Below are positions 1 through 64,000 of a stretch of DNA of 64,000 bases, in pieces (position 1 is the stretch's first letter; each line of letters begins with the position of its first letter). Position numbers and translations under genes: made by a program. Below the pieces are notes generated by a model. It saw only the letters and a program-made list of their open reading frames with translations, did not search any database and was not told where the DNA came from. The stretch spans positions 1 through 64,000 of the forward strand of contig NZ_VOHA01000002.1 in NCBI RefSeq assembly GCF_007859315.1, given 5' to 3'. The DNA is from Reyranella sp. CPCC 100927 (GTDB lineage Bacteria > Pseudomonadota > Alphaproteobacteria > Reyranellales > Reyranellaceae).

Positions 1-834
1 CCACCGCCGGCCGTCGCCGCGGCGCCACCAGCGCCAGCGCCAGCGCCAGCGCGCGCGGTGATGCGCCCGGCGCCCGAGGTCTACGATCTTCTCCTGCAGG
101 CCCGGCTGCTCGCGGCCAAGGGCGAGCGCCCGGCGCTGCTGGAGGCCCGCGCCCTGCTGCTGCGTGCGGTGGCCCGGGAGCCGAACTACGTGCCGCTGCA
201 GATGGCGCTGGCCGATACCTACCGAGCTGCGTACGAGCGGCGCTGGCAGGCAACCGACGGCGCCGTGGAAGGCCTTGAAGCGGCTTTGCGCAGCATCGAC
301 ACGGCCTTGTCGCTGGCAGCCGACTCGCCCATGGGACTGGCGATGCGCAGCCTCGTGCTGGCACATATGGGTCGCCATGATGAAGCCCAAGCGACCGCCC
401 AGCGCGCCATCGCGGCCAAGGACGCCGACGCCGCCGTGCTGGATCGCGCGGCGAACACCCTGGTGCTGGTCGGCGATTCCTCGGCAGCACTCGACGTGCT
501 GGCCCGCGCGCGTACGCTCGATCCGGTGCCGTCCCCGTCAACGTTGTCTGTCTGGGCACGCGCCCTTTTTCTGCTGGGGCACGACGCCGATGCGGCAAAA
601 AGCGCGGATGCCTGCCTCACGCGGGCACCGGCCGAACGCGACTGCCTGGAAATAGCCGCCGCGGCGGCAGCACGCCTCGACAAGCGCGATGCCGCGCGAG
701 CGGCGCTGGCAAAGCTGACGGCGCTCGATCCCGGCTTCGGGCCGGAGACGCCGCGCACGCGCTTCGCCACGTCCTATCGCAACAGCCGCGATCTCGAGGC
801 GATCGTCGAGGCATTGCGGAAAGCAGCGACGTAA
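1..834 (+). CDS. TPR-repeat protein, C-terminal part (truncated by window start)
   Basis: The frame is open from base 1, so the ATG at 61 is probably internal and this is the 3' end of a larger gene. The first 20 codons are a Pro/Ala linker built on a repeated GCGCCA unit (about 27-53). About 250 residues of Ala-rich paired helices follow, with TPR-like spacing (for example ALADTYRAAYERRW and AMRSLVLAHMGRHDEAQATA). Such C-terminal TPR blocks occur behind adenylate-cyclase or winged-helix regulatory domains, but the N-terminal domain lies outside the window, so function is unassigned. TPR arrays usually mediate protein-protein contact. The stop TAA at 832-834 is followed by 131 bp before serC. 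Confidence 0.7.
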   Translation, partial: PPPAVAAAPPAPAPAPARAVMRPAPEVYDLLLQARLLAAKGERPALLEARALLLRAVAREPNYVPLQMALADTYRAAYERRWQATDGAVEGLEAALRSIDTALSLAADSPMGLAMRSLVLAHMGRHDEAQATAQRAIAAKDADAAVLDRAANTLVLVGDSSAALDVLARARTLDPVPSPSTLSVWARALFLLGHDADAAKSADACLTRAPAERDCLEIAAAAAARLDKRDAARAALAKLTALDPGFGPETPRTRFATSYRNSRDLEAIVEALRKAAT

Positions 835-849
835 AAACAGGCAGTTGCG

Positions 850-960
850 ACAACCGTGACAATTGGTAATGCCATTTGACTTGACGGCAACGAAGGCGGG
901 CCTTAACCAGCGAGCGGGCCACGCCCCCCCACCGGGGCGCTTCTCTTCTGGAAGGGAGAG
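850..960 (+). promoter_or_regulatory. serC leader with two hairpins next to the ribosome binding site
   Basis: The 131-bp gap before serC holds an AT-richer, promoter-like part (850-890) with gacaa/ttgac words. A GC hairpin follows: CGCCCC 922-927 pairing with GGGGCG 934-939. A weaker pyrimidine/purine hairpin (about 942-960) then includes the AGGGAGAGG Shine-Dalgarno stretch 6 nt before the ATG. A leader motif upstream of serC is known in alphaproteobacteria (the Rfam serC family). Whether this is a member cannot be decided by eye. Confidence 0.35.
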
Positions 961-965
961 GCTGC

Positions 966-2132
966 ATGAAGCCGAACGCTCGCCCGAATTGTCCTGATTT
1001 TTCTTCGGGCCCCTGCGCTAAGCGACCCGGATGGTCGCCCGAAGCGCTCAAAGATGCGGCAACCGGCCGCTCCCACCGCTCCAAGCTTGGCAAGAAGAAG
1101 CTGGCTGAGGTCATCGACCGGACCCGTGCCGTGCTGGGCATCCCGGCCGACTACCGCATCGGCATCGTGCCCGCGTCGGACACCGGCGCCGTCGAGATGA
1201 CCTTGTGGTCGGTGCTGGGCGCGCGCGGCGTCGACGTGCTGACCTGGGAAAGCTTCGGCGAAGGCTGGGCCAACGACGTCATCAAGCAGCTCAAGCTCAC
1301 CGACGCGCGCACCTTGAACGCGCCCTACGGCCAGCTGCCCGATCTGCAGCTCGTGGACTGGGGCCGCGACGTGGTGTTCACCTGGAACGGCACGACATCG
1401 GGCGTGCGCGTGCCGCATGCCGACTGGATCCGCGACGACCGCGAGGGACTGGCGATCTGCGATGCCACCTCGGCGGCGTTCGCCATGGATCTGCCGTGGA
1501 CCAAGCTCGATGTCGTGACGTGGAGCTGGCAGAAAGTGATGGGCGGCGAAGGGGCGCACGGCATGCTGGTGCTCTCGCCGCGCGCCGTGGCACGGCTGAC
1601 CTCCTACACGCCGCCCTGGCCGCTGCCGAAGCTCTTTCGCATGACCTCCGGCGGCAAGCTGTCGGAAGGCATCTTCAAGGGCGAGACCATCAACACGCCC
1701 TCGATGCTGGCGGTCGAGGACGCGCTCGACGGTCTGCGGTGGGGTGAAGAGGTCGGCGGCCTTCAGGGGCTGATCGCGCGCTCCACCGCCAACCTCACCG
1801 TGATCGAGAAGTTCGTGGCCGAGCGGCCATGGATCGACTTCCTGGCGGCAACGCCGTCGCTGCGCTCCAACACCTCGGTGTGCCTCAACATCGTGGCGCC
1901 GTGGTTCGTCCAGCTCGATGCCAAGCAGCAGGCGGCGGCGGCCAAGAAAATGGCCGACCTCCTGGAGGCCGAAAAGGCCGGCTACGACCTCGGGTCGTAC
2001 CGCGACGCCCCGCCGGGCCTGCGCATCTGGTGCGGCGCCACCGTCGAGGCGGCCGACCTTCAGGCGCTCTTGCCATGGCTCGACTGGGCCTATGCCGAGA
2101 TCGAGCGCGAGTTCGGCGCCAAGGCTGCGTAG
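966..2132 (+). CDS. serC: Phosphoserine aminotransferase
   Basis: SerC converts 3-phosphohydroxypyruvate and glutamate to phosphoserine, the second step of serine synthesis; a related activity serves pyridoxal phosphate synthesis. The 388-residue protein opens with [16 protein letters not shown], the signature start of the longer alphaproteobacterial SerC form. It carries the PLP-binding segment [15 protein letters not shown], where Lys190 is the expected Schiff-base residue. The start ATG at 966 is preceded by a purine-rich AGGGAGAGG site. It lies 141 bp upstream of serA on the same strand, the usual serC-serA order in this class. The cytosolic dimer is the likely active form. Confidence 0.96.
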
Positions 2133-2273
2133 TAACCCGAAGTAGGCCACAGCGTCACAGGGACTGCGGAGAAGACGGTTACGCGTTTTGCGCGTCGCGT
2201 TTCTCCGTGCCTGCGTGCCGCGCTGCCTTCGCTTTCCTCCTCGCGATTGAATTCCGACTCAGAGAGTCATCCC

Positions 2274-3851
2274 ATGCCCAAGGTACTTATTTCCGACGAG
2301 CTGTCCCCGCGCGCTGTCGAGATCTTCAAGGAACGCGGTGTCGACGTCGACGTGAAGGTCGGCCTGAAACCCGACCAGCTGCGCGCCATCGTCGGGGACT
2401 ATGACGGTCTTGCCATCCGCTCGGCCACCAAGGTGACCGCCGAGGTGCTGGCCGTCGCCAACAAGCTGAAGGTCGTCGGCCGCGCCGGTATCGGCGTCGA
2501 CAACGTCGACATCAAGGCCGCCACGGCGCGTGGCGTGGTGGTGATGAACACGCCGTTCGGCAACGCCATCACCACGGCCGAGCACGCGATCGCGCTGATG
2601 TTCGCGGTAGCGCGCCAGGTGCCCGCCGCCGATGCCTCGACGCAGGCCGGCAAGTGGGAAAAGAACCGCTTCATGGGCGCCGAGCTGTCGTTCAAGACGC
2701 TGGGCCTGATCGGCTGCGGCAACATCGGCGGCATCGTCGCCGAACGCGCCATCGGGCTGAAGATGCGGGTGGCGGCCTACGATCCGTTCCTGTCGGAAGA
2801 GCGTGCCAAGGCGCTGGGCGTCGACAAGGTAACGCTCGATGAGCTGATCGCGCGTGCCGACTTCATCTCGATCCACACGCCGCTGACCGACCAGACCAAG
2901 AATATCCTGAGCCGCGAGCGGCTGATGAAGACGCGCAAGGGCGTGCGCATCGTCAATTGCGCCCGCGGCGGGCTGGTCGACGAGCTGGCGGTACGCGACC
3001 TGCTGATCTCGGGCCACATCGCCGGCGCCGCCTTCGACGTCTTCGCCGAAGAGCCGGCCAAGCAGAATGTGCTGTTCGGCGCCCCCAACCTGGTGTGCAC
3101 GCCGCACCTGGGCGCCAGCACGCTGGAAGCGCAGGAGAACGTGGCGCTGCAAGTCGCCGAGCAGATGAGCGACTACCTGATGACCGGCGCGGTGGTGAAC
3201 TCGCTCAACATGCCCAACGTCTCGGCCGAAGACGCACCGCGGCTGGCGCCCTACCTCAAGCTCGCCGAGAATCTCGGCTCGTTCGCCGGCCAGCTCACCG
3301 AGAGCGGCATCAAGGCGGTCAGCATCGAATACGAGGGCGCCGTGGCGGCGCTGAACGTGAAGCCGCTGACCCAGGCGGCGATCACGGGCCTGCTGCGCCC
3401 GCAGCTCGAGAACGTGAACATGGTGAACGCGCCGATCGTGGCGCGCGAGCGCGGTGTCGACGTGGCCGAGGTCAAGCACGACCGCGACAGCGACTACCAG
3501 ACCCAGATCACCATCACCGTGACCACCGAGCGGCGCACGCGCTCGGTGTCGGGCACCTTGTTCGGCGGCAAGCACTCCCGGCTGGTCAACATCAAGGGCA
3601 TCGAGATCGAGGCCGAGTTCGCCGCGCGCATGCTCTACATCACCAACGACGACAAGCCCGGCTTCATCGGCCGCCTGGGCGCGCTGCTGGGCGATGCTGG
3701 TGTAAACATCGCCACCTTCCATCTCGGCCGCGACAAGCCCGGCGGCGAAGCCATCGCGCTGGTCGCGGTCGACCAGAAGCTGGATGCGACGCTGGTCGAA
3801 CGCATCGGCCAGCTCGATGGCGTGACGCAGGCCAAGGCGCTGGCGTTCTAG
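2274..3851 (+). CDS. serA: D-3-phosphoglycerate dehydrogenase, long ACT-domain form
   Basis: SerA oxidises 3-phosphoglycerate with NAD+, the committed step of serine synthesis, and delivers its product to SerC. The start is taken at ATG 2274 (MPKVLISDEL, 525 residues) because the in-frame upstream TTG at 2247 would add an uncharacteristic nine-residue tail. Seen in order: a substrate domain, a Rossmann fold with GLIGCGNIGG, catalytic Arg in NCARGGLVDE, Glu in DVFAEEP and His in CTPHLGAST. An intervening ASB domain follows, then a C-terminal ACT domain (LYITNDDKPGFIGRLGALLG). Length and architecture fit the type I, serine-inhibitable family. It is probably co-transcribed with serC. Confidence 0.97.
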   Translation: MPKVLISDELSPRAVEIFKERGVDVDVKVGLKPDQLRAIVGDYDGLAIRSATKVTAEVLAVANKLKVVGRAGIGVDNVDIKAATARGVVVMNTPFGNAITTAEHAIALMFAVARQVPAADASTQAGKWEKNRFMGAELSFKTLGLIGCGNIGGIVAERAIGLKMRVAAYDPFLSEERAKALGVDKVTLDELIARADFISIHTPLTDQTKNILSRERLMKTRKGVRIVNCARGGLVDELAVRDLLISGHIAGAAFDVFAEEPAKQNVLFGAPNLVCTPHLGASTLEAQENVALQVAEQMSDYLMTGAVVNSLNMPNVSAEDAPRLAPYLKLAENLGSFAGQLTESGIKAVSIEYEGAVAALNVKPLTQAAITGLLRPQLENVNMVNAPIVARERGVDVAEVKHDRDSDYQTQITITVTTERRTRSVSGTLFGGKHSRLVNIKGIEIEAEFAARMLYITNDDKPGFIGRLGALLGDAGVNIATFHLGRDKPGGEAIALVAVDQKLDATLVERIGQLDGVTQAKALAF

Positions 3852-3929
3852 ACGGCGCGCGCGGCCAACAGACGAGGGTTGCGGGGCAGGCTATCGACAG
3901 GCGCTGCCCCGCTCGCCATCCTGCCGACA

Positions 3930-4577
3930 ATGCGCTTTGACGACGATCTGAAAGAAACCATCCGTGGCCGCCTGGCCACCTTCGACATCTGCTGCCGTAC
4001 CGAAGGGCACGGGCTGAAGCGCGCGGCCGTGGCGATCACGGTCGTGGCGCGCGACGAGAACGATGCCTACGGCAAGCCGGGCGATGCCGCCTTTCTGCTC
4101 ACGCGCCGTGCCTCCAAGCTGCGCGCGCATGCCGGCCAGCTGGCATTGCCCGGCGGTCGCATCGATGCCGGCGAAACGCCGCAGCAAGCCGCGTTGCGCG
4201 AGTTGGAGGAAGAGGTCGGGCTGTCGCTCGACGCCAGCAACGTGCTGGGCACGCTGGACGACTACCCGACCCGCTCAGGCTATCTGATTGCGCCCGTGGT
4301 GGTGTGGTCGCCGCGGGCGGCCGCCGTGTCGCCCAACCCGGACGAGGTGGAGCACCTCTACCGCATCCCGCTCAGCGAGTTGCGGCGTCCGGAGTCACCG
4401 GAGATCTTCAGTATCCCCGAGAGCGACCGGCCGGTGATCCGCCTGCCGACGCCGATGGTAAACGGTCATATCAACGCCCCGACCGCCGCCCTGCTCTACC
4501 AGTTCCGCGAAGTGGCGCTGGAAGGCCGGGCCACCCGCGTCGAGCACTTCGACCAGCCGGTCTGGGCCTGGCGCTAA
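3930..4577 (+). CDS. NudL-type NUDIX hydrolase (CoA pyrophosphatase)
   Basis: This is a 215-residue NUDIX protein starting at ATG 3930 (MRFDDDLKETI); the upstream in-frame start at 3879 lacks family sequence. It has a complete Nudix box (GGRIDAGETPQQAALRELEE followed by EVGL). It also has the preceding UPF0035 signature (LLTRRASKLRAHAGQLALPG) that marks CoA/acyl-CoA pyrophosphatases, which cleave CoA to 4'-phosphopantetheine and 3',5'-ADP with Mg2+ or Mn2+. It follows serA by 78 bp and may be read from the same transcript. Its 3' end faces the MaoC gene, separated by a long inverted repeat. Confidence 0.9.
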   Translation: MRFDDDLKETIRGRLATFDICCRTEGHGLKRAAVAITVVARDENDAYGKPGDAAFLLTRRASKLRAHAGQLALPGGRIDAGETPQQAALRELEEEVGLSLDASNVLGTLDDYPTRSGYLIAPVVVWSPRAAAVSPNPDEVEHLYRIPLSELRRPESPEIFSIPESDRPVIRLPTPMVNGHINAPTAALLYQFREVALEGRATRVEHFDQPVWAWR

Positions 4578-4583
4578 TTTTTC

Positions 4584-4680
4584 GGACCGCGCGCGTCCAC
4601 GCGCGCATCGGCGCATCAGCGCCGACGATGTCGCTCTACGCTTCGCTTCGAGCGAATGCGCGCGTGGACGCGCGCGGTCC
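4584..4680. repeat. Cloverleaf inverted repeat between convergent genes
   Basis: A perfect 25-bp inverted repeat (4584-4608 and 4656-4680, beginning GGACCGCGCGCGTCCACG) encloses two smaller hairpins. These are CGGCGC/GCGCCG at 4609-4624 and TCGCTC/GAGCGA at 4631-4655. The folded element resembles a three-way cloverleaf and fills nearly all the space between two convergent stop codons. It may act as a bidirectional terminator or be a REP/MITE-like mobile palindrome. There is only a short T/A run on either side. Confidence 0.85.
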
Positions 4681-4684
4681 AAAA

Positions 4685-5140
4685 TCAAGCCGGCCGTTTC
4701 CGCAGAATCACGCGGGCGTTCATCGTCATCACGACCTCGCCACGCTGATTGAGCGTCGTGTGGCGTAATAGCACCGAGCCGCGATCGGGCTTCGACGTCG
4801 ACGGCCGCAAGTCACGCAACTCGGTCACGACACGCAGCGTGTCGCCCGGACGTACCGGGCGCAGGAAGCGCGTCTCGTCGAGACCGGGCGAGCCGATGGT
4901 GCAGTCGATGAAGATCCGGTCGGCCAGCCACAGCCGCAGGGTAGCGCTCATCGTGTGCAGGCCCGAGGCGATGAGGCCGCCGAAATTTCCCTTGTTGCGC
5001 GCGTACTCGGCGTCGACGTGGAACGGCTGCGGATCCCACTGCAGGGCGAAGTCGAGAATGGCGCTCTCGGTGATGGTGAGACCGCCGCTCTCGAAACGCT
5101 CGCCGTCGCGGAAATCCTCGAAATAACGCGCACTGCTCAT
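4685..5140 (-). CDS. MaoC-like (R)-specific hydratase/dehydratase
   Basis: This 151-residue single hot-dog protein of the MaoC dehydratase family would hydrate trans-2-enoyl-CoA-type substrates in the cytosol. The start is taken at ATG 5140 (MSSARYFEDF) because AGGGG lies 5 nt upstream; the alternative ATG at 5155 has no such site. The family hydratase motif is visible as FALQWDPQPFHVDAEYA, with the Asp-Pro-Gln/Asn and His residues expected at the active site. FGGLIASGLHT follows, matching the usual G-x-I-A-x-G. It is divergent from the MocR regulator gene over a 167-bp region crowded with ATTGTC motifs, so it is a likely regulatory target. Confidence 0.88.
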   Translation of the reverse strand: MSSARYFEDFRDGERFESGGLTITESAILDFALQWDPQPFHVDAEYARNKGNFGGLIASGLHTMSATLRLWLADRIFIDCTIGSPGLDETRFLRPVRPGDTLRVVTELRDLRPSTSKPDRGSVLLRHTTLNQRGEVVMTMNARVILRKRPA

Positions 5141-5158
5141 CGTTACCCCTGCCATTGG

Positions 5159-5257
5159 GACAATTTCATTGTCATGGAATCGCACAGAGAAATTGTCACC
5201 GTCACAATTGTCTTGTAGCAATTGTCCTACTATTGCGGACCGGCCGATCGGATTGTC
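5159..5257. promoter_or_regulatory. ATTGTC operator array in the maoC-mocR divergent region
   Basis: ATTGTC occurs at 5168-5173, 5192-5197, 5207-5212, 5221-5226 and 5252-5257. An inverted partner GACAAT at 5159-5164 forms a palindrome with the first copy across a 3-bp spacer, and ACAATTGT at 5204-5211 is a perfect 8-bp palindrome. Repeated direct and inverted half-sites between a regulator and its divergent neighbour are typical of MocR/GntR operators. That the MocR protein binds here is inference. Confidence 0.7.
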
Positions 5258-5307
5258 ATGGTGACATTGCCACGGGCAGCCATTCCGCGCCAAGGACCTG
5301 ACCCGCG

Positions 5308-7089
5308 ATGACTCCCGCCCGCAAGAAGCGTCCCGCCTGGCGGCCGACCATCGATCCCGGTGCGTCGACACCGCTCTATATCGCCATTGCCAACCAGCTG
5401 GCCGCCGATGTCGCGTCGGGCAAGCTTGAGCCCTATGCGCGCCTGCCGACGCACCGCGACCTTGCCTGGACCCTGGGCTGCACCATCGGCACGATCACCC
5501 GTGCCTACGCCGAAGCCGAGCGGCGCGGGCTGGTGCACGGCGAGGTCGGCCGCGGCACGTATGTGCGCCCGCCGGCGATCCCCTATGCCGATCCCGTCGT
5601 GGCGCGCTCGGCGGTCAACCCGACCGGCGATCCGCGCGCGGTCATGGACGCAGCACCCTCGCGCCTGATCGATCTGGCGATGAACTGGCCGGCCGAGGTC
5701 GGCGAGGACGAGATGCTGCGCCGGACACTGATCGACATCGCCAAGATGAAGGACATCGGCTCGGTGCTGGAATTCAGCGGTCGTGCCGGCCTGGAGCGGC
5801 ATCGCGCCGCCGGCGCGCGCCTGCTGGCGCGGCGCCAGCACCTCCAGCCGCGCGGCAAGACCGCCACCGCGACACCGATCGACCCGGCGCATGTGCTGAT
5901 CTCGGCCGGCACGCAGCATGCGCTGATGGTCACCCTGGCGGCGCTCACCGCGCCCGGCGACGCCGTGCTGGTGGAAGACCTTACCTATCCCGGCGTCGTG
6001 TCGCTGGCGCGCCTGATGCGCCTGCGCCTGAAGTCGGTCGCCTGCGATTCCGACGGCCCGTTGCCTGGTGCTTTCGAAGCGGCCTGCCGAGTCGGCGACG
6101 CACGTGCCTTTTACATGACTCCGGTTCAGCACAACCCGACCGGCCGTACCATCAGCGAAGGACGCCGTCGTGAGCTGGCGCGTATCGCCGAGACGCACGA
6201 ATTGCCGATCATCGAGGATGACGTCTACGGCTTCTTCCCGGCTGACGCGCCGCCGCCGATCGCCGCCTTCGCGCCCGACCATGTCATCCACCTGGCCGGC
6301 CTCAGCAAGATCGGCGCGCCCGGCCTGCGCATCGGCTTTCTGCATGCCCCGCCGCGTCTGGCGGCTCGGCTGGCGGCCGCCATGGCAGCCGCGTCGTGGA
6401 CCGCCGCGCCGATTGCCGCCGAAGTGGCGACGCGCTGGATCGACGAAGGCGTGCTCGACGAGATCCTGCGGCGCAAACGCGAGGAGGCACGCCGGCGCTT
6501 CGACATCGCAGCACCGATCTTCCGTGAGGCCGGCATCCCGGTGCGCGCCACGGCCGAGCCGGCACCATCCTCGACGGCCACGCTGGCGGCATCGGCCCGG
6601 GCGGCACGTCCCAATGTGCGCGTCGTGGCCAGCAATGAACCCGCCGCCACCACCGAGTCGCGCCGGCGTCTGGCCGAGGCCAGCGCCAGTCACCTGGCGG
6701 CCATGCGTGGCGGCCCGACGCTGGCGCCCCCGCCGGCAACCGCCCCGCCAAAAGACACCGGCTGGCGCGAACCGGCCCATCGCCCTACCACGACCGGTGC
6801 GCGTGAGCCGGTACCGCAGAAGGCCGAGTTCATCCTGCCGCCCGATTGTTTCCACGGCTGGTTGAAGCTGCCCGATCCGTGGCGTGCCCGCGATTTTGCC
6901 TCGGAAGCCGAGGCGCAGGGCGTGCGGCTGACTCCGGCCGACGCCTTCGTGGGTGGCCGCACCGACGCCCCCAGTGCCGTGCGGCTGTGCCTGGGCAATG
7001 CCAAGACCCATGCCGACCTCAAGCGTGCATTGCACATCGTGGCGCAGCTGCTGGTTGCACCGCTCGCAGCCGCCCGCGAGGTGGTGTGA
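5308..7089 (+). CDS. MocR-type regulator: GntR wHTH fused to aminotransferase-like domain, with Pro/Ala insert
   Basis: The 593-residue protein starts with a GntR winged helix (about residues 20-90, TPLYIAIANQLAADVASGKL through GEVGRGTYVRPP). It continues into a fold-type I aminotransferase domain with the PLP-lysine region HLAGLSKIGAPGLRIGF. MocR regulators use PLP or an adduct as sensor and commonly control a neighbouring gene, here the divergent MaoC hydratase. Usual length is about 450-500 residues. The excess comes from a roughly 90-residue Ala/Pro/Thr-rich insertion (about 6553-6825) between REAGIPVRATA and FILPPDCFHGW, interrupting the small C-terminal subdomain. The reading frame is intact across it. 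Confidence 0.9.
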   Translation: MTPARKKRPAWRPTIDPGASTPLYIAIANQLAADVASGKLEPYARLPTHRDLAWTLGCTIGTITRAYAEAERRGLVHGEVGRGTYVRPPAIPYADPVVARSAVNPTGDPRAVMDAAPSRLIDLAMNWPAEVGEDEMLRRTLIDIAKMKDIGSVLEFSGRAGLERHRAAGARLLARRQHLQPRGKTATATPIDPAHVLISAGTQHALMVTLAALTAPGDAVLVEDLTYPGVVSLARLMRLRLKSVACDSDGPLPGAFEAACRVGDARAFYMTPVQHNPTGRTISEGRRRELARIAETHELPIIEDDVYGFFPADAPPPIAAFAPDHVIHLAGLSKIGAPGLRIGFLHAPPRLAARLAAAMAAASWTAAPIAAEVATRWIDEGVLDEILRRKREEARRRFDIAAPIFREAGIPVRATAEPAPSSTATLAASARAARPNVRVVASNEPAATTESRRRLAEASASHLAAMRGGPTLAPPPATAPPKDTGWREPAHRPTTTGAREPVPQKAEFILPPDCFHGWLKLPDPWRARDFASEAEAQGVRLTPADAFVGGRTDAPSAVRLCLGNAKTHADLKRALHIVAQLLVAPLAAAREVV

Positions 7090-7104
7090 GGATTTGCACG
7101 AACT

Positions 7105-7191
7105 GTCATTTCGAGCGTAGCGAGGAATCTTTTTGGGGAACGGCACACGGTGCGCCCTTCCGACAAGATCCGTCGCTGTGCTCGGGATGAC
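7105..7191. repeat. Palindromic repeat, TCATCCCGAG family, copy 1
   Basis: The left arm (GTCATTTCGAGCGTAGCGAG and onwards, 7105-7131) and right arm (7165-7191, ending CTCGGGATGAC) form an imperfect inverted repeat of about 27 bp around a 33-nt core. Close relatives lie at 11097-11182 and 22184-22210. It occupies the space between the MocR gene and the GNAT gene. Confidence 0.8.
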
Positions 7192-7213
7192 GGACATAGA
7201 GGACCGCTGCTCC

Positions 7214-7609
7214 ATGATCACGTATGAAGTCAACAAGCCGCTCGATGCTGCCGACGTCGCGCGTGTGTTCGATGCCTCCACCATCCGCCGCCCGACCGGA
7301 GACCTCGTGCGCATCGCCAAGATGCTGGCGCACGGCAATCTCACGATCTCGGCGTGGGACGGCGACAAGCTGGTCGGCATCTCGCGTGCGCTCACCGACT
7401 TCGCGTACTGCTGCTATCTGTCCGACCTTGCCGTCGACAAGGCCTACCAGCGTCACGGCATCGGCAAGGAAATGATCACCATCACCCGGCGCGAGTTGGG
7501 CGATCAGGTGGCGCTGATCCTGCTCTCGGCGCCGGAGGCGATGGACTACTACCCCAAGGTCGGCTTCGAGAAGATCGCCAACGGCTATATCGTCAAACGA
7601 ACACGCTGA
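7214..7609 (+). CDS. GNAT-family N-acetyltransferase
   Basis: A 131-residue single-domain GNAT protein, starting at ATG 7214 (MITYEVNKPLD). The acetyl-CoA-binding motif A is seen as LSDLAVDKAYQRHGIGKEMI, with the Q-x-x-G-x-G/A phosphate-binding turn. A C-terminal motif B-like segment (YYPKVGFEKI) corresponds to the usual Y-x-K-x-G-F end. The acceptor substrate (small amine, amino acid or protein) cannot be read from the sequence. It lies downstream of a palindromic repeat, so it probably has its own promoter or is read through from the regulator gene. Confidence 0.87.
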   Translation: MITYEVNKPLDAADVARVFDASTIRRPTGDLVRIAKMLAHGNLTISAWDGDKLVGISRALTDFAYCCYLSDLAVDKAYQRHGIGKEMITITRRELGDQVALILLSAPEAMDYYPKVGFEKIANGYIVKRTR

Positions 7610-7700
7610 CGCCCAGGCGCCGATATCCGTTGTTGCCTTCTCGAGCCACGATGGCCAACGTCGGCCGGTGAACCGCCCACCGCCGCCGTGAGGAGCCGTC

Positions 7701-9341
7701 ATGTCGTCGACCGTCATCTACCCGGCACGCCGCATCATCACGATGAACGCGCACGAGCCGTTTGCTACGCACGTAGCGGTGCGCGATGGGCGGGTGCTGG
7801 GTGTCGGCAGCCTCGCCGAGCTCGAGGGTTGGGGTCCCTACGACCTGGACCGGCGGTTCGAATCGCTGGTGCTGATGCCGGGCTTCGTCGAGGGCCACAG
7901 CCATGCCTTCGAAGGCGGCGTGTGGAACTTTCCCTATGTCGGCTTCTTCGATCGTCGCAGCCCCGATGGCGCCATCTCGAAAGGATTGACCAGCATCGAG
8001 GCGGTCGTGGCACGGCTGCGCGAGATTGAGCGCGGCATGACGACGACCGACGGACCGCTGCTCGCCTGGGGCTTCGATCCGATCTATTTCGGCGGCCGGC
8101 GCATGAACCGCGCCGATCTCGACAAGGTATCGGTCGAACGACCGGTACTGGTCATCCACTCCAACTTCCACGTGCTCAACGTCAATTCGCCGGTGCTGGC
8201 CAAGGCCGGCATCGACCACGCCACCAATGTCCACGGCATCGTCAAGGACGACGCCGGCCAGCCGACCGGCGAACTGCAGGAGATCGCGGCCAAGTACATG
8301 GCCTACCGTGCCAGCGGCATCAACCTCGCCGCCGCGCTGTCGGACGAAGCGGCGGTATGGCGCTTTGCGCGTGTCGCCCAGCTGGCCGGCGTGACGACCG
8401 CCACCGACCTGCACAACGAGCTGCCCGACTCGACCGTCACCGGCTACCTGCAGGCCAGCGCGCGCGAGGACTTCCCGATCCGCCTGCTGCCGGCATTCGG
8501 TGCGATCGCCCTGCCGGTCGAGGAAGGCGTGGCCAAGCTGCAGGCACTGGTGCAGCGCAACAACGAGCGGCTGCGCTTCGGCCTGGTGAAGATCATCACC
8601 GACGGCTCGATTCAGGGCCTGTCGGCGCGCATGCGCTGGCCCGGCTACTACAACGGCCTACCCAACGGCGTGTGGAACACCGGCCCGGAAGAGATCGACC
8701 GCCTGCTGCAGGCCTATCACGATGCCGGTTTCCAGGTGCACATCCACACCAACGGCGACGAGGCGTCGGAAGTGGCGCTCGACGCGATCGAGCGGGCGCT
8801 GGTACGCACCCCGCGCCGCGATCACCGGCATACCCTGCAGCATTGCCAGATGGCCGATGCCGCCCAGTTCCGGCGCATGGCAGCGCTGGGAGCCTGCGTG
8901 AACCTGTTCGCCAACCACCTCTTCTACTGGGGCGACATCCATTACGCGCAGACGCTGGGCCCGGAGCGCGCCAATCGCATGGACGCGTGCGGCACCGCGT
9001 TGCGCGCCGGTGTTCCCTTTGCCATCCATTGCGACGCGCCGGTTACGCCGATCGGTCCGCTGTTCACCGCATGGTGTGCCGTCAATCGCCTGACGGCGTC
9101 GGGTCGCACGCTGGGCGAAGCGGAAAAGATCAGCGTCGCCGATGCGCTGCGCGCCGTCACCCTGGGCGCGGCCTATACGCTCAAGCTCGATCACGAGATC
9201 GGCAGCATCGAGGTCGGCAAGCGCGCCGACTTCGCCGTGCTGCATGACGATCCGCTCGAGGCCGCACCCGAGGCGCTCAAAGACGTCCGCGTCTGGGGCA
9301 CCGTTCTGGGCGGCCGCGTGTTCGAAGCGCCGGCGGGATAG
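7701..9341 (+). CDS. YtcJ-type metal-dependent amidohydrolase
   Basis: The 546-residue protein belongs to the amidohydrolase superfamily, YtcJ-like branch, which cleaves amide or related C-N bonds with one or two bound metals. Visible ligand motifs are GFVEGHSHAF (His66, His68), VHIHTNGDEAS, HTLQHCQMAD and the Asp of HCDAPVTPIGP. The C-terminal small beta-sandwich carries GSIEVGKRADFAVLHDDPLE, typical of the family. No signal peptide is seen. AGGAG lies 6 nt before the ATG. The CobW-type GTPase gene begins 8 bp after the stop, suggesting co-transcription and raising the possibility that this metalloenzyme is a client. The substrate is unknown. Confidence 0.9.
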   Translation: MSSTVIYPARRIITMNAHEPFATHVAVRDGRVLGVGSLAELEGWGPYDLDRRFESLVLMPGFVEGHSHAFEGGVWNFPYVGFFDRRSPDGAISKGLTSIEAVVARLREIERGMTTTDGPLLAWGFDPIYFGGRRMNRADLDKVSVERPVLVIHSNFHVLNVNSPVLAKAGIDHATNVHGIVKDDAGQPTGELQEIAAKYMAYRASGINLAAALSDEAAVWRFARVAQLAGVTTATDLHNELPDSTVTGYLQASAREDFPIRLLPAFGAIALPVEEGVAKLQALVQRNNERLRFGLVKIITDGSIQGLSARMRWPGYYNGLPNGVWNTGPEEIDRLLQAYHDAGFQVHIHTNGDEASEVALDAIERALVRTPRRDHRHTLQHCQMADAAQFRRMAALGACVNLFANHLFYWGDIHYAQTLGPERANRMDACGTALRAGVPFAIHCDAPVTPIGPLFTAWCAVNRLTASGRTLGEAEKISVADALRAVTLGAAYTLKLDHEIGSIEVGKRADFAVLHDDPLEAAPEALKDVRVWGTVLGGRVFEAPAG

Positions 9342-9349
9342 GAACGCCC

Positions 9350-10291
9350 GTGCGGCGTCTGCCCTTCACGGTGATCGGCGGCTTCCTGGGCGCCGGCAAG
9401 ACGACGTTGCTCAACCGCCTGCTGCGCGCCACGGGCGATCGGCGTTTTGCAGTGCTGGTCAACGATTTCGGCGCCGTCGATATCGACAGCCGCCTGGTGG
9501 TGGCACATGGCGGCGAGACGATCAGCCTGGCCAACGGCTGCATCTGCTGCAGCATCGGCGACAGCCTGGTGATGGCGCTGGTGCGGGTGCTGGAGAAGGC
9601 CGACGCCGTCGACCACGTCGTCGTCGAGGCGAGCGGCGTCGCCGATCCGGCGCGCATCGCCGAGCTGGCGATGATCGAGCCGATGCTGGAGCGCGACGGC
9701 GTGGTGGTGCTGGCCGACGCCAGCAGCGTGCGGGATCGCGCGTCGGATCGCTATGTTGGCGACACGGTTCAGCGGCAGCTCGACGGTGCCGACCTGCTCA
9801 TCCTGAACAAGGCGGACCTCATCACGGCGACGCAACTGGCGGACGTCACGGCCTGGCTGCAAAGCCGTGTCGCAGGTGCCCGCATCGTGCCGGCGGCTCA
9901 CGCCGAAGTGCCGGTTGAGGCCCTGTTCGGACTCGCGCCTGCCGATGCGACGGTCGCCCGCGCGCCGGTCGAAACGGCACAGACACCGCCTTTCCGTCGA
10001 TGGTCGCTGGTGACGAATAGCCCCGTCGATCGCGCAGCCCTGCTGGAAACACTCGGCGCGCTGCCCGTGAGCGTGCTGCGCGCCAAAGGCATTGTGCGTT
10101 TCGCGGACGCACCCCAGGCGCGCAGTGTCGTGCACATGGTGGGGCGGCGTATCGACGTGCGCAGCGACGGGCCGTGGGGGATCGCCGCGCTGCGCTCGGA
10201 TCTTGTCCTGCTCGGCACACCGGACATGCCCGATGACGCCGAACTGGACCGACTGTTCGCGGCAGCACTGATGCCGCCTCAGGTTCGGTAG
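9350..10291 (+). CDS. CobW/COG0523-family GTP-binding metallochaperone
   Basis: A 313-residue G3E GTPase with a GTG start. The Walker A loop is GFLGAGKTT (residues 11-19). The metal-binding CxCC motif is GCICC (Cys64, Cys66, Cys67), and NKADL is the guanine-specificity motif. A C-terminal CobW domain follows (residues about 215-310). COG0523 proteins insert or deliver Zn, Co or Fe to partner enzymes. Only 8 bp separate it from the upstream amidohydrolase, which supports a functional link. There is no His-rich tail, unlike many Zn-responsive YeiR/ZigA relatives, and no Zur-like site was recognised. Confidence 0.92.
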   Translation: MRRLPFTVIGGFLGAGKTTLLNRLLRATGDRRFAVLVNDFGAVDIDSRLVVAHGGETISLANGCICCSIGDSLVMALVRVLEKADAVDHVVVEASGVADPARIAELAMIEPMLERDGVVVLADASSVRDRASDRYVGDTVQRQLDGADLLILNKADLITATQLADVTAWLQSRVAGARIVPAAHAEVPVEALFGLAPADATVARAPVETAQTPPFRRWSLVTNSPVDRAALLETLGALPVSVLRAKGIVRFADAPQARSVVHMVGRRIDVRSDGPWGIAALRSDLVLLGTPDMPDDAELDRLFAAALMPPQVR

Positions 10292-10319
10292 CGCCACACC
10301 CCCAGCGCAATCCGGATGG

Positions 10320-11051
10320 TCAGAACGTCTCGGCCCACGGCCGCAGGTCGATCTCCAGGGTCCAGGCACTACGGTGCTGGTTGTGCAGCTGCCAATACGT
10401 GTCGGCGATGGCCTCGTAGCTCAGCAGCCCGTCGGGACCGCGCTCGTCGGCCAGCTGGGGGGCGCGGCCCAACAGGCGGGCGCCGCCGATACCGCCATCG
10501 ACCACGACGTGCGCGATATGAATGCCCTTGGGACCCAGTTCGCGCGCCATGCTCTGCGATACCGCGCGCAGGCCGGCTTTTGCCGCGGCAAAGGCTGCGA
10601 AGCCCGCGCGGCCGCGCAACGAGCCCGAGGCGCCGGTGAAGAAGATCGAGCCGGCGCCGCGTGGCACCATGCGACGCGCCGCCTCGCGGCCGATCAGGAA
10701 TCCGCCCAGGCAGTGTTCGCGCCACAGCTGTTCGAAATCAGCGCGCTGCAGGTCCACGAAGCTATCACGCCGGTTGTTGCCGGCGTTGTGGATGGCGATC
10801 TGCAGAGTGCCATTGGCGTCCGCCGCCGCGACGAAGCGAGTGGCATCCGCCTCCACCGCCGCGTCGCCGACCAGCGCCTCGGCACTGCCGCCGGCGGCGC
10901 GGATCTCCGCTGCCACGGCATCGACCTTGGCCTGGGTCCGGCCGACGATCACGACGTGAAAGCCTTCCCGGGCGAAGCGCCGGGCCGTGGCGGCGCCCAC
11001 GCCTTCCCGGGCGCCAACGCCGACAATGAGCGCCGTATTCTTCTCGGCCAT
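10320..11051 (-). CDS. SDR-family oxidoreductase with Phe in place of the catalytic Tyr
   Basis: A 243-residue short-chain dehydrogenase-like protein starting at ATG 11051, preceded by AGGAG. The nucleotide-binding turn is GVGAREGVGAATA, a variant of TGxxxGxG. A structural HNAGNN and a Ser-containing FFTGASGS are present. The usual YxxxK is FAAAK (Phe154, Lys158), so the canonical proton donor is missing. A recognisable SDR subgroup of this type (FAAAK, then SMARELGPKGIHIAHVV) is shared by many proteobacteria, so the change is a subgroup trait, not local decay. Catalytic activity or a different chemistry is unproven. It faces the CobW gene convergently. Confidence 0.85.
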   Translation of the reverse strand: MAEKNTALIVGVGAREGVGAATARRFAREGFHVVIVGRTQAKVDAVAAEIRAAGGSAEALVGDAAVEADATRFVAAADANGTLQIAIHNAGNNRRDSFVDLQRADFEQLWREHCLGGFLIGREAARRMVPRGAGSIFFTGASGSLRGRAGFAAFAAAKAGLRAVSQSMARELGPKGIHIAHVVVDGGIGGARLLGRAPQLADERGPDGLLSYEAIADTYWQLHNQHRSAWTLEIDLRPWAETF

Positions 11052-11096
11052 GCGATTGCTCCTGTAACGAATTTTTCCTGAGTGTGATTGGGGACT

Positions 11097-11182
11097 GTCA
11101 TCCCGAGCACAGCGAGGGATCTTTCGACGCAGACGCACCCGCGCGTCACTGGCAGAAGATCCCTCGCTGCGCTCGGGATGAC
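11097..11182. repeat. Palindromic repeat, TCATCCCGAG family, copy 2
   Basis: Arms 11097-11123 and 11156-11182 are 27-bp inverted copies with one mismatch (GTCATCCCGAGCACAGCGAG against GTCATCCCGAGCGCAGCGAG), with a 32-nt core. It sits between the SDR gene and the enoyl-CoA hydratase gene, both on the minus strand. The strong arm pairing would form a long hairpin in RNA from either strand. Confidence 0.88.
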
Positions 11183-11211
11183 GGCAGTATCAGTGCCGCG
11201 TGATTCCCGGA

Positions 11212-12000
11212 TTAACGACCCTGGAAGACCGCGGCGCGGCGCTCGATGAACGAGCGGATGCCCTCCTTGGCATCCTCGGTGCCCATCACGCGCTCGCGGA
11301 TGGCTGGCAGCATGGCGATGGATGCCGCCTCGCCGACTTCGATGTATTTCAGCGCCGCCTCCTTGGTGACCTGAATGCCCAACGGCGCGTTGGCGGCGAT
11401 CAGCCGCGCGATCGCCAGAGCCCGCTCGACTTGCTGGCCAAACGGCACGACCTCCTGGACCAGGCCGATCTGCAGCGCACGCGCGGCGGTGAATTCATCG
11501 CACAGCATCAGGTGATACATCGCATTGCCCCAGCCGGTGCGGCTGAGAAACCGGAAATGCGCGCCGCCCAACGGCGCGATGCCGCGTTTGGATTCCATCT
11601 GGCAGAAGCGCGCGTTGTCGGCGGCCACGACGATGTCGCCAGCCAGCATCAGCTCGATTCCGATGGTGTAGGTGATGCCCTGCACCGCCGTAACCACCGG
11701 CTTGCGGCAACGCCGACGCAGGCCGAACGGATCGACATTCCCCTCCGGCACGCCTTTCCAGTTCGCCGTCGGCCCGAAGAATTTCGGCATGTCCAGGCCG
11801 GCCGTGAAATGCTCGCCCTCGGCACCGATCACCGCGACCCAGAACTGATCATCGGAATCGTAGCGGGTCAGGGCATCAGAGAGCTGGTTCATCATCTCCG
11901 GCGAGAACGCATTGCGCTTGGCCGCGTTGTCGATGGTGATACGAAAGATGCGGCCGTCGGCCTGGGTGCGGACCTCGCCGGCCCGGGTTTGTTCGGTCAT
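11212..12000 (-). CDS. Enoyl-CoA hydratase/isomerase (crotonase) family protein
   Basis: A 262-residue crotonase-fold protein. Crotonases bind acyl-CoA thioesters and stabilise an enolate in an oxyanion hole; most act as hydratases or isomerases in fatty or aromatic acid degradation. Seen are ITIDNAAKRNAFSPEMM near the N-terminus, the first oxyanion-hole segment GEHFTAGLDMPKF, and the second region QGITYTIGIELMLAGDIVVA. ESKRGIAPLGGAHFRF follows. The usual paired Glu residues are only partly evident, so the reaction is not certain. It is divergent from an HxlR regulator over 136 bp containing two inverted repeats and is its likely target. Confidence 0.9.
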   Translation of the reverse strand: MTEQTRAGEVRTQADGRIFRITIDNAAKRNAFSPEMMNQLSDALTRYDSDDQFWVAVIGAEGEHFTAGLDMPKFFGPTANWKGVPEGNVDPFGLRRRCRKPVVTAVQGITYTIGIELMLAGDIVVAADNARFCQMESKRGIAPLGGAHFRFLSRTGWGNAMYHLMLCDEFTAARALQIGLVQEVVPFGQQVERALAIARLIAANAPLGIQVTKEAALKYIEVGEAASIAMLPAIRERVMGTEDAKEGIRSFIERRAAVFQGR

Positions 12001-12047
12001 GGCTCGCGGCGCTCCTCATTGGGCAGGCATGATCGTCGGCAGGACTT

Positions 12048-12094
12048 GAACGTTCTATAAAAGAACGTACTATCAGTGCGTTCCAAAAAGGAAC
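12048..12094. promoter_or_regulatory. Paired inverted repeats in the crotonase-hxlR divergent region
   Basis: ACGTTCT (12050-12056) and AGAACGT (12062-12068) form a 7-bp inverted repeat over a 5-bp spacer; GAACGTTC (12048-12055) is itself palindromic. GTTCC (12080-12084) and GGAAC (12090-12094) form a second inverted repeat, also with a 5-bp spacer (AAAAA). Local A+T content is high, as expected of overlapping divergent promoters. They are candidate operators for the adjacent HxlR protein. Confidence 0.6.
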
Positions 12095-12136
12095 CTGTCA
12101 ACGCCAATCGTTTTGCGCGGCAGTGGAGGAAATTTC

Positions 12137-12622
12137 ATGCGATGGCATGAGCTCGATCGCGAGACCTGCTCGGTGGCACGCACCGTATCGGTGATCGGCG
12201 ACCGCTGGACGCTGCTGGTGCTGCGCGACTGCTTCATGCGCGTGCGCCGCTTCGAAGCGTTCCAGGCGCGCCTGGGCATCACGCGCCATGTGCTGGCCGA
12301 CCGGCTGCGCACGTTGGTAAAGGCCGGCGTGCTGCGTAAGGTCGCCTACCAACAGCGGCCGCGGCGCTACGAATACCGCCTGACCGACGCCGGGCTCGAC
12401 CTCTATCCGGTGATGATGGCCATCGTGCACTGGGGCGACGTGCATCGTGCCGGCCGGCGCGGCCGCCCGCTGGTGCACGAGCACAAGACCTGCGGCAACC
12501 AGTTCGATCCCGTCACCGTCTGCTCGGCCTGCGGTGAGCCGATCGATCCACGCGAAGTGCATGCACATGCCGGCCCCGGCGCGCCGCCCGAACGGCGCGT
12601 GCGTGAGCGTGCCACGGCGTAA
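12137..12622 (+). CDS. HxlR-family transcriptional regulator
   Basis: A 161-residue HxlR-type winged-helix regulator starting at ATG 12137, with GGAGG 7 nt upstream. The family core is visible as CSVARTVSVIGDRWTLLVLR, then FEAFQARLGITRHVLADRLR (recognition region) and YEYRLTDAGLDLYPVMMAI. The C-terminal tail holds a CSACGEPID Cys pair and His residues that might bind a metal or sense thiol-reactive compounds. It is divergent from the enoyl-CoA hydratase gene and probably autoregulates through the paired palindromes between them. Confidence 0.92.
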   Translation: MRWHELDRETCSVARTVSVIGDRWTLLVLRDCFMRVRRFEAFQARLGITRHVLADRLRTLVKAGVLRKVAYQQRPRRYEYRLTDAGLDLYPVMMAIVHWGDVHRAGRRGRPLVHEHKTCGNQFDPVTVCSACGEPIDPREVHAHAGPGAPPERRVRERATA

Positions 12623-12690
12623 GCGCCTGCCTTGCGCTCGCCCGTGGTGCCGCTAGGATCGCGGGCCATCGAGCAGCACAAGGCACGGCG

Positions 12691-13155
12691 ATGAAATTGC
12701 GCAGCGACCCCCCGCCCGACGACATCGAGGCGATGCGGCACTGGTTCAAGAGCCTGGAGGACTGCGTCAACGCGGTCGACTTCGCGGCCGGCCGGCCGCT
12801 GTTTGCCGAGGACATAATCGCCTTCGGCACCTTCACCGACTTCGTGGCCGAGCGCGACGACGTCGAGCGCCAGCAGTGGCGCAACGTATGGCCGACCATC
12901 CGGCGCTTCCATTGGCGGCTGGCCGACGTGAAGGGCATCGTCGCCAGCGACCGCTTGAGCGGCACCGGGCTTGCGATCTGGGACTCCGATGGCTTCCACG
13001 AAGACGGCACCCGCTTCGACCGCCGCGGCCGCGCCACGGTCGCCTTCGCGCGCCAGGCAGTGGGCGATCCCTGGGTGGCGGTGCACACCCACATGTCGCT
13101 GTTCCGCGGCACACCCGCGGTATCGCACGGCAAGTTCAGTGGCCCAGCGGGCTGA
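12691..13155 (+). CDS. SnoaL/NTF2-like fold protein
   Basis: A 154-residue protein resembling the SnoaL-like nuclear transport factor 2 family. The N-terminal helix pattern (IEAMRHWFKSLEDCVNAVDF) leads into AGRPLFAEDIIAFGTF, a typical entry to the cone-shaped alpha+beta barrel. The C-terminus has GDPWVAVHTHMSLFRGTP, matching the conserved W-x-x-x-H-x-H end strand. NTF2-like proteins may be isomerases, lyases or ligand-binding subunits; no catalytic set is evident. It is 68 bp downstream of the HxlR gene on the same strand and may share its transcript. Confidence 0.75.
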   Translation: MKLRSDPPPDDIEAMRHWFKSLEDCVNAVDFAAGRPLFAEDIIAFGTFTDFVAERDDVERQQWRNVWPTIRRFHWRLADVKGIVASDRLSGTGLAIWDSDGFHEDGTRFDRRGRATVAFARQAVGDPWVAVHTHMSLFRGTPAVSHGKFSGPAG

Positions 13156-13159
13156 ACCC

Positions 13160-13298
13160 CTTCCCTCCCCCAACGCAGTTGGGGGAGGTGGCCGAAGGCC
13201 GGAGGGGGAGCGCACGTGGTCTCAGTTACCAAGACCACGTCGGGTCCCCTCCGCCCACCGACGTTTCGGGGCACCTCCCCACTGCGTGGGGAGAGGTT
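13160..13298. repeat. Compound palindromic repeat (CCTCCCC/GGGGAGG type)
   Basis: A multi-hairpin element. CTCCCCCAAC/GTTGGGGGAG pairs at 13165-13174 and 13178-13187. GGCC-GAA-GGCC lies near 13190-13200. ACGTGGTCT pairs with AGACCACGT around 13213-13240. CACCTCCCC and GGGGAGAGG pair at the right end (about 13272-13296). This architecture is common as dispersed intergenic repeats in high-GC alphaproteobacterial genomes. It lies between the 3' ends of convergent genes and abuts the methyltransferase stop codon. Confidence 0.8.
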
Positions 13299-14199
13299 AA
13301 TTCCGCCGTGCCATGACGAAGCGCATCAGGGTTACAGTGTTGTTCTCGAAGGCGTAGGTGCAGCGCCGCAGGTATTTCTCGTAGTGATCGAAGATCTTCT
13401 CGCCGCCGTGGTTGGCGATGATCTCCGCCTTGTGCGCGCGCAGGCGCCTGAGCCACTCGCGCAGGGTCAGCGCATAATCCTCGGCGCGGCTCTCGGCATA
13501 GATCACGTCGAAGAACGGATTGGCGGCCTCGAATACCTCGTTCGGCCACGGCAGGTCCGAATCGGGAAACACGTAGGTCGGCACCGCCTTGGCGGCATAG
13601 GCGCGATCGACATAGCCCCAGCAGATGCTCTGCAGCGACAGCGCGCCACCCGTGCGCAGCCAGCCGCGGCAGCGCTCGAAGAAATTGCGATAGACCCCCT
13701 GCCGATGCGCCGCGTCGTAGCCGGGACGCACGAAATGCTCAAAGGCGCCGACGCTGACGATGCCGTCGACCGTGCCTTCGGGCGCAAACACCTCGTAGCT
13801 CTCGCGCCGGACCTCGAAGCCCGGCCAGCACTGGGCTTCCACATAGGCTGCCTGGTCGGCGCTCAAGGTCAGGCCGATGGCCCGCTCGACGCCGCGATCG
13901 AGCCCGCGCTTGAGCATCGCACCCCAGCCGCAGCCGACATCGAGCAAGGTCCTGCACTCCCCGACCCGCACAGCGTCGAGATGGAAGTCGAGCTTGGTCC
14001 GTTGTGCTTCCTCGAGCGAGCGCACCGGCATCGGGCCGCGATCGAGCGGTCCCCGCCAGCGCGCGGCGCTGTAGATCAGCAGCGGATCCAGCCATAGCCG
14101 ATAGAAATCGGTGCCAACGTCGTAGTGAAAAGAGATCGCCTCCGCCGAGGCGCCGGCATAACCACCCTGAGGCACCATCAAGGTGCTATCGGCATTCAT
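13297..14199 (-). CDS. Cyclopropane-fatty-acyl-phospholipid synthase-like SAM methyltransferase
   Basis: A 300-residue class I methyltransferase related to CFA/mycolic acid synthases. The characteristic approach FHYDVGTDFYRLWLDPLLIY corresponds to the CFA-synthase sequence before the SAM site. The SAM motif is LLDVGCGWGAML (residues 85-96), and VSVGAFEHFV matches the conserved active-site loop. The N-terminal lipid-binding domain of full CFA synthases (about 380-400 residues) is absent, so the acceptor may be a soluble or different lipid substrate. Bicarbonate-site residues were not verified. The gene ends at a compound palindromic repeat. Confidence 0.87.
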   Translation of the reverse strand: MNADSTLMVPQGGYAGASAEAISFHYDVGTDFYRLWLDPLLIYSAARWRGPLDRGPMPVRSLEEAQRTKLDFHLDAVRVGECRTLLDVGCGWGAMLKRGLDRGVERAIGLTLSADQAAYVEAQCWPGFEVRRESYEVFAPEGTVDGIVSVGAFEHFVRPGYDAAHRQGVYRNFFERCRGWLRTGGALSLQSICWGYVDRAYAAKAVPTYVFPDSDLPWPNEVFEAANPFFDVIYAESRAEDYALTLREWLRRLRAHKAEIIANHGGEKIFDHYEKYLRRCTYAFENNTVTLMRFVMARRN

Positions 14200-14215
14200 T
14201 CGTCAGTCACTTCCC

Positions 14216-14710
14216 CTAGAAATACGCAATCAACCGGCCTGATGCGGCCGTACAGAACCAGATCGCGATCGAGACCACCGCCTGCAGCCGGCCCATCGAC
14301 GGCGTTTCGCTATCCCAGTAGCGCAGACGGTGCCGCCATAGAAGCCGGAATGTGACAGCGTTGGCGAGGCCCAGTACCAGCAGCACCATCTTGATCAGGA
14401 AGACATTGTTGGTAACCAAGGCACCGGCGTCGGCGATGAACAGAACCGAGCCGCTGACGATGGATAGTACCAACCCGATGACGGCGAAGGGCGTCAGCAG
14501 GCGTGACAGGTCCGATACCGCGATCGTGCGGCTGATTCCCAGCAGGCGCAGGTCGAGCGCCACGATCGGGCCGACCAGCAGGACCAGGCCCAGCAGGTGC
14601 GTCAGGTTGGCCAGCGGATAGATCCAGGTGGAATCACGCACGATCAAGGCCCACGCCGACGCCTCGAGTGCCGCTGCCCACGCCGGTGCCAGGGGATGCC
14701 CGTGCTCCAT
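14216..14710 (-). CDS. DUF6644-type four-helix membrane protein
   Basis: A 164-residue integral membrane protein with four hydrophobic segments. These are about residues 28-52 (PLANLTHLLGLVLLVGPIVA), 70-92 (LTPFAVIGLVLSIVSGSVLF), 100-122 and 140-160. A conserved His in the first helix (LTHLLG) and an Arg/Trp-rich loop (RLLWRHRLRYWD) could hold a cofactor, as in small b-type cytochromes, but this is speculative. The adjacent downstream gene encodes a periplasmic DUF6152 protein on the same strand, a pairing seen repeatedly in proteobacteria. No function is assigned. Confidence 0.72.
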   Translation of the reverse strand: MEHGHPLAPAWAAALEASAWALIVRDSTWIYPLANLTHLLGLVLLVGPIVALDLRLLGISRTIAVSDLSRLLTPFAVIGLVLSIVSGSVLFIADAGALVTNNVFLIKMVLLVLGLANAVTFRLLWRHRLRYWDSETPSMGRLQAVVSIAIWFCTAASGRLIAYF

Positions 14711-14755
14711 GGCCTGGGCGCGTCAGATGAAAACAACCATGGGATTGTGCCGGCC

Positions 14756-15100
14756 CTAGCGCAGTTCGACGGTCTTGCCGTCGACGGTGACGCGCTCCGC
14801 TCGCATTTCGGTCGGCGTATTGCGGCTGGGATAGCCGACAACGGTCGCCGTTTTGCCGACCGCGATGGCCTCCCGAGGCAAGCCGCGCGATTCCATGCGT
14901 GACGGCGGCGCCAGGACGATCAGCCAGCGCTTGCCGGACTCCTCCATCACCAGTTCGCCATGCGGATTCTGGTAGCGCATTTCCAGAATCGGGGCAGTCA
15001 CGGTCAGGACGGTATTCGCATCGTAGCTGCTCCAGCCATGGTGCGCGAGCGCTGCCGCGGGGAGCGCGGCGATGGCCGCGGCGATGACGATCTGGCGCAT
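14756..15100 (-). CDS. DUF6152 family periplasmic protein
   Basis: A 114-residue secreted protein starting at ATG 15100 after a GAGGAG site. A clear signal peptide (MRQIVIAAAIAALPAAALA) ends at an AxA cleavage site, leaving mature HHGWSSYD. The HHGW start is the hallmark of DUF6152. The two adjacent His at the mature N-terminus resemble amino-terminal copper-binding motifs, which is inference only. The rest is a small beta-rich domain (EMRYQNPHGELVMEESGKRW, then VGYPSRNTPTEMRAERVTVD). It is upstream of the DUF6644 gene and probably co-transcribed with it. It is divergent from the OsmC gene. Confidence 0.75.
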   Translation of the reverse strand: MRQIVIAAAIAALPAAALAHHGWSSYDANTVLTVTAPILEMRYQNPHGELVMEESGKRWLIVLAPPSRMESRGLPREAIAVGKTATVVGYPSRNTPTEMRAERVTVDGKTVELR

Positions 15101-15170
15101 GCTGCTCCTCCTCGCCGGAATCGACGGACACATCAGGAGTTTAATCGCACGCCCGCTCAACGCAAGAAAC

Positions 15171-15208
15171 CCCACCGAAATGTGACACCGGGCGTGACTT
15201 TCGGTAGG
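15171..15208. promoter_or_regulatory. Inverted repeat between DUF6152 and OsmC genes
   Basis: ACCGAAA (15174-15180) pairs with TTTCGGT (15199-15205), and flanking CC/GG extend it after one mismatch. The 18-nt centre holds a direct repeat GTGAC...GTGAC. It lies 33 bp before the OsmC start in a divergent gap, so an operator for one or both genes is possible. Confidence 0.45.
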
Positions 15209-15240
15209 GTCCGCGCCCAGCCATCCTCCAGGAGTATCGC

Positions 15241-15666
15241 ATGACCGTCACCGCCCGCATTGCCTGGGTCGACAACGCACTTTTCGTCGGCGAATCCGGC
15301 TCCGGCCATACGGTGACCATGGACGGCGCACCCGATGTGGGCGGGCGCAATCTCGGCGCGCGGCCGATGGAGATGGTGTTGATCGGGATGGGCGGCTGCA
15401 CCGCCATCGACGTTGTGTCGATGCTGAAGAAGCAGCGGCAGGATGTTCGTGACGTGGCCATCGAACTGGTCGCCGAGCGCGCCGACGACCACCCCAAGGT
15501 CTTCACCCAAGTGAAGGTGGTCTATCGCGTGCGCGGCAAAGGTCTCAACCGTGCCCTGGTCGAGCGCGCCGTGTCGTTAAGCGACGAGAAATACTGCTCG
15601 GCGACCGCCATGGTACGCCAGTCGGCCACCGTGACGCACGAGGTCATCCTGGAAGAGGTCACCTGA
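15241..15666 (+). CDS. OsmC/YhfA-family peroxiredoxin-like protein
   Basis: A 141-residue OsmC-fold protein. OsmC/Ohr proteins reduce organic hydroperoxides with two conserved cysteines; here these are Cys53 (MGGCTAIDVV) and Cys119 (DEKYCSATA). The sequence spacing and the MLKKQRQDV helix fit the YhfA-like branch, not Ohr. It probably acts in the cytosol against thiol or peroxide stress. The start has AGGAG 7 nt upstream. folP begins 17 bp after its stop on the same strand. Confidence 0.92.
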   Translation: MTVTARIAWVDNALFVGESGSGHTVTMDGAPDVGGRNLGARPMEMVLIGMGGCTAIDVVSMLKKQRQDVRDVAIELVAERADDHPKVFTQVKVVYRVRGKGLNRALVERAVSLSDEKYCSATAMVRQSATVTHEVILEEVT

Positions 15667-15683
15667 CCGCCGAGGCCGTCCGC

Positions 15684-16553
15684 ATGCCGACCCCGCCCCC
15701 CGCGCTGCCGGCTTTCGCCGGCCTTGTCCCGCCGGCTGACGGCCGGCCCTGGGTGATGGGGATCGTCAACGTGACGCCCGACTCGTTCTCCGACCCGGGC
15801 GTGCACTTCGATAGCGGGCGCGCGATTGCGGCCGGCCTGCGTATGCGTGACGCGGGCGCCGACCTCATCGACGTCGGCGGCGAGTCGACACGGCCGGGCG
15901 CCGCCGACCTGTCGATCACCGATGAGGTGGCGCGCATCGTGCCGGTCGTGCGCGCGCTGACCGACGCGGGTGCCGTGGTGTCCATCGACACCCGTCATAC
16001 CGACGTTATGCGCGTGGCCCTGGATGCGGGTGCGCGAATCGTCAACGACGTATCGGCGCTGCGCGATGATCCGCAAGCCCTGCCCCTGATCGCGGCGCGC
16101 GGCTGCCCGGTGATCCTGATGTACCGGCGCGGCAGCGCGGCCACCGGCTACGCCGACGCCTCCGCCGGCGAGACACTTGCAGCGGCCGCCCGGTTCCTCG
16201 CCGAGCGCCGGGACATCTGCGTCGCGGCCGGCGTGCAGCGCAGCAACATCGCGATCGACCCTGGCGTCGGTTTTGTCGGCGGCGCGCCCGCCGACAACCT
16301 GGCACTGATCGCCGGCGTCGCGACACTGGCCGCGTTGGGACAGCCCGTCGTCATCGGTGCGTCACGCAAGCGCTTCGTCGGCACCATCAGCGACGAGCCG
16401 ATCGCGGGGCAGCGCCTGGGCGGATCGGTGGCCCTGGCCCTGGCGGCGGCGGCCCGCGGCGCGGCCATCGTGCGCGTACACGACGTGCGCGAGACCGTGC
16501 AGGCACTCAAGGCCCAGGCCGCCCTGGCCGCGTTCGAGCGAGGTTCGAAATGA
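15684..16553 (+). CDS. folP: Dihydropteroate synthase
   Basis: FolP condenses p-aminobenzoate with dihydropterin pyrophosphate in folate synthesis and is the sulfonamide target. The 289-residue TIM-barrel protein shows the first signature MGIVNVTPDSFSDPG and the second DAGADLIDVGGESTRPGA. It also has the later strands SIDTRHTDVMRVAL, IVNDVSALRDD, IAIDPGVGF and VIGASRKRF. All expected pterin- and phosphate-site segments are present. Its TGA overlaps the ATG at 16550 of a following TPR reading frame, indicating translational coupling. Confidence 0.96.
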   Translation: MPTPPPALPAFAGLVPPADGRPWVMGIVNVTPDSFSDPGVHFDSGRAIAAGLRMRDAGADLIDVGGESTRPGAADLSITDEVARIVPVVRALTDAGAVVSIDTRHTDVMRVALDAGARIVNDVSALRDDPQALPLIAARGCPVILMYRRGSAATGYADASAGETLAAAARFLAERRDICVAAGVQRSNIAIDPGVGFVGGAPADNLALIAGVATLAALGQPVVIGASRKRFVGTISDEPIAGQRLGGSVALALAAAARGAAIVRVHDVRETVQALKAQAALAAFERGSK

Positions 16554-16939
16554 AATACGAGGACTAGGCGGCAACAGCACAGAAAGGCGCGGAGTCGTTC
16601 GAGAAAGGCGATCACGCCCAGGCGCTGGGCCTGTTCGAGAGCCTGGCCGCCTCGGACATCAGCCCGATCGACAGGGCGCGCATGCTGAACAACGTCGCGG
16701 TCATTCTCGAGAAGATGGGGCGCTCTGCCGATGCGCTGCGCGCCTACGACCGCGCCATCGCGCTCGAATGGACCTACAGCCGCTGCGAGAGCGTCGAACG
16801 CAAGGCCATCTACCTCGCCGACAAGGGCGACGCCGCCGGCGCGATCGCTCTCTACGAAGGCTTGTTGCTGAAACCGTACGCCACCGAAGACGAGAAGTAC
16901 CGCTTTCAAACCCGCATCAGCGAATTGCAGAAGCGATAG
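16550..16939 (+). pseudogene. TPR-like gene downstream of folP with in-frame amber codon at codon 6
   Basis: ATG 16550 overlaps the folP stop (ATGA), the usual sign of a coupled gene, but codon 6 is TAG (16565-16567). Reading through gives a continuous 129-codon frame. After the stop it runs KGAESFEKGDHAQALGLFES, MLNNVAVILEKMGRSADALR, YDRAIALEW and so on to the TAA/TAG at 16937-16939, a two-to-three-repeat TPR protein. TPR similarity begins before the next ATG (16682), so an 85-residue product from 16682 would lack the first helix. A recent nonsense mutation, a sequencing error or re-initiation at 16682 are all possible. Function unknown. Confidence 0.6.
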
Positions 16940-16960
16940 TTCAGCCGTTGGACCTTCGCA

Positions 16961-18010
16961 TTACGGCTGTGCCACGGGCAGCCACAGCACATCGTCGATA
17001 CGGTCGGCGCCCGTGGCGAGCATCACAAGCCGGTCGAATCCCAGGGCGATGCCAGCGCAGGGCGGCAGGCCATGCGCCAGCGCCGCCAGGAAATCCTCGT
17101 CGATCGGGTAGGCATTGCCGTAGAGCGCGCGGCGCGTTGCCATGTCGGCCTCGAACCGCCGGCGCTGGACCGCGGCATCGGTCAGTTCGCCGAATGCATT
17201 GGCAAATTCGACACCGCAGACATAGAGCTCGAAGCGCTCGGCCAGGCGTGGGTCATCCGGCTTGGGCCGTGACAATGCCGCCATCGACACCGGATAATCG
17301 TAGAGGATCGTCGGACGGCCGAAACCGAGGTGCGGTTCGATGCGCTCGAAGATGACGCGGAAGAAGATGTCCTCCCAGGTATCGCTCGCGCGCGGCCGGA
17401 TGCCCGCGCTTGCCGCGCTGGTGGCCAGGGCGTGCGCATCCGGCGCCTGAGGATCGGGGGTGGTCGCCAGCAGATCGATGCCGGCGTAACGGCCGAACGC
17501 GTCAGCTACCGAGAGCCGTTCGAACGGCTGGGCCGGATCGCTGACGGCGCCGCGCCACACGAACCGTGTCGCGCCAATGGATGCCAACGCTGTCCGCAAC
17601 AACGCTTCGCAATCCTCCATCAGATCTTCGTAGCCCGCTTCGGCGCGATACCATTCCAGCATGGTGAACTCGGGATGGTGCAGATCGGAACGCTCGCCGT
17701 TGCGCCATACCCGTGCGAACTGGAACAGCCGCGGCACGCCGCCGGCCAACAGCTTCTTCATCGCGAACTCGGGCGACGTGTGGAGATAGAGCGGTGCGTG
17801 CGTGCCGTCAGGCGCCTCTATGTCGGTGGCGAACGCCTTGAGATGCACCTCCATGCCCGGTGATCGCTGCAGCGCCGGCGTTTCGACCTCGAGGAAGTGC
17901 TGGCTGTCGAACCAGCCTCTGAGCGCGCGCAGGATGCGGCCGCGGTTGGCCAGCAGCGGCAGGCGTTGGCCCAGGCGATCGGGCCGCCAGGAAGGCGTGG
18001 CATCGGTCAT
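16961..18010 (-). CDS. epmA: Elongation factor P--(R)-beta-lysine ligase
   Basis: EpmA (GenX/PoxA/YjeA) is a truncated class II lysyl-tRNA synthetase that attaches (R)-beta-lysine to a lysine of EF-P. The 349-residue protein lacks the tRNA anticodon-binding domain. It shows motif 1-like FLEVETPALQRSPGMEVHLK, motif 2 ARVWRNGERSDLHHPEFTML and motif 3 GIALGFDRLVMLATG. Length matches the family (about 325-350). efp lies 3.6 kb away in the same window. epmB, which makes beta-lysine, is not present here, so beta-lysine supply or use of alpha-lysine cannot be judged. Confidence 0.95.
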   Translation of the reverse strand: MTDATPSWRPDRLGQRLPLLANRGRILRALRGWFDSQHFLEVETPALQRSPGMEVHLKAFATDIEAPDGTHAPLYLHTSPEFAMKKLLAGGVPRLFQFARVWRNGERSDLHHPEFTMLEWYRAEAGYEDLMEDCEALLRTALASIGATRFVWRGAVSDPAQPFERLSVADAFGRYAGIDLLATTPDPQAPDAHALATSAASAGIRPRASDTWEDIFFRVIFERIEPHLGFGRPTILYDYPVSMAALSRPKPDDPRLAERFELYVCGVEFANAFGELTDAAVQRRRFEADMATRRALYGNAYPIDEDFLAALAHGLPPCAGIALGFDRLVMLATGADRIDDVLWLPVAQP

Positions 18011-18105
18011 GTCGACATATTGCAGGCTTCGGCCGCCGAAATCGACAACGGCCCCGCGTGTCGGCCATGATCCGATTTCGTGTCCCTGAAGGAACTGCCA
18101 CTCGC

Positions 18106-18513
18106 ATGACCCCTGCCGCGATCGACCGCTTCTGCCGCTCCCTGCGTGGCGCTACCCGCGTCGTCCAATGGGAAGGCGTGATCGTCTTCAAGGTGGGCGG
18201 CAAGATGTTCGCCATGCTGCCGCGCGACGACGACGGCAGCGGTCGGGAACTGTGGTTCAAAGCCGACGATGCGTACTACGACACCATGAAGAATGCGCCG
18301 GGTTTCCGCCCCTGCCCGTACCTGGCGCGCGCCCACTGGGTGGCGGTGGCGCAGCCGGCGCGACTGCCGGTTGATCAGATCAGGGCCTATATCCGTCGCG
18401 CTCATGCGGTTATTGCGGCCCGCCTGCCCCGCAAAACGCAGCTTGCCCTGGGCTTCGAACCGCCACCGCGCCAGGTCCGGCGCCCACCTCGAGGCTTTGA
18501 TCGCATGAGGTGA
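18106..18513 (+). CDS. MmcQ/YjbR-family protein
   Basis: A 135-residue protein of the MmcQ/YjbR family (CyaY-like fold, often labelled DNA-binding). The start is placed at ATG 18106 ([15 protein letters not shown]), which has AAGGAA upstream; the frame is open further back to 18058. Typical family pattern: [31 protein letters not shown], then [29 protein letters not shown] and [13 protein letters not shown]. The biochemical role is not established for the family. It is divergent from epmA over 95 bp. Confidence 0.82.
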
Positions 18514-18583
18514 ACACGCTTTCCTTCGGCCGAGAACGCGGTCATCAATCGCCTTCATTGTCCCTCATGTACACGAGCGTTCC

Positions 18584-19174
18584 ATGCTTGATGACAAGGC
18601 TCTCGATACGATCCTGCGCAACGCACGTTCGCAGAACGGCTGGCTCGACAAGCCGGTCAGCGACGCCCAGCTGCGCGCCATCTATGACGTGATGAAATGG
18701 GGCCCGACGTCGGCCAACAGCTCGCCGGCGCGCATCGTCTGGGTCCGCACCCCCGAGGGCAAAGAGAAGCTGAGGCCGGCACTCTCGAGCGGCAACACCG
18801 CCAAGAGCATGACGGCGCCCGCCGTCGCCATCGTGGCCTACGACACACAGTTCTACGAACTGCTGCCGGCGCTGTTCCCGCACAACCCGGATGCCGTCAA
18901 CTGGTTCAAGGGCCCCAGCCAGCAGGCGGTCGCAGCCAGCACGGCGTTTCGCAACGGCACTCTGCAAGGCGCCTACCTGATCGTCGCCGCCCGCGCACTG
19001 GGCCTGGACTGCGGTCCGATGAGCGGCTTCGATAGTGCCAAGGTCGACGCAGCCTTCTTTCCGGACGGCCGCTTCAAGACCAATTTCCTGTGCGGCATCG
19101 GCTACGGCGATCCGTCGAAGGTATTCGACCGCAGCCCGCGCCTGAACTTCGACGAGGCCTGCACCCTGGCGTGA
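18584..19174 (+). CDS. Malonic semialdehyde reductase-like nitroreductase (RutE/HadB type)
   Basis: A 196-residue FMN-dependent nitroreductase-family protein. The ordering [31 protein letters not shown], and [19 protein letters not shown] closely follows RutE. So do HNPDAVNWF and [20 protein letters not shown]. RutE reduces malonic semialdehyde to 3-hydroxypropionate in the Rut uracil pathway. No other rut gene is near, so the physiological substrate is open and the symbol is withheld. The dmeF start lies 7 bp after the stop, suggesting co-transcription. Confidence 0.88.
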
Positions 19175-19181
19175 GGACGTC

Positions 19182-20114
19182 ATGCATCATCACTCTCTCG
19201 ATACCTGGCGCCACGAACACGTGTTCCTCGGCGCCAGACACGACGAACAGGAGCGGCGCACCTGGCTGGTCGTCGGCCTTACCGCGGGCATGATGGTGGC
19301 GGAGATCGCCGGCGGCATCGTCTTCGGTTCGATGGCCCTGCTCGCCGATGGCTGGCACATGTCGACGCACGCCGGCGCGCTGGCCATCGCGGCGCTGGCC
19401 TACCGCTACGCCCGCACCCATGCGCGTGATCCGCGTTTCGCCTTCGGCACCGGCAAGCTGGGTGACCTCGCGGGTTTTACCAGCGCGATCGTGCTGGCGT
19501 TCATTGCGGCCATGATCGGCTATGAGTCCGTCGCGCGCCTGCTCGATCCGGTGGCGATCCGCTTCGACGAGGCGATCGCCATCGCCGCTGTCGGCCTGGC
19601 GGTCAACCTGGTGAGCGCCTGGTTGCTGGGGCACCATGGCGAGCACGGCCACGATCACGGCGACCATGATCATACCCATCACCATGACCACCACGATCAC
19701 AATGCCCGGGCTGCCTACTGGCACGTGCTCGCCGATGCGCTCACCTCGGTCCTGGCGATCGTCGGGTTGCTGGCCGGCCGTTTCTACGGCTGGACCTGGC
19801 TCGACCCGGTGATGGGCATCGTCGGTGGACTGGTCATCATGCACTGGTCATGGCGGTTGATGCGCGATGCCGGCGCGGTCCTGCTCGACGCAGCGCCCGA
19901 TTCCCGCCTGGAAACGGCAATCCGGGACCAGATCGAGATTGGCAGCGATCGGATCACAGACCTGCATGTCTGGCGTATCGGGCCCGGACATCATGCGGCA
20001 ATCATCTCGATCGTCGCCGACATGCCGGCCGCGGTGACGGCGTACAAGGCACGCCTGGGCGGGATCTCCGGGCTTTCCCATGTTACGGTCGAGGTTCATC
20101 GCTGCGGCGCATAA
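19182..20114 (+). CDS. dmeF: CDF-family Co/Ni efflux transporter
   Basis: A 310-residue cation diffusion facilitator with six predicted membrane helices. It has a His-rich N-terminus (MHHHSLDTWRHEHVF, with the F-L-G-x-x-H-x-x-x-E-R-R-T context typical of DmeF). A histidine/aspartate loop lies between helices 4 and 5 (residues about 150-173, GHHGEHGHDHGDHDHTHHHD). The transport-site motifs are LLADGWHMSTHAGAL (helix 2) and HVLADALTSVLAI (helix 5, HxxxD). CDF proteins exchange cytosolic divalent metal for protons. The DmeF branch handles Co2+ and Ni2+, but metal choice here is inferred. It is not preceded by a visible dmeR/RcnR-type regulator. Confidence 0.92.
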   Translation: MHHHSLDTWRHEHVFLGARHDEQERRTWLVVGLTAGMMVAEIAGGIVFGSMALLADGWHMSTHAGALAIAALAYRYARTHARDPRFAFGTGKLGDLAGFTSAIVLAFIAAMIGYESVARLLDPVAIRFDEAIAIAAVGLAVNLVSAWLLGHHGEHGHDHGDHDHTHHHDHHDHNARAAYWHVLADALTSVLAIVGLLAGRFYGWTWLDPVMGIVGGLVIMHWSWRLMRDAGAVLLDAAPDSRLETAIRDQIEIGSDRITDLHVWRIGPGHHAAIISIVADMPAAVTAYKARLGGISGLSHVTVEVHRCGA

Positions 20115-20131
20115 GAGATCGGGAGGAAGCC

Positions 20132-20965
20132 ATGCGGCATTTCACGGAGCATTCGATCACCGATGCGGCGCTGGCGCGCATTGCATCCGATTGCGATCCG
20201 CGCCTGCGCGAGATCATGACGTCGTTCATCCGGCACCTGCACGACTTCGTGCGCGAAACCCGCGTGACGCCCGAGGAATGGTTCAAGGGCATCCAGTTCC
20301 TGACCGAGTGCGGCACGTTCTGCGACGACAAGCGCCAGGAGTTCATCCTGCTGTCCGACACGCTGGGCGTATCGATGCTGGTCGATGCCATCGCCAACCC
20401 GGGCGGGCCCGACATCACCGAATCGACCGTGCTGGGCCCCTTCTTTCGCGAGAACCCGCCCAGCGTGCCCAACGGCGGCGACCTCGCCCCCGGCATCGCG
20501 GGCCGTCGGGTCGATGTCGACTGTCGCGTCACGTCGGAGGACGGCACGCCTATCGCGGGCGCCCAGATCGACTGCTGGCAGGCCTCGCCCGAGGGCGTCT
20601 ACGACTCACAGATGGGCGACGGCGAGGCGCACAATCTGCGCGGTCGCCTGACGTCGGAACGCGATGGCCGGTTCTGGTTCCATACCACGCTGCCCTCGAG
20701 CTACCCGATCCCTCATGATGGGCCGGTGGGTGGCCTGCTGCGCGCCATGGGCCGCCATCCCATGCGGCCGGGACATCTGCACTTCTGGGTACAGGCACCC
20801 GGCCACCGGCAGGTGATCACGCATCTGTTCGTCAACGGCGATACGTATCTCGACAGCGACGTCGTGTTCGGCGTCAAGGATTCGCTGATCGTCGATTTCG
20901 GCGGCCAGGAAGGCCCGCGCCATACGGTGCGCTACGATTTCCGGCTCAAGAAAGGGGCGGCATAG
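20132..20965 (+). CDS. Intradiol ring-cleavage dioxygenase (catechol/hydroxyquinol 1,2-dioxygenase-like)
   Basis: A 277-residue non-haem Fe(III) dioxygenase, started at ATG 20132 behind GGAGGA. It has the N-terminal dimerisation helices of catechol/hydroxyquinol enzymes (ITDAALARIASDCDPRLREI onward). The TESTVLGPFF entry and all four iron ligands follow: Tyr157 (GVYDSQ), Tyr191 (SSYPIP), His215 and His217 (RPGHLHFW). Such enzymes open catecholic rings to muconates. Hydroxyquinol, catechol or chlorocatechol preference cannot be assigned by eye, and no maleylacetate reductase or muconate cycloisomerase is adjacent. It follows dmeF by 17 bp on the same strand. Confidence 0.93.
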   Translation: MRHFTEHSITDAALARIASDCDPRLREIMTSFIRHLHDFVRETRVTPEEWFKGIQFLTECGTFCDDKRQEFILLSDTLGVSMLVDAIANPGGPDITESTVLGPFFRENPPSVPNGGDLAPGIAGRRVDVDCRVTSEDGTPIAGAQIDCWQASPEGVYDSQMGDGEAHNLRGRLTSERDGRFWFHTTLPSSYPIPHDGPVGGLLRAMGRHPMRPGHLHFWVQAPGHRQVITHLFVNGDTYLDSDVVFGVKDSLIVDFGGQEGPRHTVRYDFRLKKGAA

Positions 20966-20988
20966 AGGGCTCGCGCACGCCGCCCGGC

Positions 20989-21330
20989 TCAATCGACGGT
21001 ATGCCAGACGCCGCCGCAGGTGCCGTTCTCCCCCCGGGTCCAGCGGCCGCCCACGCGGTGATGACCGGACAGGGACAGTGCCCGCTCGCCATCGGTCAAC
21101 AGCACCAGCATGCCGTTGGGTGCCTCGACGCCTTCGTACTGCACGCCGTCGTGCTCGAAATAGATGACGCCGCCCTCGGCAACCGGCACATCGAGCCGGG
21201 CGCCGGCGCAGCCCGGCGAGACGCCCGTGCCGACGTCCAGCTGCAGGGTCCAGGTATGGGGTGCCGGCTCTGCCGCCTCCCATGGGCTGGTGGCGCCGAA
21301 CAGCACGAGGGCCAGGATGTGCTCCAGCAT
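20989..21330 (-). CDS. Small secreted hypothetical protein
   Basis: A 113-residue reading frame starting at ATG 21330 (MLEHILALVLFGATSPWEAA) with a short hydrophobic leader consistent with a signal peptide. The mature part is beta-rich, with TWTLQLDVGTGVSPGCAGAR, EHDGVQYEGVEAPNG and GENGTCGGVWHTVD. Two Cys could form a disulfide in the periplasm. The family is not recognised. The frame is open further upstream to 21576, but that part overlaps the efp leader and lacks protein-like character. The Shine-Dalgarno match is weak, so the start is tentative. It is convergent with the dioxygenase gene. Confidence 0.55.
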   Translation of the reverse strand: MLEHILALVLFGATSPWEAAEPAPHTWTLQLDVGTGVSPGCAGARLDVPVAEGGVIYFEHDGVQYEGVEAPNGMLVLLTDGERALSLSGHHRVGGRWTRGENGTCGGVWHTVD

Positions 21331-21510
21331 GACGGGATTCCCTGCATACTGCGGACGTTTTTTGAGCAATTCCTCCGTTTGCCGGTCGCAGTCACCGGCA
21401 TTCTGATAGGATACGGTGCGCAATCGGGCGAAACTGCGGCGCGTCCCGTATGACGCACCCCTGGCCGGTTGCCTCGATAGGGCCCCTCTGATAGGTTCCG
21501 CCCGCTTTTC

Positions 21511-21540
21511 GGGGGCGGGGGACCGCCCCCGGACCGTTTT
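21511..21540 (+). promoter_or_regulatory. Hairpin in the efp leader
   Basis: GGGGGCGG (21511-21518) pairs with CCGCCCCC (21523-21530) over a GGGA loop. GGACCGTTTT follows 24 nt before the efp ATG. It resembles a weak terminator or attenuator in the leader. Only four T residues follow, so termination may be partial. Confidence 0.45.
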
Positions 21541-21563
21541 CACTCCTCTCCAGTACCGGCCCC

Positions 21564-22133
21564 ATGAAGGTTCCAATCAACTCGATCCGCGTCGGCAACG
21601 TCATCGACTACAACGGCCGCCTGTACGCCGCGATCAAGGTCGAGCACATCACGCCCGGCAAGGGCGGCGCCTTCGTCGCGCTGGAAGCCCGCGCGCTCAA
21701 GGAAGGCAACAAGCTGCAGGAGCGCTTCCGCAGCGGCGAGACCGTTGAGTTGGTCCGCATCGACGATCACGACTGCCAGTTCCTGTATAAGGACGGTGAC
21801 GGCTTTCACTTCATGAACAAGGAAAGCTACGAGCAGTTCGCGATGCAGGAGGAACAGATCGGCGCCCAGCGTGCCCAGTTCCTGCAGGACGGCATGGAGG
21901 TGACAGTCTCGATGCACGAAACCACGCCCGTGGGCATCGAGATCCCCAAGTCCGTGACGCTGAAGATCGTCGAAGCCGACGCGGTGGTGAAGGGCCAGAC
22001 GGCATCGTCTTCGTACAAGCCGGCAGTGCTGGAGAACGGCGTGCGAGTCATGGTGCCACCGCACATTGCCGCCGGCACGCGCATCGTGGTCAACACCGAG
22101 AGCGGCGACTACGTCGAGCGCGCCAAGGACTGA
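21564..22133 (+). CDS. efp: Elongation factor P
   Basis: EF-P binds ribosomes stalled at polyproline stretches and promotes peptide bond formation. The 189-residue protein has the three-domain layout. The N-terminal KOW-like domain carries ITPGKGGAFVA with Lys33 as the modification site. An OB domain contains FHFMNKESYEQFAM, and a second OB domain ends in VVNTESGDYVERAKD. Lys at the tip and the presence of epmA 3.6 kb upstream favour lysylation; the Arg/EarP and unmodified branches do not fit. The local GC-rich leader hairpin may influence expression. Confidence 0.97.
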   Translation: MKVPINSIRVGNVIDYNGRLYAAIKVEHITPGKGGAFVALEARALKEGNKLQERFRSGETVELVRIDDHDCQFLYKDGDGFHFMNKESYEQFAMQEEQIGAQRAQFLQDGMEVTVSMHETTPVGIEIPKSVTLKIVEADAVVKGQTASSSYKPAVLENGVRVMVPPHIAAGTRIVVNTESGDYVERAKD

Positions 22134-22183
22134 TCAGGAGTCGGGCGTCGTGACGGCTGGATCTTTGCCGTTTCGACATCCTC

Positions 22184-22210
22184 AAGATCCCTCGCTTCGC
22201 TCGGGATGAC
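22184..22210. repeat. Palindromic repeat, TCATCCCGAG family, single arm (copy 3)
   Basis: AAGATCCCTCGCTTCGCTCG followed by GGATGAC (22184-22210) matches the right arm of the copy at 11156-11182 with one difference. The left arm is reduced to a degenerate GGATCTTTGCC near 22159-22169, so this copy is decayed. It lies between efp and the suhB-like gene. Confidence 0.7.
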
Positions 22211-22399
22211 AGATCCCGGGTAACAGCACTGCGGCGCCAGGACCCCATGCCACAACCCCCTTCCCATCGATCTGGCGGCCCGCACGGCGGATCGCGTTCC
22301 TCAGACCGTCCGGTGGCGCGCGTCGGGCGCGGCTTGCTGGGCGGCCGCGAGCGCTCGGCACCGCCGTCGCGGCGCGCCGACACGCCGAAATCGCCGACC

Positions 22400-23185
22400 A
22401 TGACGATCATGATCCGGGCCGCATTCGCCGCTGCCCGCAGTCTGAAGCGTGATTTCGGCGAGGTCGAGCACCTGCAGTTTACCGAGAAGGGACCGGGCGA
22501 CTTCGTTAGCAATGCCGATATCTACGCCCAGAAAGTGATCCGCGAGCACCTGCTGCGGGCGCGCCCTGATTACGGCTTTCTCGGCGAAGAAGGGCAACCG
22601 GCCGAAGGCAACGGCACCCATTGCTGGATCGTCGATCCGCTGGACGGCACCACCAACTTCATGCACGGCCTGCCGCACTTCGCGATCTCGATCGCGCTGG
22701 AGCAGCAAGGCGACATCGTGGCCGGCCTGGTGCTCAATCCGGCGACCGACGAGTTGTTCTGGGCCGAAAAAGGTGCCGGTGCCTTCCTGGAAACCCCCAG
22801 CATGGTGCGTTCGCGGCGCCTGCGCGTCGCCGGCCGCAAGACCCTGCTCAATGCGCTGGTGGCCACTGGCATACCGCATCCCTCCAAGGCAAAGCACGAC
22901 GAGTTCCTGCGCACCTTGCGGCCAATGATGACGGCGGTTGCCGGCGTCCGGCGCTTCGGTGCGGCGGCACTCGATCTCGCCTTTGTCGCCGCCGCCCGTG
23001 TCGATGGCTTCTGGGAATTCGACCTCTCGCCATGGGATGTGGCGGCCGGCATCCTGCTGGTGAAGGAAGCTGGCGGCATGGTGAGCGACATCGCCGGCGA
23101 ACCCTACCGCCTGGGCGGTGCCTCGATCCTGGCGACCAATTTCGAGCTGCACGCGCCGCTGGCGAAAGTCCTCAAGGAAGCCTGA
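22400..23185 (+). CDS. suhB: Inositol monophosphatase family protein (SuhB-like)
   Basis: A 261-residue Mg2+-dependent, Li+-sensitive phosphatase family member started at ATG 22400 (MTIMIRAAFAAARSLKRDF). The metal-binding signatures are present: DPLDGTTNFMHGLP and, near the C-terminus, WDVAAGILLVKEAGG. FLGEEG supplies the conserved Glu pair. SuhB-type enzymes hydrolyse inositol-1-phosphate and related sugar phosphates, and E. coli SuhB also binds the transcription elongation complex. The frame is open upstream from 22247, but the added segment is Arg/Gly/Pro rich and unlike the family. Confidence 0.92.
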   Translation: MTIMIRAAFAAARSLKRDFGEVEHLQFTEKGPGDFVSNADIYAQKVIREHLLRARPDYGFLGEEGQPAEGNGTHCWIVDPLDGTTNFMHGLPHFAISIALEQQGDIVAGLVLNPATDELFWAEKGAGAFLETPSMVRSRRLRVAGRKTLLNALVATGIPHPSKAKHDEFLRTLRPMMTAVAGVRRFGAAALDLAFVAAARVDGFWEFDLSPWDVAAGILLVKEAGGMVSDIAGEPYRLGGASILATNFELHAPLAKVLKEA

Positions 23186-23232
23186 GGACGCCTCAAAATC
23201 GACTCGATCGGCTCGAATAACAGGGGCCGTCC

Positions 23233-23835
23233 ATGATGACAGCCATGCTTCGAGCCAGTTGGATGTCCTGGCGGTTGATTGCAACCGCCGGCGTTTTTGC
23301 CGTCGGCCTGTCCTCGTGCCCGACCCAGGCCAGGGATCCTTCCGCCGGCCGGATGGACGTGGCGCAACGGCCGACCCGGCCCGGCGAGGTACCGCCGCCG
23401 GCACCGCCACCGCCAGCTACGCAGCCGCGGACAGGCGTGGTCGAGCCTCCGCAGCCGACGCCGCCGGAGACACCCAAACCACCGCCGCCAGCCGCCGCAC
23501 CCCCTGCCGCGTCAACGCCGGTGGCGGCACCGCCGCGGGTCATCTTCGAAAAAGGTGCGGCACTGCTCAGCAATGAGGCACGTACCGTGCTCGATGGCGT
23601 CGCTGCCACCCTGCAGGCCGATGCCGCCACGCGTGTGCTTCTCAAGGCCTACAGCAGCACCGGCAGCAGCATCAGCGAGATCCGCCGCCTGTCCCTGAAG
23701 CGTGGCGTGACGGTCCGTGATTACCTTGTCGCAAAAGGCATTCAGTCGACACGCATTGACCTGCAGCCGCTCGGCATCAAGCCGCTGGAGGGCCCTCAGG
23801 ATTATGTCGAGGCCGTCCTGGACCGGAAGCGGTAG
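23233..23835 (+). CDS. OmpA-like domain lipoprotein with proline-rich linker
   Basis: A 200-residue envelope protein. The N-terminal hydrophobic segment ends in a lipobox-like VGLSSC (Cys29), so it may be lipid anchored. A Pro-rich spacer follows (residues about 46-100, PPPAPPPPATQPRTGVVEPP and similar). A compact C-terminal OmpA/MotB-like domain has VIFEKGAALLSNEARTVLDG and LSLKRGVTVRDYLVAKGI. That domain usually binds peptidoglycan, but key residues (the NxxLSxxRA type) are only partly kept. It lies 127 bp upstream of the MotA/MotB-like pair, suggesting a shared envelope role. Start could also be the ATG at 23236 or 23245. Confidence 0.72.
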   Translation: MMTAMLRASWMSWRLIATAGVFAVGLSSCPTQARDPSAGRMDVAQRPTRPGEVPPPAPPPPATQPRTGVVEPPQPTPPETPKPPPPAAAPPAASTPVAAPPRVIFEKGAALLSNEARTVLDGVAATLQADAATRVLLKAYSSTGSSISEIRRLSLKRGVTVRDYLVAKGIQSTRIDLQPLGIKPLEGPQDYVEAVLDRKR

Positions 23836-23962
23836 GTCACGCATCACGTTCCTTCGGACGATATGTGATCGCCGTGGGTGGCCCATCTATTTGCTGGGCA
23901 TCGAATTAAGATGACAAAACGGCTATCCTGGCCATGCTGAGCCCCCGTTCACAGGAGTCCGC

Positions 23963-25279
23963 ATGACCCGACCGCGCCGCTTCCTGCTGCGCATGCTGCT
24001 GTTCCTGGCGGCGGTCAGCGTCGTTGCCTGGTTCCTGCGCGAGCCTTTGGTCCGCACCTTCTGGCACAACCCGGTGATCAACGGCGCCATTCTGGTGACC
24101 TTCGTACTGGGCCTGTTGTTCATCGCCCGCCAGGTGCTTCTCCTGGAACGCGAGGTGCGATGGCTGGAAGGCGTCAGTCGCGACGAACCACCGACAGCCG
24201 GCGCCCATCGATTGCGGCTGCTGGCGCCGATGGCCACCATGCTGGGAGAACGGCGCGACAAGCTCAGGCTGTCCCCGATGGCCACCCGCTCGCTGCTCGA
24301 CGGCATCGCCGCGCGCCTCGACGAGCAGCGTGAGATCTCGCGCTATGCCATCGGGCTGCTGATCTTCCTCGGCCTGCTGGGGACCTTCTGGGGCCTGCTC
24401 GATACCGTGAGCGCCGTCGGAGACGCGATCTCCCGGCTGCAATTGGGCGGCGATGGCGCACAGATGTTCAGCCGGTTGAAGGAGAACCTGGAAGGCCCGC
24501 TGAAAGGCATGGGCACTGCCTTCGGTGCATCGCTGTTCGGTCTCTCCGGTTCGCTGGTGCTGGGCTTCATGGAGCTGCAGGCCGGCCAGGCGCAGAACCG
24601 TTTCTTCAACGATCTCGAAGACTGGCTGGCGGCGCAGACCCGACTGTCGGGCGGCAGCCTGCAGGTCGAGGGCGACCAGCCGTTGCCAGCCTATGTCGAG
24701 GCTTTGCTGGAGCAAAGCGCCGAGAGCATCGACAAGCTGCAGCGCACATTGGCACGCAGCGAGGAGCAGCGCAGCGCCACCGGCGAGTCGATGGCACAGC
24801 TCGGCGAGCAGCTGGCGCTGCTCACGGATACGATCCATCAGCAGCAGTCCATGATGGCGCGCCTGGTGGAAAGCGGCATCGAGCTGCGCGAGACGGTCAC
24901 GCGCATGGTCGAACGCTCGGCACAGGCCGCCCAGATGCCGGCGACGGACGAGCCTTCGCGGGCTCATCTGCGCAACCTCGAAGCCTATACCGCCCGCCTG
25001 CTCGAAGAGACCGTGCGCGGGCGCACGGCGCTGGCCGACGAATTGCGCGGCGAGTTCAAGCTGCTGGCCCGCACACTCGCGGCGCGCAGCACGGGCGGCG
25101 CCGGCCTGGCGCCAGGCACACCCAGCACCATCGCGGCCCCTGCCTTGTCGCCACCGGCGGCTGCCGGATCGGCTCCGACGCGACCAGCCAACCCGGCATC
25201 GTCACCGACGGTCGGGCCTGCCGGGCCGCGGCCGGGCATCGGCACCGTCCGCACCCCACGCGATCGCGCGGGAGACTGA
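23963..25279 (+). CDS. MotA/TolQ/ExbB-type proton channel protein
   Basis: A 438-residue protein with transmembrane segments near residues 9-27, 37-57, 128-150 and 180-200. The MotA/ExbB channel core is IGLLIFLGLLGTFWGLLDTV and GMGTAFGASLFGLSGSLVLG. After the membrane part a long helical cytoplasmic region (about 235-375) and a Pro/Ala tail follow. Such proteins form pentameric ion-driven stators with a MotB/ExbD partner. The partner gene begins 3 bp after this stop. No flagellar gene is nearby, and the extended C-terminus differs from flagellar MotA, so envelope mechanics or transport is more likely than motility. Confidence 0.85.
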   Translation: MTRPRRFLLRMLLFLAAVSVVAWFLREPLVRTFWHNPVINGAILVTFVLGLLFIARQVLLLEREVRWLEGVSRDEPPTAGAHRLRLLAPMATMLGERRDKLRLSPMATRSLLDGIAARLDEQREISRYAIGLLIFLGLLGTFWGLLDTVSAVGDAISRLQLGGDGAQMFSRLKENLEGPLKGMGTAFGASLFGLSGSLVLGFMELQAGQAQNRFFNDLEDWLAAQTRLSGGSLQVEGDQPLPAYVEALLEQSAESIDKLQRTLARSEEQRSATGESMAQLGEQLALLTDTIHQQQSMMARLVESGIELRETVTRMVERSAQAAQMPATDEPSRAHLRNLEAYTARLLEETVRGRTALADELRGEFKLLARTLAARSTGGAGLAPGTPSTIAAPALSPPAAAGSAPTRPANPASSPTVGPAGPRPGIGTVRTPRDRAGD

Positions 25280-25282
25280 GCC

Positions 25283-26704
25283 ATGGCATCGATCGCCTCG
25301 CGCCGGCGTGGCGCCCATGCCGACTACACCTGGCCTGGCTACGTCGATGCCTTGGCCAGCCTGTTGATGGTGCTGGTGTTCCTGCTGGCGTTCTACACGG
25401 TGGCGCAATTCGCGCTGGGCAGCGCCGTCACCGAGCGCGAGCATGAGATCAGCCGTCTGAAGGGCGATGTGTCGAGCCGCGACGAGGCGATCAACCGGCT
25501 CAACCGCCAGATCGCGCAGCTGGGCGACCTGCTGAGCATGGAACGCACGCGGACCGGTGATCTCGACAAGCAGGTCACGACACTGACCACCCGGCTGCGC
25601 GACGAGACCGCAACCCGGGACGCACTGGCTCGCGACCTCGCCGCCACCCAGCAGCGCATCGAAGGCTTTACCGTCGAGCAAGGACGGCTGGGCAAACGCA
25701 TCGAAGCGCTCACCGCCGAGCGCGACCAGCTCGGCAGGGACAAGGCCAGGCTCGACAAGCAGACCACCGATCTCACGGCGGCACAGGAGAAGCAGGCGCG
25801 CGAACTGACAGCCGCCATGAGCGACCGCGAGAAGCTGACGGCCGAGTTGCTGGCGCTCACCGGCGATCGCGACAAGCTGGCAGCCCTGCTCAAGGTGGCC
25901 GAAGCCAAGGCGCTGTCAACGTCGGCCGACGCCGAGAAAGCCGCGGCCGCGCTGCGCCAGGAGATCGACCGGCAGAAGCTGGAGCTGACGCGGCTGGCGG
26001 CCTCGCTGGCCGCCGCCAACCAGGAAAAAGGCAAGTTCTGGGATCAGCTCACCGAGGAACAGAAACTCTCAGCCGAATCGAAAGCCGCCCTGGTGCGGAT
26101 GACGGCCGAGATGAACGCGACGCGCGCCGAGCTCGCGCGGCTGTCGGCAGCGTTGGATGCCGCCGACGCCAAGGCCAAGGAGCAGCAGGCGCAGGTCATC
26201 GATCTGGGCCAGCGGCTCAACCGCGCGCTCGCCAGCAAAGTCGAAGAACTGGCGCGCTACCGCTCGGAGTTCTTCGGCCGCATGCGAGATGCGCTCAGCA
26301 GCCAGGCCGGCATCACCATCGTGGGTGACCGCTTCGTCTTCCAGTCCGAGGTGCTGTTCGACAAGGCATCAGCCATACTCAAGCCTGAGGGCGTGGTGCG
26401 GATGACCGAGCTGGCGCTGCGCCTGAAAGAGATCGCCGCCGGAATCCCGCCCGACATCAACTGGGTGCTGCAGGTCGACGGCTATACCGACTCGGTGCCG
26501 ATCAGCACGCCGCAGTTCCCGTCGAACTGGGAGTTGTCGGCGGCGCGCGCCATCGAGGTGGTGAAGTTCTTCGAGGGCCAGGGCATCCCACCACAGCGCC
26601 TGGTCGCCGCCGGCCATGCCGCCAATGCACCGCTGGATCCCGGCACCAGCGATGCCGCCCGCGCCCGCAATCGCCGCATCGAGATCCGGCTCACGAGCCG
26701 ATAG
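25283..26704 (+). CDS. MotB/OmpA-type peptidoglycan-binding stator protein with long coiled coil
   Basis: A 473-residue partner of the preceding channel. One N-terminal membrane helix (residues about 14-38) carries the conserved Asp, as in MotB (YVDALASLLMVLVFLLAFYT). About 270 residues of heptad-like coiled coil follow (for example ERDQLGRDKARLDKQTTDLT). A C-terminal OmpA domain then has VLFDKASAILKPEG, VDGYTDSVPISTP, NWELSAARAIEVVKFF and ARNRRIEIRL. The coiled coil is far longer than in MotB, so the peptidoglycan anchor could reach deep into the periplasm. It forms a tight pair with the MotA-like gene (3-bp gap). Confidence 0.88.
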   Translation: MASIASRRRGAHADYTWPGYVDALASLLMVLVFLLAFYTVAQFALGSAVTEREHEISRLKGDVSSRDEAINRLNRQIAQLGDLLSMERTRTGDLDKQVTTLTTRLRDETATRDALARDLAATQQRIEGFTVEQGRLGKRIEALTAERDQLGRDKARLDKQTTDLTAAQEKQARELTAAMSDREKLTAELLALTGDRDKLAALLKVAEAKALSTSADAEKAAAALRQEIDRQKLELTRLAASLAAANQEKGKFWDQLTEEQKLSAESKAALVRMTAEMNATRAELARLSAALDAADAKAKEQQAQVIDLGQRLNRALASKVEELARYRSEFFGRMRDALSSQAGITIVGDRFVFQSEVLFDKASAILKPEGVVRMTELALRLKEIAAGIPPDINWVLQVDGYTDSVPISTPQFPSNWELSAARAIEVVKFFEGQGIPPQRLVAAGHAANAPLDPGTSDAARARNRRIEIRLTSR

Positions 26705-26774
26705 AGACGTACAGCGATCCAGTGGATCGCGCGGCTTCCGTTGCTCTTCAAAGAACCGGGCAAGGAGGACACGC

Positions 26775-27881
26775 ATGAGTGGCACGTTCGGTTTGATCGC
26801 CGCCTTGCCGGCAATGGCCCTGGTTGCGGCGGCCTTGGCCGTGCCGTCAGCGCGCGCCGCCACCGTCGTCTATGTCGGCAATGCCGAGAGCAACGAGATC
26901 TACGTCCTGCAGCTCGATCCGGCGAATGGCGCGCTGAGCCTGATCGACAAGGTGGCGCTGCCCGGAATCGCCAAGTCCGGTCCGACCAGCCCCATGGCGG
27001 TCAGCCCCGATCGTCGCTTCCTCTATGTCGGGGTCCGCTCCGAGCCGTTTACCGTCGTCGGCTTCGCGATCGATCCCGCCAGCGGCAAACTCACGCACAC
27101 CGCCAACGGGCCGCTGGCGGACAGCATGGCCTACATCGCCACCGACCGCAGCGGGCGTTTTTTGCTCAGCGCGTCCTACGGCGGCAACAAGATCACGGTG
27201 AATCCGATCGGACCGCAAGGCACCGTGCAGCCGCCGTCGCAGATCGTGGCGACCGAACCCAATGCCCATGCGATTCTGGCCGACCCTGCCAACCGCCATG
27301 TGCTGTCGACCAGCCTTGGCGGTGATCGCGTACATCAGTTTCGCTTCGACGCCGGCACCGGCGCGCTGACACCCAACACACCGCCGTCGGTCGGCGTGAA
27401 AGCCAAGGCCGGGCCGCGGCATTTCGTGTTCCATCCCCAGGGAACGTTTGTCTATCTGCTCAACGAGCTCGATGCCTCGGTTGACGTCTTCGCCTACGAC
27501 GCTGCATCCGGCCAGCTCAAGGGACTGCAGACGGTGTCCGCTCTGCCGCCCGGCTTTAACGACAAACCCTGGGCGGCCGACATCCACGTCACGCCGGATG
27601 GCCGGTTTCTCTACGCGTCCGAGCGAACGTCGAGCACGCTGGCTGCGTTCAAGATCGAGCCCACCGGAGGTACGCTGTCGCTCGTCGGCCATACACCGAC
27701 CGAGAAACAGCCGCGCGGATTTGCGATCGACCCGTCAGGCCGCTACCTGCTGGCCGTCGGTCAGCTCTCTCATGCCCTGTCGAGCTATCGCATCGATGCC
27801 GACACGGGCCGGCTTACCCGGCTTGCGGCGTATCCGATGGGCCAGAACCCGAACTGGATTGAGATCGTCACGTTGCCTTAG
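26775..27881 (+). CDS. Secreted lactonase-family seven-bladed beta-propeller
   Basis: A 368-residue protein started at ATG 26775 behind AAGGAGGA. It is related to the 6-phosphogluconolactonase YbhE-type propeller family (COG2706). Repeated blade patterns are visible: YVGNAESNEIYVLQLD, LYVGVRSEPFTVVGFAID, LSASYGGNKITVNPIG, YLLNELDASVDVFAYD and LYASERTSSTLAAFKIE. Unlike the cytosolic enzyme it has a signal peptide (LVAAALAVPSARA), so it acts in the periplasm or outside. The natural lactone, if any, is unknown. Confidence 0.88.
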   Translation: MSGTFGLIAALPAMALVAAALAVPSARAATVVYVGNAESNEIYVLQLDPANGALSLIDKVALPGIAKSGPTSPMAVSPDRRFLYVGVRSEPFTVVGFAIDPASGKLTHTANGPLADSMAYIATDRSGRFLLSASYGGNKITVNPIGPQGTVQPPSQIVATEPNAHAILADPANRHVLSTSLGGDRVHQFRFDAGTGALTPNTPPSVGVKAKAGPRHFVFHPQGTFVYLLNELDASVDVFAYDAASGQLKGLQTVSALPPGFNDKPWAADIHVTPDGRFLYASERTSSTLAAFKIEPTGGTLSLVGHTPTEKQPRGFAIDPSGRYLLAVGQLSHALSSYRIDADTGRLTRLAAYPMGQNPNWIEIVTLP

Positions 27882-27927
27882 CCGGTTGTCGAACCGCGGG
27901 CGTTCACGCCGGCAGGCCCGACAAAGA

Positions 27928-28488
27928 TCAACCCACCGGCGTGAGCGGAACCCGCAGCCGTTCCGTGATCGCCGTCGGCGTTTCCGCCACGATCGCGAGC
28001 GCCGTCAAGCGTCCGGCGATACCATCGCCCGCCCCCGCATCGCGCATCTCCACCGCGATGCGGTCAGCGGTCCTGGCCACCGATTCGTCGGCTGTGTCGA
28101 ACACGCCCAGCGTCAGGTGCGGCTCGAAGCGGATGGAAACGTCGCGGTACGCTGCAAGCGGGCCTTCGTGCAGCGTGCGATGCAGTTCGATCATCGCCAG
28201 ATGGCCGCGATGCGGCACCAGCGTGATGTAGGCACGACCGGACGCGGGATCGGCAATCGGCGTGACCTTGCGCAGCGTGAAAGCAATCGGCGCCGTCATG
28301 GCGGCGACGTCGCGCACCCGCGCTGACAACACGCTGTCGGCCTCGGCCGGTAGCGCAAAGGCGAACGTGAAGTGCGGGCCGATCCGGTCGGCCTGCGCCG
28401 GGTGAAAGCGGGCGCGCAGCCCGGTCAGCAGCTGCGCGTCCGCCGGCGCCAGGTCAGGAAAGGCAACGACGTAGAGTCGCACGCTCAT
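27928..28488 (-). CDS. 2'-5' RNA ligase/cyclic phosphodiesterase-like (2H superfamily) protein
   Basis: A 186-residue protein with the two H-x-T motifs of the 2H phosphoesterase superfamily: GPHFTFAF (His39, Thr41) and EPHLTLGVF (His124, Thr126). The N-terminal MSVRLYVVAFPD strand matches the family start. Members open 2',3'-cyclic phosphates or ligate tRNA halves. ATG at 28488 overlaps the stop of the DUF169 gene (28485-28487), so it is coupled to that gene. This association gives no clear functional hint. Confidence 0.85.
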   Translation of the reverse strand: MSVRLYVVAFPDLAPADAQLLTGLRARFHPAQADRIGPHFTFAFALPAEADSVLSARVRDVAAMTAPIAFTLRKVTPIADPASGRAYITLVPHRGHLAMIELHRTLHEGPLAAYRDVSIRFEPHLTLGVFDTADESVARTADRIAVEMRDAGAGDGIAGRLTALAIVAETPTAITERLRVPLTPVG

Positions 28489-29327
28489 CCATAGCTCTTG
28501 GCCATGCCTGCCGCCGGATCAATCGCTGCACCATAGGGCGGGAACGGATAGCGCAGGCCGTTCTTCGACAGATGCCCCATGCCTTCGACGGCGCGCAGAT
28601 ATTCGTCGGGCGGGCACGCCATCAGCAGTTCGTCGTCGGCGACGCCGCCGTAGCGGCGCTCCGCGAAGCACGGCAGCGACAGCGAGGTCTGCTTTGTCGA
28701 CAGCGCCCGTCCCCAGGAATCGGCACAGGCGCTTTCACCGGTGACCGTGAAGTCGTAGCGGCGGTAGCGATGGAACTGCAGGCCGTTGATGAAGAAGATC
28801 ATCTGGCCGGGCGTGCCGTAGAGCAGGCAGATGTCGGGCGGATCGAGCCGCGCGGACCGCAGCGGCGCCACCACGAGGCCGTTGTATTTCCCGTTCGGCA
28901 CCCGCGGCATGGTGGCCTGGTGCATGCGGGCGGCTTCCTTGTTGCCGAACCAGACGCCGTTCATGTGATCGCCGGACAGGAAGCCCTCGCCCGGATGATT
29001 CAACCCCACCACGCCGCCGCAATTGCCGCCGCGCGTGTTGTCGACCGTGATGCCCAGCGTAAAACCGGACCAGCGCGACTGGGTCACCATCTGGCACATG
29101 GTGAAACGATGGCCCTCGGTCGGCCGGCGCAGACCGGAAATCTTGTCCATGTCGGCCGGGTCCTCGAACAACTTCATGCCGATCGGCAGGGTGCGGATTC
29201 GCAGCAGGTCGTTCAGCTTTCCGGTCGCCTCGGCCAGCATCTGCCCGGTGATCGTCTCCGGCGGCGTCCAGGGCTTGACCTTGTGGCCGGGCGGCAATTC
29301 GGTAGCGGGGGCTTTTGATGCAGACAT
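28485..29327 (-). CDS. DUF169 family protein
   Basis: A 280-residue protein resembling the DUF169 (COG2043) family. Visible family-like parts are LRIRTLPIGMKLFEDPADMD near the N-terminus, FTMCQMVTQSRWSGFTLGIT, a Gly-rich NTRGGNCGGVVGLNHPGEGF, and the pyrimidine-rich core ICLLYGTPGQMIFFINGLQF. GESACADSWGRALSTKQTSL and LPCFAERRYGG then carry conserved Cys residues. The Cys placement suggests metal or cluster binding, but the family function is unknown. It is the first gene of a two-gene unit with the 2H protein and is divergent from terC. Confidence 0.8.
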   Translation of the reverse strand: MSASKAPATELPPGHKVKPWTPPETITGQMLAEATGKLNDLLRIRTLPIGMKLFEDPADMDKISGLRRPTEGHRFTMCQMVTQSRWSGFTLGITVDNTRGGNCGGVVGLNHPGEGFLSGDHMNGVWFGNKEAARMHQATMPRVPNGKYNGLVVAPLRSARLDPPDICLLYGTPGQMIFFINGLQFHRYRRYDFTVTGESACADSWGRALSTKQTSLSLPCFAERRYGGVADDELLMACPPDEYLRAVEGMGHLSKNGLRYPFPPYGAAIDPAAGMAKSYG

Positions 29328-29499
29328 GGCTTCCTCCGTGGCAACGCAATCTGCCTATTGTAATGGCATCGTCACGCCCGTCGATGGCCCTGCGCGTGAT
29401 GCCCTTGAATTGCCTGATGCCTCCCCTCACCTTGCGATGCCGCGTTCCCCCTCGCGGGCGACGGCAAACGAAAGACAGAGAACAAAAGGGTGACGAACA

Positions 29500-30279
29500 A
29501 TGTTGGATTCCATCGCGGCACTGGCCGCCGACCCTGCCGCCTGGGTGGCGTTGGGGACTCTGATCGCGCTCGAGGTTGTGCTCGGCATCGACAATCTCAT
29601 CTTCATCTCCATCCTTACCAACAAGCTGCCCGAGCATCAGCGCGCCCGGGCACGTCGGATTGGCATCGGGCTTGCCCTGATCATGCGGCTGGCGCTGCTG
29701 GGCACCATCGCGCTGATCGTACGGGCGACGGAACCGATCGAGTTGTTCGGCTACAAGCTCTTCCTGTCCTGGCGTGACCTGATCCTGATCGCCGGCGGCC
29801 TGTTCCTGGTGTGGAAGGCGACCAAGGAGATCCATCACAGCGTCGACCCCGACCCGCACCCTGACTTTCTCGACGGCCGCGAAGTGCGGATCGGCTACAG
29901 CTCCGCCATTGCCCAGATCCTGGCGCTGGACCTCGTCTTCTCCATCGACAGCATCGTCACCGCCGTGGGCATGACGCCGCACATCCCCGTCATGGTGATT
30001 GCCGTGGTCGTGGCCGTGATCGTGATGCTGCTGGCCGCCGAGCCGCTGGCGCGGTTCATCCAGAAGAATCCGACCCTGGTGATGCTGGCGCTCGCCTTCC
30101 TGCTGATGATCGGCATGACGCTGATTGCCGAAGGCTTCGGCGCCCACGTGCCCAAGGGCTACATCTATGCCGCGATGGCCTTCTCGGTGCTGGTCGAGGG
30201 GCTGAACATGCTGTCCCGCCGCGCTCACCAGCGCCGCGCCGCGGCGCTGGCGGCACGCGACGAAGCCGGCAAGACCTAA
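29500..30279 (+). CDS. TerC-family membrane protein
   Basis: A 259-residue integral membrane protein with about seven helices. Family motifs with acidic residues inside helices are [20 protein letters not shown] and [20 protein letters not shown], the paired Glu/Asp sites of TerC. TerC/Alx-type proteins are linked to tellurite resistance and to manganese export or metalation of secreted enzymes. No CBS or CorC domain is attached, unlike YoaE. RBS is AAGGG 9 nt before the ATG. Its stop overlaps that of the convergent dehalogenase-like gene by 3 bp. No manganese riboswitch was recognised in the 172-bp leader. Confidence 0.9.
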
Positions 30280-31205
30280 GTCGGCGCCTCATCCATCTCC
30301 CCGCCGGCGCGGGGAGATGGCATGAAGAAAGCGCGCAGTTCCCCGACGGTCTGCTCGGCGTTCTGCTCGGCAAAGAAGTGGCCGCCCGCTATCGGACGGC
30401 CCGTCACCTCGGTTGCCCACTGGCGCCAGATACCCAGCGGGCCGCCGACGGCCTCATACCAGGTGTCAAGCGCACTGCCGCTACTCCACAACACCAATGT
30501 CGGACATGAAATGCGGTGGCCCGCGCGCCGATCCTCGCTGTCGCGCGCGCAGTCGATCGTGGCCGCCGCGCGGTACTCTTCGCAGATCGCATGGACCGCA
30601 TCGGGGTCCCGCAGCGCATCGATATAGGCTGCCCGCACCTCGGGCGGAAAGCTGGCTTGATCCGAACCCCACTGCCGGAGCGCATCGTCGACAACGGCGG
30701 CCGGGTCGGCGTGAATCAATCGCTCCGGCAATGGCTCGGGCTGCGCCAGCAGAGACCATGGCCAGAACGCCAAGGCAAACCGGACATCGGCGCGGCGAAA
30801 CGCTTCGCTGGTCGGAATGATATCCAGAAGGGCAAGACGCTCGACCCGGTCGGGGTGATCCAATGCCAGGCGATAGCCGACACGAGCACCGCGATCATGA
30901 CCGGCCACGGAAAACCGAGGGAACCCCTGCTTTTCCATCATGCGGATCATGTCGCGGGCCATGACGCCCTTGGCATACGGCGCGTGATCGTGTGTCGAAG
31001 GCGGCTTGCCGCTGGCACCGTAGCCGCGCAGATCGGCGCAGATGACCGTGAAGTCGGCCGCCAGCATTGGCGCCGCGCGGTGCCACATCACATGTGTCTG
31101 GGGAAAACCGTGCAGCAGCAACAACGGCTGTCCGCTGCCCTTGCGACGGATGAAGATCGTCGTCTCGCCGACATCGACGAGAGCCGTCTCGAAGCCATCG
31201 AACAT
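30276..31205 (-). CDS. Haloacetate dehalogenase-like alpha/beta hydrolase
   Basis: A 309-residue protein close to the fluoroacetate/haloacetate dehalogenase family. These enzymes displace halide with an Asp nucleophile. Seen are oxyanion HGFPQT, nucleophile and carboxylate-binding arginines in [19 protein letters not shown] (Asp104, Arg105, Arg108), acid Asp128 (LLDIIPT), Tyr211 (EYRAAATID) and base His276 (GGHFFAEQ). The halide pocket reads FWPWSLLAQ: Trp150 is kept, but the His of characterised fluoroacetate enzymes is Pro149. The last 14 residues are encoded by an intergenic-type hairpin repeat. An epoxide or other ester substrate is possible. Confidence 0.88.
30293..30320. repeat. 12-bp hairpin overlapping the 3' end of the dehalogenase-like gene
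   Basis: CCATCTCCCCGC (30293-30304) and GCGGGGAGATGG (30309-30320) are perfect inverted repeats over CGGC. The element resembles dispersed CCCGC/GCGGG palindromes of intergenic regions, yet it lies inside the coding frame on the minus strand. It is just downstream of terC on the plus strand, where it could end terC transcripts. Confidence 0.75.
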
Positions 31206-31209
31206 CGCG

Positions 31210-31959
31210 TCACGTCAGGTTGAGGCCACCATCGGCGATGATGATTTCACCCGTCACGTAGTCATTGGCCACCAGCGCCGCAACCAGGTCGGCGATATCC
31301 TCGGGCCGCGCCATGCGGCGCATGGGCGCCTTCGTGTTCCAAAGTTCGATGGCGGCATCCCAGCCGGTCGTCATCGGCGTATCGACCAGGCCGGGCGCCA
31401 CGCCGTTGACCCGGATCGTCGGGCCCAGGGTCAGCGCCAGCAGCTTGGTGACGTGATGCAGCGCCGCCTTGCTGGCGGCATAGGGGATCGAGCCGCCCTT
31501 GGGCCGCACTGCCGCGTGTGTGCCGATATTGACAATACAGGCCGGACGTCCCGACTCGGCCGACAGGCGCAGTGCCGACTCGGCCTCGGCGATCAGCACC
31601 CAAGGCGCGATGACATTCACGTCCATCATGCGGCGCCAGATCTGCGGCGTGGCCGCCTTCAGGTCCGCATGCGGGATGCGCATCGTTTCGCCGGCATTGT
31701 TGACCAGCACGTCGAGCCGGCCGTGACGCGCCAGCACGTCGGCAACCAGGCGGCGCGCCTCGGCCTCGTCGGCCAGGTCGGCCGCGACATAGTCGATCGC
31801 ACCGATATCCGCGAGCAGCGACGAGGCATCGTCACGGACCCGCCGCCCGTGCGCTACGACGGCGTAGCCGTCACGCGCCAGCCGCCGCGCCGCGGCGGCG
31901 CCGATGCCCGACGTCGAACCAGTGACCAGCGCCAGCCGGCGCTCAGGAGGCAGCGGCAT
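31210..31959 (-). CDS. SDR-family NAD(P)-dependent oxidoreductase
   Basis: A 249-residue classical short-chain dehydrogenase with the full set. The cofactor turn is TGSTSGIGAAAARRLA, an NNAG motif is in VLVNNAGETM, and the active-site Ser region is IVNIGTHAAVRPKGG. YAASK holds the Tyr and Lys, and a PG motif is in VAPGLVDTP. The Gly/Arg-rich stretch AHGRRVRDD after beta2 suggests NADPH. Its start overlaps the thioesterase stop by 17 bp and the dehalogenase-like gene begins 4 bp beyond its stop, so three genes probably form one minus-strand unit. The substrate is unknown. Confidence 0.9.
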   Translation of the reverse strand: MPLPPERRLALVTGSTSGIGAAAARRLARDGYAVVAHGRRVRDDASSLLADIGAIDYVAADLADEAEARRLVADVLARHGRLDVLVNNAGETMRIPHADLKAATPQIWRRMMDVNVIAPWVLIAEAESALRLSAESGRPACIVNIGTHAAVRPKGGSIPYAASKAALHHVTKLLALTLGPTIRVNGVAPGLVDTPMTTGWDAAIELWNTKAPMRRMARPEDIADLVAALVANDYVTGEIIIADGGLNLT

Positions 31960-32401
31960 GCGTTGTCATCGGTATCGGCGTCAGCAACGCCGTCGAGCTC
32001 GCCGTCGCGATCAACTTGCCGGCCGTGTCATGCAGCTCGCCCTCGAGAAAGGCAACGGTGCGACCCCAGCGCTGGATCCAGCCCCTGGCCAGATAGACAC
32101 CGGGATGCGCCGGCGACAGGAAGCTCACCTTGATCTCGAGGCTGGGCACCGTGACGGTGAACTTGGACCGCGCGACGCAGGCGTGCGCCATGGCGGTGTC
32201 GAGCCAGCCGGTGACGAAACCGCCCTGCACGATGCCGCCCTTGGGGCTCCACTCGATCGAGTGGCAGTGATCGCGGGTGGCCGTACAGCGGATCGTCACC
32301 CTGCCCTCCGTCGCGTCGACCTCGACGACCTCGGTACCGAGTGTCGTGTTGGCCGGCTGGCGGCGGCTATTGAAGCGCTGCAGAATCTCCTGATCGGTCA
32401 T
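31943..32401 (-). CDS. PaaI-type hot-dog thioesterase
   Basis: A 152-residue acyl-CoA thioesterase of the hot-dog PaaI family, started at ATG 32401 (MTDQEILQRFNSRRQ). The family signature is SPKGGIVQGGFVTGWLDTAM, with Gly-Gly and the catalytic Asp of DTAMAHA. VPSLEIKVSFLSPAHPGVYL follows. PaaI hydrolyses ring-hydroxylated phenylacetyl-CoA and rescues CoA from dead-end products; this role would suit the neighbouring PaaA-like cluster. The in-frame TTG/ATG further upstream (to 32443) adds residues without similarity. Confidence 0.85.
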   Translation of the reverse strand: MTDQEILQRFNSRRQPANTTLGTEVVEVDATEGRVTIRCTATRDHCHSIEWSPKGGIVQGGFVTGWLDTAMAHACVARSKFTVTVPSLEIKVSFLSPAHPGVYLARGWIQRWGRTVAFLEGELHDTAGKLIATASSTALLTPIPMTTHAAAS

Positions 32402-32473
32402 CCCGTGAGTCCATACCTGTCCGATTTTATCCTGCCGTAGCATGATCGAGGGCCGCCTGCAGCAGGTCCGGCT

Positions 32474-32989
32474 TCACGGCTGCAATGCACCGTCCAGCAG
32501 AAGATCCAGCGCGGTGATCAGGGTACTGCCTTCGCCGCCGGCCAGCCGGCGCTGGATGCGCCGCTCGTGCCGGCGGACCGCCGATTCGTAGACCGGCAGC
32601 AACGCTGTCCCCGTCGGGCCCAGTTCCAGTGCGTGGGTGCGCCTGTCGACCGGCGATGGGCGGCGCTTGATCAGCCCATGGTGCTCGAGCCGATCCAGGA
32701 TCGGCACCAATGTCGAACGATCGACGCCGATGGCACGCGCCAGCGCGGTCTGGCTGAGCCCGACATTGCGCGACACCAGCACCAGGATCCCGAACTCGCC
32801 CGGCGTGACCGGGATCTTCGTTTCGGCCATTTCCCGGGCGAAGTCCTGGAACACGGCGACCTGCGCCCGGCGCAGGGCATAGCCGACCAATCCCGGCAGC
32901 ATGCCCCGGTCAAGCCCGTCGGGGCCACCGGCACCGGGCTCGACCTGAGGCGCGGAGTTTCGACGGGATGGACGCGGCATGGCCTTCAT
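32474..32989 (-). CDS. MarR-family regulator of the di-iron oxygenase cluster
   Basis: A 171-residue MarR-type winged-helix protein. Helices and wing are visible: VTPGEFGILVLVSRNVGLSQ, ALARAIGVDRSTLVPILDRL (recognition) and LIKRRPSPVDRRTHALELG (wing with DRR). MarR proteins are usually ligand-relieved repressors of divergent catabolic genes. The start at ATG 32989 is chosen over the TTG at 33013 because the latter lies inside a perfect operator palindrome; ATG 32980 is also possible. It is divergent from the reductase gene and probably represses it and itself. Confidence 0.9.
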   Translation of the reverse strand: MKAMPRPSRRNSAPQVEPGAGGPDGLDRGMLPGLVGYALRRAQVAVFQDFAREMAETKIPVTPGEFGILVLVSRNVGLSQTALARAIGVDRSTLVPILDRLEHHGLIKRRPSPVDRRTHALELGPTGTALLPVYESAVRRHERRIQRRLAGGEGSTLITALDLLLDGALQP

Positions 32990-32999
32990 GCTATCAGAT

Positions 33000-33016
33000 T
33001 GTTTGGATACCAAACA
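33000..33016. promoter_or_regulatory. MarR operator palindrome
   Basis: TGTTTGGATACCAAACA is a perfect 7-bp inverted repeat over an ATA spacer, 11 bp from the marR ATG and 88 bp before the reductase GTG. TTTGG-N3-CCAAA-type palindromes are typical MarR-family operators. This is the only one seen in the divergent gap. Confidence 0.72.
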
Positions 33017-33104
33017 TTTTCCCCTTCCGCGACAGTACCGGCGGCTGGTGAATCTGTCGAGCGCAGCGGATGTCGGGCGGACGGCGCCGCACGAGAGGTC
33101 GAGC

Positions 33105-34145
33105 GTGGGTCATCTGGTCAAGATTTCCAACACCGGCACCGTGCTCGACTGCGGTGCCGGCGTCACCATCCTGGAGGCAGCGCTGGATGCCGGCGTCGCC
33201 TATCCGCATGGTTGCCAGTCCGGCAATTGCGGTGCCTGCAAATCCAACCTGCTCGACGGTACCGTCGACATGGAGGGCTACTCCGAATTCGCGCTTATGG
33301 ATGAAGAGCGGGACCGTGGCCTCATCCTCGCCTGCCGCGCCGTACCGGACATGCCCTGCGAGGTGGCGTGGCTCGACGAAGATGACCTGATCGTCCACCC
33401 GCGCCGGATCCTCAGCACCACCGTGACGGCGATCGACGACGTCACGCACGACATCAAACGTGTGCTGCTGGACGTGAACAGCGGTGGTCCGTTCACCTTC
33501 TCGGCCGGGCAGTTCGCCAGCGTCAGCTTCGAGGGCGCACCGGCACGCGACTACTCGATGGCCAATCGACCGGACGACAGGCAGCTGGAATTCCATATCA
33601 GGCGCATGCCCGGCGGCAACACCAGCGCCCACGTGGCGAACAACGTGAAGGTCGGCGACAAGGCACGTGTCGAGGGGCCTTTCGGCACGTCGTATCTGCG
33701 CGAGAGCCATCGCGGGCCGATTCTCGCCATCGCCGGCGGCTCGGGCCTGGCCCCCATCAAGTCGATCGTCGAGCACGCGCTCGCCCGCAAGCTGCCGCAG
33801 CATATTCATCTCTATTTCGGCGTACGCAACGAGCGCGACCTCTATCTCGAACAACATTTTACCACGCTGGCCGCGGCGAATCCGACGCTGCACTTCGTCC
33901 CGGTGCTGAGCGAACCTGGGGGCGCCACAAGCCGGCGCACGGGGCTCGTGCATGAGATCGTGGGCCGCGACTTCGACGACGTCGACGGTTGCAAGGCCTA
34001 CGTCGCTGGCCCGCCCGTGATGGTCGAGGCCGCAACAAAACTGCTGACGGCGCGTGGCATGCGGCGCATCGACGTGCACGCCGATGCCTTCTACACCGCC
34101 GCCGAGATGCAAGCTGCCGGCAAGAAGACCGGCGCGCAGATGTGA
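33105..34145 (+). CDS. 2Fe-2S/FAD/NAD(P)H oxidoreductase (electron-transfer component)
   Basis: A 346-residue reductase, started at GTG 33105 (VGHLVKISNTG) behind GAGAGG. Domain order: an N-terminal plant-type ferredoxin with Cys37, Cys42, Cys45 (GCQSGNCGAC) and Cys77 (ILACRA). An FAD domain follows with ARDYSMAN (the RxYSxxN motif), then an NAD domain with ILAIAGGSGLAPIKSIVEHA. This order matches BenC/DmpP/TouF-type reductases of ring oxygenases, whereas PaaE has the cluster at the C-terminus. It would feed electrons to the PaaA-like protein three genes on. It is first in a five-gene plus-strand run. Confidence 0.92.
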   Translation: MGHLVKISNTGTVLDCGAGVTILEAALDAGVAYPHGCQSGNCGACKSNLLDGTVDMEGYSEFALMDEERDRGLILACRAVPDMPCEVAWLDEDDLIVHPRRILSTTVTAIDDVTHDIKRVLLDVNSGGPFTFSAGQFASVSFEGAPARDYSMANRPDDRQLEFHIRRMPGGNTSAHVANNVKVGDKARVEGPFGTSYLRESHRGPILAIAGGSGLAPIKSIVEHALARKLPQHIHLYFGVRNERDLYLEQHFTTLAAANPTLHFVPVLSEPGGATSRRTGLVHEIVGRDFDDVDGCKAYVAGPPVMVEAATKLLTARGMRRIDVHADAFYTAAEMQAAGKKTGAQM

Positions 34146-34156
34146 CGGAGGATGAC

Positions 34157-35098
34157 GTGAGCGGATTGCTCGATGGACGCGTGGCGATCGTGACCGGCGG
34201 CGGCCGCGGCATCGGCCGCGCGATCGCCGCGGCACTGGTGGGCGCCGGCGCCAAGGTCGTGATTGCCGACAACGGCACGGGCATCGATGGCAACGGCGCC
34301 GATGCCTCGGTTGCCGCCGAGGCTGCCAAGGCACTGGGGCCGCATGCGATCGCCTATGGCGACAGCGTGGCCTCGCCCAGCACCGCCAAGGCCGTCGTCG
34401 ATCTGGCGGTGCGCACGTTCGATGGCATCGACATCGTGGTCAACAACGCCGCCATCCTGCGCGACTCGTTCGTCTTCAAGGCCGATCCCCGCGACTGGGA
34501 AGCGGTCATCCGCACCAACCTGTCGGCGCCCTTCTATCTCACGGCGGCCGCCAGCACCGTGATGCGCGAGCAAGGCAAGGCCGGACGCGCCGGCGGCCGC
34601 TACGACTGGGGCCGCATCATCAACATGGTGTCGTCGGCCGGCCTCTACGGCAATCTCGGCCAGGCAGCCTACGCCAGCGCCAAGGCCGGCCTGTTCGGAC
34701 TGACGCGCGTCACCGCGATGGACCTGGTCCGCGCGCAGATCACCGCCAACGCCGTGGCGCCGTTCGCGCACACCCGCGTGACCGACATCATCCAGCCGGC
34801 CAACGATGCTCAGCGCAGGTACAAGGAGCGGGCACTGCGGATCGACGCCAAGCATGTCGCCAACCTGGTGCTGGCACTGTGCAGTCCGGCGGCATCGTCG
34901 ATCACCGGCCAGCTGGTGGGCGTGCGCGGCCGCGAGATCTTCCTGTTCGGCCAGCCACGGCCGGTGGCACGCCTGGCCAACGCGACGGCCGACTGGGTGC
35001 CCGACGACCTGGTCGCCGCCCTGCAGCGCGAGGGCGCAGGCAAGATGACCGATCTCACCACCGATCTCGAAGCCTTCAACACCGAACCTGTCGTCTGA
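34157..35098 (+). CDS. SDR-family oxidoreductase (MFE-2-like 3-hydroxyacyl-CoA dehydrogenase type)
   Basis: A 313-residue SDR, started at GTG 34157 with GGAGG 6 nt upstream. It carries TGGGRGIGRAIAAALV, a long loop after beta2 (IADNGTGIDGNGADASVAAE) and VVNNAAILRD. Active-site Ser lies in IINMVSSAGLYG, with YASAK next. The extended loop and C-terminal tail (about 45 residues longer than classical SDRs) resemble the dehydrogenase half of peroxisomal-type multifunctional enzymes, which oxidise 3-hydroxyacyl-CoA. The 11-bp gap after the reductase gene supports an operon. Confidence 0.88.
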   Translation: MSGLLDGRVAIVTGGGRGIGRAIAAALVGAGAKVVIADNGTGIDGNGADASVAAEAAKALGPHAIAYGDSVASPSTAKAVVDLAVRTFDGIDIVVNNAAILRDSFVFKADPRDWEAVIRTNLSAPFYLTAAASTVMREQGKAGRAGGRYDWGRIINMVSSAGLYGNLGQAAYASAKAGLFGLTRVTAMDLVRAQITANAVAPFAHTRVTDIIQPANDAQRRYKERALRIDAKHVANLVLALCSPAASSITGQLVGVRGREIFLFGQPRPVARLANATADWVPDDLVAALQREGAGKMTDLTTDLEAFNTEPVV

Positions 35099-35121
35099 CA
35101 CGCGGCCGCACGGAGCCCTTC

Positions 35122-35835
35122 ATGAGCGAAGCACAGCCCATCGTCGTCAAGACCATCGCCGAGCTGAAGGAAGCGCCGGAGGAATTCCGCGAAGCCGTGG
35201 CCAAGCTGGTGATCAGCCATGCGATCAACGAGCTCTACGGCGCCCAGGTTTTCGACGAGCCGGCCATTGCCCTGGCGCCGACGCCGTATGCCAAGTGGCT
35301 GACCTGCCGCGTGGCCATGGAGGAATACGGCCACCACGTACGCTTCAAGCAGCTGGGCGAGCAGATCGGCATTCCAGAAGCGCGCATGGTACCCAGCGAC
35401 AGCAAACGGCCGCTGTCGATCTTCGAATTCCCTTTGAAGACCTGGGAAGAGTTCGTCACCATCAAGCTGCTGGCCGACCTGGCGGAGATCCTGCAGGTCG
35501 AGGACCTGTTGCACTGCGCCTTCCATCCGCTGCGCAACCTGGCGCGCGCCACCATGCCGGAGGAACGCTTCCATGCCCAGTTCGGCGAGGACTTCGCAGC
35601 CGAGCTGGTGAAGACACCCGAAGGCAAGGCGCGACTGCAGGACGCGATCAACCGCTACTTCCCCTATCTGCCGGCGTTCTTCGGCGGCTCAAAATCACGC
35701 AACAATGAGACGTTCCGCAAGTGGGGCATCAAGCTGCGGACCAACGACGACATGCGTGCCGACTTCCTGAACCGCGCCCGCGAGGTGACGGCGAAATATG
35801 GCCTGACCTTGCCGGAGTACCAGGCCGCGGCGTGA
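35122..35835 (+). CDS. PaaA-like ferritin-fold di-iron protein (phenylacetic acid catabolic family)
   Basis: A 237-residue helical protein of the PaaA/PaaC-related family. Candidate di-iron ligands occur in four helices: Glu37 (INELYG), Glu68 and His71 (AMEEYGHHVRF), Glu122 (LLADLAEIL) and Glu148/His151 (MPEERFHAQF), matching E...ExxH...E...ExxH. Family members activate O2, for example for epoxidation of phenylacetyl-CoA or benzoyl-CoA. It is preceded by a reductase and an SDR, and its stop overlaps the next start (GTGA). It is shorter than PaaA (about 310), so a distinct subfamily is likely. The substrate is unknown. Confidence 0.88.
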   Translation: MSEAQPIVVKTIAELKEAPEEFREAVAKLVISHAINELYGAQVFDEPAIALAPTPYAKWLTCRVAMEEYGHHVRFKQLGEQIGIPEARMVPSDSKRPLSIFEFPLKTWEEFVTIKLLADLAEILQVEDLLHCAFHPLRNLARATMPEERFHAQFGEDFAAELVKTPEGKARLQDAINRYFPYLPAFFGGSKSRNNETFRKWGIKLRTNDDMRADFLNRAREVTAKYGLTLPEYQAAA

Positions 35836-36380
35836 CGGCGATCGACCCTCATCTCGATGAGGTCCGCGACGCCATCGCCACGGCGTCGTGGTTTGCTGCC
35901 GTGGGCGAGCCTTGGACCGCGGCCGACCGGAGCGATGCGGAAAGCTATATCCTCGCCCTGCGGCTGGGCGCGCTGCATGTCGCCGTCGCACGCGACTGGC
36001 ACGACGCTGCCCGCATCACCCAGGACACGGGATGGTCGACGGCCTGGTGGGACGCCGAGGAGCGCCAGCGGCATGCGCTAATGGCCGATGCCGAACGGCG
36101 GTTCGACCGTCATGCGGTGATGACGGCACTAAGCACTGTGATGGCCACGGCTGGCGAGCTCGTGCACGGCCGCGCGGCGCTGGCGGCAACGCGCGCCGGG
36201 ATCGCCGACCCGGCACTGACACGCGTCGCGGCCGGCGCCGCGACGATGGCTTGCCATCAGGTCGCGCTGGCCATGATCGCGCAAGCGCCACAGACGCACC
36301 CCTTCCATGTCAAGTTCCGCCTGTTTGCCAGCGGCCGCTGGCCGCTGTGCGTCGTGGGCGATTCGCTCTACGTGCTCTGA
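35832..36380 (+). CDS. Helical protein of unknown function coupled to the di-iron gene
   Basis: A 182-residue protein with GTG at 35832 overlapping the preceding TGA, so it is translated with the PaaA-like protein. Its predicted helices include AESYILALRLGALHVAVARD and WWDAEERQRHALMADAERRF; EERQRH recalls the E-E-x-x-H of its neighbour. The C-terminus is HPFHVKFRLFASGRWPLCVV, then GDSLYVL. It is not recognised as a named family. Plausible roles are a degenerate, PaaC-like second subunit, an assembly factor or an independent enzyme; only the coupling and helical character are seen. Confidence 0.7.
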   Translation: MTAIDPHLDEVRDAIATASWFAAVGEPWTAADRSDAESYILALRLGALHVAVARDWHDAARITQDTGWSTAWWDAEERQRHALMADAERRFDRHAVMTALSTVMATAGELVHGRAALAATRAGIADPALTRVAAGAATMACHQVALAMIAQAPQTHPFHVKFRLFASGRWPLCVVGDSLYVL

Positions 36381-36443
36381 GCTGGGCTTGCCGTCGCGAC
36401 ATTGAGCGGCGCAGGATCAGCCGAGCCGACAGGAGAGCTACCC

Positions 36444-37310
36444 ATGACCGGGCCCACCGTTCATCGCGCGCACTTTGCACACGCCACCGGATCGGTGCCG
36501 CAGGCACGTGGTTTTCTGCCACGACCGGAAGGGCGCATCTACTATGAGGTCACGGGTACGGGGCCGGCGATCATCTTTGCACACGGGTTGGGCGGCAATC
36601 ACCTGTCGTGGTGGCAGCAGGTACCGGCGTTCTGCGCGCAGTACACGTGTGTAACCTTCGCGCACCGCGGCTTCGCGCCATCGGATCCGATCCCGGGCGG
36701 CCCCCACCCACGCGACTATGTCGATGACCTTGCCGCGCTGATCGCGCATCTCGGTCTCAGCGACGTCCGCATCGTCGCCCAGTCCATGGGTGGCTGGTCG
36801 GCTGTCGAGTACGCCTTGCGCCAGCCGCCGGCGCTCAAGGCCATGGTGCTGGCCGCCACCTCGGGCACACTCGATCCACGCGCCATCGACGGCGCCGCCG
36901 ATCTGCCCGATGCATGGAGCAAGAGCGTCGAGGCGAAGTATGCGGTATTCCGCGAGCGCGGCATTCACGTCGCGGCCGGTGATCGCATGGCGATGGAACA
37001 GCCAGCGCAGCATTTCCTCTATACCGCCATCGATGCGATGAACGTCACGCTCGACAAGGAAGGCGTACGCCGGCGCCTGGGCGAGACACGCGTGCGCGGT
37101 CTCGATGACGCCCGCCGCATCACCGTGCCGACGCTCTTCATCACCGGCGAGGAGGATATTGTCTTTCCATCTCCCGTCGCGCCCATGCTGGCGGCTGCCA
37201 TGCCCCATGGGCGTGCCGTGCAGATCGCCGCCGCCGGGCATTCGGCCTATTTCGAGCGCCCCGGTCAGTTCAATCGCCTGATCCGTGATTTCTTCACCAG
37301 CGTCGGCTGA
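36444..37310 (+). CDS. Alpha/beta-fold hydrolase ending the di-iron cluster
   Basis: A 288-residue hydrolase started at ATG 36444 behind AGGAGAG. Oxyanion region FAHGLGGNHLSWW, nucleophile Ser114 in VAQSMGGWSA, acid Asp in FITGEEDIVFP and base His in AAAGHSAYFERP form a full Ser-Asp-His triad. Related enzymes open enol-lactones or cleave C-C bonds of ring-fission products, or hydrolyse esters. It is fifth in the run that begins with the reductase, so it may process the oxygenase product. The gap of 63 bp has no clear terminator. Confidence 0.86.
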   Translation: MTGPTVHRAHFAHATGSVPQARGFLPRPEGRIYYEVTGTGPAIIFAHGLGGNHLSWWQQVPAFCAQYTCVTFAHRGFAPSDPIPGGPHPRDYVDDLAALIAHLGLSDVRIVAQSMGGWSAVEYALRQPPALKAMVLAATSGTLDPRAIDGAADLPDAWSKSVEAKYAVFRERGIHVAAGDRMAMEQPAQHFLYTAIDAMNVTLDKEGVRRRLGETRVRGLDDARRITVPTLFITGEEDIVFPSPVAPMLAAAMPHGRAVQIAAAGHSAYFERPGQFNRLIRDFFTSVG

Positions 37311-37624
37311 GGCCAACGCGTCCGTTCGTACACGTACCCGCAGATCGAAACACGATGCGGCAATACTTCGCGACGATTGTTGAAGATCAACCAATTTGAA
37401 CTCTTTCCTTTATTGTCATTCTCGATTTGTTCCCTCAGTCACCTGGCCGATGTTGCATTTTTGCAACTTTCCACTGGACTCAAACCGCAGGGTGCTGTGA
37501 AAGTCGCGCCAACCACAGGGCAGGGCCGGCCGATCCGCGCTGCTTGAGAGAGCTCCGCGGATCGCCCCACCCCGTCCCGACAAGACAAGCCGTTCTTCCG
37601 ACCATGTCATGCGGGAAGGGGTTC
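37311..37624 (+). other. 314-bp intergenic region before the M23 peptidase
   Basis: No gene is supported. Bases 37370-37445 are markedly AT-richer than the surroundings (TTGAAGATCAACCAATTTGA and following), consistent with a promoter, though no confident -35/-10 pair was found. GC-rich 5'-UTR follows. A long in-frame extension of the downstream gene (from 37427) has no protein-like similarity and is not used. Confidence 0.5.
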
Positions 37625-39175
37625 ATGCCGGACACAACCGGGCAACGGCGACGCGTTGTCGTCTATGCTTCCGCAATATCCTTGGGGCTCATGACCGCGG
37701 CAGGCGCTTTGAGCGTCGCGTGGGCAGCGCCGAACACTCAAGTCATCAGGCCGCCGCAGCAGGCGACCACAACGACACCCAAAAGCGCGGCTAAGCCCAC
37801 AGCGGCCAAGCCGACAGCCCCGAAATCGACGGCCACCAAGCCGTCCACGCCAACCGGCGTCAAGCGTATCACGGCCCGTGGCGCGCCAACGAAACAGGCG
37901 CCAGAACCCAGCGCCGCAACGTCCGAAGAAGCGAAGCCGTTCGCCATCGACCCGGCGCGGCCATTGGCCGACCAGTTGGTCGCCGTCGGTGTCAATGCGA
38001 ACGACGCGCGCGCCGCAGCTCAGGCTGTGACGACCCAACTGAAAGGCGGATCGCTGAGCGTGGGTAACACCGGGCGCGCCGCACTGGTTGCCGATGGTGC
38101 CAAAGGATCGCATCGCCTGCAGTCGCTGCAAATCTTTGGCGCCACGGGCATGGTTGCCGATATCGAGCGCGGCGCCGACGGCACCTTCGCCGGCAAAACG
38201 GCAACGGCCGTGGCCGGCGCACAGCCGCCGACGGTCGCGCGCCCCGCCAGCCTCAGTACCGACGCGTCGAGCGCCGATGCCGGCCAGGACGATCCGCGCA
38301 TGTGGAGCACGCGCGACGGCCAGAGCCTGCGCACGGCGCGCTCCCTGCGTGACATCGCGCAGTCGACGGTCGGCCTGCGGCGTGTCTCGGCCAATGGCGA
38401 TGCCAACGTCGCACTGGCCAATGCTGGTGTCGAAACCCACACCGCACGGGCAGCGGCGCAGGCGCTGGCCGCTGTCGCGCCGGCGACGCTGGACCGCCGC
38501 TCGGCCAACATCGAGGTCGTGAACGGCCGTACCGGCGATGGTCAGGTGCGGCTGTTGACGGCGACGATCTATGATCGCAATTCGCGCGGTCAGGTCTGGT
38601 GGTTCTCGCCGCGCAGCCAACCGGAGGGCTTCTTCGACGAGCAAGGCAACCGGGTCGGCGACTCGAGCATGACGTTGCCGATCGAGGGCAGTCATATCTC
38701 CTCGCCCTTCGGGACCCGGCGGTGGGGACGGTGGGCCGCCTTCCATAACGGCCTCGACGTCGCCGGCCAGTACGGCACGCCCATCGTGGCCGCCGCCGAT
38801 GGCGTCGTCGACTACGCCGGCTGGTACTACAACTACGGCAAGACCGTGCGAATCGTGCACAGCGACTCGTTGGCCACCAGCTACAGCCACATGTCCAACT
38901 ACGCGGTCGCGCCCGGCACGCGCGTGCGCAAGGGTCAGCTGATCGGCTATGTCGGCAGCACCGGCCGGTCGACCGGCCCGCACCTTCACTTTTGCGTGCT
39001 CGTCGACGGCCAGTTCGTGAACCCGGCCCCCTACGTTGCGGGCAACGGCGGCGGCCGGCTGAACGGTCAGGACTTGGTCTCGTTCCGCGACTGGCAGCGC
39101 ACGACCGCCGGCATGGCACGGGGCGGCTCCTCCCGCCGCACGAGCAATGACCCGGACCTCCCCAACCGGTTGTAG
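37625..39175 (+). CDS. M23 (LytM) family metallopeptidase, secreted
   Basis: A 516-residue envelope protein started at ATG 37625 behind GGAAGGGG. A signal peptide/anchor (VVVYASAISLGLMTAAGALS) is followed by a Thr/Pro/Lys-rich linker (PKSAAKPTAAKPTAPKSTAT and on), a non-catalytic middle, and a C-terminal LytM domain. That domain has HNGLDVAGQYGTPIVAA and HLHF, supplying the H-x3-D and H-x-H zinc ligands; YSHMS supplies the additional His. It is thus probably an active endopeptidase cleaving peptidoglycan cross-links, or activating amidase. A strong terminator lies 22 bp after the stop. Confidence 0.92.
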   Translation: MPDTTGQRRRVVVYASAISLGLMTAAGALSVAWAAPNTQVIRPPQQATTTTPKSAAKPTAAKPTAPKSTATKPSTPTGVKRITARGAPTKQAPEPSAATSEEAKPFAIDPARPLADQLVAVGVNANDARAAAQAVTTQLKGGSLSVGNTGRAALVADGAKGSHRLQSLQIFGATGMVADIERGADGTFAGKTATAVAGAQPPTVARPASLSTDASSADAGQDDPRMWSTRDGQSLRTARSLRDIAQSTVGLRRVSANGDANVALANAGVETHTARAAAQALAAVAPATLDRRSANIEVVNGRTGDGQVRLLTATIYDRNSRGQVWWFSPRSQPEGFFDEQGNRVGDSSMTLPIEGSHISSPFGTRRWGRWAAFHNGLDVAGQYGTPIVAAADGVVDYAGWYYNYGKTVRIVHSDSLATSYSHMSNYAVAPGTRVRKGQLIGYVGSTGRSTGPHLHFCVLVDGQFVNPAPYVAGNGGGRLNGQDLVSFRDWQRTTAGMARGGSSRRTSNDPDLPNRL

Positions 39176-39197
39176 ACGCCACGCCTGGCCCTGCTAC

Positions 39198-39237
39198 GAA
39201 ACGCGCCGGCGGTCTTCCGCCGGCGCGTTTCTCTTTT
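39198..39237 (+). terminator. Rho-independent terminator after the M23 peptidase
   Basis: A 15-bp perfect stem (GAAACGCGCCGGCGG 39198-39212 and its complement 39217-39231) closes a TCTT loop and is followed by TCTTTT. It isolates the peptidase transcript from the aap operon. Confidence 0.92.
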
Positions 39238-39385
39238 GGGCGGTGCCGTCCGGGCGGTGGTCGGTGATTGCGCCCCACGAAGAGTTGGCTTTACAGTGCG
39301 TGCAACGGTCGCGTGTGCCCAGCACGCAGCCGGCGCGCCGCACCAGCGGCCTGCGAAGACAGAGGCTCTACGAAGGGATACTTCG

Positions 39386-40411
39386 ATGATCAAGAGAATG
39401 ATGGCGGCAGCCGCCGCCGTGGTTGCGGTGTCCGGCGTTACCGGCACCGCACAGGCAGGCCCGGATTTTGATACGATCAAGGCGCGCGGCCAGGTGATCT
39501 GCGGCGTCACGACGGGCATTGCCGGTTTCTCGCTGGCCGACAGCCAGGGCAAGTGGAAAGGCCTGGAAGTCGACGTCTGCCGCGCGGTCGCTGCGGCGGT
39601 GTTCGGTGATTCCGAAAAAGTGAAGTACGTGCCGACAACGGCGCAGCAGCGCTTCACGGCACTGCAGTCGAAGGAGGTCGACGTGCTGTCACGCACGACG
39701 ACCTACACGCTGACCCGCGACACAGCGCTCGGCTTCGACTTCACTGGCATCACCTACTATGACGGCCAGGGCTTCATGGTGCCCAAGAAGCTCGGCGTGA
39801 AGAGCGCCAAGGAGCTCAACGGCGCCACCGTCTGCGTGCAGCCTGGCACGACGACAGAGTTGAATCTGGCCGACTATTTCCGTGCCAACAAGATGACCTT
39901 CAAGCCGGTGGTGATCGAGAACCTCGAGGAGATCCGCCAGGCGTTCTTCTCGGGCCGCTGCGACGTCTACACCACCGACGCCTCGGGCCTGTATTCGACG
40001 CGCGCCGCCAATGCGCCCAAGCCGGATGATTACCTGATCCTGCCGGAGATCATCTCCAAGGAACCGCTGGGCCCGGTCGTGCGCCACGGCGACAACCAAT
40101 GGGCCGACATCGTGCGCTGGTCGCTCTTCGCCATGGTCGAGGCCGAGGAGTACGGCATCACCTCGAAGAATGTCGACGAGATGCTGAAAAGCGACAACCC
40201 CAACATCAAGCGCATCCTGGGCGCCATACCGGGCATGGGCAAGGCGTTGGGCCTCGATGAGAAGTGGGCCTACAACATCATCAAGCAGGTCGGAAACTAC
40301 GGCGAAGCGTTCGAGCGCAACGTCGGCGCGGAGACGCCGCTCAAGATCGATCGGGGTCTGAACGCCCTGTGGACCAAGGGCGGCCTGCAATACGCACCAC
40401 CGATCCGCTGA
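39386..40411 (+). CDS. aapJ: General L-amino acid ABC transporter, periplasmic binding protein
   Basis: A 341-residue solute-binding protein with a signal peptide (MAAAAAVVAVSGVTGTAQA) and start ATG 39386 behind AAGGGA. Characteristic AapJ features: VICGVTTGIAGFSLADSQGK, VDVCRAVAAAVFGD, PGTTTELNLADYFR and GFEFTG-like DFTGITYYDGQGFMVPKKLG. In Rhizobium AapJQMP imports a wide range of L-amino acids and also affects efflux. Here the order J-Q-M-P is preserved. A terminator-like hairpin just after the gene would leave aapJ mRNA in excess of the membrane subunits, as is common for binding proteins. Confidence 0.95.
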   Translation: MIKRMMAAAAAVVAVSGVTGTAQAGPDFDTIKARGQVICGVTTGIAGFSLADSQGKWKGLEVDVCRAVAAAVFGDSEKVKYVPTTAQQRFTALQSKEVDVLSRTTTYTLTRDTALGFDFTGITYYDGQGFMVPKKLGVKSAKELNGATVCVQPGTTTELNLADYFRANKMTFKPVVIENLEEIRQAFFSGRCDVYTTDASGLYSTRAANAPKPDDYLILPEIISKEPLGPVVRHGDNQWADIVRWSLFAMVEAEEYGITSKNVDEMLKSDNPNIKRILGAIPGMGKALGLDEKWAYNIIKQVGNYGEAFERNVGAETPLKIDRGLNALWTKGGLQYAPPIR

Positions 40412-40762
40412 CGCGGGCGTTGCCATGACGGCCGAAACCGCCGCCCCCAAAGGGCGGCGGTTTTCATTTGACCCCTATGGACGTAGGCCGATTCCCGGCT
40501 AGAGTAGCCACCAAGCAGGCCGACAGATGCCTGCCGAAACCGTCCACGGTCGGGTCGGGATGGACCGCGGTGCGGCAGGGAGAGTGAATGCGTAGAACGA
40601 TACTGGCCAGCCGGGCCAGGTTACAGGCCCGTTCCTTACCCGCGATTCCAGCGGTTCGTCCCTGCGCGCCACCGGCGCCCGCCGGCCGCATCGGCATTCT
40701 TCTTGCTACCACCAATACTGACTGCACCGCAGCAAACGCCCTATACGTGCGAGGAAATTGAC
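40412..40762 (+). other. 351-bp aapJ-aapQ intergenic region
   Basis: It holds an attenuator-type hairpin at 40435-40468, then about 290 bp without a supported gene. The aapQ RBS (GAGG at 40751-40754) is at the right end. Short frames here are GC-rich shadows. A second promoter for aapQMP may exist but none was recognised. Confidence 0.5.
40435..40468 (+). terminator. Hairpin with T-run between aapJ and aapQ
   Basis: AAACCGCCGCCC (40435-40446) pairs perfectly with GGGCGGCGGTTT (40452-40463) over CCAAA, followed by TCATTT. It fits a partial rho-independent terminator or mRNA-stabilising hairpin 23 bp after aapJ. Confidence 0.85.
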
Positions 40763-41950
40763 ATGGCGATCGCACAGCCGGCACTGCCCAAAGCCAAGGT
40801 CGCGCCGTGGAACGATCCGATCATCCGGGGTTGGTTCTTCCAGATCGTGGTCATCGGCGCAGTGACCGCACTCACCTGGTATCTCGTCTCCAACACGATC
40901 GAGAACCTCGAGCGACAACGCATCGCCACCGGCTTCGCCTATCTGGGCCGCGAGTCCGGCTTCGAGATCGGCGATACGATGATCCCCTACTCGCCCGCCG
41001 ACACCTATGCCCGTGCCCTCTTCGTCGGTATCCTCAACACGCTGCGCGTCTCCGTCCTGGGCATTGTGCTGGCCACCATCCTGGGCACGTTGATCGGCGT
41101 CGGCCGGTTGTCGCCCAACTGGCTGCTGAACAAGCTGTGCGAATGCTATGTCGAGCTCTTCCGCAACGTGCCGCTGCTGCTGTGGCTGTTCCTGATCTAC
41201 AAGGTTATCAGCGAAGCCTTTCCCGGCCCGCGCCAGGCCATCGCCGCGTTGTGGGATACGGTCTTCCTCAGCAACCGCGGCCTCTACCTCCCGGTCCCCT
41301 TTGCCCATGACGTGCACGGCTGGATGGGCGTTGCGCTGCTGGTCGGCATTGCTGCGACCTGGGCGATCAGGCGCTGGGCCAAGGCGCGGCAGGCCGCCAC
41401 CGGCCAGCCGTTCCCCACGATCAAGGCGGGGCTCGGCGCGATCATCGGGCTGCCTCTGCTTGTTTGGCTGATCAGTGGCGCGCCGCTCGATTTCAGCGTG
41501 CCGCACCTCAAGGGTTTCAATTTCGAAGGCGGCACGGTCATCCAGCCCGAGTTCACGGCGTTGCTGGTCGGCCTGACGCTCTACACCTCGGCGTTCATCG
41601 CCGAAATCGTGCGCTCTGGCATCCTGGCACTGCACAAGGGCCAGAGCGAAGCGGCCTACTCGCTGGGCCTGACCCGCGGCCAGGCAACCCGCCTCGTTCT
41701 GCTACCGCAGGCGCTGCGGGTCATCGTGCCGCCGATGACCAGCCAGTATCTCAACATCACCAAGAACAGCTCGCTGGCGATCGCCATCGGCTATCCGGAC
41801 CTGGTCGCGGCGGTCAACGTCACGATCAACCAGACCGGCCAAGCCGTCGAGAACGTGCTGATCATCATGGCGGCCTACCTGACAGTGAGCCTCTCCATCT
41901 CGCTGTTCATGAATTGGTACAACCGCCGTATCGCTTTGAAGGAGCGCTGA
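40763..41950 (+). CDS. aapQ: General L-amino acid ABC transporter permease
   Basis: A 395-residue polar-amino-acid permease of the HisM type with start ATG 40763 behind GAGG. AapQ is longer than ordinary family members because of an N-terminal helix and a central insertion; both are seen (first helix around residue 22-42 and an inserted helix pair before ISGAPLDFSVP). The EAA loop is GILALHKGQSEAAYSLGLTR, which contacts the ATPase AapP. It is 3 bp upstream of aapM. Confidence 0.94.
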   Translation: MAIAQPALPKAKVAPWNDPIIRGWFFQIVVIGAVTALTWYLVSNTIENLERQRIATGFAYLGRESGFEIGDTMIPYSPADTYARALFVGILNTLRVSVLGIVLATILGTLIGVGRLSPNWLLNKLCECYVELFRNVPLLLWLFLIYKVISEAFPGPRQAIAALWDTVFLSNRGLYLPVPFAHDVHGWMGVALLVGIAATWAIRRWAKARQAATGQPFPTIKAGLGAIIGLPLLVWLISGAPLDFSVPHLKGFNFEGGTVIQPEFTALLVGLTLYTSAFIAEIVRSGILALHKGQSEAAYSLGLTRGQATRLVLLPQALRVIVPPMTSQYLNITKNSSLAIAIGYPDLVAAVNVTINQTGQAVENVLIIMAAYLTVSLSISLFMNWYNRRIALKER

Positions 41951-41953
41951 GCC

Positions 41954-43249
41954 ATGAGCCAAGCCACCGAGGCCGGCCCGGCCACGCCGCGCCCCGCAGC
42001 GCTCCCCCCCGTCGTCGATGCGGGCGCACTGGGCTGGATACGCAAGAACCTATTCAGCAGCTGGGGCAACGCCATCACCACCGTCCTGCTGATCGCCTTC
42101 ATCGTCTGGCTGGGATCGTTCCTGCTCAACTGGGCCGTGTTGAAGGCCACGTTCTCGGCCGAAAGCGGCAAAGAGTGTGTCGGTACCGGTGGCGCCTGCT
42201 GGGCTATCATCGGCGCCAAGCTGCGCTACATCTTCTTCGGCTCCTTTCCCTACGACCAGCATTGGCGGCCGCTGTTTGCGATCGTGACCATGCTGGGCAT
42301 GCTGGTGCTGAGCTGCGATCGGCGTATGTGGAATGCCGGCCGACTCGCGATCATCTGGGGCATCGGCACCGTCATCACGTTCATGCTGATGTTCGGCCAG
42401 ATCCACATTCCGGTGACGCTGGTTTCCGCCATCATCTTCGTCGCCAGCCTGGCCGCGACTCTGTTCCGCCGCACCGTGGCCGACAACACGGAACGTACGG
42501 TCTACACGGCGGTGACCGTGCTCAGCGGCATCTATCTGATTCTGCGTGTCCTTGGCGTCTTGCCGAGCTACTCGGTTCCCATCGTGTTGTTCAGCTATGT
42601 CGAGACCGGCTCATGGGGCGGGCTCGCCGTCACCATGATTCTGGCGACTTACGGCCTGGCGTTCGCATTCCCGTACGGCATCCTGCTGGCGCTGGGCCGG
42701 CGTTCGAACCTGCCGCTGATCCGTGGCCTGTGCATCGGCTTCATCGAATTGATCCGCGGCGTGCCGCTGATCAGCCTGCTGATCATGGCCTCGGTGATGC
42801 TGCCGCTGTTCCTGCCCAGCGGCACCAGCATCGACAAGTTCCTGCGCGCCCAGGTCGCCGTCATCCTGTTCGCCGGTGCCTACATCGCCGAGATCGTGCG
42901 CGGCGGCCTGCAGGCGCTGCCCAAGGGCCAGTTCGAGGCCGCCGACGCGATGGGGCTGAACTATGTGCAGCGAACGACCCTGATCGTGCTGCCGCAGGCG
43001 TTGCGCGTCGTCATCCCGCCGCTGATCAACACCTTCATCGGCTTCTTCAAGGACACATCGCTGGTGCTGATCATCGGCATCTTCGACTTCCTGAAGACCG
43101 CCAGCCAGGCGCTCGTCGATCCGCTGTGGACGGGCTTCCCGGGCGAAATCTACCTCTTCGCAGCCGCAGTCTATTTCTGCTTCTGCTTCTCGATGTCGCG
43201 CTACAGCAAGTACCTGGAGCACGAACTGAACAAGGGAACCCGGCGCTGA
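41954..43249 (+). CDS. aapM: General L-amino acid ABC transporter permease
   Basis: A 431-residue permease partner of AapQ. About nine hydrophobic segments include an N-terminal helix near residues 38-60 and extra central helices before the conserved HisM-type core. The EAA loop is GGLQALPKGQFEAADAMGLN. The segment FIELIRGVPLISLLIMASVM matches the family I-R-G-x-P motif. The extended N-terminal half is characteristic of AapM. It lies 24 bp before aapP. Confidence 0.94.
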   Translation: MSQATEAGPATPRPAALPPVVDAGALGWIRKNLFSSWGNAITTVLLIAFIVWLGSFLLNWAVLKATFSAESGKECVGTGGACWAIIGAKLRYIFFGSFPYDQHWRPLFAIVTMLGMLVLSCDRRMWNAGRLAIIWGIGTVITFMLMFGQIHIPVTLVSAIIFVASLAATLFRRTVADNTERTVYTAVTVLSGIYLILRVLGVLPSYSVPIVLFSYVETGSWGGLAVTMILATYGLAFAFPYGILLALGRRSNLPLIRGLCIGFIELIRGVPLISLLIMASVMLPLFLPSGTSIDKFLRAQVAVILFAGAYIAEIVRGGLQALPKGQFEAADAMGLNYVQRTTLIVLPQALRVVIPPLINTFIGFFKDTSLVLIIGIFDFLKTASQALVDPLWTGFPGEIYLFAAAVYFCFCFSMSRYSKYLEHELNKGTRR

Positions 43250-43273
43250 AGCGCAGGAACGGAGAGCAAGCCC

Positions 43274-44041
43274 ATGGCAGCCCTCAACGGCACGTCGACG
43301 GTCATACAGCTTGACCAGGTCAACAAGTGGTATGGCCAGTTCCACGTGCTGACCGACATCAACCTGCAGGTCAAGCAGGGCGAGAAGATCGTCATCTGCG
43401 GCCCGTCGGGATCCGGCAAGTCGACCTTGATCCGCTGCATCAACCGGCTGGAAGAGCACCAGGCGGGTTCGATCGTGGTCAGCGTCGACGGCAAGTCGAT
43501 CGAGCTCAGCAATGACGTGAAGAACGTCGAAGCCATCCGCAAGGAAGTCGGGATGGTGTTCCAATCGTTCAACCTGTTCCCGCACCTGACCATCCTCGAC
43601 AACCTCACCTTGGCGCCGATCTGGGTGAAGAAGATGCCCAAGAAGGAGGCCGAGGAAATCGCCATGAGCCTGCTCCATCGGGTGCGCATCCCCGAGCAGG
43701 CCAACAAGTATCCCGGCCAGCTTTCCGGCGGCCAGCAGCAGCGCGTGGCCATCGCACGGGCGCTCTGCATGCGGCCACAGATCATGCTGTTCGATGAGCC
43801 GACCTCGGCGCTCGATCCCGAGATGGTCAAGGAAGTGCTCGACGTCATGATCGAGCTGGCCAGGGAAGGCATGACCATGCTGGTGGTGACGCACGAAATG
43901 GGCTTCGCCCGATCTGTCGCCGACCGGGTCATTTTCATGGATCGCGGCGAGATCGTCGAAGAGGGACCGCCCAAGGAATTCTTCGCCAACCCGCGCAACG
44001 AACGGACCCGCACGTTCCTCAGCCAGATCCTCCATCACTGA
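43274..44041 (+). CDS. aapP: General L-amino acid ABC transporter ATP-binding protein
   Basis: A 255-residue ABC ATPase energising AapQM. Walker A is GPSGSGKST, the Q-loop [15 protein letters not shown], the ABC signature [15 protein letters not shown] and Walker [13 protein letters not shown]; the switch His is in VVTHEMGFA. The C-terminal end [16 protein letters not shown] is typical of the polar amino acid branch. It closes the aap operon; the next transporter operon starts 31 bp downstream, so read-through is possible. Confidence 0.96.
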
Positions 44042-44072
44042 CGCGCGGTCAAACGAAAAAGCGAGAGGTCAC

Positions 44073-45050
44073 ATGACGCGGATTCTGGGCGCGGCGCTGT
44101 GCGCCGCGATGTGGCTGCTGGCATTGCCGGCGGCCCAGGCGCAGCCGACGATCCGCGTCGGCTGGACGATCCCGGCCGAGGAGTCCAAGTACTGGATGAT
44201 GCGGCGCCCCGATCAGTTCACCAATCTCGGCAAGACCTACAAGGTCGAGTGGATACAGTTCCAGGGTACGGCGCCGATGGTGCAGGCGATGGCGGCCGGT
44301 GCGCTGGACTGCTCGACACAGGGCGTCCTGTCGATGGCGCAGGGCGCCATCCAGGCCAACCTCGCGACCTACATCGTGGCCCAGCACGTCGGCGAAAAGC
44401 CGGGCAGCTTCTCGGTCTACTGGGCCGTGAAGGACGATTCGCCGATCAAGACCATCGCCGACATGAAGGGCAAGAGCGTCGGCATCAACGTGTTCGGCTC
44501 CGGCATCTATGGCCCGATGGCCCTGCTGCTCAAGCGCCACGGCGTCGATGCCGAAAAGGATATCAAGCTGGTCGAAACCGGCTTTCCCGCGTCCGAGGAC
44601 GCGATCCGCGCCGGGCGTGTCGATGTCGGCGTGCTGAACCAGCCCTTCGCCGCGCGCGCCGAGGCCAAGGGTGGCTTGCGCAAGCTGTTCTCGCTGGCCG
44701 ACCAGCAGCAGAACATCGTGCACATCCTCGAAGTGTGCCGGAAGGACTTCGTCGATAAGAATGCCGACCTGGTGCGCGCCTATGTGCGCGACCTGACCGC
44801 CGGCATGGCCAAGGCGGTGGCCAACCGCGACGAGACGTTGAAGGTCGTCTCCGAGGTGACCAAGGCGCCGGTCCAGGTGCTCGACACCTATCTGCTCAAG
44901 CCCAACGATTTCGCCCGCGAGGCTGGCGCCAAGCCGAATTTTGAGGGCATCCAGGCCATGCTCGACATCTATGCCGAGACCGGCATGCTGCCCAAGAAGC
45001 TCGACGCCCAGACCTTCAGGCACAGCTCGATCGTCGCGCCCCTGGAGTAG
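44073..45050 (+). CDS. ABC transporter substrate-binding protein (nitrate/sulfonate/taurine type)
   Basis: A 325-residue periplasmic protein with a signal peptide (LCAAMWLLALPAAQA). The NMT1/SsuA-like fold is indicated by GWTIPAEESKYWMMRRPDQF, QFQGTAPMVQAMAAGALDCS, IADMKGKSVGINVFGS and EDAIRAGRVDVGVLNQPF. Such proteins bind sulfonates, taurine, nitrate or small aromatic/heterocyclic acids; the ligand is not readable. It is first in a four-gene transporter unit, and its stop overlaps the start of the ATPase gene. Confidence 0.9.
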   Translation: MTRILGAALCAAMWLLALPAAQAQPTIRVGWTIPAEESKYWMMRRPDQFTNLGKTYKVEWIQFQGTAPMVQAMAAGALDCSTQGVLSMAQGAIQANLATYIVAQHVGEKPGSFSVYWAVKDDSPIKTIADMKGKSVGINVFGSGIYGPMALLLKRHGVDAEKDIKLVETGFPASEDAIRAGRVDVGVLNQPFAARAEAKGGLRKLFSLADQQQNIVHILEVCRKDFVDKNADLVRAYVRDLTAGMAKAVANRDETLKVVSEVTKAPVQVLDTYLLKPNDFAREAGAKPNFEGIQAMLDIYAETGMLPKKLDAQTFRHSSIVAPLE

Positions 45051-45847
45051 TGCCGGTACCCCGTCCCGCAACGATGATCGCCATCGCTTCGGTCACCAAG
45101 ACGTTCGACAGCGGCAAGGGACGCCGGCATCTGGCGCTGGCCGATATCTCGCTGGACATCGCGGCCGGCGAATTCGTCTCGATCCTCGGCCCGTCCGGCT
45201 GCGGCAAGTCGACGTTGCTCTACATCGTCGGCGGCTTCATTCCGCCGTCGACAGGTGCTGTCCTCGTCAAGGGCGCGCGCGTCAGCGGCCCCAGCCCTGA
45301 CCGCGGCCCGGTGTTCCAGGAGTTCGCCCTGTTCCCCTGGAAGACTGTGTTGGGCAACGTCATGTACGGCCTCGAACGGCAAGGCGTGAGGCGTGCCCAG
45401 GCAACGGCACGGGCGCGCGAGCTGATCGCCATGGTCCACCTGGGCGGATATGAGTCGTTCTATCCCAAGGAGCTATCCGGCGGCATGAAGCAGCGCGTCG
45501 CCATCGCGCGCACGCTGGCTTACGGTCCCAGCATCCTGCTGATGGACGAGCCGTTCGGGTCGCTCGACGCTCACACGCGCACGCGTCTGCAGAACGATCT
45601 GCTGGAGATCTGGGAGCGTGACCGCAAGACGGTGATGTTCGTCACCCACAGCGTCGAGGAAGCGGTCTTCCTGTCCGACCGGATCGTGATGATGAGCCGC
45701 TCACCGGGACGCGTGAAGGACGTGATTGCCATCGACCTGCCGCGGCCGCGCAGTCGCGCCGACCTGTTGCTGGATCGCCGCTTTCAGGACTACGTGGTGA
45801 ACATCGAGCGGCTGATGGAAGAACCGGCGCCGGAACCACGCCGATGA
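45050..45847 (+). CDS. ABC transporter ATP-binding protein (SsuB/TauB type)
   Basis: A 265-residue ATPase. GTG 45050 overlaps the previous TAG (TAGTG) and GGAG is 3 nt upstream; ATG 45074 (MIAIASVTKTF) is an alternative start. Walker A is GPSGCGKST, Q-loop VFQEFALFPWKTV, signature LSGGMKQRVAIARTL and Walker B ILLMDEPFGSLD, with FVTHSVEEAVFLSDR after. The EEAVFLSDRI and PGRV pattern is typical of the nitrate/sulfonate/taurine branch. Its stop overlaps the next permease start (ATGA). Confidence 0.93.
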   Translation: MPVPRPATMIAIASVTKTFDSGKGRRHLALADISLDIAAGEFVSILGPSGCGKSTLLYIVGGFIPPSTGAVLVKGARVSGPSPDRGPVFQEFALFPWKTVLGNVMYGLERQGVRRAQATARARELIAMVHLGGYESFYPKELSGGMKQRVAIARTLAYGPSILLMDEPFGSLDAHTRTRLQNDLLEIWERDRKTVMFVTHSVEEAVFLSDRIVMMSRSPGRVKDVIAIDLPRPRSRADLLLDRRFQDYVVNIERLMEEPAPEPRR

Positions 45848-46626
45848 CCCGCACTGGCCCCGCCCCGGCGCTGGCCGCCGCCATCGCATGCGCTGCCTTG
45901 TTCGTGGCCTGGGAGATCGGCGCGCGTCTGGCGCGCATCGACGGACTGCCGCCGGCGTCGCAGGCACTGGCGCAAGTCCCGGCCATCCTCGGCGATCCTG
46001 AAGCGCTTCTGAACATCGGCGCATCGCTGCGCCGCATGGTTGTCGGCTTCGCGCTGGGCGTGGCGGTCGCGGTCCCGGTCGGCCTGACGATGGGCCGCAG
46101 CCGGCACGTCGCGGCGTTCTTCAATCCCCTGCTGATGGTGATCTATCCGGTGCCGAAGGCGGCGCTGATGCCGGTCATCATGCTGTGGCTGGGCGTCGGT
46201 GACGCGTCGAAGACCCTCGTGATCTTCCTCGGCGTCACCTTGCCGGTGATCTACCACAGCTACCAGGGCAGTCGCGCCGTCGAGCAAAAAATGCTGTGGT
46301 CGGCTGCCGCGATGGGCATGACCGCGCCGGCCCGCCTGGTGCGCATCGTGCTGCCGGCGGCGCTGCCCGACATCCTGGCCGGCTGCCGCGTCGGCCTCGT
46401 GCTGGCGCTGATCACCATGGTCACCAGCGAAATGATCGCGCGGCAGACCGGGGTCGGCAACATCCTGTTCAATTCGCTCGACATGGCGCAGTACGACACC
46501 GTCTACGCCACGATCATCATCATCGGCGCGCTGGGCTTCGCGCTCGATGCCGCCTTTGAGTGGCTGCGTGGCCGGCTTGTGGCGTGGGCCGAGCCGGCGC
46601 ACCCGATCCTGGCGGGCACGACGTGA
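45844..46626 (+). CDS. ABC transporter permease 1 (SsuC type)
   Basis: A 260-residue inner-membrane permease with about six helices; start ATG 45844 overlaps the ATPase stop. Family pattern: LRRMVVGFALGVAVAVPVGL, NPLLMVIYPVPKAALMPVIM (with the conserved P-x-P-K) and the EAA-like loop SAAAMGMTAPARLVRIVLPA. It is followed by a second, distinct permease whose GTG overlaps its TGA, suggesting a heterodimeric channel. Confidence 0.92.
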   Translation: MTRTGPAPALAAAIACAALFVAWEIGARLARIDGLPPASQALAQVPAILGDPEALLNIGASLRRMVVGFALGVAVAVPVGLTMGRSRHVAAFFNPLLMVIYPVPKAALMPVIMLWLGVGDASKTLVIFLGVTLPVIYHSYQGSRAVEQKMLWSAAAMGMTAPARLVRIVLPAALPDILAGCRVGLVLALITMVTSEMIARQTGVGNILFNSLDMAQYDTVYATIIIIGALGFALDAAFEWLRGRLVAWAEPAHPILAGTT

Positions 46627-47396
46627 AGGCACTGACCGCTCCCCTCGCCGCGGCCCTCATCGGCAGCGTACCGATCCTGCTCATCATTGCGCTGTGGCAG
46701 GTCATCGCCATGTCCGGCATCGCACCGCCATCCCTGCTGCCGGCGCCGGGGACGGTGTTCACGCGCCTGCTGCAGCAATTCGGCTCGCTCGCCTATCTGG
46801 ATCACGCGGCGACCACGCTGGGACGATTGTTCGCCGGCTTTGCCATCGCGGTCGTGGTCGGTGTCACGCTGGGGGTTGCCATGACCGGCAGCCGCTGGGT
46901 CGGTGCCGCCATCACGCCTCTGGTGCGTGTGCTGGCGCCGGTGCCCAAGATCGCGCTCTACCCCGCCTTCATCCTGACGCTGGGGTTCGAGGATGCCTCG
47001 AAGATCGCCCTGGTGGTGGCCGATGCGGTCTTCCCGATCCTGCTGGCCACGTCACAGGGCACCGCGGCGGTCGAGCCCAAGCTCGCCTGGTCCGCCCTCG
47101 CCGCCGGCGCTTCCCGGTTGCGCTGCCTGCTGACCGTGATCCTGCCGGCGGCGCTGCCCTCGATCCTCACGGGCTGCCGCATCGCGCTCGTGATTTCCTG
47201 CATCGTGGTGTTCCTGGCCGAGATGATCACATCGACCGATGGCCTGGGGCATCTGCTGGTGCGCGCCGCCCGCAACTTCCAGTCCGTCGACATGTTCGTG
47301 CCGCTGATCACGATCTCGCTGCTGGGCCTGCTGTTGAACGCCGGTTTCAACGCGGTGCGCCGGCGTCTGCTGGCCGGCTTCCCCGAGGCCGACTAG
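46623..47396 (+). CDS. ABC transporter permease 2 (SsuC type)
   Basis: A 257-residue permease, GTG 46623 overlapping the previous stop (GTGA). It shows LGRLFAGFAIAVVVGVTLGV, VLAPVPKIALYPAFILTLGF and the EAA-like loop WSALAAGASRLRCLLTVILP. It is clearly related to, but not a duplicate of, permease 1. With one ATPase and one binding protein this gives the unusual A-B-C-C' gene set. Sequence before the GTG in the same frame is hydrophilic and unlike a permease start. Confidence 0.9.
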   Translation: MKALTAPLAAALIGSVPILLIIALWQVIAMSGIAPPSLLPAPGTVFTRLLQQFGSLAYLDHAATTLGRLFAGFAIAVVVGVTLGVAMTGSRWVGAAITPLVRVLAPVPKIALYPAFILTLGFEDASKIALVVADAVFPILLATSQGTAAVEPKLAWSALAAGASRLRCLLTVILPAALPSILTGCRIALVISCIVVFLAEMITSTDGLGHLLVRAARNFQSVDMFVPLITISLLGLLLNAGFNAVRRRLLAGFPEAD

Positions 47397-47466
47397 CCTC
47401 GCGGGGCTGGCGATGCGGCATTTTTCTCATGTACCATGCCGGCAACCCAGCATGAGGAGATGGTGA

Positions 47467-48513
47467 ATGCTCTCCGATCGGATCGAAGGGAAGTGGATTG
47501 ACGCCTTCTGCGAGACGTTCGCGAAGTGCGGCGTCAAAGAGGGCGACAGCGCCGTCATCCTGTCGGAAACACAATCGCGGCAGCTCAATGTACATCTGGC
47601 CGAGCTGGCATTGCTGCGGCTGGGAAGCCGTCCCTTCCATATCGTGCTGCCAACCCCACGCAACGCGTATCCGGTACCGATCCGGTCGACCGGCGCCAGC
47701 GTGGCGATCGGCGGCCTGGCGCCCGTCGTCAGCGCGCTGGGCCAGGCGGTCTTCGTGGCCGACTGTACGCTGGAAGGCCTGATGCATGCGCCCGAGACGC
47801 CGCAGATCCTCAAGGCCGGCGCCCGTGTTCTCTACATTTCGAACGAGCACCCCGAGGCGCTGGAGCGCCTGCGGCCGGACGATCAGCTGGCAGCGCGCGT
47901 GCGGGCGGCCGCCAAGATGATGCGGGCGGCCAAACGCATGACGGTGACCTCGGCGGCCGGCACCGACATGGCCATCGACATGACCGGTGCATCGACGGCC
48001 GGAGTCTGGGGTTGGACCGACAAGCCGGGCACCCTCACGCATTGGCCTGGCGGCATGGTCGTGAGCTTCCCCAAGGGCGGCACCGTAAACGGCACGCTGG
48101 TACTCGACCGCGGTGACGTCAACCTCACCTTCAAGCGTTATCTGGAGGCGCCGGTCACGCTGACCCTGGAGAGCGACTACGTTACGCGCGTCGAGGGCAG
48201 CGGCGCCGACGCCGAGATGATGCGCGCCTATCTGGCGGCGTGGGGCGATCGCGAAGCCTACGCGGTATCCCATGTCGGGTTCGGCATGAACCAGCAGGCG
48301 CGCTACGAGTCCCTGGCGATGTACGATCAGCGCGACTTCAACGGCACCGAGCTGCGCGCCGTGGCCGGCAACTTCCTGTTCTCGACCGGCGCCAACGAGT
48401 TCGCGGGCCGCTACACGGCCGGCCACTTCGACATCCCGGTGATGCGCACCACCATCACGGTCGACAATACCGTGGTGGTACGCGACGGCGTCCTGCAGGA
48501 CGTCTTCGGCTAG
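47467..48513 (+). CDS. NicX-like 2,5-dihydroxypyridine 5,6-dioxygenase family protein
   Basis: A 348-residue protein of the M29-aminopeptidase-like fold that includes NicX, the Fe(II) enzyme opening 2,5-dihydroxypyridine to N-formylmaleamate. The iron ligands of NicX (His265, His318, Asp320) have counterparts His269 (AVSHVGFGMN), His320 and Asp322 (AGHFDIPVM). Other shared stretches are THWPGGMVVSFPKGG and GNFLFSTGANE. Many homologues are labelled leucyl aminopeptidase, which is probably misleading. It follows a transporter operon by 70 bp. NicF/NicE partners are absent, so the substrate may be another hydroxylated N-heterocycle or aromatic. Confidence 0.82.
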   Translation: MLSDRIEGKWIDAFCETFAKCGVKEGDSAVILSETQSRQLNVHLAELALLRLGSRPFHIVLPTPRNAYPVPIRSTGASVAIGGLAPVVSALGQAVFVADCTLEGLMHAPETPQILKAGARVLYISNEHPEALERLRPDDQLAARVRAAAKMMRAAKRMTVTSAAGTDMAIDMTGASTAGVWGWTDKPGTLTHWPGGMVVSFPKGGTVNGTLVLDRGDVNLTFKRYLEAPVTLTLESDYVTRVEGSGADAEMMRAYLAAWGDREAYAVSHVGFGMNQQARYESLAMYDQRDFNGTELRAVAGNFLFSTGANEFAGRYTAGHFDIPVMRTTITVDNTVVVRDGVLQDVFG

Positions 48514-48515
48514 GG

Positions 48516-49502
48516 CTATTCCAGCACCGGCGGCTTGGCCAGCCCGAGCTGGCCGAGCATGGCGACGAATGCTTTCAGGCGCTCGCGGCGATGGGCGTCG
48601 AGGTCGAGATTGCCGTAGTCGAGAAAGCCCCGGCCCGTCGTGAAGCCGATATGGCCTTCCTTCATGTTGCGCTCGACGATGTCGGGTGAGGCATAGCGGT
48701 CGCTGCCCAGGGCCTGGGTCAGGTAGCGGCTGGCGTAGTACAGAATGTCGCCGCCGCCCCAGTCGATGAACTCCAGCAGGCCCAGCACGGCGAACCGGAA
48801 GCCGAAGCCGTACTTGATGGCCTTGTCGATTTCCTCCGCCGTCGCCACCCCCTCCTCGACCATGCGGGCGGCTTCGTTCATCGCCAACGCCTGGATCCGC
48901 GGCACGATGTAGCCCGGACGCGCCGCACAGACGACAGGCACCTTGCCGATTCCCTCCAGCAACGCCCGCAGCCTGGTCGTTACAGCCGCGTCGGTGCGGA
49001 CGCCCGGCGACAGCTCGATCAACGGCACGAGATAGGCCGGATTGAGCCAGTGCGCGTTGAGGAAGCGCGCCGGATGCTCGACCGCATCCGAGAGATCGTC
49101 GACCAGAATGGTCGACGTCGTCGAGGCGATGATCGGCTGCGGCCCGGCCAGCCGGCTCGCCCGCGCCAGGACCGCGCGCTTGACGTCGACCACTTCCGGT
49201 ACACCCTCGAAGACGACGGCCGCCGACGACAGGGCGGCAGCCGCATCGGGTTCGGCCACGACCGAGACCCGCGCCGCGATGATGTCGACGGCGTCCTCGG
49301 GGAAAACGCCGAGCTGCGCCAGAACACGCAGCGTCTGTCGTACCTCCTCGCGCGCAGCGTGCGCCAGATCAGCGAACGCAGCCGGCGCCCGCGGCTTCAG
49401 GTCGACCAGGCTCACGGGATGGCCGGCATAGGCGAACGCCACGGCGATGCCACGCCCCATGCGGCCGGCCCCCAGGGAGGCGATGGGCACCCGGACCATC
49501 AA
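48516..49502 (-). CDS. 3-hydroxyacyl-CoA dehydrogenase family protein
   Basis: A 328-residue NAD-dependent dehydrogenase of the HADH/L-carnitine dehydrogenase superfamily. The Rossmann motif is LGAGRMGRGIAVAFAYAG, with catalytic His in LNAHWLNPAYLVPLIELSPG (the H-x-N-P motif). A helical C-terminal domain is complete (EEIDKAIKYGFGFRF). Its start overlaps the stop of the next gene upstream (ATGA, 49499-49502), and it is last in a five-gene minus-strand run. Substrates could be 3-hydroxyacyl-CoA or a related beta-hydroxy acid. Confidence 0.9.
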   Translation of the reverse strand: MMVRVPIASLGAGRMGRGIAVAFAYAGHPVSLVDLKPRAPAAFADLAHAAREEVRQTLRVLAQLGVFPEDAVDIIAARVSVVAEPDAAAALSSAAVVFEGVPEVVDVKRAVLARASRLAGPQPIIASTTSTILVDDLSDAVEHPARFLNAHWLNPAYLVPLIELSPGVRTDAAVTTRLRALLEGIGKVPVVCAARPGYIVPRIQALAMNEAARMVEEGVATAEEIDKAIKYGFGFRFAVLGLLEFIDWGGGDILYYASRYLTQALGSDRYASPDIVERNMKEGHIGFTTGRGFLDYGNLDLDAHRRERLKAFVAMLGQLGLAKPPVLE

Positions 49503-50590
49503 CTGAACCCCGCATTGAGGAGCTGCTGCAGGCCGGCACGGTCGAGGTGACCCAGCCCCAGACCGGTCAGGGTGCGTCCCGTTTCCAGGGCGTCGATGCC
49601 GCAGACGGCTCCGCCGATGGCGGCGAACGCGCGCGCCAGCGGCGTCGGAACACCGGCGAGTTCGCCGACCGAGACCAGGAAGGACAGCCCGATGTGCGTA
49701 TCTTCCAGCATGTAGCGGTGCGCCGTGAGCACGATGCGCTCACGCCAGTCGCCGGAATCGGTCAGGCGGTCATGCGAACCGCGACCGTACATCCAGATAT
49801 CGCCTTCCTTGGCATAGTGATTGGCGAGCGGAAAATGCGGTGGCCCATAGCCCAGAGCCGTGCGCACCGCGATGCGTTCGGCATCCAATGCGTCCGTCAC
49901 GCGCCGGATCGCCGGCTGGGTACCCTCCTTGTGAATGTCCCAGCGCTCGAAGTGTTCGAGCGGACCGGCGTTCATCGTGATCAGCGGCGGGTGAATGATG
50001 GGGCCGGCGTTCATCAGCGCGCCCGACAGCGCATCGCCGCAGTCCTCGATCACACCCGGAAAGGCCTCGGCGATCACCTCGAGCGCCTGATCCTTGCGGG
50101 TGAGCGGAAAGACGCCGGTCGGCAGGCGTTTGGCGCGCACGGTGATGGCAACCTCGAAGGGCCCGTGCTTGCGGGTCAGCCACGGCAACGTGCCGGTCTC
50201 GGCGAAGGCGGCATCGGCGCGATTGCCGGCCGCCCGCGCCGCCTGGGCAAACAGCAGCGTGCCGAACGTACCGGGTGGCAGGTACACCACCTGTCCATCG
50301 GCAAGATGCGGCGCCAGCAGGCGCGCGATATCCCTTTGCGCCGTCGCTGGCGCCGGGCAGAGGATCAGCGCCGCGTCATGGACGGCGGCGCCCATGTCGC
50401 CGGTGACCAGCGACACGGCAACATCATGGCGTCCATTGAAGTCCTTCACCAGGATACGGCTGCCGGCATCGCGATGGGCCGCCACGGCCCCGGCATCGCG
50501 CCGCCACAGGCGAACCTCATGGCCTGCCATGGCAAGATCGCCGGCCGCCGCGAACGAGCCGTTGCCGCCGCCCAACACCGCAATGCGCAT
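49499..50590 (-). CDS. NAD/NADP octopine/nopaline dehydrogenase family protein
   Basis: A 363-residue protein of the opine dehydrogenase type. The N-terminal nucleotide fold is MRIAVLGGGNGSFAAAGDLA, and a C-terminal octopine/nopaline domain has AGPIIHPPLITMNAGPLEHF. Opine dehydrogenases reduce imines formed from 2-oxo acids and amines. Its start overlaps the ligase stop (TGATG). An opine-type enzyme within a CoA-dependent catabolic run is unusual and hints at an N-containing substrate or a beta-hydroxy acid dehydrogenase role. Confidence 0.85.
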   Translation of the reverse strand: MRIAVLGGGNGSFAAAGDLAMAGHEVRLWRRDAGAVAAHRDAGSRILVKDFNGRHDVAVSLVTGDMGAAVHDAALILCPAPATAQRDIARLLAPHLADGQVVYLPPGTFGTLLFAQAARAAGNRADAAFAETGTLPWLTRKHGPFEVAITVRAKRLPTGVFPLTRKDQALEVIAEAFPGVIEDCGDALSGALMNAGPIIHPPLITMNAGPLEHFERWDIHKEGTQPAIRRVTDALDAERIAVRTALGYGPPHFPLANHYAKEGDIWMYGRGSHDRLTDSGDWRERIVLTAHRYMLEDTHIGLSFLVSVGELAGVPTPLARAFAAIGGAVCGIDALETGRTLTGLGLGHLDRAGLQQLLNAGFS

Positions 50591-52122
50591 CACGCCGCTC
50601 CCGTTGTTGCTTGCGTCGCCTGTACCATTTCCTTCAACCGGAAATGCTGCACCTTGCCCAAGGCCGTGTGCGGCAGGTCGTCGACAAAGACGAAGTCGCG
50701 CGGAATCTTGAAGCGCGCGAGATGCACGGCGAGATGGTGGACCAACCCCTCGGCATCGACCGACAGGCCCGCACGCAGCACGACATAGGCAACCGGCACT
50801 TCCTGCCATTTCGGATCGGCGCGACCGATGACGGCCGATTCCGCGACGGCGGGATGATCACCCAACACGCGCTCGATCTCGGCCGGATAGATGTTCTCGC
50901 CGCCGGAAATGATCATGTTTTTCTTGCGGTCGTGGATATGAAAGTAGCCCTCGGCATCCCGCGTCGCGATATCGCCGGTGCAATACCAGCCGTCGCGCAA
51001 CGCCTCGCGCGTGGCGGCTTCATTGCCCCAGTACTCCTGGAAGACATTGGGCCCGCGCACCACCACCTCGCCCGCGGTGCCGTGCGCCACCTCCCGGCCT
51101 TCATCGTCCACGACACGCGCCTCGCAGTGGATGCCGGGCAGACCGACCGCGTTGCCGCGCCCCGTATCGCCGCCGAGCCGGGTATAGACCGCGATCGGGC
51201 ATGTTTCCGTCGAACCGTACACCTGCAGCACCGGGATACCACGCGCGGTGATCACGTCGATCAGCGGCTGCGGCACGATGGTCGACCCAGTGGTGACCGC
51301 ACGCAAGCTGGCAAGGCTCGTGTCCTGCCAGTCCGAATGTGCCGTCAAGGCCTGGATCATGGCCGGCACGAGGACCACGAGCGTCGGCGCATCCAGGGCA
51401 AGGGCCACCAATGTCGTCTCGGGCGTAAATCGCGGATGCAGGGTCACGGTCGCGCCGACCTGCAGCGCCGGCGTGGTCTGGATGTTGAGGCCGCCGACGT
51501 GAAACAGCGGCAGCGCCGTCAGGACGTGGTCGTCGGCGGTGAGCCCGTGCACATGCTGGCTCATCGCCGCATTCCACACGAGCGCCTCCTGACGCAGGAC
51601 GGCGCCTTTGGGACGCCCTGTCGTACCCGACGTGTAGACAATCAGCAGCGGGCATGTGATGTCGACATGCGGGCTGCGATCCGCGCCGCGACCATGATCC
51701 AACATCTGCTCGAACGAACCGCTTTCGGGTTGGAAATCGATGCCGACGATCCGCGCATCCGGCAACGCCTGTTTCAGCAACGGCGTGACGGCGGCGAAAG
51801 CCTCTTCGACGACCAGCACCTTCACGCCAGCATCCGACAGGATGAACGCCTGCTCTGCCGCGGCAAGACGCCAGTTGAGCGGCACCAGCATGGCGCCGAG
51901 CCGGGCGCAGGCATAGAGCAGGACCAGATAGTCAGGATGGTTCGCTGCCAGGATCGCGACCCGATCACCGGGGCCAACCCCCAGGCGCGATTTCAGGCCG
52001 CGCGCAGCGGCGCCGATGCGCTCGGCAAAGCCTGCGTACGTCAGCGTCCGGCCCAGGAAACGGATCGCCGCCTTGTCCGGCGTGAACGCGGCATTGCGCT
52101 CGATGAGATCGGAGAGATCCAT
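50590..52122 (-). CDS. AMP-dependent acyl/aryl-CoA synthetase
   Basis: A 510-residue ANL-superfamily ligase that would adenylate a carboxylate and form its CoA thioester. Motifs: LIVYTSGTTGRPKGAVLRQE (A3), LQVYGSTETCPIAVYTRLGG (A5), YCTGDIATRDAEGYFHIHDR (A7), KKNMIISGGENIYPAEIE (A8) and HTALGKVQHF with the catalytic Lys (A10). Both domains are complete. The substrate class (fatty, aromatic or heterocyclic acid) cannot be read. It is in the same run as an acyl-CoA dehydrogenase and 3-hydroxyacyl-CoA dehydrogenase, making a beta-oxidation-like set without a hydratase or thiolase. Confidence 0.94.
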   Translation of the reverse strand: MDLSDLIERNAAFTPDKAAIRFLGRTLTYAGFAERIGAAARGLKSRLGVGPGDRVAILAANHPDYLVLLYACARLGAMLVPLNWRLAAAEQAFILSDAGVKVLVVEEAFAAVTPLLKQALPDARIVGIDFQPESGSFEQMLDHGRGADRSPHVDITCPLLIVYTSGTTGRPKGAVLRQEALVWNAAMSQHVHGLTADDHVLTALPLFHVGGLNIQTTPALQVGATVTLHPRFTPETTLVALALDAPTLVVLVPAMIQALTAHSDWQDTSLASLRAVTTGSTIVPQPLIDVITARGIPVLQVYGSTETCPIAVYTRLGGDTGRGNAVGLPGIHCEARVVDDEGREVAHGTAGEVVVRGPNVFQEYWGNEAATREALRDGWYCTGDIATRDAEGYFHIHDRKKNMIISGGENIYPAEIERVLGDHPAVAESAVIGRADPKWQEVPVAYVVLRAGLSVDAEGLVHHLAVHLARFKIPRDFVFVDDLPHTALGKVQHFRLKEMVQATQATTGAA

Positions 52123-52153
52123 CCATCAGTCTCCGCCGTGTGGCGCACCCGAA

Positions 52154-53428
52154 TCAGTCGTCCGTCTCACCGGGCTTGTACAATGTCTCACGCCCGATGC
52201 GTTCGAGGCAGATCTCCGCCGTCCACGGCAGCATGACCGCACCACAGCGGCTGTCGCGATAGATGCGCTCCAGCGGGAACCGCTTCAGCATGGCATGCCC
52301 ACCGCAGGTCCGGATCGCGGTCGTGGCAATCGCGTTGGCGTTTTCCATGACCGTGTGCTGTGCCGCATAGGCGCGCAGCACCTGCTCCCGGGTCGGATTG
52401 GCCCGCGCTTCGCTGATCGCCTGGAACCACAGCGTCTTGGTCTGCTCCAGGGTCACGGACATCGACGCAACGGCGAACTGCTTGGGCGGGAAACTGCGTC
52501 GTTTGACCGGCGGCGCACCCGGCACTTCGCCGCGCAGATACGCCACCGTGAAATCGAAGGCGGCCTGCGCGAGGCCGACATAGGTCGGTGTCAGGGTCAG
52601 GAACATGTGCGGCCAGCGCGTCGCGGCCTGGAAGTAGACCCCGCGCGGCATCAGCATCTCGTCGGCCGGCACGAACACATCCTTGAACAGCAAGGTGCGC
52701 GAGACGGTGCCGCGCATGCCCAACGGATCCCAATCGCCCGTGACCTCGACACCCTGGGCCTTGGCCGGGATGGCCAGAAAGAGCGTATTGCGCCGGCTGG
52801 CACTCTCGCCTTCGGCACGCGCTGTGCACAGGATGCCGTAGTAATCCGCCGAGCCTGACAGCGAGGCAAAGATCTTCTTGCCGTTGACGATGAAGCCGCC
52901 GTCCACCGGCCGTGCTTCAGTTCCAAACGCGACGCTGCCGGCGGCGGCCGCCCCGCCCTCCTCGGAGAAAGGCTGCGCATAGAGAGCGCCGTCCGTCACG
53001 ATCCGATGATAGTGCAGCCGCCGGCGTTTCTCGTGGAGGGCGCGGTCCTCGGCGTTCATCGGCAGTTCGTCGGCCAGAACGCCGGGCCACAGCGTCGAGG
53101 CCACATGCATGTTCCACGAGAGTGCGGTGGCGCCGCAGTAGCGGCCAAGCTCGGCGGCAGCGAGACAGTAGGTCTGATAGTCGGCACCAAGGCCGCCGTC
53201 GGCCTTGGGGACACAGATCGAGAGCAGGCCTTCGCCATGCATGTCCCGGAAGTTCTCGATCGGAAACGTCGCTTCGCGATCGTAACGCGCAGCGCGCGGC
53301 GCCAACACGCGCTGGCCGAAGCGGCGCGCCAGGCTGATCAGATCGGCCTGTTCCGGTGTCAGCCGAAACGCATCCGGGTCGAACATCGGCGCATCGCCGT
53401 CGCGTGTATCGGTCTGGGGTGCAGGCAT
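52154..53428 (-). CDS. Acyl-CoA dehydrogenase family protein
   Basis: A 424-residue FAD flavoprotein. ATG 53428 (MPAPQTDTRDGDAPMFDPDA) is used; a TTG lies one codon upstream and ATG 53386 is another option. It has the N-terminal helices (LISLARRFGQRVLAPRAARY), the beta-domain with VNGKKIFASLSGSADYYGIL and WDPLGMRGTVSRTLLFKDVF. The C-terminal helical domain holds IRTCGGHAMLKRFPLERIYR and PWTAEICLERIG. The RDSRCG in place of RDAR and the lack of an evident E-x-x-x catalytic stretch make the reaction uncertain; nitroalkane or flavin-monooxygenase relatives exist. Confidence 0.9.
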   Translation of the reverse strand: MPAPQTDTRDGDAPMFDPDAFRLTPEQADLISLARRFGQRVLAPRAARYDREATFPIENFRDMHGEGLLSICVPKADGGLGADYQTYCLAAAELGRYCGATALSWNMHVASTLWPGVLADELPMNAEDRALHEKRRRLHYHRIVTDGALYAQPFSEEGGAAAAGSVAFGTEARPVDGGFIVNGKKIFASLSGSADYYGILCTARAEGESASRRNTLFLAIPAKAQGVEVTGDWDPLGMRGTVSRTLLFKDVFVPADEMLMPRGVYFQAATRWPHMFLTLTPTYVGLAQAAFDFTVAYLRGEVPGAPPVKRRSFPPKQFAVASMSVTLEQTKTLWFQAISEARANPTREQVLRAYAAQHTVMENANAIATTAIRTCGGHAMLKRFPLERIYRDSRCGAVMLPWTAEICLERIGRETLYKPGETDD

Positions 53429-53441
53429 CAAACGACTCCGC

Positions 53442-54251
53442 TCAGGCCGCGGTGGACATTGGTAGGTCGCTCAGGAAATCGATCACCGCAGCGTCAAAGG
53501 CTGTCGGCATTTCCAGGTTGGGCAGATGACCGACACCCGCCAGGCAACAGAATCGGGCGTTTGGAATTCTGGCCGCCATCCGTTCCATCGCCGCTGCCGG
53601 CGCCGCCTGGTCGTACGCGCCGGCCAGACACAGCACCGGCACTCGGATCAGCGGCAGATTGGCACGCTCATCGAAATGGACGAGACATGCGACGGCCGCG
53701 CGATACGTCGCTTCCGGGACCGCCGACATGACCGCGACAGCCAGGTCCCGCCCGGCCGCATCCGGTGTCGGCCCCATCAGACGGTCGACCATGGACGCCG
53801 CCAGTTGCGGCATGCCGGCCCCGGCATCGAGCGGCGCCAGGCGGTCGGCGACGAATTTTCTCTGGAAGTCGCCATCGGGGCTGCCGAAGGCGGGGCTGGT
53901 ATTGCAGAGAACGGCTGCCCGATAGGCAGCCGGCCGCCGCCGCAATGCCGCCTGCACCACCATGCCACCCATGGAATGACCGACGAGCACCGGCCGTTCG
54001 AGCCCCAGCCCGGCCACGGTTGCTTCGAGATCGGACGCGAGGCCGTCGAAATCCATGGCCCCAGTCAGCGGGCGACCACCGTAGCCCGGCAGGTCGATGG
54101 CAACAGGATGCTTGCCGGCGGCTGTCAGCGACATGACCTGCGGCGCCCACACGCGTGCGGCACCGCCAATGCCGTGCACGAATACGATGGTGCCACCGTC
54201 GTCGGAACCGGCAGCGCCGTGCAATGTCCCGCCGCTGGTCGCTGCGCCCAC
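53442..54251 (-). CDS. Alpha/beta-fold hydrolase (enol-lactonase/NicD-like)
   Basis: A 269-residue hydrolase. The frame is open to 54545, but GTG 54251, 7 nt after AGGAG, begins the conserved part. Oxyanion FVHGIGGAARVW, nucleophile Ser93 in LVGHSMGGMVVQ, acid Asp in CLAGAYDQAAP and base His in GVGHLPNLEMP form a full triad. 3-oxoadipate enol-lactonase and N-formylmaleamate deformylase (NicD) share this pattern. It heads the minus-strand run, 13 bp before the acyl-CoA dehydrogenase, and might cleave a product of the NicX-like enzyme. Confidence 0.86.
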   Translation of the reverse strand: MGAATSGGTLHGAAGSDDGGTIVFVHGIGGAARVWAPQVMSLTAAGKHPVAIDLPGYGGRPLTGAMDFDGLASDLEATVAGLGLERPVLVGHSMGGMVVQAALRRRPAAYRAAVLCNTSPAFGSPDGDFQRKFVADRLAPLDAGAGMPQLAASMVDRLMGPTPDAAGRDLAVAVMSAVPEATYRAAVACLVHFDERANLPLIRVPVLCLAGAYDQAAPAAAMERMAARIPNARFCCLAGVGHLPNLEMPTAFDAAVIDFLSDLPMSTAA

Positions 54252-54319
54252 GCCGAGTCTCCTGCTGCTGCGCCTTGGATGTAAGGCCAACAGGAGCGTC
54301 CATGCCAGCGAAAAGGGCA

Positions 54320-54337
54320 CTGGCTGGTACCAGCCAG
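54320..54337. repeat. 18-bp palindrome in the hydrolase-rfbB divergent region
   Basis: CTGGCTGGTACCAGCCAG is a perfect palindrome. After one mismatch it is extended by GGGC (54315-54318) pairing with GCCC (54339-54342). Nearby, GGGCACCCGGGAGGT (54378-54392) and GGCCATCCGGGAGGT (54468-54482) are imperfect direct repeats, the second overlapping the rfbB ribosome-binding site. It may be an operator or a cruciform repeat. Confidence 0.6.
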
Positions 54338-54488
54338 CGCCCTCGCTGGCCGCGGTGTCACGGCTCCCTTGACAGCCGGGCACCCGGGAGGTCAACACCC
54401 TTGCGCCCTGCGATATCATCCATCCAGGTGCGGTGTCACTGCCCCGGCCAGCCCCGCGCTGGCTGCGGGCCATCCGGGAGGTTGCTTG

Positions 54489-55544
54489 GTGAAGATTCTT
54501 GTGACCGGCGGCGCCGGCTTTATCGGGTCGGCCGTGGTCCGGCACGCCATCCGCAGCACGACCTGGCAGGTGGTGACGCTCGACAAGTTGACCTATGCCG
54601 GCAATCGCGACTCATTGGCCGAAGCGCTCGACCATCCCCGCCACCGCTTCCATCTCACCGACATTTGTGACCGACCCGCTCTGGACCGCGTTCTTGCCGA
54701 GGAACGGCCTGATGCCATCCTGCACCTGGCCGCCGAAAGCCATGTCGACCGCTCGATCGACGGCGCGGCCCCCTTCATCACGACCAATATCATCGGCACG
54801 TGGACCTTGCTCGAAGCGGCGCTGGCCTACTGGCGCGGGTTGTCGGCCGATGCCCAGCGTCGCTTCCGGTTTCAGCACATTTCCACCGACGAGGTCTTCG
54901 GTTCGCTGGGTGCCACCGGCCTGTTCACCGAGGATACACCCTATCGGCCCAACTCGCCCTACTCTGCGAGCAAGGCATCGTCAGATCACCTGGTGCGCGC
55001 CTGGCATCATACCTATGGCCTGCCGACGCTGGCCACCAACTGCTCCAACAACTACGGCCCCTACCACTTCCCCGAGAAGCTGATCCCTCTGATCATTATC
55101 CGCGCGTTGCGCGGCGAGCCGCTGCCCGTCTACGGTAAGGGCGAGAACGTGCGGGATTGGCTGCATGTCGAGGACCATGCCGAAGCCCTGCTGGCCGTAC
55201 TCGAGCGCGGCAAGATCGGTGAGACGTACAACGTCGGTGGCCACAGCGAACGACGCAACATCGATGTGGTCCGCACCATCTGCGCGCTGCTCGACGAGAT
55301 GGCGCCGGATGCCCAGGGACGCCCGCACGAGCGTCTGATCCAATATGTCACCGACCGACCCGGCCACGACCAGCGCTATGCTATCGATCCGACGAAGATC
55401 GAGCACGAGATCGGCTGGCGCCCACGCCACACCTTCGAATCGGGCCTGCGTGACACGGTCCGATGGTTCCTCGAGAACCGTGCCTGGTGGGAGCGTGTCA
55501 TGAGCGGCGCCTACCGCGGCGAACGCCTGGGTCTGCAGGCGTGA
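54489..55544 (+). CDS. rfbB: dTDP-glucose 4,6-dehydratase
   Basis: A 351-residue extended SDR that makes dTDP-4-keto-6-deoxyglucose. The start is GTG 54489 ([15 protein letters not shown]) behind GGGAGG; a TTG one codon upstream is also possible. NAD-binding GGAGFIG, active-site Thr-Asp-Glu in ISTDEVFG (residues 131-138), and Tyr158/Lys162 (YSASK) are all present. So are [13 protein letters not shown] and [17 protein letters not shown]. It is divergent from the hydrolase gene and starts a surface-sugar module with FdtA-like and DegT-like genes on the opposite strand. RfbA (thymidylyltransferase) is not in the window. Confidence 0.95.
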
Positions 55545-55680
55545 CAACCGAAAACCGCTTCGTTCGCGGTGAGATCATGCTCCCGGCAGCGTGGTCGTCC
55601 CGCCCGCTGCAATGCGAAAGCCGTGCTTCAGCCTGAGCGCGCGGCATCGGGCCGGACAGCGCTTGATGCCGTCGCTCTGC

Positions 55681-57177
55681 CTACCTGCCGAGCCGGGCGC
55701 GTATCGACGTGCGCAGCAGATCGAGGCGCTTGCGATTGAGCAGCAACAGCGGCATGGCGCATACGACGGCTGCAGCGGGTACGGAAACCAGCCAATCGAC
55801 CTCCCGGGCCGACCAGCCAATCCAGGCCGCGGCAATCAGCACGGCGAAGCCGACGGCACCGGTACGCCACACGGACAGTGCTGGCACATACGACGTCAGG
55901 CGCCAGCAAAGGACCATCTGGACTGCCAGGCGAAGTATGCTGATGACGAAGAACGCCGCGCCGATCGCTTCCAGGTCACTGAGGCCCATGGAACTGACAT
56001 CAAGTCTGCCGGTCAGCACCGAAATCCCAAAGCCGGCAAACGCGACATACCACGGCAAATTGAAGACAGCGCTGATCAAGGGGCGGCCCCGTGCCGCGAT
56101 CAGCGTGTAGAACGTAGAAAGCAAGGCCGAGAAGAAATTGGCCATCAGCATCCAGCGCAGCGGCTCGATCGCGGGCAGGAAGGCATCCGAATAAAGCAAT
56201 CGCAGGACGAGGGGCATGAACAAAAGCCCGCCGCCGGCCAGCATCACGGTCAGCACGATGATCACCGGCAGAGTCTCGTCGAGCACGCGCCGGCGCTCGC
56301 CTTCATCGTGCTGCATGCTCAGCAATGGAAGCAAGTATACGCCGAATACGCCCACCAGAAGCGTGAGGTTGTGCTGCGTCAGCATCCAGGCAGCCTGGAA
56401 CAGGCCGTTGCCCGCCTGTCCCTCGGTTTCGATGATGGCGGCGCGCAGCGCAAGCATGCTTGCGTTGTCGACCAGGCCAGTACCGATATTGGCGATGAAG
56501 AAATACGTAAAATGCTTCAGATCGGCTCGCGATGGGAGTTCCCGGAAGGCAGAGCCGAGGGATGGGAACCATCCTTTTTTCCGGCACACCACGCCGGCAA
56601 CCACCAACTGAACGGTGATAGGTACAAGAATCATGCCGACATAGGCCAGCTGCAATCCGCCGGCAGCGGCTGTCGCCAAGGGCCACGCGAGGATCAGTGC
56701 CGCGACTGACCCGCAGATCTGGACCACGGCAAGCCAGCCGATGGCTCCCGACACGTTGATGAGTCCGGCCGCCATGACGGCCGCGAGCGCCACGCACAGA
56801 GTGATGACCAGACTGCGTATTGCAACAACAGTGTCCGCCGACGAATCCCGAAAGAAATGGTCGGCGATCAGCGGCGCGCCGATCAGCAGCACCAGCGAAA
56901 AGATTATCATGCCCGTCAGCGTCAACCAGACGCACGCAACGAGCCGCCGGCGCCGCGCCTCGCCTTCGACTGAACTGAGCGCCTGTACCTGGGCAGTTGG
57001 TCCTGCCATGGTGCCCAGATACGCCGCCATTTCGTGGATCGATCTGTACGAAGCGAGCAACCCGCTTCCGGTCGGGCCCAGAGTCACGGCCACGATCTTG
57101 TTCGTCAGGAGTCCCAGCAGCAGAGTCAAACCACTGGCACTGCCGGTGGTCGCGATCGCCTTGAGTAGTTTCAGCAT
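55681..57177 (-). CDS. O-antigen/polysaccharide flippase (Wzx-like)
   Basis: A 498-residue membrane protein with about 12-14 hydrophobic helices and the MATE/Wzx-like fold of the O-antigen translocase family. The N-terminus MLKLLKAIATTGSASGLTLL, LASYRSIHEMAAYLGTMAGP and DASSADTV-like loops match WzxE/O-antigen translocases. Such proteins move undecaprenyl-linked oligosaccharides across the inner membrane. It is downstream of the aminotransferase gene on the same strand, a common neighbour of Fuc3NAc/Qui3NAc genes. Confidence 0.88.
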   Translation of the reverse strand: MLKLLKAIATTGSASGLTLLLGLLTNKIVAVTLGPTGSGLLASYRSIHEMAAYLGTMAGPTAQVQALSSVEGEARRRRLVACVWLTLTGMIIFSLVLLIGAPLIADHFFRDSSADTVVAIRSLVITLCVALAAVMAAGLINVSGAIGWLAVVQICGSVAALILAWPLATAAAGGLQLAYVGMILVPITVQLVVAGVVCRKKGWFPSLGSAFRELPSRADLKHFTYFFIANIGTGLVDNASMLALRAAIIETEGQAGNGLFQAAWMLTQHNLTLLVGVFGVYLLPLLSMQHDEGERRRVLDETLPVIIVLTVMLAGGGLLFMPLVLRLLYSDAFLPAIEPLRWMLMANFFSALLSTFYTLIAARGRPLISAVFNLPWYVAFAGFGISVLTGRLDVSSMGLSDLEAIGAAFFVISILRLAVQMVLCWRLTSYVPALSVWRTGAVGFAVLIAAAWIGWSAREVDWLVSVPAAAVVCAMPLLLLNRKRLDLLRTSIRARLGR

Positions 57178-57271
57178 GGCCTGACGACGGCAAACCAGGA
57201 GCTGGCCGCGGCCGCCATGCTTGACCGCCAGTGTCGCAGCACCACGGCCACAGGCACCACCTGGATCGTCA

Positions 57272-58369
57272 TCACGTCAGCCCGCGCAGCGCATTGACGA
57301 CGGTATCGACGTGCGCCGTCGGCATATGGGGTGAGATCGGCAAGCTGAGAATGGTTTCGGCGATTTGCTCCGCCAGCGGCTGGTCGCCACGGCCCATGCC
57401 AAGCGACGCGTAGGCCTGCTGCAGGTGGGGTGGGATCGGGTAGTGGATGAGCCAGCCGACCTTGGCCGCATCCAGCGCTTCGGTGACACGTCGGCGGTCA
57501 GGCGCGCGGACAGTGAAGAGATGCCACGCAGGATCGGCCCATTGCGGTACATAAGGCAGTTCGATGACATCGACGCCAGCCAGACGGTCGCGATAGTACG
57601 CCGCCAGCGCCCGGCGACGGTCATTCCAGGCGTCGAGCACCGGCAGCTTGGCGCGCAGGATTGCCGCCTGCAGCTCGTCGAGACGCGAGTTCACGCCGGC
57701 TTCGATATTTACGTACTTCACCTTCGAACCGTAGTTGCGCAATGTGCGCAATCGGTCCGCCAGGCGATCGTCGTCCGTCGTCACCGCACCGGCGTCGCCC
57801 AACGCACCGATGTTCTTGGTCGGAAAAAAGCTGAATGCGCCGGCATGCGCCAATGCACCGGTTCGGCGGCCCTTGTACCGAGCCCCCTGGGCCTGGGCGA
57901 CATCCTCCAGCACCTTCAGGCCGTGGCGCGCGGCCAGTTCCATGATCGGGTCCATGTCCGCCGGTTGGCCGTAGAGATGCACGGGCAGGATGGCCTTGGT
58001 GCGTGCCGTGAGCGCCGCGGCCACGCGTTCAGGGTCGAGATTGGCTGTGCGGACATCGGGTTCGACGGGCACCGGACGGGCACCGGACGCCGACACGGCC
58101 AGCCATGTCGCGATATACGTGCTCGACGGCACGATCACCTCGTCCCCGGCGCCGATATCCCAGGCACGCAGCACCAGTTCCAACGCTTCCAGCCCGTTGG
58201 CGACACCCACGCAATGCTTGGTGCCGCAATAGGCGGCGAACTCTTGCTCAAAGGCCGCGACCTCGGCACCCAGCACGTACCAGCCCGAGGCGGCGACGCG
58301 GCCCATCGCGGCGTCGATCTCCTCCTTGAGTTCGAGGTAGGCAGCACGCAGGTCGAGAAACGGAATCAT
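57272..58369 (-). CDS. DegT/DnrJ/EryC1/StrS family sugar aminotransferase (FdtB/QdtB-like)
   Basis: A 365-residue PLP-dependent sugar aminotransferase. The start [64 protein letters not shown] and the PLP-Lys185 in [16 protein letters not shown] match the FdtB/QdtB branch, which aminates dTDP-3-keto-6-deoxyhexoses at C3. Its ATG overlaps the FdtA-like gene stop (58366-58369). With RfbB and the ketoisomerase it would produce dTDP-3-amino-3,6-dideoxyhexose. Configuration at C4 (Fuc3N or Qui3N) is not predictable by eye. Confidence 0.92.
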
Positions 58370-58794
58370 CGAGAGCCTCGTGTCCGGACTTCCCGCAGGA
58401 AGTCATCATAGTTGCGGATATAATCAGACTCCGCGTAACCCGTCGAAGACAGGACGAGCACCACCGTCGCCGCCGCGAAGTTGTGCAGTTCGTGCCAAAC
58501 CCAGGTGTCGCAGATCAGACCCAGGCCGGGTCCTTCGAGATGTACGGTCTCGCGCCGTTGTCCGTCGTCGAGCACGACGTCGACCGCGCCACTCAGCGCA
58601 ACCATGAGCAGGCGCGCGTCGCGATGGGCGTGATGCCCGCGGTTCTGGCCGGCCGGGACACCATGGATCCAGAAAGCGCGGTTGAGCGGAAAATCGAGGT
58701 CCGTGCCGGTCTCGACGAAGTTGATCCTGCCGCGCGGATCACGGGCGCCGCGCAGATCAAGCCAGCGGCAGCCAGCGACCGTCGGGGGCGTCAT
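58366..58794 (-). CDS. dTDP-4-keto-6-deoxyglucose 3,4-ketoisomerase (FdtA/QdtA-like)
   Basis: A 142-residue cupin. It isomerises the 4-keto sugar to the 3-keto form for the following aminotransferase. The start ATG 58794 gives [20 protein letters not shown]; the open frame upstream is not cupin-like. The FdtA pattern is seen: [20 protein letters not shown], then [20 protein letters not shown] with the catalytic His pair (His55, His57). [15 protein letters not shown] and [18 protein letters not shown] follow. It is 4 bp overlapped with the aminotransferase gene. No strong RBS was seen. Confidence 0.9.
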
Positions 58795-59022
58795 GGCGAG
58801 ATCGCACGAACGGGATTGGCTGTCATCATCCGTCGGCCTCCTGCTGTGACGTTGGGATGCCGGCGCCGCCCCTGCAGCCACCGGTGGGTTGGGTTCTCGT
58901 TGGTGTCGGTCAGCGGGTGGAGCCGCGTGCCCGTACCGTAAGCATCCCTTCCGTAAGATCACAAGGATTTTGGCAAATTAAGGATGCAGATAAGGAGGTT
59001 AGGCGCCTCCGCCCTGATGGCC

Positions 59023-59958
59023 TCACGGCCGGAAGCGGCGCCACTGCATGTAGAGCACGCCGGCCATCACGATAATGCCACCCACGACCTGCTCCACCGT
59101 CGGCTGGATGCCGAACAGCATGGCGATCAGCACGCCGAACACGGGGACCGCGTTCTGCCAAAGCGAGCCCATGGCAATGCCCAAGCGGCTGATGCCGATA
59201 TTCCAGGTGAAACTGCCGAACGCGGTTGCGAACACGGCGGTGACCAGCAGCCACAGAATGGCCTCACCGCCGGGCGCCACGTTCGGCGGACCCGCGATAC
59301 CGGCAATGCGGCACACGAGCCAAAACAGGAACAGCCAAAAGATCGAGCCCAATGACGCGACGTAGGCACGGCGCAGCTGGCTGACCGTCGGCGCGAACCA
59401 GCGTTGGGCGAGGATCGAGTACACGGTCCACAGCACGATGCTCAACACGACCAGCGGCTCCCCGCCCTCCAGCCGCAGGCCGTTACCGCTGCCGGTGCGG
59501 CCGTAGATGGCAATCGCCCCGCCGATGATCGTCAGCAGGGCGGCCACGCCAAAACCGCGTTCAATCGGAAGCCGGGTGATCAGCCACAGGGTCGTCACGG
59601 CGTAGATCGGCGCCCCGGCCAACACAGCGGCGACCGTGATCGTGTTGGTGTAACGCAGCGCCAGATTGTAATCGATGTAGAACACGCTGACGGCCAGGCT
59701 GAGCAACAGGAAACGCGGCCACGGTATCTCCACCCACAGCGCAGCCCGGCCCTCGGTGGCCCACACCATCACGCCCAGAGCGATCGACGCCAGCACCAGG
59801 CGACAAAGTGTGAGCCAGAACGGATCCAGTGTGCGCAGCAGGACCGCCGTCAGCGGCATGTTGGCGCCCCAAAGCACCGATGTGATCACGAACGCCGCCA
59901 GACCGACCCAGACGCTGCGCCGGGGGTCCAGACCCGGCGCTGCGGTGCCGGTCGTCAT
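59023..59958 (-). CDS. EamA-family (DMT) transporter 1
   Basis: A 311-residue protein with ten hydrophobic helices in two EamA repeats (first near residues 15-150, second near 165-305). Start ATG 59958 overlaps the stop of the next gene upstream by 4 bp. Helix text includes VWVGLAAFVITSVLWGANMP and FGSFTWNIGISRLGIAMGSL. DMT carriers export amino acids, nucleosides or other small metabolites; substrate unknown. It ends a four-gene overlapping minus-strand unit. A GGAGG/CCTCC hairpin lies 13 bp downstream (58994-59010) without a T-run. Confidence 0.9.
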   Translation of the reverse strand: MTTGTAAPGLDPRRSVWVGLAAFVITSVLWGANMPLTAVLLRTLDPFWLTLCRLVLASIALGVMVWATEGRAALWVEIPWPRFLLLSLAVSVFYIDYNLALRYTNTITVAAVLAGAPIYAVTTLWLITRLPIERGFGVAALLTIIGGAIAIYGRTGSGNGLRLEGGEPLVVLSIVLWTVYSILAQRWFAPTVSQLRRAYVASLGSIFWLFLFWLVCRIAGIAGPPNVAPGGEAILWLLVTAVFATAFGSFTWNIGISRLGIAMGSLWQNAVPVFGVLIAMLFGIQPTVEQVVGGIIVMAGVLYMQWRRFRP

Positions 59959-60884
59959 CCCGCCCTCGCGCGCCGAACCTGCAGGAGCTGCATGTACACG
60001 ATGCCGCCCAGCACCAACAGGCCGCCAGCGATCTGCAACGCAGTTGGCGGCAACCCGATGGCTGCCGCCGTCAGCACGGCAAACACCGGCGAGGCGTTCA
60101 TATGCAGTGCCGCCACGGGCAGGCCGACCCGGCTGACACCCACGTTCCACAGCACGATCGCCACCGCGACGCCGAAGACGCAGATCCAGATCAGGTACGC
60201 CACTTCGCGCCAGGTCAGCGTGTCGGGCACGCCGCCGGCAACGCCGCCGCCCCACATGGCGACATACACCAGCACCATCCAGAACGCCGCCACCGCCGAC
60301 GTGATGGTGCTCAAGCCGATCTGTCCGCGATCGCCCAACCATTGCTGGGCGCGGATTGAATACCACTGCCAGCAGATCTGGCCGATCACCAACAGCGGTT
60401 CGCCACCCTCCAGCGCCAGCCCGCGCTCGCGCGTACCCGGCGTGCCGTAGAGCACCATCAGTCCGCCCACCAGCGCCAGCCCCAGTGCGACGGGAAAACC
60501 GGGTGCCGTGCGCGTTCCCAACATGAAGCGCGCCATAACGGCCGAAATCACCGGCCCGAAGTTCAGCACGACGACCGCGGTGACAGGATGCGAGTAGCGC
60601 ACGCCGATCGTGTAGAGGATGGAGAACGCCGTCATCGCCAGTCCCAGGATCGCGAGTCGGCCTGGGTTCAGTTTCCCGGGCGCCTGCGTTGGCCGCGCCG
60701 CGACCAGCAGGCACAGTGCCAGGAACGGCAGTCCCAGCACGTAGCGCAGCGCCGCCAGCAGCCAGACGTCGATGACCTCGGTCAGCACTTTCAGAAGCGG
60801 CGTCATCGTGCCCCAGATCAGGGCCGTCAACAGCAGGCCGCCGGAAGCCCACAGCAGTGCCGATCGCGGCGCGCGTTCAGCCAT
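59955..60884 (-). CDS. EamA-family (DMT) transporter 2
   Basis: A 309-residue ten-helix EamA transporter, similar in layout to its downstream neighbour but diverged (ALIWGTMTPLLKVLTEVIDV, IVLWNVGVSRVGLPVAALHM). Start ATG 60884 (MAERAPRSALLW) is chosen; ATG 60911 would add nine residues. Two adjacent DMT genes with overlapping ends suggest a heterodimer or a tandem duplication. It is 39 bp after the alpha/beta hydrolase gene. Confidence 0.88.
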   Translation of the reverse strand: MAERAPRSALLWASGGLLLTALIWGTMTPLLKVLTEVIDVWLLAALRYVLGLPFLALCLLVAARPTQAPGKLNPGRLAILGLAMTAFSILYTIGVRYSHPVTAVVVLNFGPVISAVMARFMLGTRTAPGFPVALGLALVGGLMVLYGTPGTRERGLALEGGEPLLVIGQICWQWYSIRAQQWLGDRGQIGLSTITSAVAAFWMVLVYVAMWGGGVAGGVPDTLTWREVAYLIWICVFGVAVAIVLWNVGVSRVGLPVAALHMNASPVFAVLTAAAIGLPPTALQIAGGLLVLGGIVYMQLLQVRRARAG

Positions 60885-60923
60885 CGCGGCCGATCCGCGG
60901 CACAAACACATCCTGTCTGGTCA

Positions 60924-61775
60924 TCAGCTCAGCCGTGCGATCTCATCCAGGACGGGCAGGATGAAACTGCGGAACAGCGCCGGGTTCTCGCTCATGGGGA
61001 AGTGGCCCAGCCCTTTCATGATCGTGATCTTGGCGCCGGGCACGGCCTTGCCGACCTCCAGCGTGTATTCGGGTTTGCAGGAATAATCGTATTCGCCGGT
61101 CAGCAGGTAGAGGGGACAACGCGCCGTGTCGATGCGCCGCAGCCGGTCCTGCAGGTCGCCATCGACGGTGTAGAAATGCAGATCGCCATAAAACACGCCC
61201 GGCCCGCTCTGCATGTAATGCCACAACGTCTCCCAGCGCTCGGTGTCGGGGCTCATCGGCGCCATCAGGCCCGACACCGCGCCCATCGCGGCCTCGCTGT
61301 GATCGACACCCGGGCGATCGAGCCAGCCGATGTCATAGTAGGCGCTGGGGGTTGCCGAGGATTGCAGACCGATGATGGCGCGAAACACATGCGCATGATC
61401 CGCCGCCAATCCCAGCACGACGCGACCGCCGATCGAACACCCCATCACCACGGGCTTGTCCAGTTCCAACGCCTGGGCCACCGCCACGATGATCTCGATA
61501 TAGAAGTCGCGGGTGAGCTTGTATTCCTCCTGGTGCCAGCCCGCGGGCGGCGATGATTTGCCATGCCAGGGCAGGTCGAAGGCGATCACGCGAAAGCGCT
61601 GTGTGATCTGCGGGTCGTTCATCAAGGCCCGATACTGCCGCGTGTCGGAGCCCGCGGTATGCAGGCACAGCAGCGGGATGCCCTGCCCGGCCTCCTCGAC
61701 ATAGAGCCGATACGTCCGCCCCTGGAACGCAAACGGCAGATAACGGCCGACAACGGGTTCGAACGCGACACTCAT
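60924..61775 (-). CDS. Alpha/beta-fold hydrolase
   Basis: A 283-residue hydrolase. Nucleophile Ser114 lies in MGCSIGGRVV (G-C-S-I-G variant), acid Asp in LTGEYDYSCKPEY and base His in GLGHFPMSENP; the oxyanion region is CLHTAGSDTRQYRAL. The HTAGSDTRQ start is characteristic of a subgroup seen in aromatic and alkanoate degradation operons. ATG 61775 overlaps the stop of the SCP2-like gene. Substrate unknown. Confidence 0.87.
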   Translation of the reverse strand: MSVAFEPVVGRYLPFAFQGRTYRLYVEEAGQGIPLLCLHTAGSDTRQYRALMNDPQITQRFRVIAFDLPWHGKSSPPAGWHQEEYKLTRDFYIEIIVAVAQALELDKPVVMGCSIGGRVVLGLAADHAHVFRAIIGLQSSATPSAYYDIGWLDRPGVDHSEAAMGAVSGLMAPMSPDTERWETLWHYMQSGPGVFYGDLHFYTVDGDLQDRLRRIDTARCPLYLLTGEYDYSCKPEYTLEVGKAVPGAKITIMKGLGHFPMSENPALFRSFILPVLDEIARLS

Positions 61776-62140
61776 GGCTCACCTCTGTTGCCACGCAGCG
61801 CGCCCATGACGCCCTTGACGTAGACGATGTTGGCCCACAGCGGCAGCAGGTCGCCCTCGAACCGCAGCTCGCCCTGGCGCAGAAGCCCGAAGAGGTCCTG
61901 ATAATAGGGCGGCGGTACCGGCTGCCAGAACTTGGCCCACCCCTCCGCCGTACCGCGCAGTGCGAAGGACCACGACGCCATGCGAAACGGCCCCGGCTCG
62001 ACGCTGGTGATGCGCCCCTCATGCACATGCACCAGCCAGGCGCGCGGCCCGGCTTCGACCAGGAAGGTTGTACTGAGGTGGCGACCGCGGCGCACGAGCA
62101 CGGCATTGCCATTCACCAGGTCGGGTAGACGCTCCAGCAT
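61772..62140 (-). CDS. Small SCP2-like protein
   Basis: A 122-residue protein from ATG 62140 behind GGGGGGA. The text ITSVEPGPFRMASWSFALRG, TAEGWAKFWQPVPPPYYQDL and LRQGELRFEGDLLPLWANIV resembles the SCP-2 sterol/lipid-binding fold (a W-x-x-x-x-G-x-x-x-x-x-G-D pattern). It probably binds a hydrophobic substrate for the hydrolase encoded next, with which it overlaps by 4 bp. It heads the four-gene unit. Fold assignment is by eye. Confidence 0.65.
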   Translation of the reverse strand: MLERLPDLVNGNAVLVRRGRHLSTTFLVEAGPRAWLVHVHEGRITSVEPGPFRMASWSFALRGTAEGWAKFWQPVPPPYYQDLFGLLRQGELRFEGDLLPLWANIVYVKGVMGALRGNRGEP

Positions 62141-62318
62141 GTTCCCCCCATGGGCCGGTTCTTCCCCGGCGGGGGTCAGTATCAACAGGCGACCCGCCGC
62201 CACAAGGCCATGCCATGCAAGACAGGATCGCGTGGGATCCCGGCGGGTCGACCGGCGGAACCCGGCACGAGGCGACGTCGTTGACCGGTCGAACAAGGTG
62301 CCAGCGCGGAGCACTGCC

Positions 62319-62552
62319 ATGGCCCGATGCGACCAATGCGGCAACGACTATGATAAATCCTTCCAGGTCATGCGGCACGGCAAGACCTGGACGTTCGACA
62401 GCTTCGAATGTGCAATCCAGGCCGTGGCACCGCGCTGCGCCCACTGCGACTGCCCGATCATCGGTCACGGTCTGGAGAAGGACGGCAAGATCTTTTGCTG
62501 TGCCCACTGCGCGACGCAGAAGGGCGTCCGGGAACTCCGGGATCGGGCCTGA
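62319..62552 (+). CDS. Small zinc-ribbon/metallothionein-like protein
   Basis: A 77-residue Cys-rich protein, start ATG 62319 with GGAG 8 nt upstream. It has three metal-binding clusters: CDQC (Cys4, Cys7), Cys31, CAHCDC (Cys40, Cys43, Cys45) and CCAHC (Cys60, Cys61, Cys64), with intervening His. Proteins of this form (ARCDQCGNDYDKSFQV and FDSFECAIQAVAPRC) are widespread and uncharacterised; zinc binding is expected. It is divergent from the SCP2-like unit and convergent with the MarR gene. Confidence 0.82.
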   Translation: MARCDQCGNDYDKSFQVMRHGKTWTFDSFECAIQAVAPRCAHCDCPIIGHGLEKDGKIFCCAHCATQKGVRELRDRA

Positions 62553-62573
62553 CAAAGCACCGTGGACCGGGTT

Positions 62574-63017
62574 CTAGCCGGCGCTTTCGATCAGGTTTTC
62601 CAGCAACCGCTTGAGCTGGGTCGTCGCCTTGTCGCCGTAGCTGTCGACGATGTGGGCTTCCTGGCTGGCCGCCAGTGAGTTCAACCGCCGGCTGAGCGCC
62701 TTGCCGCGATCGGAACAGAAGATCAGCACCTTGCGGCGATCGTTGGGATCGGAAATGCGGTAGACGAGCGAGTCCGATACCATGCGGTCGATCGTCTTGG
62801 TCAGTGTCGGATGGTTGAGCAGCGCCGCGTCGGCCAGATCCCCCATCGACCGGCCGTTGCCATCCGACAGCACCTTGAGAATGCGCCATTGCTCGACCGG
62901 CACGCCTTCGGTGCGCAACCGCTCATCGAGCTGCCGGTTGATCTCGCGGTTGGCCTGGGCGAGCAGATAGGCCAGATGAGTTGTAATGGGCGTGTTGGGG
63001 GACGACGGATCGGACAC
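62574..63017 (-). CDS. MarR-family transcriptional regulator
   Basis: A 147-residue MarR protein. GTG 63017 (VSDPSSPNTPITTHLAYLLA) is chosen for its AGGA 8 nt upstream; the frame opens at GTG 63044. The winged helix is visible: VEQWRILKVLSDGNGRSMGD, ADAALLNHPTLTKTIDRMVS and YRISDPNDRRKVLIFC with the DRR wing. Such proteins respond to aromatic ligands. It is divergent from the AmiC/UrtA-like gene across an AT-rich region with palindromes and may control it. Confidence 0.9.
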   Translation of the reverse strand: MSDPSSPNTPITTHLAYLLAQANREINRQLDERLRTEGVPVEQWRILKVLSDGNGRSMGDLADAALLNHPTLTKTIDRMVSDSLVYRISDPNDRRKVLIFCSDRGKALSRRLNSLAASQEAHIVDSYGDKATTQLKRLLENLIESAG

Positions 63018-63053
63018 GACAAAGTCCTGCGCTGGCAGCCGCACAAGATATGT

Positions 63054-63095
63054 GCAATTGCCAACTATATGTCCTTCAAATATTGAAAATTCAAT
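63054..63095. promoter_or_regulatory. AT-rich palindromes between marR and binding-protein genes
   Basis: GCAATTGC (63054-63061) is a perfect 8-bp palindrome, and ATTGAAAATTCAAT (63082-63095) is a 6-bp inverted repeat over AA. The 63045-63110 stretch is strikingly AT-rich for this window, as expected of the divergent promoters and a MarR operator. Confidence 0.55.
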
Positions 63096-63234
63096 GTTTT
63101 TTCCCTAGGGTCTGGCCGTTCTTCACCCCCAGAATGCCGCACCCGGGGCACCTGTCGCACGGTGCGGACGTGGGTGAAGCGGAGGTCGTCATGCGGCACC
63201 TTCTTGCTCAAGCGATCGGCGGGGCCGGCAGCAC

Positions 63235-64000
63235 ATGCTGATGCCCGACAGCCGGCGCGAGGCGCTGCAGCTTTATAGGCCGCCCTTTGCCGCACTGCGC
63301 ATGATCGATGACGACGTGCATGGCCCACCACGCCGCCGCGACCGCGACACGCTGCGCATCGCCCACTTCATCAGCCTGTCAGGCCCGGCTGGGATCTGGG
63401 GTCCCTGCTCCATCAACAGCGCCATGCTGGCGGTACAGGAAATCAACGCCCGTGGCGGCGTGCTGGGCCGCGAAATCGAGATCGCCATCCACGATGCCGG
63501 CGCCGCGCCGGACGAGATCGCCGACGCGGCGACCGACATCGTCAGATCAGGCTCCGCCGACATCATTCTCGGCTCGCACATGAGCGCCGTGCGCCTGATC
63601 CTGCGCGACGTCTTCACCGGCCATCTTCCCTACATCTATACGCCGATCTACGAAGGCGGCGAGCGAACGCCGGGCCTGCTGGCCATCGGCGAAACGCCGC
63701 CGCGCCAGGCGCGGCCGGCCATCATGTGGCTGACCGAGAAGAAACGGGCCCGCCGCTGGTACCTGATCGGCAGCGACTATGTGTGGCCGTGGCAGTCGCA
63801 CCGGGCGGTCAAACGCTACATCGCCGAGGCCGGCGGTTGTGTCGTGGGCGAGGATTTCGTGGCGCTGGGCCGCGATGATCACACACCCTATCTCGAGCGC
63901 ATTCGATCGGCGCAGCCCGACGTCGTCTTCATTTCACTCATCGGCCTGGACGGTATCCTGTTCAATCGTGCCTTTGCCGAGCACGGGCTGGCCGGCCAGA
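63235..64000 (+). CDS. AmiC/UrtA-type substrate-binding or amide-sensor protein (5' part)
   Basis: An open frame from ATG 63235 runs off the window (255 codons seen). The type I periplasmic-binding fold starts at LRIAHFISLSGPAGIWGPCS and continues with AMLAVQEINARGGVLGREIE, DAATDIVRSGSADIILGSHM and PYIYTPIYEGGERTPGLLAI. PPRQARPAIMWLTEKKRARR and WYLIGSDYVWPWQSHRAVKR follow. These match the amide-urea branch (FmdD, UrtA, AmiC). The first 45 residues are polar, with no signal peptide, which favours a cytosolic AmiC-like sensor. The C-terminus and downstream genes (amiR, amidase or transporter) would decide. Confidence 0.82.
   Translation, partial: MLMPDSRREALQLYRPPFAALRMIDDDVHGPPRRRDRDTLRIAHFISLSGPAGIWGPCSINSAMLAVQEINARGGVLGREIEIAIHDAGAAPDEIADAATDIVRSGSADIILGSHMSAVRLILRDVFTGHLPYIYTPIYEGGERTPGLLAIGETPPRQARPAIMWLTEKKRARRWYLIGSDYVWPWQSHRAVKRYIAEAGGCVVGEDFVALGRDDHTPYLERIRSAQPDVVFISLIGLDGILFNRAFAEHGLAGQ

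What the first reader, a model, noticed from the sequence alone, without database searches (positions are those of the whole stretch)
32474..37310. MarR-controlled di-iron oxygenase cluster with an unknown coupled subunit
Seen: a MarR gene and perfect operator diverge from reductase (N-terminal 2Fe-2S, FAD, NAD), SDR, PaaA-like di-iron protein, an unrecognised 182-residue helical protein and an alpha/beta hydrolase, with a PaaI thioesterase and another SDR just beyond the regulator. Known: PaaA-type proteins oxygenate CoA thioesters and need a reductase plus structural partner, but in paaABCDE the reductase has its cluster at the C-terminus and paaB/C/D are present. Inference: this is a distinct, smaller oxygenase pathway in which the unknown protein replaces PaaC/PaaB. 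It is the best candidate in the window for an undescribed system.
Basis: partly seen in the sequence, partly recalled or inferred. Interest (0 to 1): 0.72.

Follow-up and report, generated by a model that had tools for sequence, protein, structure and literature searches.

The report
Di-iron hydroxylase operon feeding gentisate pathway
This is a conserved bacterial operon that appears to oxidise an aromatic acid, activated as a CoA ester, with a two-part iron enzyme so that it enters the known gentisate breakdown route; the puzzling small protein beside it travels with the pathway, but its relatives also live elsewhere without the enzyme.

Summary
In detail: MarR regulator, operator, three-domain reductase, SDR, PaaA-like di-iron protein, unrecognised 182-residue protein and hydrolase are there. 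In 80 related loci (Alphaproteobacteria) the reductase precedes PaaA in 73 of 74 and the SDR in 75 of 77 with enough flank. In the more distant loci a gentisate 1,2-dioxygenase gene lies downstream in 31 of 37; in the nearer ones in 0 of 35. One cluster outside the class (G355) also holds CoA synthetase, thioesterase, isomerase and hydrolase. Best reading: a two-component, BoxAB-like aryl-CoA hydroxylase delivering gentisate. By score it is neither PaaA (95 bits, cut-off 280) nor BoxB (12, cut-off 499).

'The unknown protein replaces PaaC/PaaB' is not shown. It lies near PaaA in 64 of 67 loci and in G355's cluster. But 44 of 62 sampled genomes with its family lack the di-iron gene; in 35 of 42 of these examined it lies next to xthA (exonuclease III). 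Vineibacter terrae keeps PaaA (92%) with no match for it. It is pathway-associated, probably non-catalytic, partner unknown.

Substrate unknown: hydroxybenzoyl-CoA or benzoyl-CoA. No structure prediction ran. Ten searches of an open-access library listed no description. New variant of a known kind.

The parts
31210..31959 (-). second SDR-family dehydrogenase; close relative beside the cluster only in Vineibacter among the loci seen; probably peripheral
   Evidence: PF13561 165.7 bits; 82% in L053
31943..32443 (-). hotdog-fold thioesterase of PaaI/TIGR00369 type; possible thioesterase of the pathway
   Evidence: PF03061 45.6 bits, TIGR00369 38.7 over cut-off 36.6; in 38 of 40 near loci
32474..33013 (-). 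MarR-family regulator (likely start ATG at 32989)
   Evidence: PF01047 57 bits; a relative in 65 of 80 loci
33000..33016 (.). operator palindrome TGTTTGGATACCAAACA in the divergent promoter region
   Evidence: core GTTTG-N5-CAAAC in 41 of 53 regions
33105..34145 (+). NAD(P)H reductase with N-terminal 2Fe-2S ferredoxin domain, FAD and NAD domains (BenC/MmoC-type layout)
   Evidence: upstream in 73 of 74 loci with enough sequence
34142..35098 (+). SDR dehydrogenase (GxxxGxG and YxxxK present)
   Evidence: upstream in 75 of 77 loci with enough sequence
35122..35835 (+). PaaA-like di-iron oxygenase subunit; likely ligands E37, E68, H71, D119, E148, H151; Val64 in place of PaaA's bridge lysine
   Evidence: PF05138 100.5 bits; these residues 45 of 45
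35832..36380 (+). 182-residue protein of unknown fold, no invariant metal-binding residues; its family also lies at the ftsK-lolA-xthA locus of other Alphaproteobacteria
   Evidence: no family hit
36444..37310 (+). alpha/beta hydrolase, distantly like 3-oxoadipate enol-lactonase (92 bits, cut-off 256); role unknown
   Evidence: PF00561 90.7 bits; a relative over 100 bits in 30 of 40 near loci, 0 of 40 more distant

Best explanation
The operon encodes a two-component aryl-CoA ring hydroxylase that supplies the gentisate pathway. An aromatic acid is first made into its CoA thioester (inferred; by the ADP-forming CoA synthetase or AMP-forming ligase found near related clusters). NADH electrons pass through FAD and the N-terminal 2Fe-2S domain of the reductase to the di-iron centre of the PaaA-like protein, which puts one oxygen of O2 on the ring (inferred from families and conserved residues). 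The SDR carries out a dehydrogenation of the CoA-bound product (inferred, weakest step). A thioesterase frees gentisate (inferred; 4HBT type in some relatives, perhaps the hotdog protein or the alpha/beta hydrolase here). Gentisate 1,2-dioxygenase opens the ring, and maleylpyruvate isomerase and an FAH-family hydrolase finish it (gene presence shown in relatives; activity inferred). The MarR protein represses the operon at the TTGTTTG-N5-CAAACAA-type operator until an inducer binds (inferred). The small protein is a non-catalytic companion of the pathway, not a dedicated replacement of PaaC.
For: Conserved order red-SDR-PaaA (73 of 74, 75 of 77) and gentisate dioxygenase downstream in 31 of 37 more distant loci. 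The dioxygenase of L113 scores 521 bits, over the cut-off of 442. G355, outside the class: marR | red-SDR-PaaA-GDO(548 bits)-small-FAH-4HBT thioesterase-isomerase(298 bits)-CoA synthetase in one cluster. The window genome has a GDO on another contig (C1, 557 bits); 37 of 61 genomes of the relatives sample, own included, have one over the cut-off. The six presumed di-iron ligands are conserved 45 of 45, and in 3 of 3 sister and 7 of 7 PaaA-type proteins. Two benzoate-CoA ligase family proteins (499 and 737 bits, cut-off 375) lie near the cluster in L127. The known gentisyl-CoA thioesterase is a 4HBT-class hotdog enzyme (PMC516016, passages).
Against: No activity is known. In the near loci GDO is not in the cluster (0 of 35 with enough downstream sequence), and GDO occurs also in family genomes without the di-iron gene, so for the window the link to gentisate rests on more distant relatives. 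A plain hydroxylation of a hydroxybenzoyl-CoA would not need the SDR. The role and partner of the small protein are open. The CoA-thioester substrate is inferred from family and neighbours; no ligase of known specificity lies beside the window's cluster (an AMP-ligase at 50590-52122 matches no equivalog over its cut-off among the 25 shown). The window's hotdog protein is of PaaI type, not shown to be of the 4HBT class of the known gentisyl-CoA thioesterase.
Confidence: 0.62

Rival explanations
1. One reading: the small protein is an obligate structural subunit of the oxygenase, replacing PaaC/PaaB, and the operon is a self-contained oxygenase of unknown product.
For: Small gene within 3.5 kb of PaaA in 64 of 67 loci with at least 2.5 kb downstream, a GTGA overlap in the window, 18 of 19 sampled genomes with the di-iron gene also have it (one as a fragment; Fisher p 1.7e-12 without correction for kinship), present in the out-of-class cluster. 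In G024 and G036 no PaaA gene is found and the small gene is broken.
Against: 44 of 62 genomes with the small family lack PaaA, and 35 of 42 examined have it next to xthA. Vineibacter terrae (92% PaaA, intact core) has no match to the window's small protein (single-protein search); L122 and L131 show none in the locus, G044 none in the genome. It changes faster: 45-52% against 81-86% for PaaA among full-length hits of the family outside the genus. A reductase relative stays with it without PaaA in L230-L232. BoxB shows that no structural subunit is needed. The gene losses in G024/G036 may be deletions across both genes.
Confidence: 0.2
2. One-oxygenase route from benzoyl-CoA: the PaaA-like protein epoxidises benzoyl-CoA, water opens the epoxide to a 2,5-dihydrodiol, and the SDR re-aromatises it to gentisyl-CoA.
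For: The SDR is as constant as the reductase (75 of 77), which plain hydroxylation would not explain. A strong benzoate-CoA ligase family protein (737 bits) lies near the cluster in L127. The related BoxB makes an epoxide of benzoyl-CoA (PMC4498308, passages).
Against: 38 of 61 genomes of the relatives sample, own included, have a BoxB over the cut-off, so benzoyl-CoA already has a route. L127 also has a relative of salicylyl-CoA 5-hydroxylase (384 bits, cut-off 1078), which could add the second oxygen separately. No epoxide hydratase was recognised in the clusters annotated. The 2,5-opening has no precedent that I know of.
Confidence: 0.15
3. In the window's family the system acts outside gentisate catabolism, on another acid, and GDO is not in the cluster because the product differs.
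For: 0 of 35 near loci with enough sequence have GDO in the cluster, and the hydrolase and other flanking genes there differ from the more distant loci. GDO occurs in the family with or without the di-iron gene.
Against: Across this boundary the window's proteins keep 66-79% (PaaA-like), 43-67% (reductase) and 48-70% (SDR) identity, the presumed ligands and Val64 are all kept, and the MarR operator core is shared with some distant loci.
Confidence: 0.12

Closest known systems
BoxAB benzoyl-CoA 2,3-epoxidase
   Same: Two-component di-iron oxygenase on an aryl-CoA; BoxB needs no structural subunit (PMC4498308, passages); reductase separate from the di-iron protein
   Different: BoxB model scores 11.8 bits against a cut-off of 499; BoxA carries two 4Fe-4S clusters while this reductase is a BenC-type 2Fe-2S flavoprotein; gentisate dioxygenase beside it in relatives; the genome has BoxB separately (869 bits)
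PaaABCDE phenylacetyl-CoA 1,2-epoxidase
   Same: PaaA-like subunit of family PF05138 with the presumed di-iron ligands
   Different: 95 bits against 280; no second PF05138 protein over the cut-off in the genome; PaaA's bridge lysine K68 corresponds to a valine in 45 of 45, lysine in 7 of 7 PaaA-type proteins of the samples; reductase cluster N-terminal
Gentisate pathway of hydroxybenzoate catabolism (gentisate dioxygenase, maleylpyruvate isomerase, FAH hydrolase)
   Same: The three downstream genes occur in related clusters
   Different: In the known 3-hydroxybenzoate route gentisate is made by a flavoprotein hydroxylase (start of abstract of PMC6043778, listing); here a di-iron system would take that place
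Salicylyl-CoA 5-hydroxylase and gentisyl-CoA thioesterase routes
   Same: CoA-thioester logic ending in gentisate; hotdog thioesterase (PMC516016, passages)
   Different: The hydroxylase there is a flavoprotein (recalled); here di-iron. Of the 94 loci searched a relative of it lies near the cluster only in L127

Membership tests
PaaA (1,2-phenylacetyl-CoA epoxidase, TIGR02156) | score over the curated cut-off of 280 bits | tested here: not met
   95.4 bits; relative in G355 75 bits
PaaA (1,2-phenylacetyl-CoA epoxidase, TIGR02156) | di-iron ligands (set recalled from the family pattern, placed by alignment) | tested here: met
   E37, E68, H71, D119, E148, H151 in 45 of 45
PaaA (1,2-phenylacetyl-CoA epoxidase, TIGR02156) | lysine bridge (K68 of E. 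coli PaaA) | tested here: not met
   Val64 in 45 of 45; Lys in 7 of 7 PaaA-type proteins, of which one (L204) was checked over the PaaA cut-off; feature from PMC4498308 passages, correspondence worked out from the alignment
PaaA (1,2-phenylacetyl-CoA epoxidase, TIGR02156) | PaaC partner of family PF05138 in the genome | tested here: not met
   only the window gene over the cut-off in 9.08 Mb; the second, weak hit is BoxB
PaaA (1,2-phenylacetyl-CoA epoxidase, TIGR02156) | PaaB and PaaD present in the genome | not tested
   none among the window proteins scanned; genome not searched for them
BoxB (TIGR03225) | score over the curated cut-off of 499 bits | tested here: not met
   11.8 bits; BoxB elsewhere in the genome, 869 bits
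BoxAB-like two-component aryl-CoA oxygenase (functional likeness) | active with reductase and di-iron protein only, on a CoA thioester | not testable with these tools
   anatomy fits; no assay
Gentisate-forming pathway | gentisate 1,2-dioxygenase in the same cluster | tested here: inconclusive
   31 of 37 more distant loci, 0 of 35 near loci; in the window genome on another contig
Small protein as dedicated oxygenase subunit | occurs only or mostly with the di-iron gene | tested here: not met
   18 of 62 genomes with it have PaaA; 44 do not, two of these on weak or split hits
Small protein as dedicated oxygenase subunit | present wherever the di-iron gene is | tested here: not met
   64 of 67 loci and 18 of 19 genomes, one of them as a fragment; not found in L053, L122, L131 or genome G044

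The most novel reading that the evidence does not exclude
A hitherto undescribed route in which a two-component di-iron epoxidase and an SDR turn benzoyl-CoA (or a hydroxybenzoyl-CoA) into gentisyl-CoA, an aerobic CoA-dependent branch into the gentisate pathway spread among soil and marine Alphaproteobacteria. The small protein would be a new kind of accessory factor whose family was moved between this pathway and the lolA-xthA locus.
Probability: 0.25. Interest if true: 0.7.

Novelty: new variant of a known kind. Interest (0 to 1): 0.5.

Why it matters
[quoted passage not shown] Which hydroxylases feed gentisate dioxygenase there I could not tell from those passages. This cluster, found in Rhodospirillales-type, Reyranella and other Alphaproteobacteria, is a candidate for that funnel step (my inference). 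It would also be a further branch, beside PaaABCE and BoxAB, of CoA-dependent aerobic ring oxygenation by PaaA/BoxB-like di-iron proteins.

Tried and rejected
Considered and rejected: (1) full paa pathway; (2) BoxB; (3) the small protein as a PF05138 paralogue or a known fold: no Pfam or NCBIfam hit, profile against PDB sequences only noise, E 4.4; this does not exclude a ferritin-like fold; (4) the small gene as a mere stray housekeeping gene: weakened by its presence in the out-of-class cluster, where neither xthA nor lolA was found.

Led nowhere: ten literature searches listed no paper on such a cluster, judged from titles and starts of abstracts; only the held open-access library was searched, and only passages of PMC4498308, PMC9789639 and PMC516016 were read. 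Structure prediction never ran, so no fold search was made. One search used wrong strands for several reference proteins and is superseded; for the same reason part (L195, L201, L203) is void.

Limits of the counts. The 80 named loci are the best 80 of 165 relatives. The split into 40 near loci (L053-L091, L111) and 40 more distant ones is mine, by identity; L093 has the gene content of the near ones but was counted as distant. rests on tblastn hits of at least 45 bits; L127's gentisate dioxygenase, on the other strand, is not in the 31. The PaaA tree separates the groups only moderately and has long branches, L051 most of all; row L198 was left out as a fragment. For the small-protein tree 129 proteins were found and 100 used: near-identical Reyranellaceae rows from a list of 20 were left out by choice, identical rows too; its root is unknown, so whether the family began in the catabolic cluster or at xthA is not settled. 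G122 (weak hit) and G262 (split) are among the 44 but their neighbourhoods were not fetched.
Full report
What is there. The MarR gene (best start 32989) and the reductase diverge from a region holding TGTTTGGATACCAAACA at 33000-33016, the only such site in the window with up to 2 mismatches. The core GTTTG-N5-CAAAC recurs in 41 of 53 marR-red intergenic regions, mean 0.005 in mononucleotide shuffles. The reductase has the order 2Fe-2S, FAD, NAD with the CX4CX2C...C motif; its best PDB match is 5ogx, named a cytochrome P450 reductase, and carbazole, toluene-4-monooxygenase and benzoate dioxygenase reductases follow. The PaaA-like protein is PF05138, 100.5 bits. The 182-residue protein matches no Pfam or NCBIfam model at E up to 1.

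Where it occurs. The scan of named genomes found 165 relatives of the PaaA-like protein, of which the best 80 were returned, L053-L132. The record titles are mostly Reyranella, Rhodospirillales or unspecified Alphaproteobacteria, with Vineibacter terrae closest to the window (92%). In an even sample of 289 genomes of the class 19 carry this subfamily (E below 1e-120); weaker matches occur in 41 more, some PaaA proper (L204, 435 bits over its cut-off). In a phylum sample of 398 genomes 3 carry it: the own genome, G005, and G355, which the tool places outside the class.

The pathway. I split the 80 loci into 40 near ones (Reyranellaceae-type) and 40 more distant ones. Counting only loci with enough flanking sequence, the reductase is upstream in 73 of 74, the SDR in 75 of 77, and the small gene within 3.5 kb in 64 of 67. 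Gentisate 1,2-dioxygenase lies downstream on the same strand in 31 of 37 distant loci but in 0 of 35 near loci. The dioxygenase of L113 scores 521 bits against a cut-off of 442. FAH-family hydrolases are in 15 of 40 distant and 0 of 40 near loci, ADP-forming CoA synthetase alpha relatives in 25 of 40 distant and 23 of 40 near loci (anywhere in the locus). Maleylpyruvate/maleylacetoacetate isomerase-type GST genes are in 3 loci, 4HBT-class thioesterase and TRAP transporter genes in several. The clearest case is G355: marR | reductase, SDR, PaaA-like, gentisate dioxygenase (548 bits), small protein, FAH, 4HBT-type thioesterase, isomerase (298 bits, cut-off 171), CoA synthetase of 683 residues. 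Read together that is a route from an aromatic acid through a CoA ester and gentisate. Hotdog 4HBT enzymes include the known gentisyl-CoA thioesterase (PMC516016, passages); the window's own hotdog protein is of PaaI type. In the window genome gentisate dioxygenase (557 bits) is on another contig, without the other cluster genes beside it except a weak AMP-ligase match.

Not PaaA, not BoxB. The protein scores 95 bits against 280 for PaaA and 11.8 against 499 for BoxB. Six residues that correspond to the di-iron ligands of the family (assignment recalled, placed by alignment) are invariant in 45 of 45 relatives. PaaA has a lysine, K68, bridging acidic residues near the iron centre (PMC4498308, passages); the corresponding position is valine in 45 of 45 and lysine in 7 of 7 PaaA-type proteins of the samples, of which one was checked against the PaaA model. 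In the tree the subfamily is one side of a branch, support 90/87, beside a sister group of three, L195-L197. At the places of these three (L263-L265) a reductase relative lies beside the PaaA relative, in L263 and L265 also a benzoate-CoA-ligase-like gene, and no small-protein match was found (further neighbours). The window genome has no second PF05138 protein over the cut-off; its weak second hit is BoxB, 869 bits. BoxB works without a structural subunit, so the absence of PaaB/C needs no replacement.

The small protein. In an alignment of 49 members only F, W, A and G positions are invariant, so it is probably not catalytic. In the 289-genome sample its family is in 62 genomes and PaaA in 19; 18 have both (G235 a fragment; in G214 and G103 on different contigs), 44 have the small protein without PaaA (Fisher p 1.7e-12, not corrected for kinship). 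Of those 44, 42 neighbourhoods were examined: xthA is next to it in 35, lolA nearby in 31, a reductase relative in 7, gentisate dioxygenase in 5. So the family has a second home, ftsK-lolA-small-xthA. Mixed loci exist: lolA, then reductase-PaaA-(GDO)-small-xthA, in L105 and L126; lolA-reductase-small-xthA in L230-L232. In the tree, 39 of the 42 rows labelled without PaaA form one side of a branch (support 86/83); the other three are L255, and L236 and L238, whose genomes have PaaA on another contig. Loci with both PaaA and xthA (L121, L104, L126, L132, L247) lie just outside. The root is unknown, so the direction is not settled. Against a strict subunit role stand Vineibacter terrae and G044, which have PaaA but no small-protein match in the genome (single protein, profile), and L122 and L131, with none in the locus. 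For some coupling stand the out-of-class cluster with the small gene and no xthA or lolA found, and G024 and G036, where PaaA is not found and the small gene is broken; in G036 a PIN-family gene lies in the gap.

Mechanism and substrate. Shown: gene content, order, conservation. Inferred: electron transfer NADH to FAD to 2Fe-2S to di-iron, oxygenation of an aryl-CoA ring, release of gentisate. The substrate is open. BoxB elsewhere in the genome argues against benzoyl-CoA as the only substrate; benzoate-CoA ligase family proteins near the cluster in L127 argue for benzoyl- or hydroxybenzoyl-CoA. A relative of salicylyl-CoA 5-hydroxylase lies in L127 (384 bits over the N-terminal half of the model, cut-off for the whole 1078), and the window genome has a 39% identical relative of that protein. 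By elimination 3- or 4-hydroxybenzoyl-CoA is my first guess, but the constant SDR fits better with a dihydrodiol-type intermediate; I cannot decide.

Novelty. None of ten searches of the held open-access library listed a paper describing such a cluster (titles and starts of abstracts seen); subscription papers are not covered. From memory, a bacterial 4-hydroxybenzoate to gentisate route with CoA ligase, hydroxylase and thioesterase has been reported; the searches did not find it and its hydroxylase was not compared. I rate it a new variant of a known kind.

Noticed in passing
   Followed up: partly
L206-L262, e.g. L136 8806-13633: A gene family at the ftsK-lolA-xthA locus of many Alphaproteobacteria, with no Pfam hit (window protein, L135) or NCBIfam hit (window protein, L113) in the members tested.
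   Followed up: partly
L230, L231, L232 and L255: A reductase relative sits between lolA and the small gene with no PaaA gene found in the locus; its electron acceptor there is unknown.
   Followed up: no
L138 8591-9013: In G036 a PIN-family gene (toxin-antitoxin type model, 33.7 bits, cut-off 29) lies where PaaA would be and the small gene is broken, while reductase and SDR relatives remain.
   Followed up: no
L127 1558-4388 and 11289-12896: In a Hwanghaeella MAG a relative of salicylyl-CoA 5-hydroxylase, a benzoate-CoA-ligase family gene, gentisate dioxygenase and FAH hydrolase lie on the strand opposite the PaaA cluster, with a second benzoate-CoA ligase family gene on its other side: perhaps two gentisate-forming systems side by side.
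   Followed up: partly
L054 10121-12669 and other Reyranella loci: In several Reyranella loci a D-cysteate sulfo-lyase gene (CuyA, 497 bits in L054, cut-off 450) and/or an M81/MlrC-type gene follow the cluster; no obvious link to aromatic catabolism.
   Followed up: no
window 48516-53431: Minus-strand run holding an AMP-forming acyl-CoA ligase (50590-52122) and, judged by eye only, a hydroxyacyl-CoA dehydrogenase, an octopine-dehydrogenase-like protein and an acyl-CoA dehydrogenase; a possible source of a CoA ligase, specificity unknown.
   Followed up: partly
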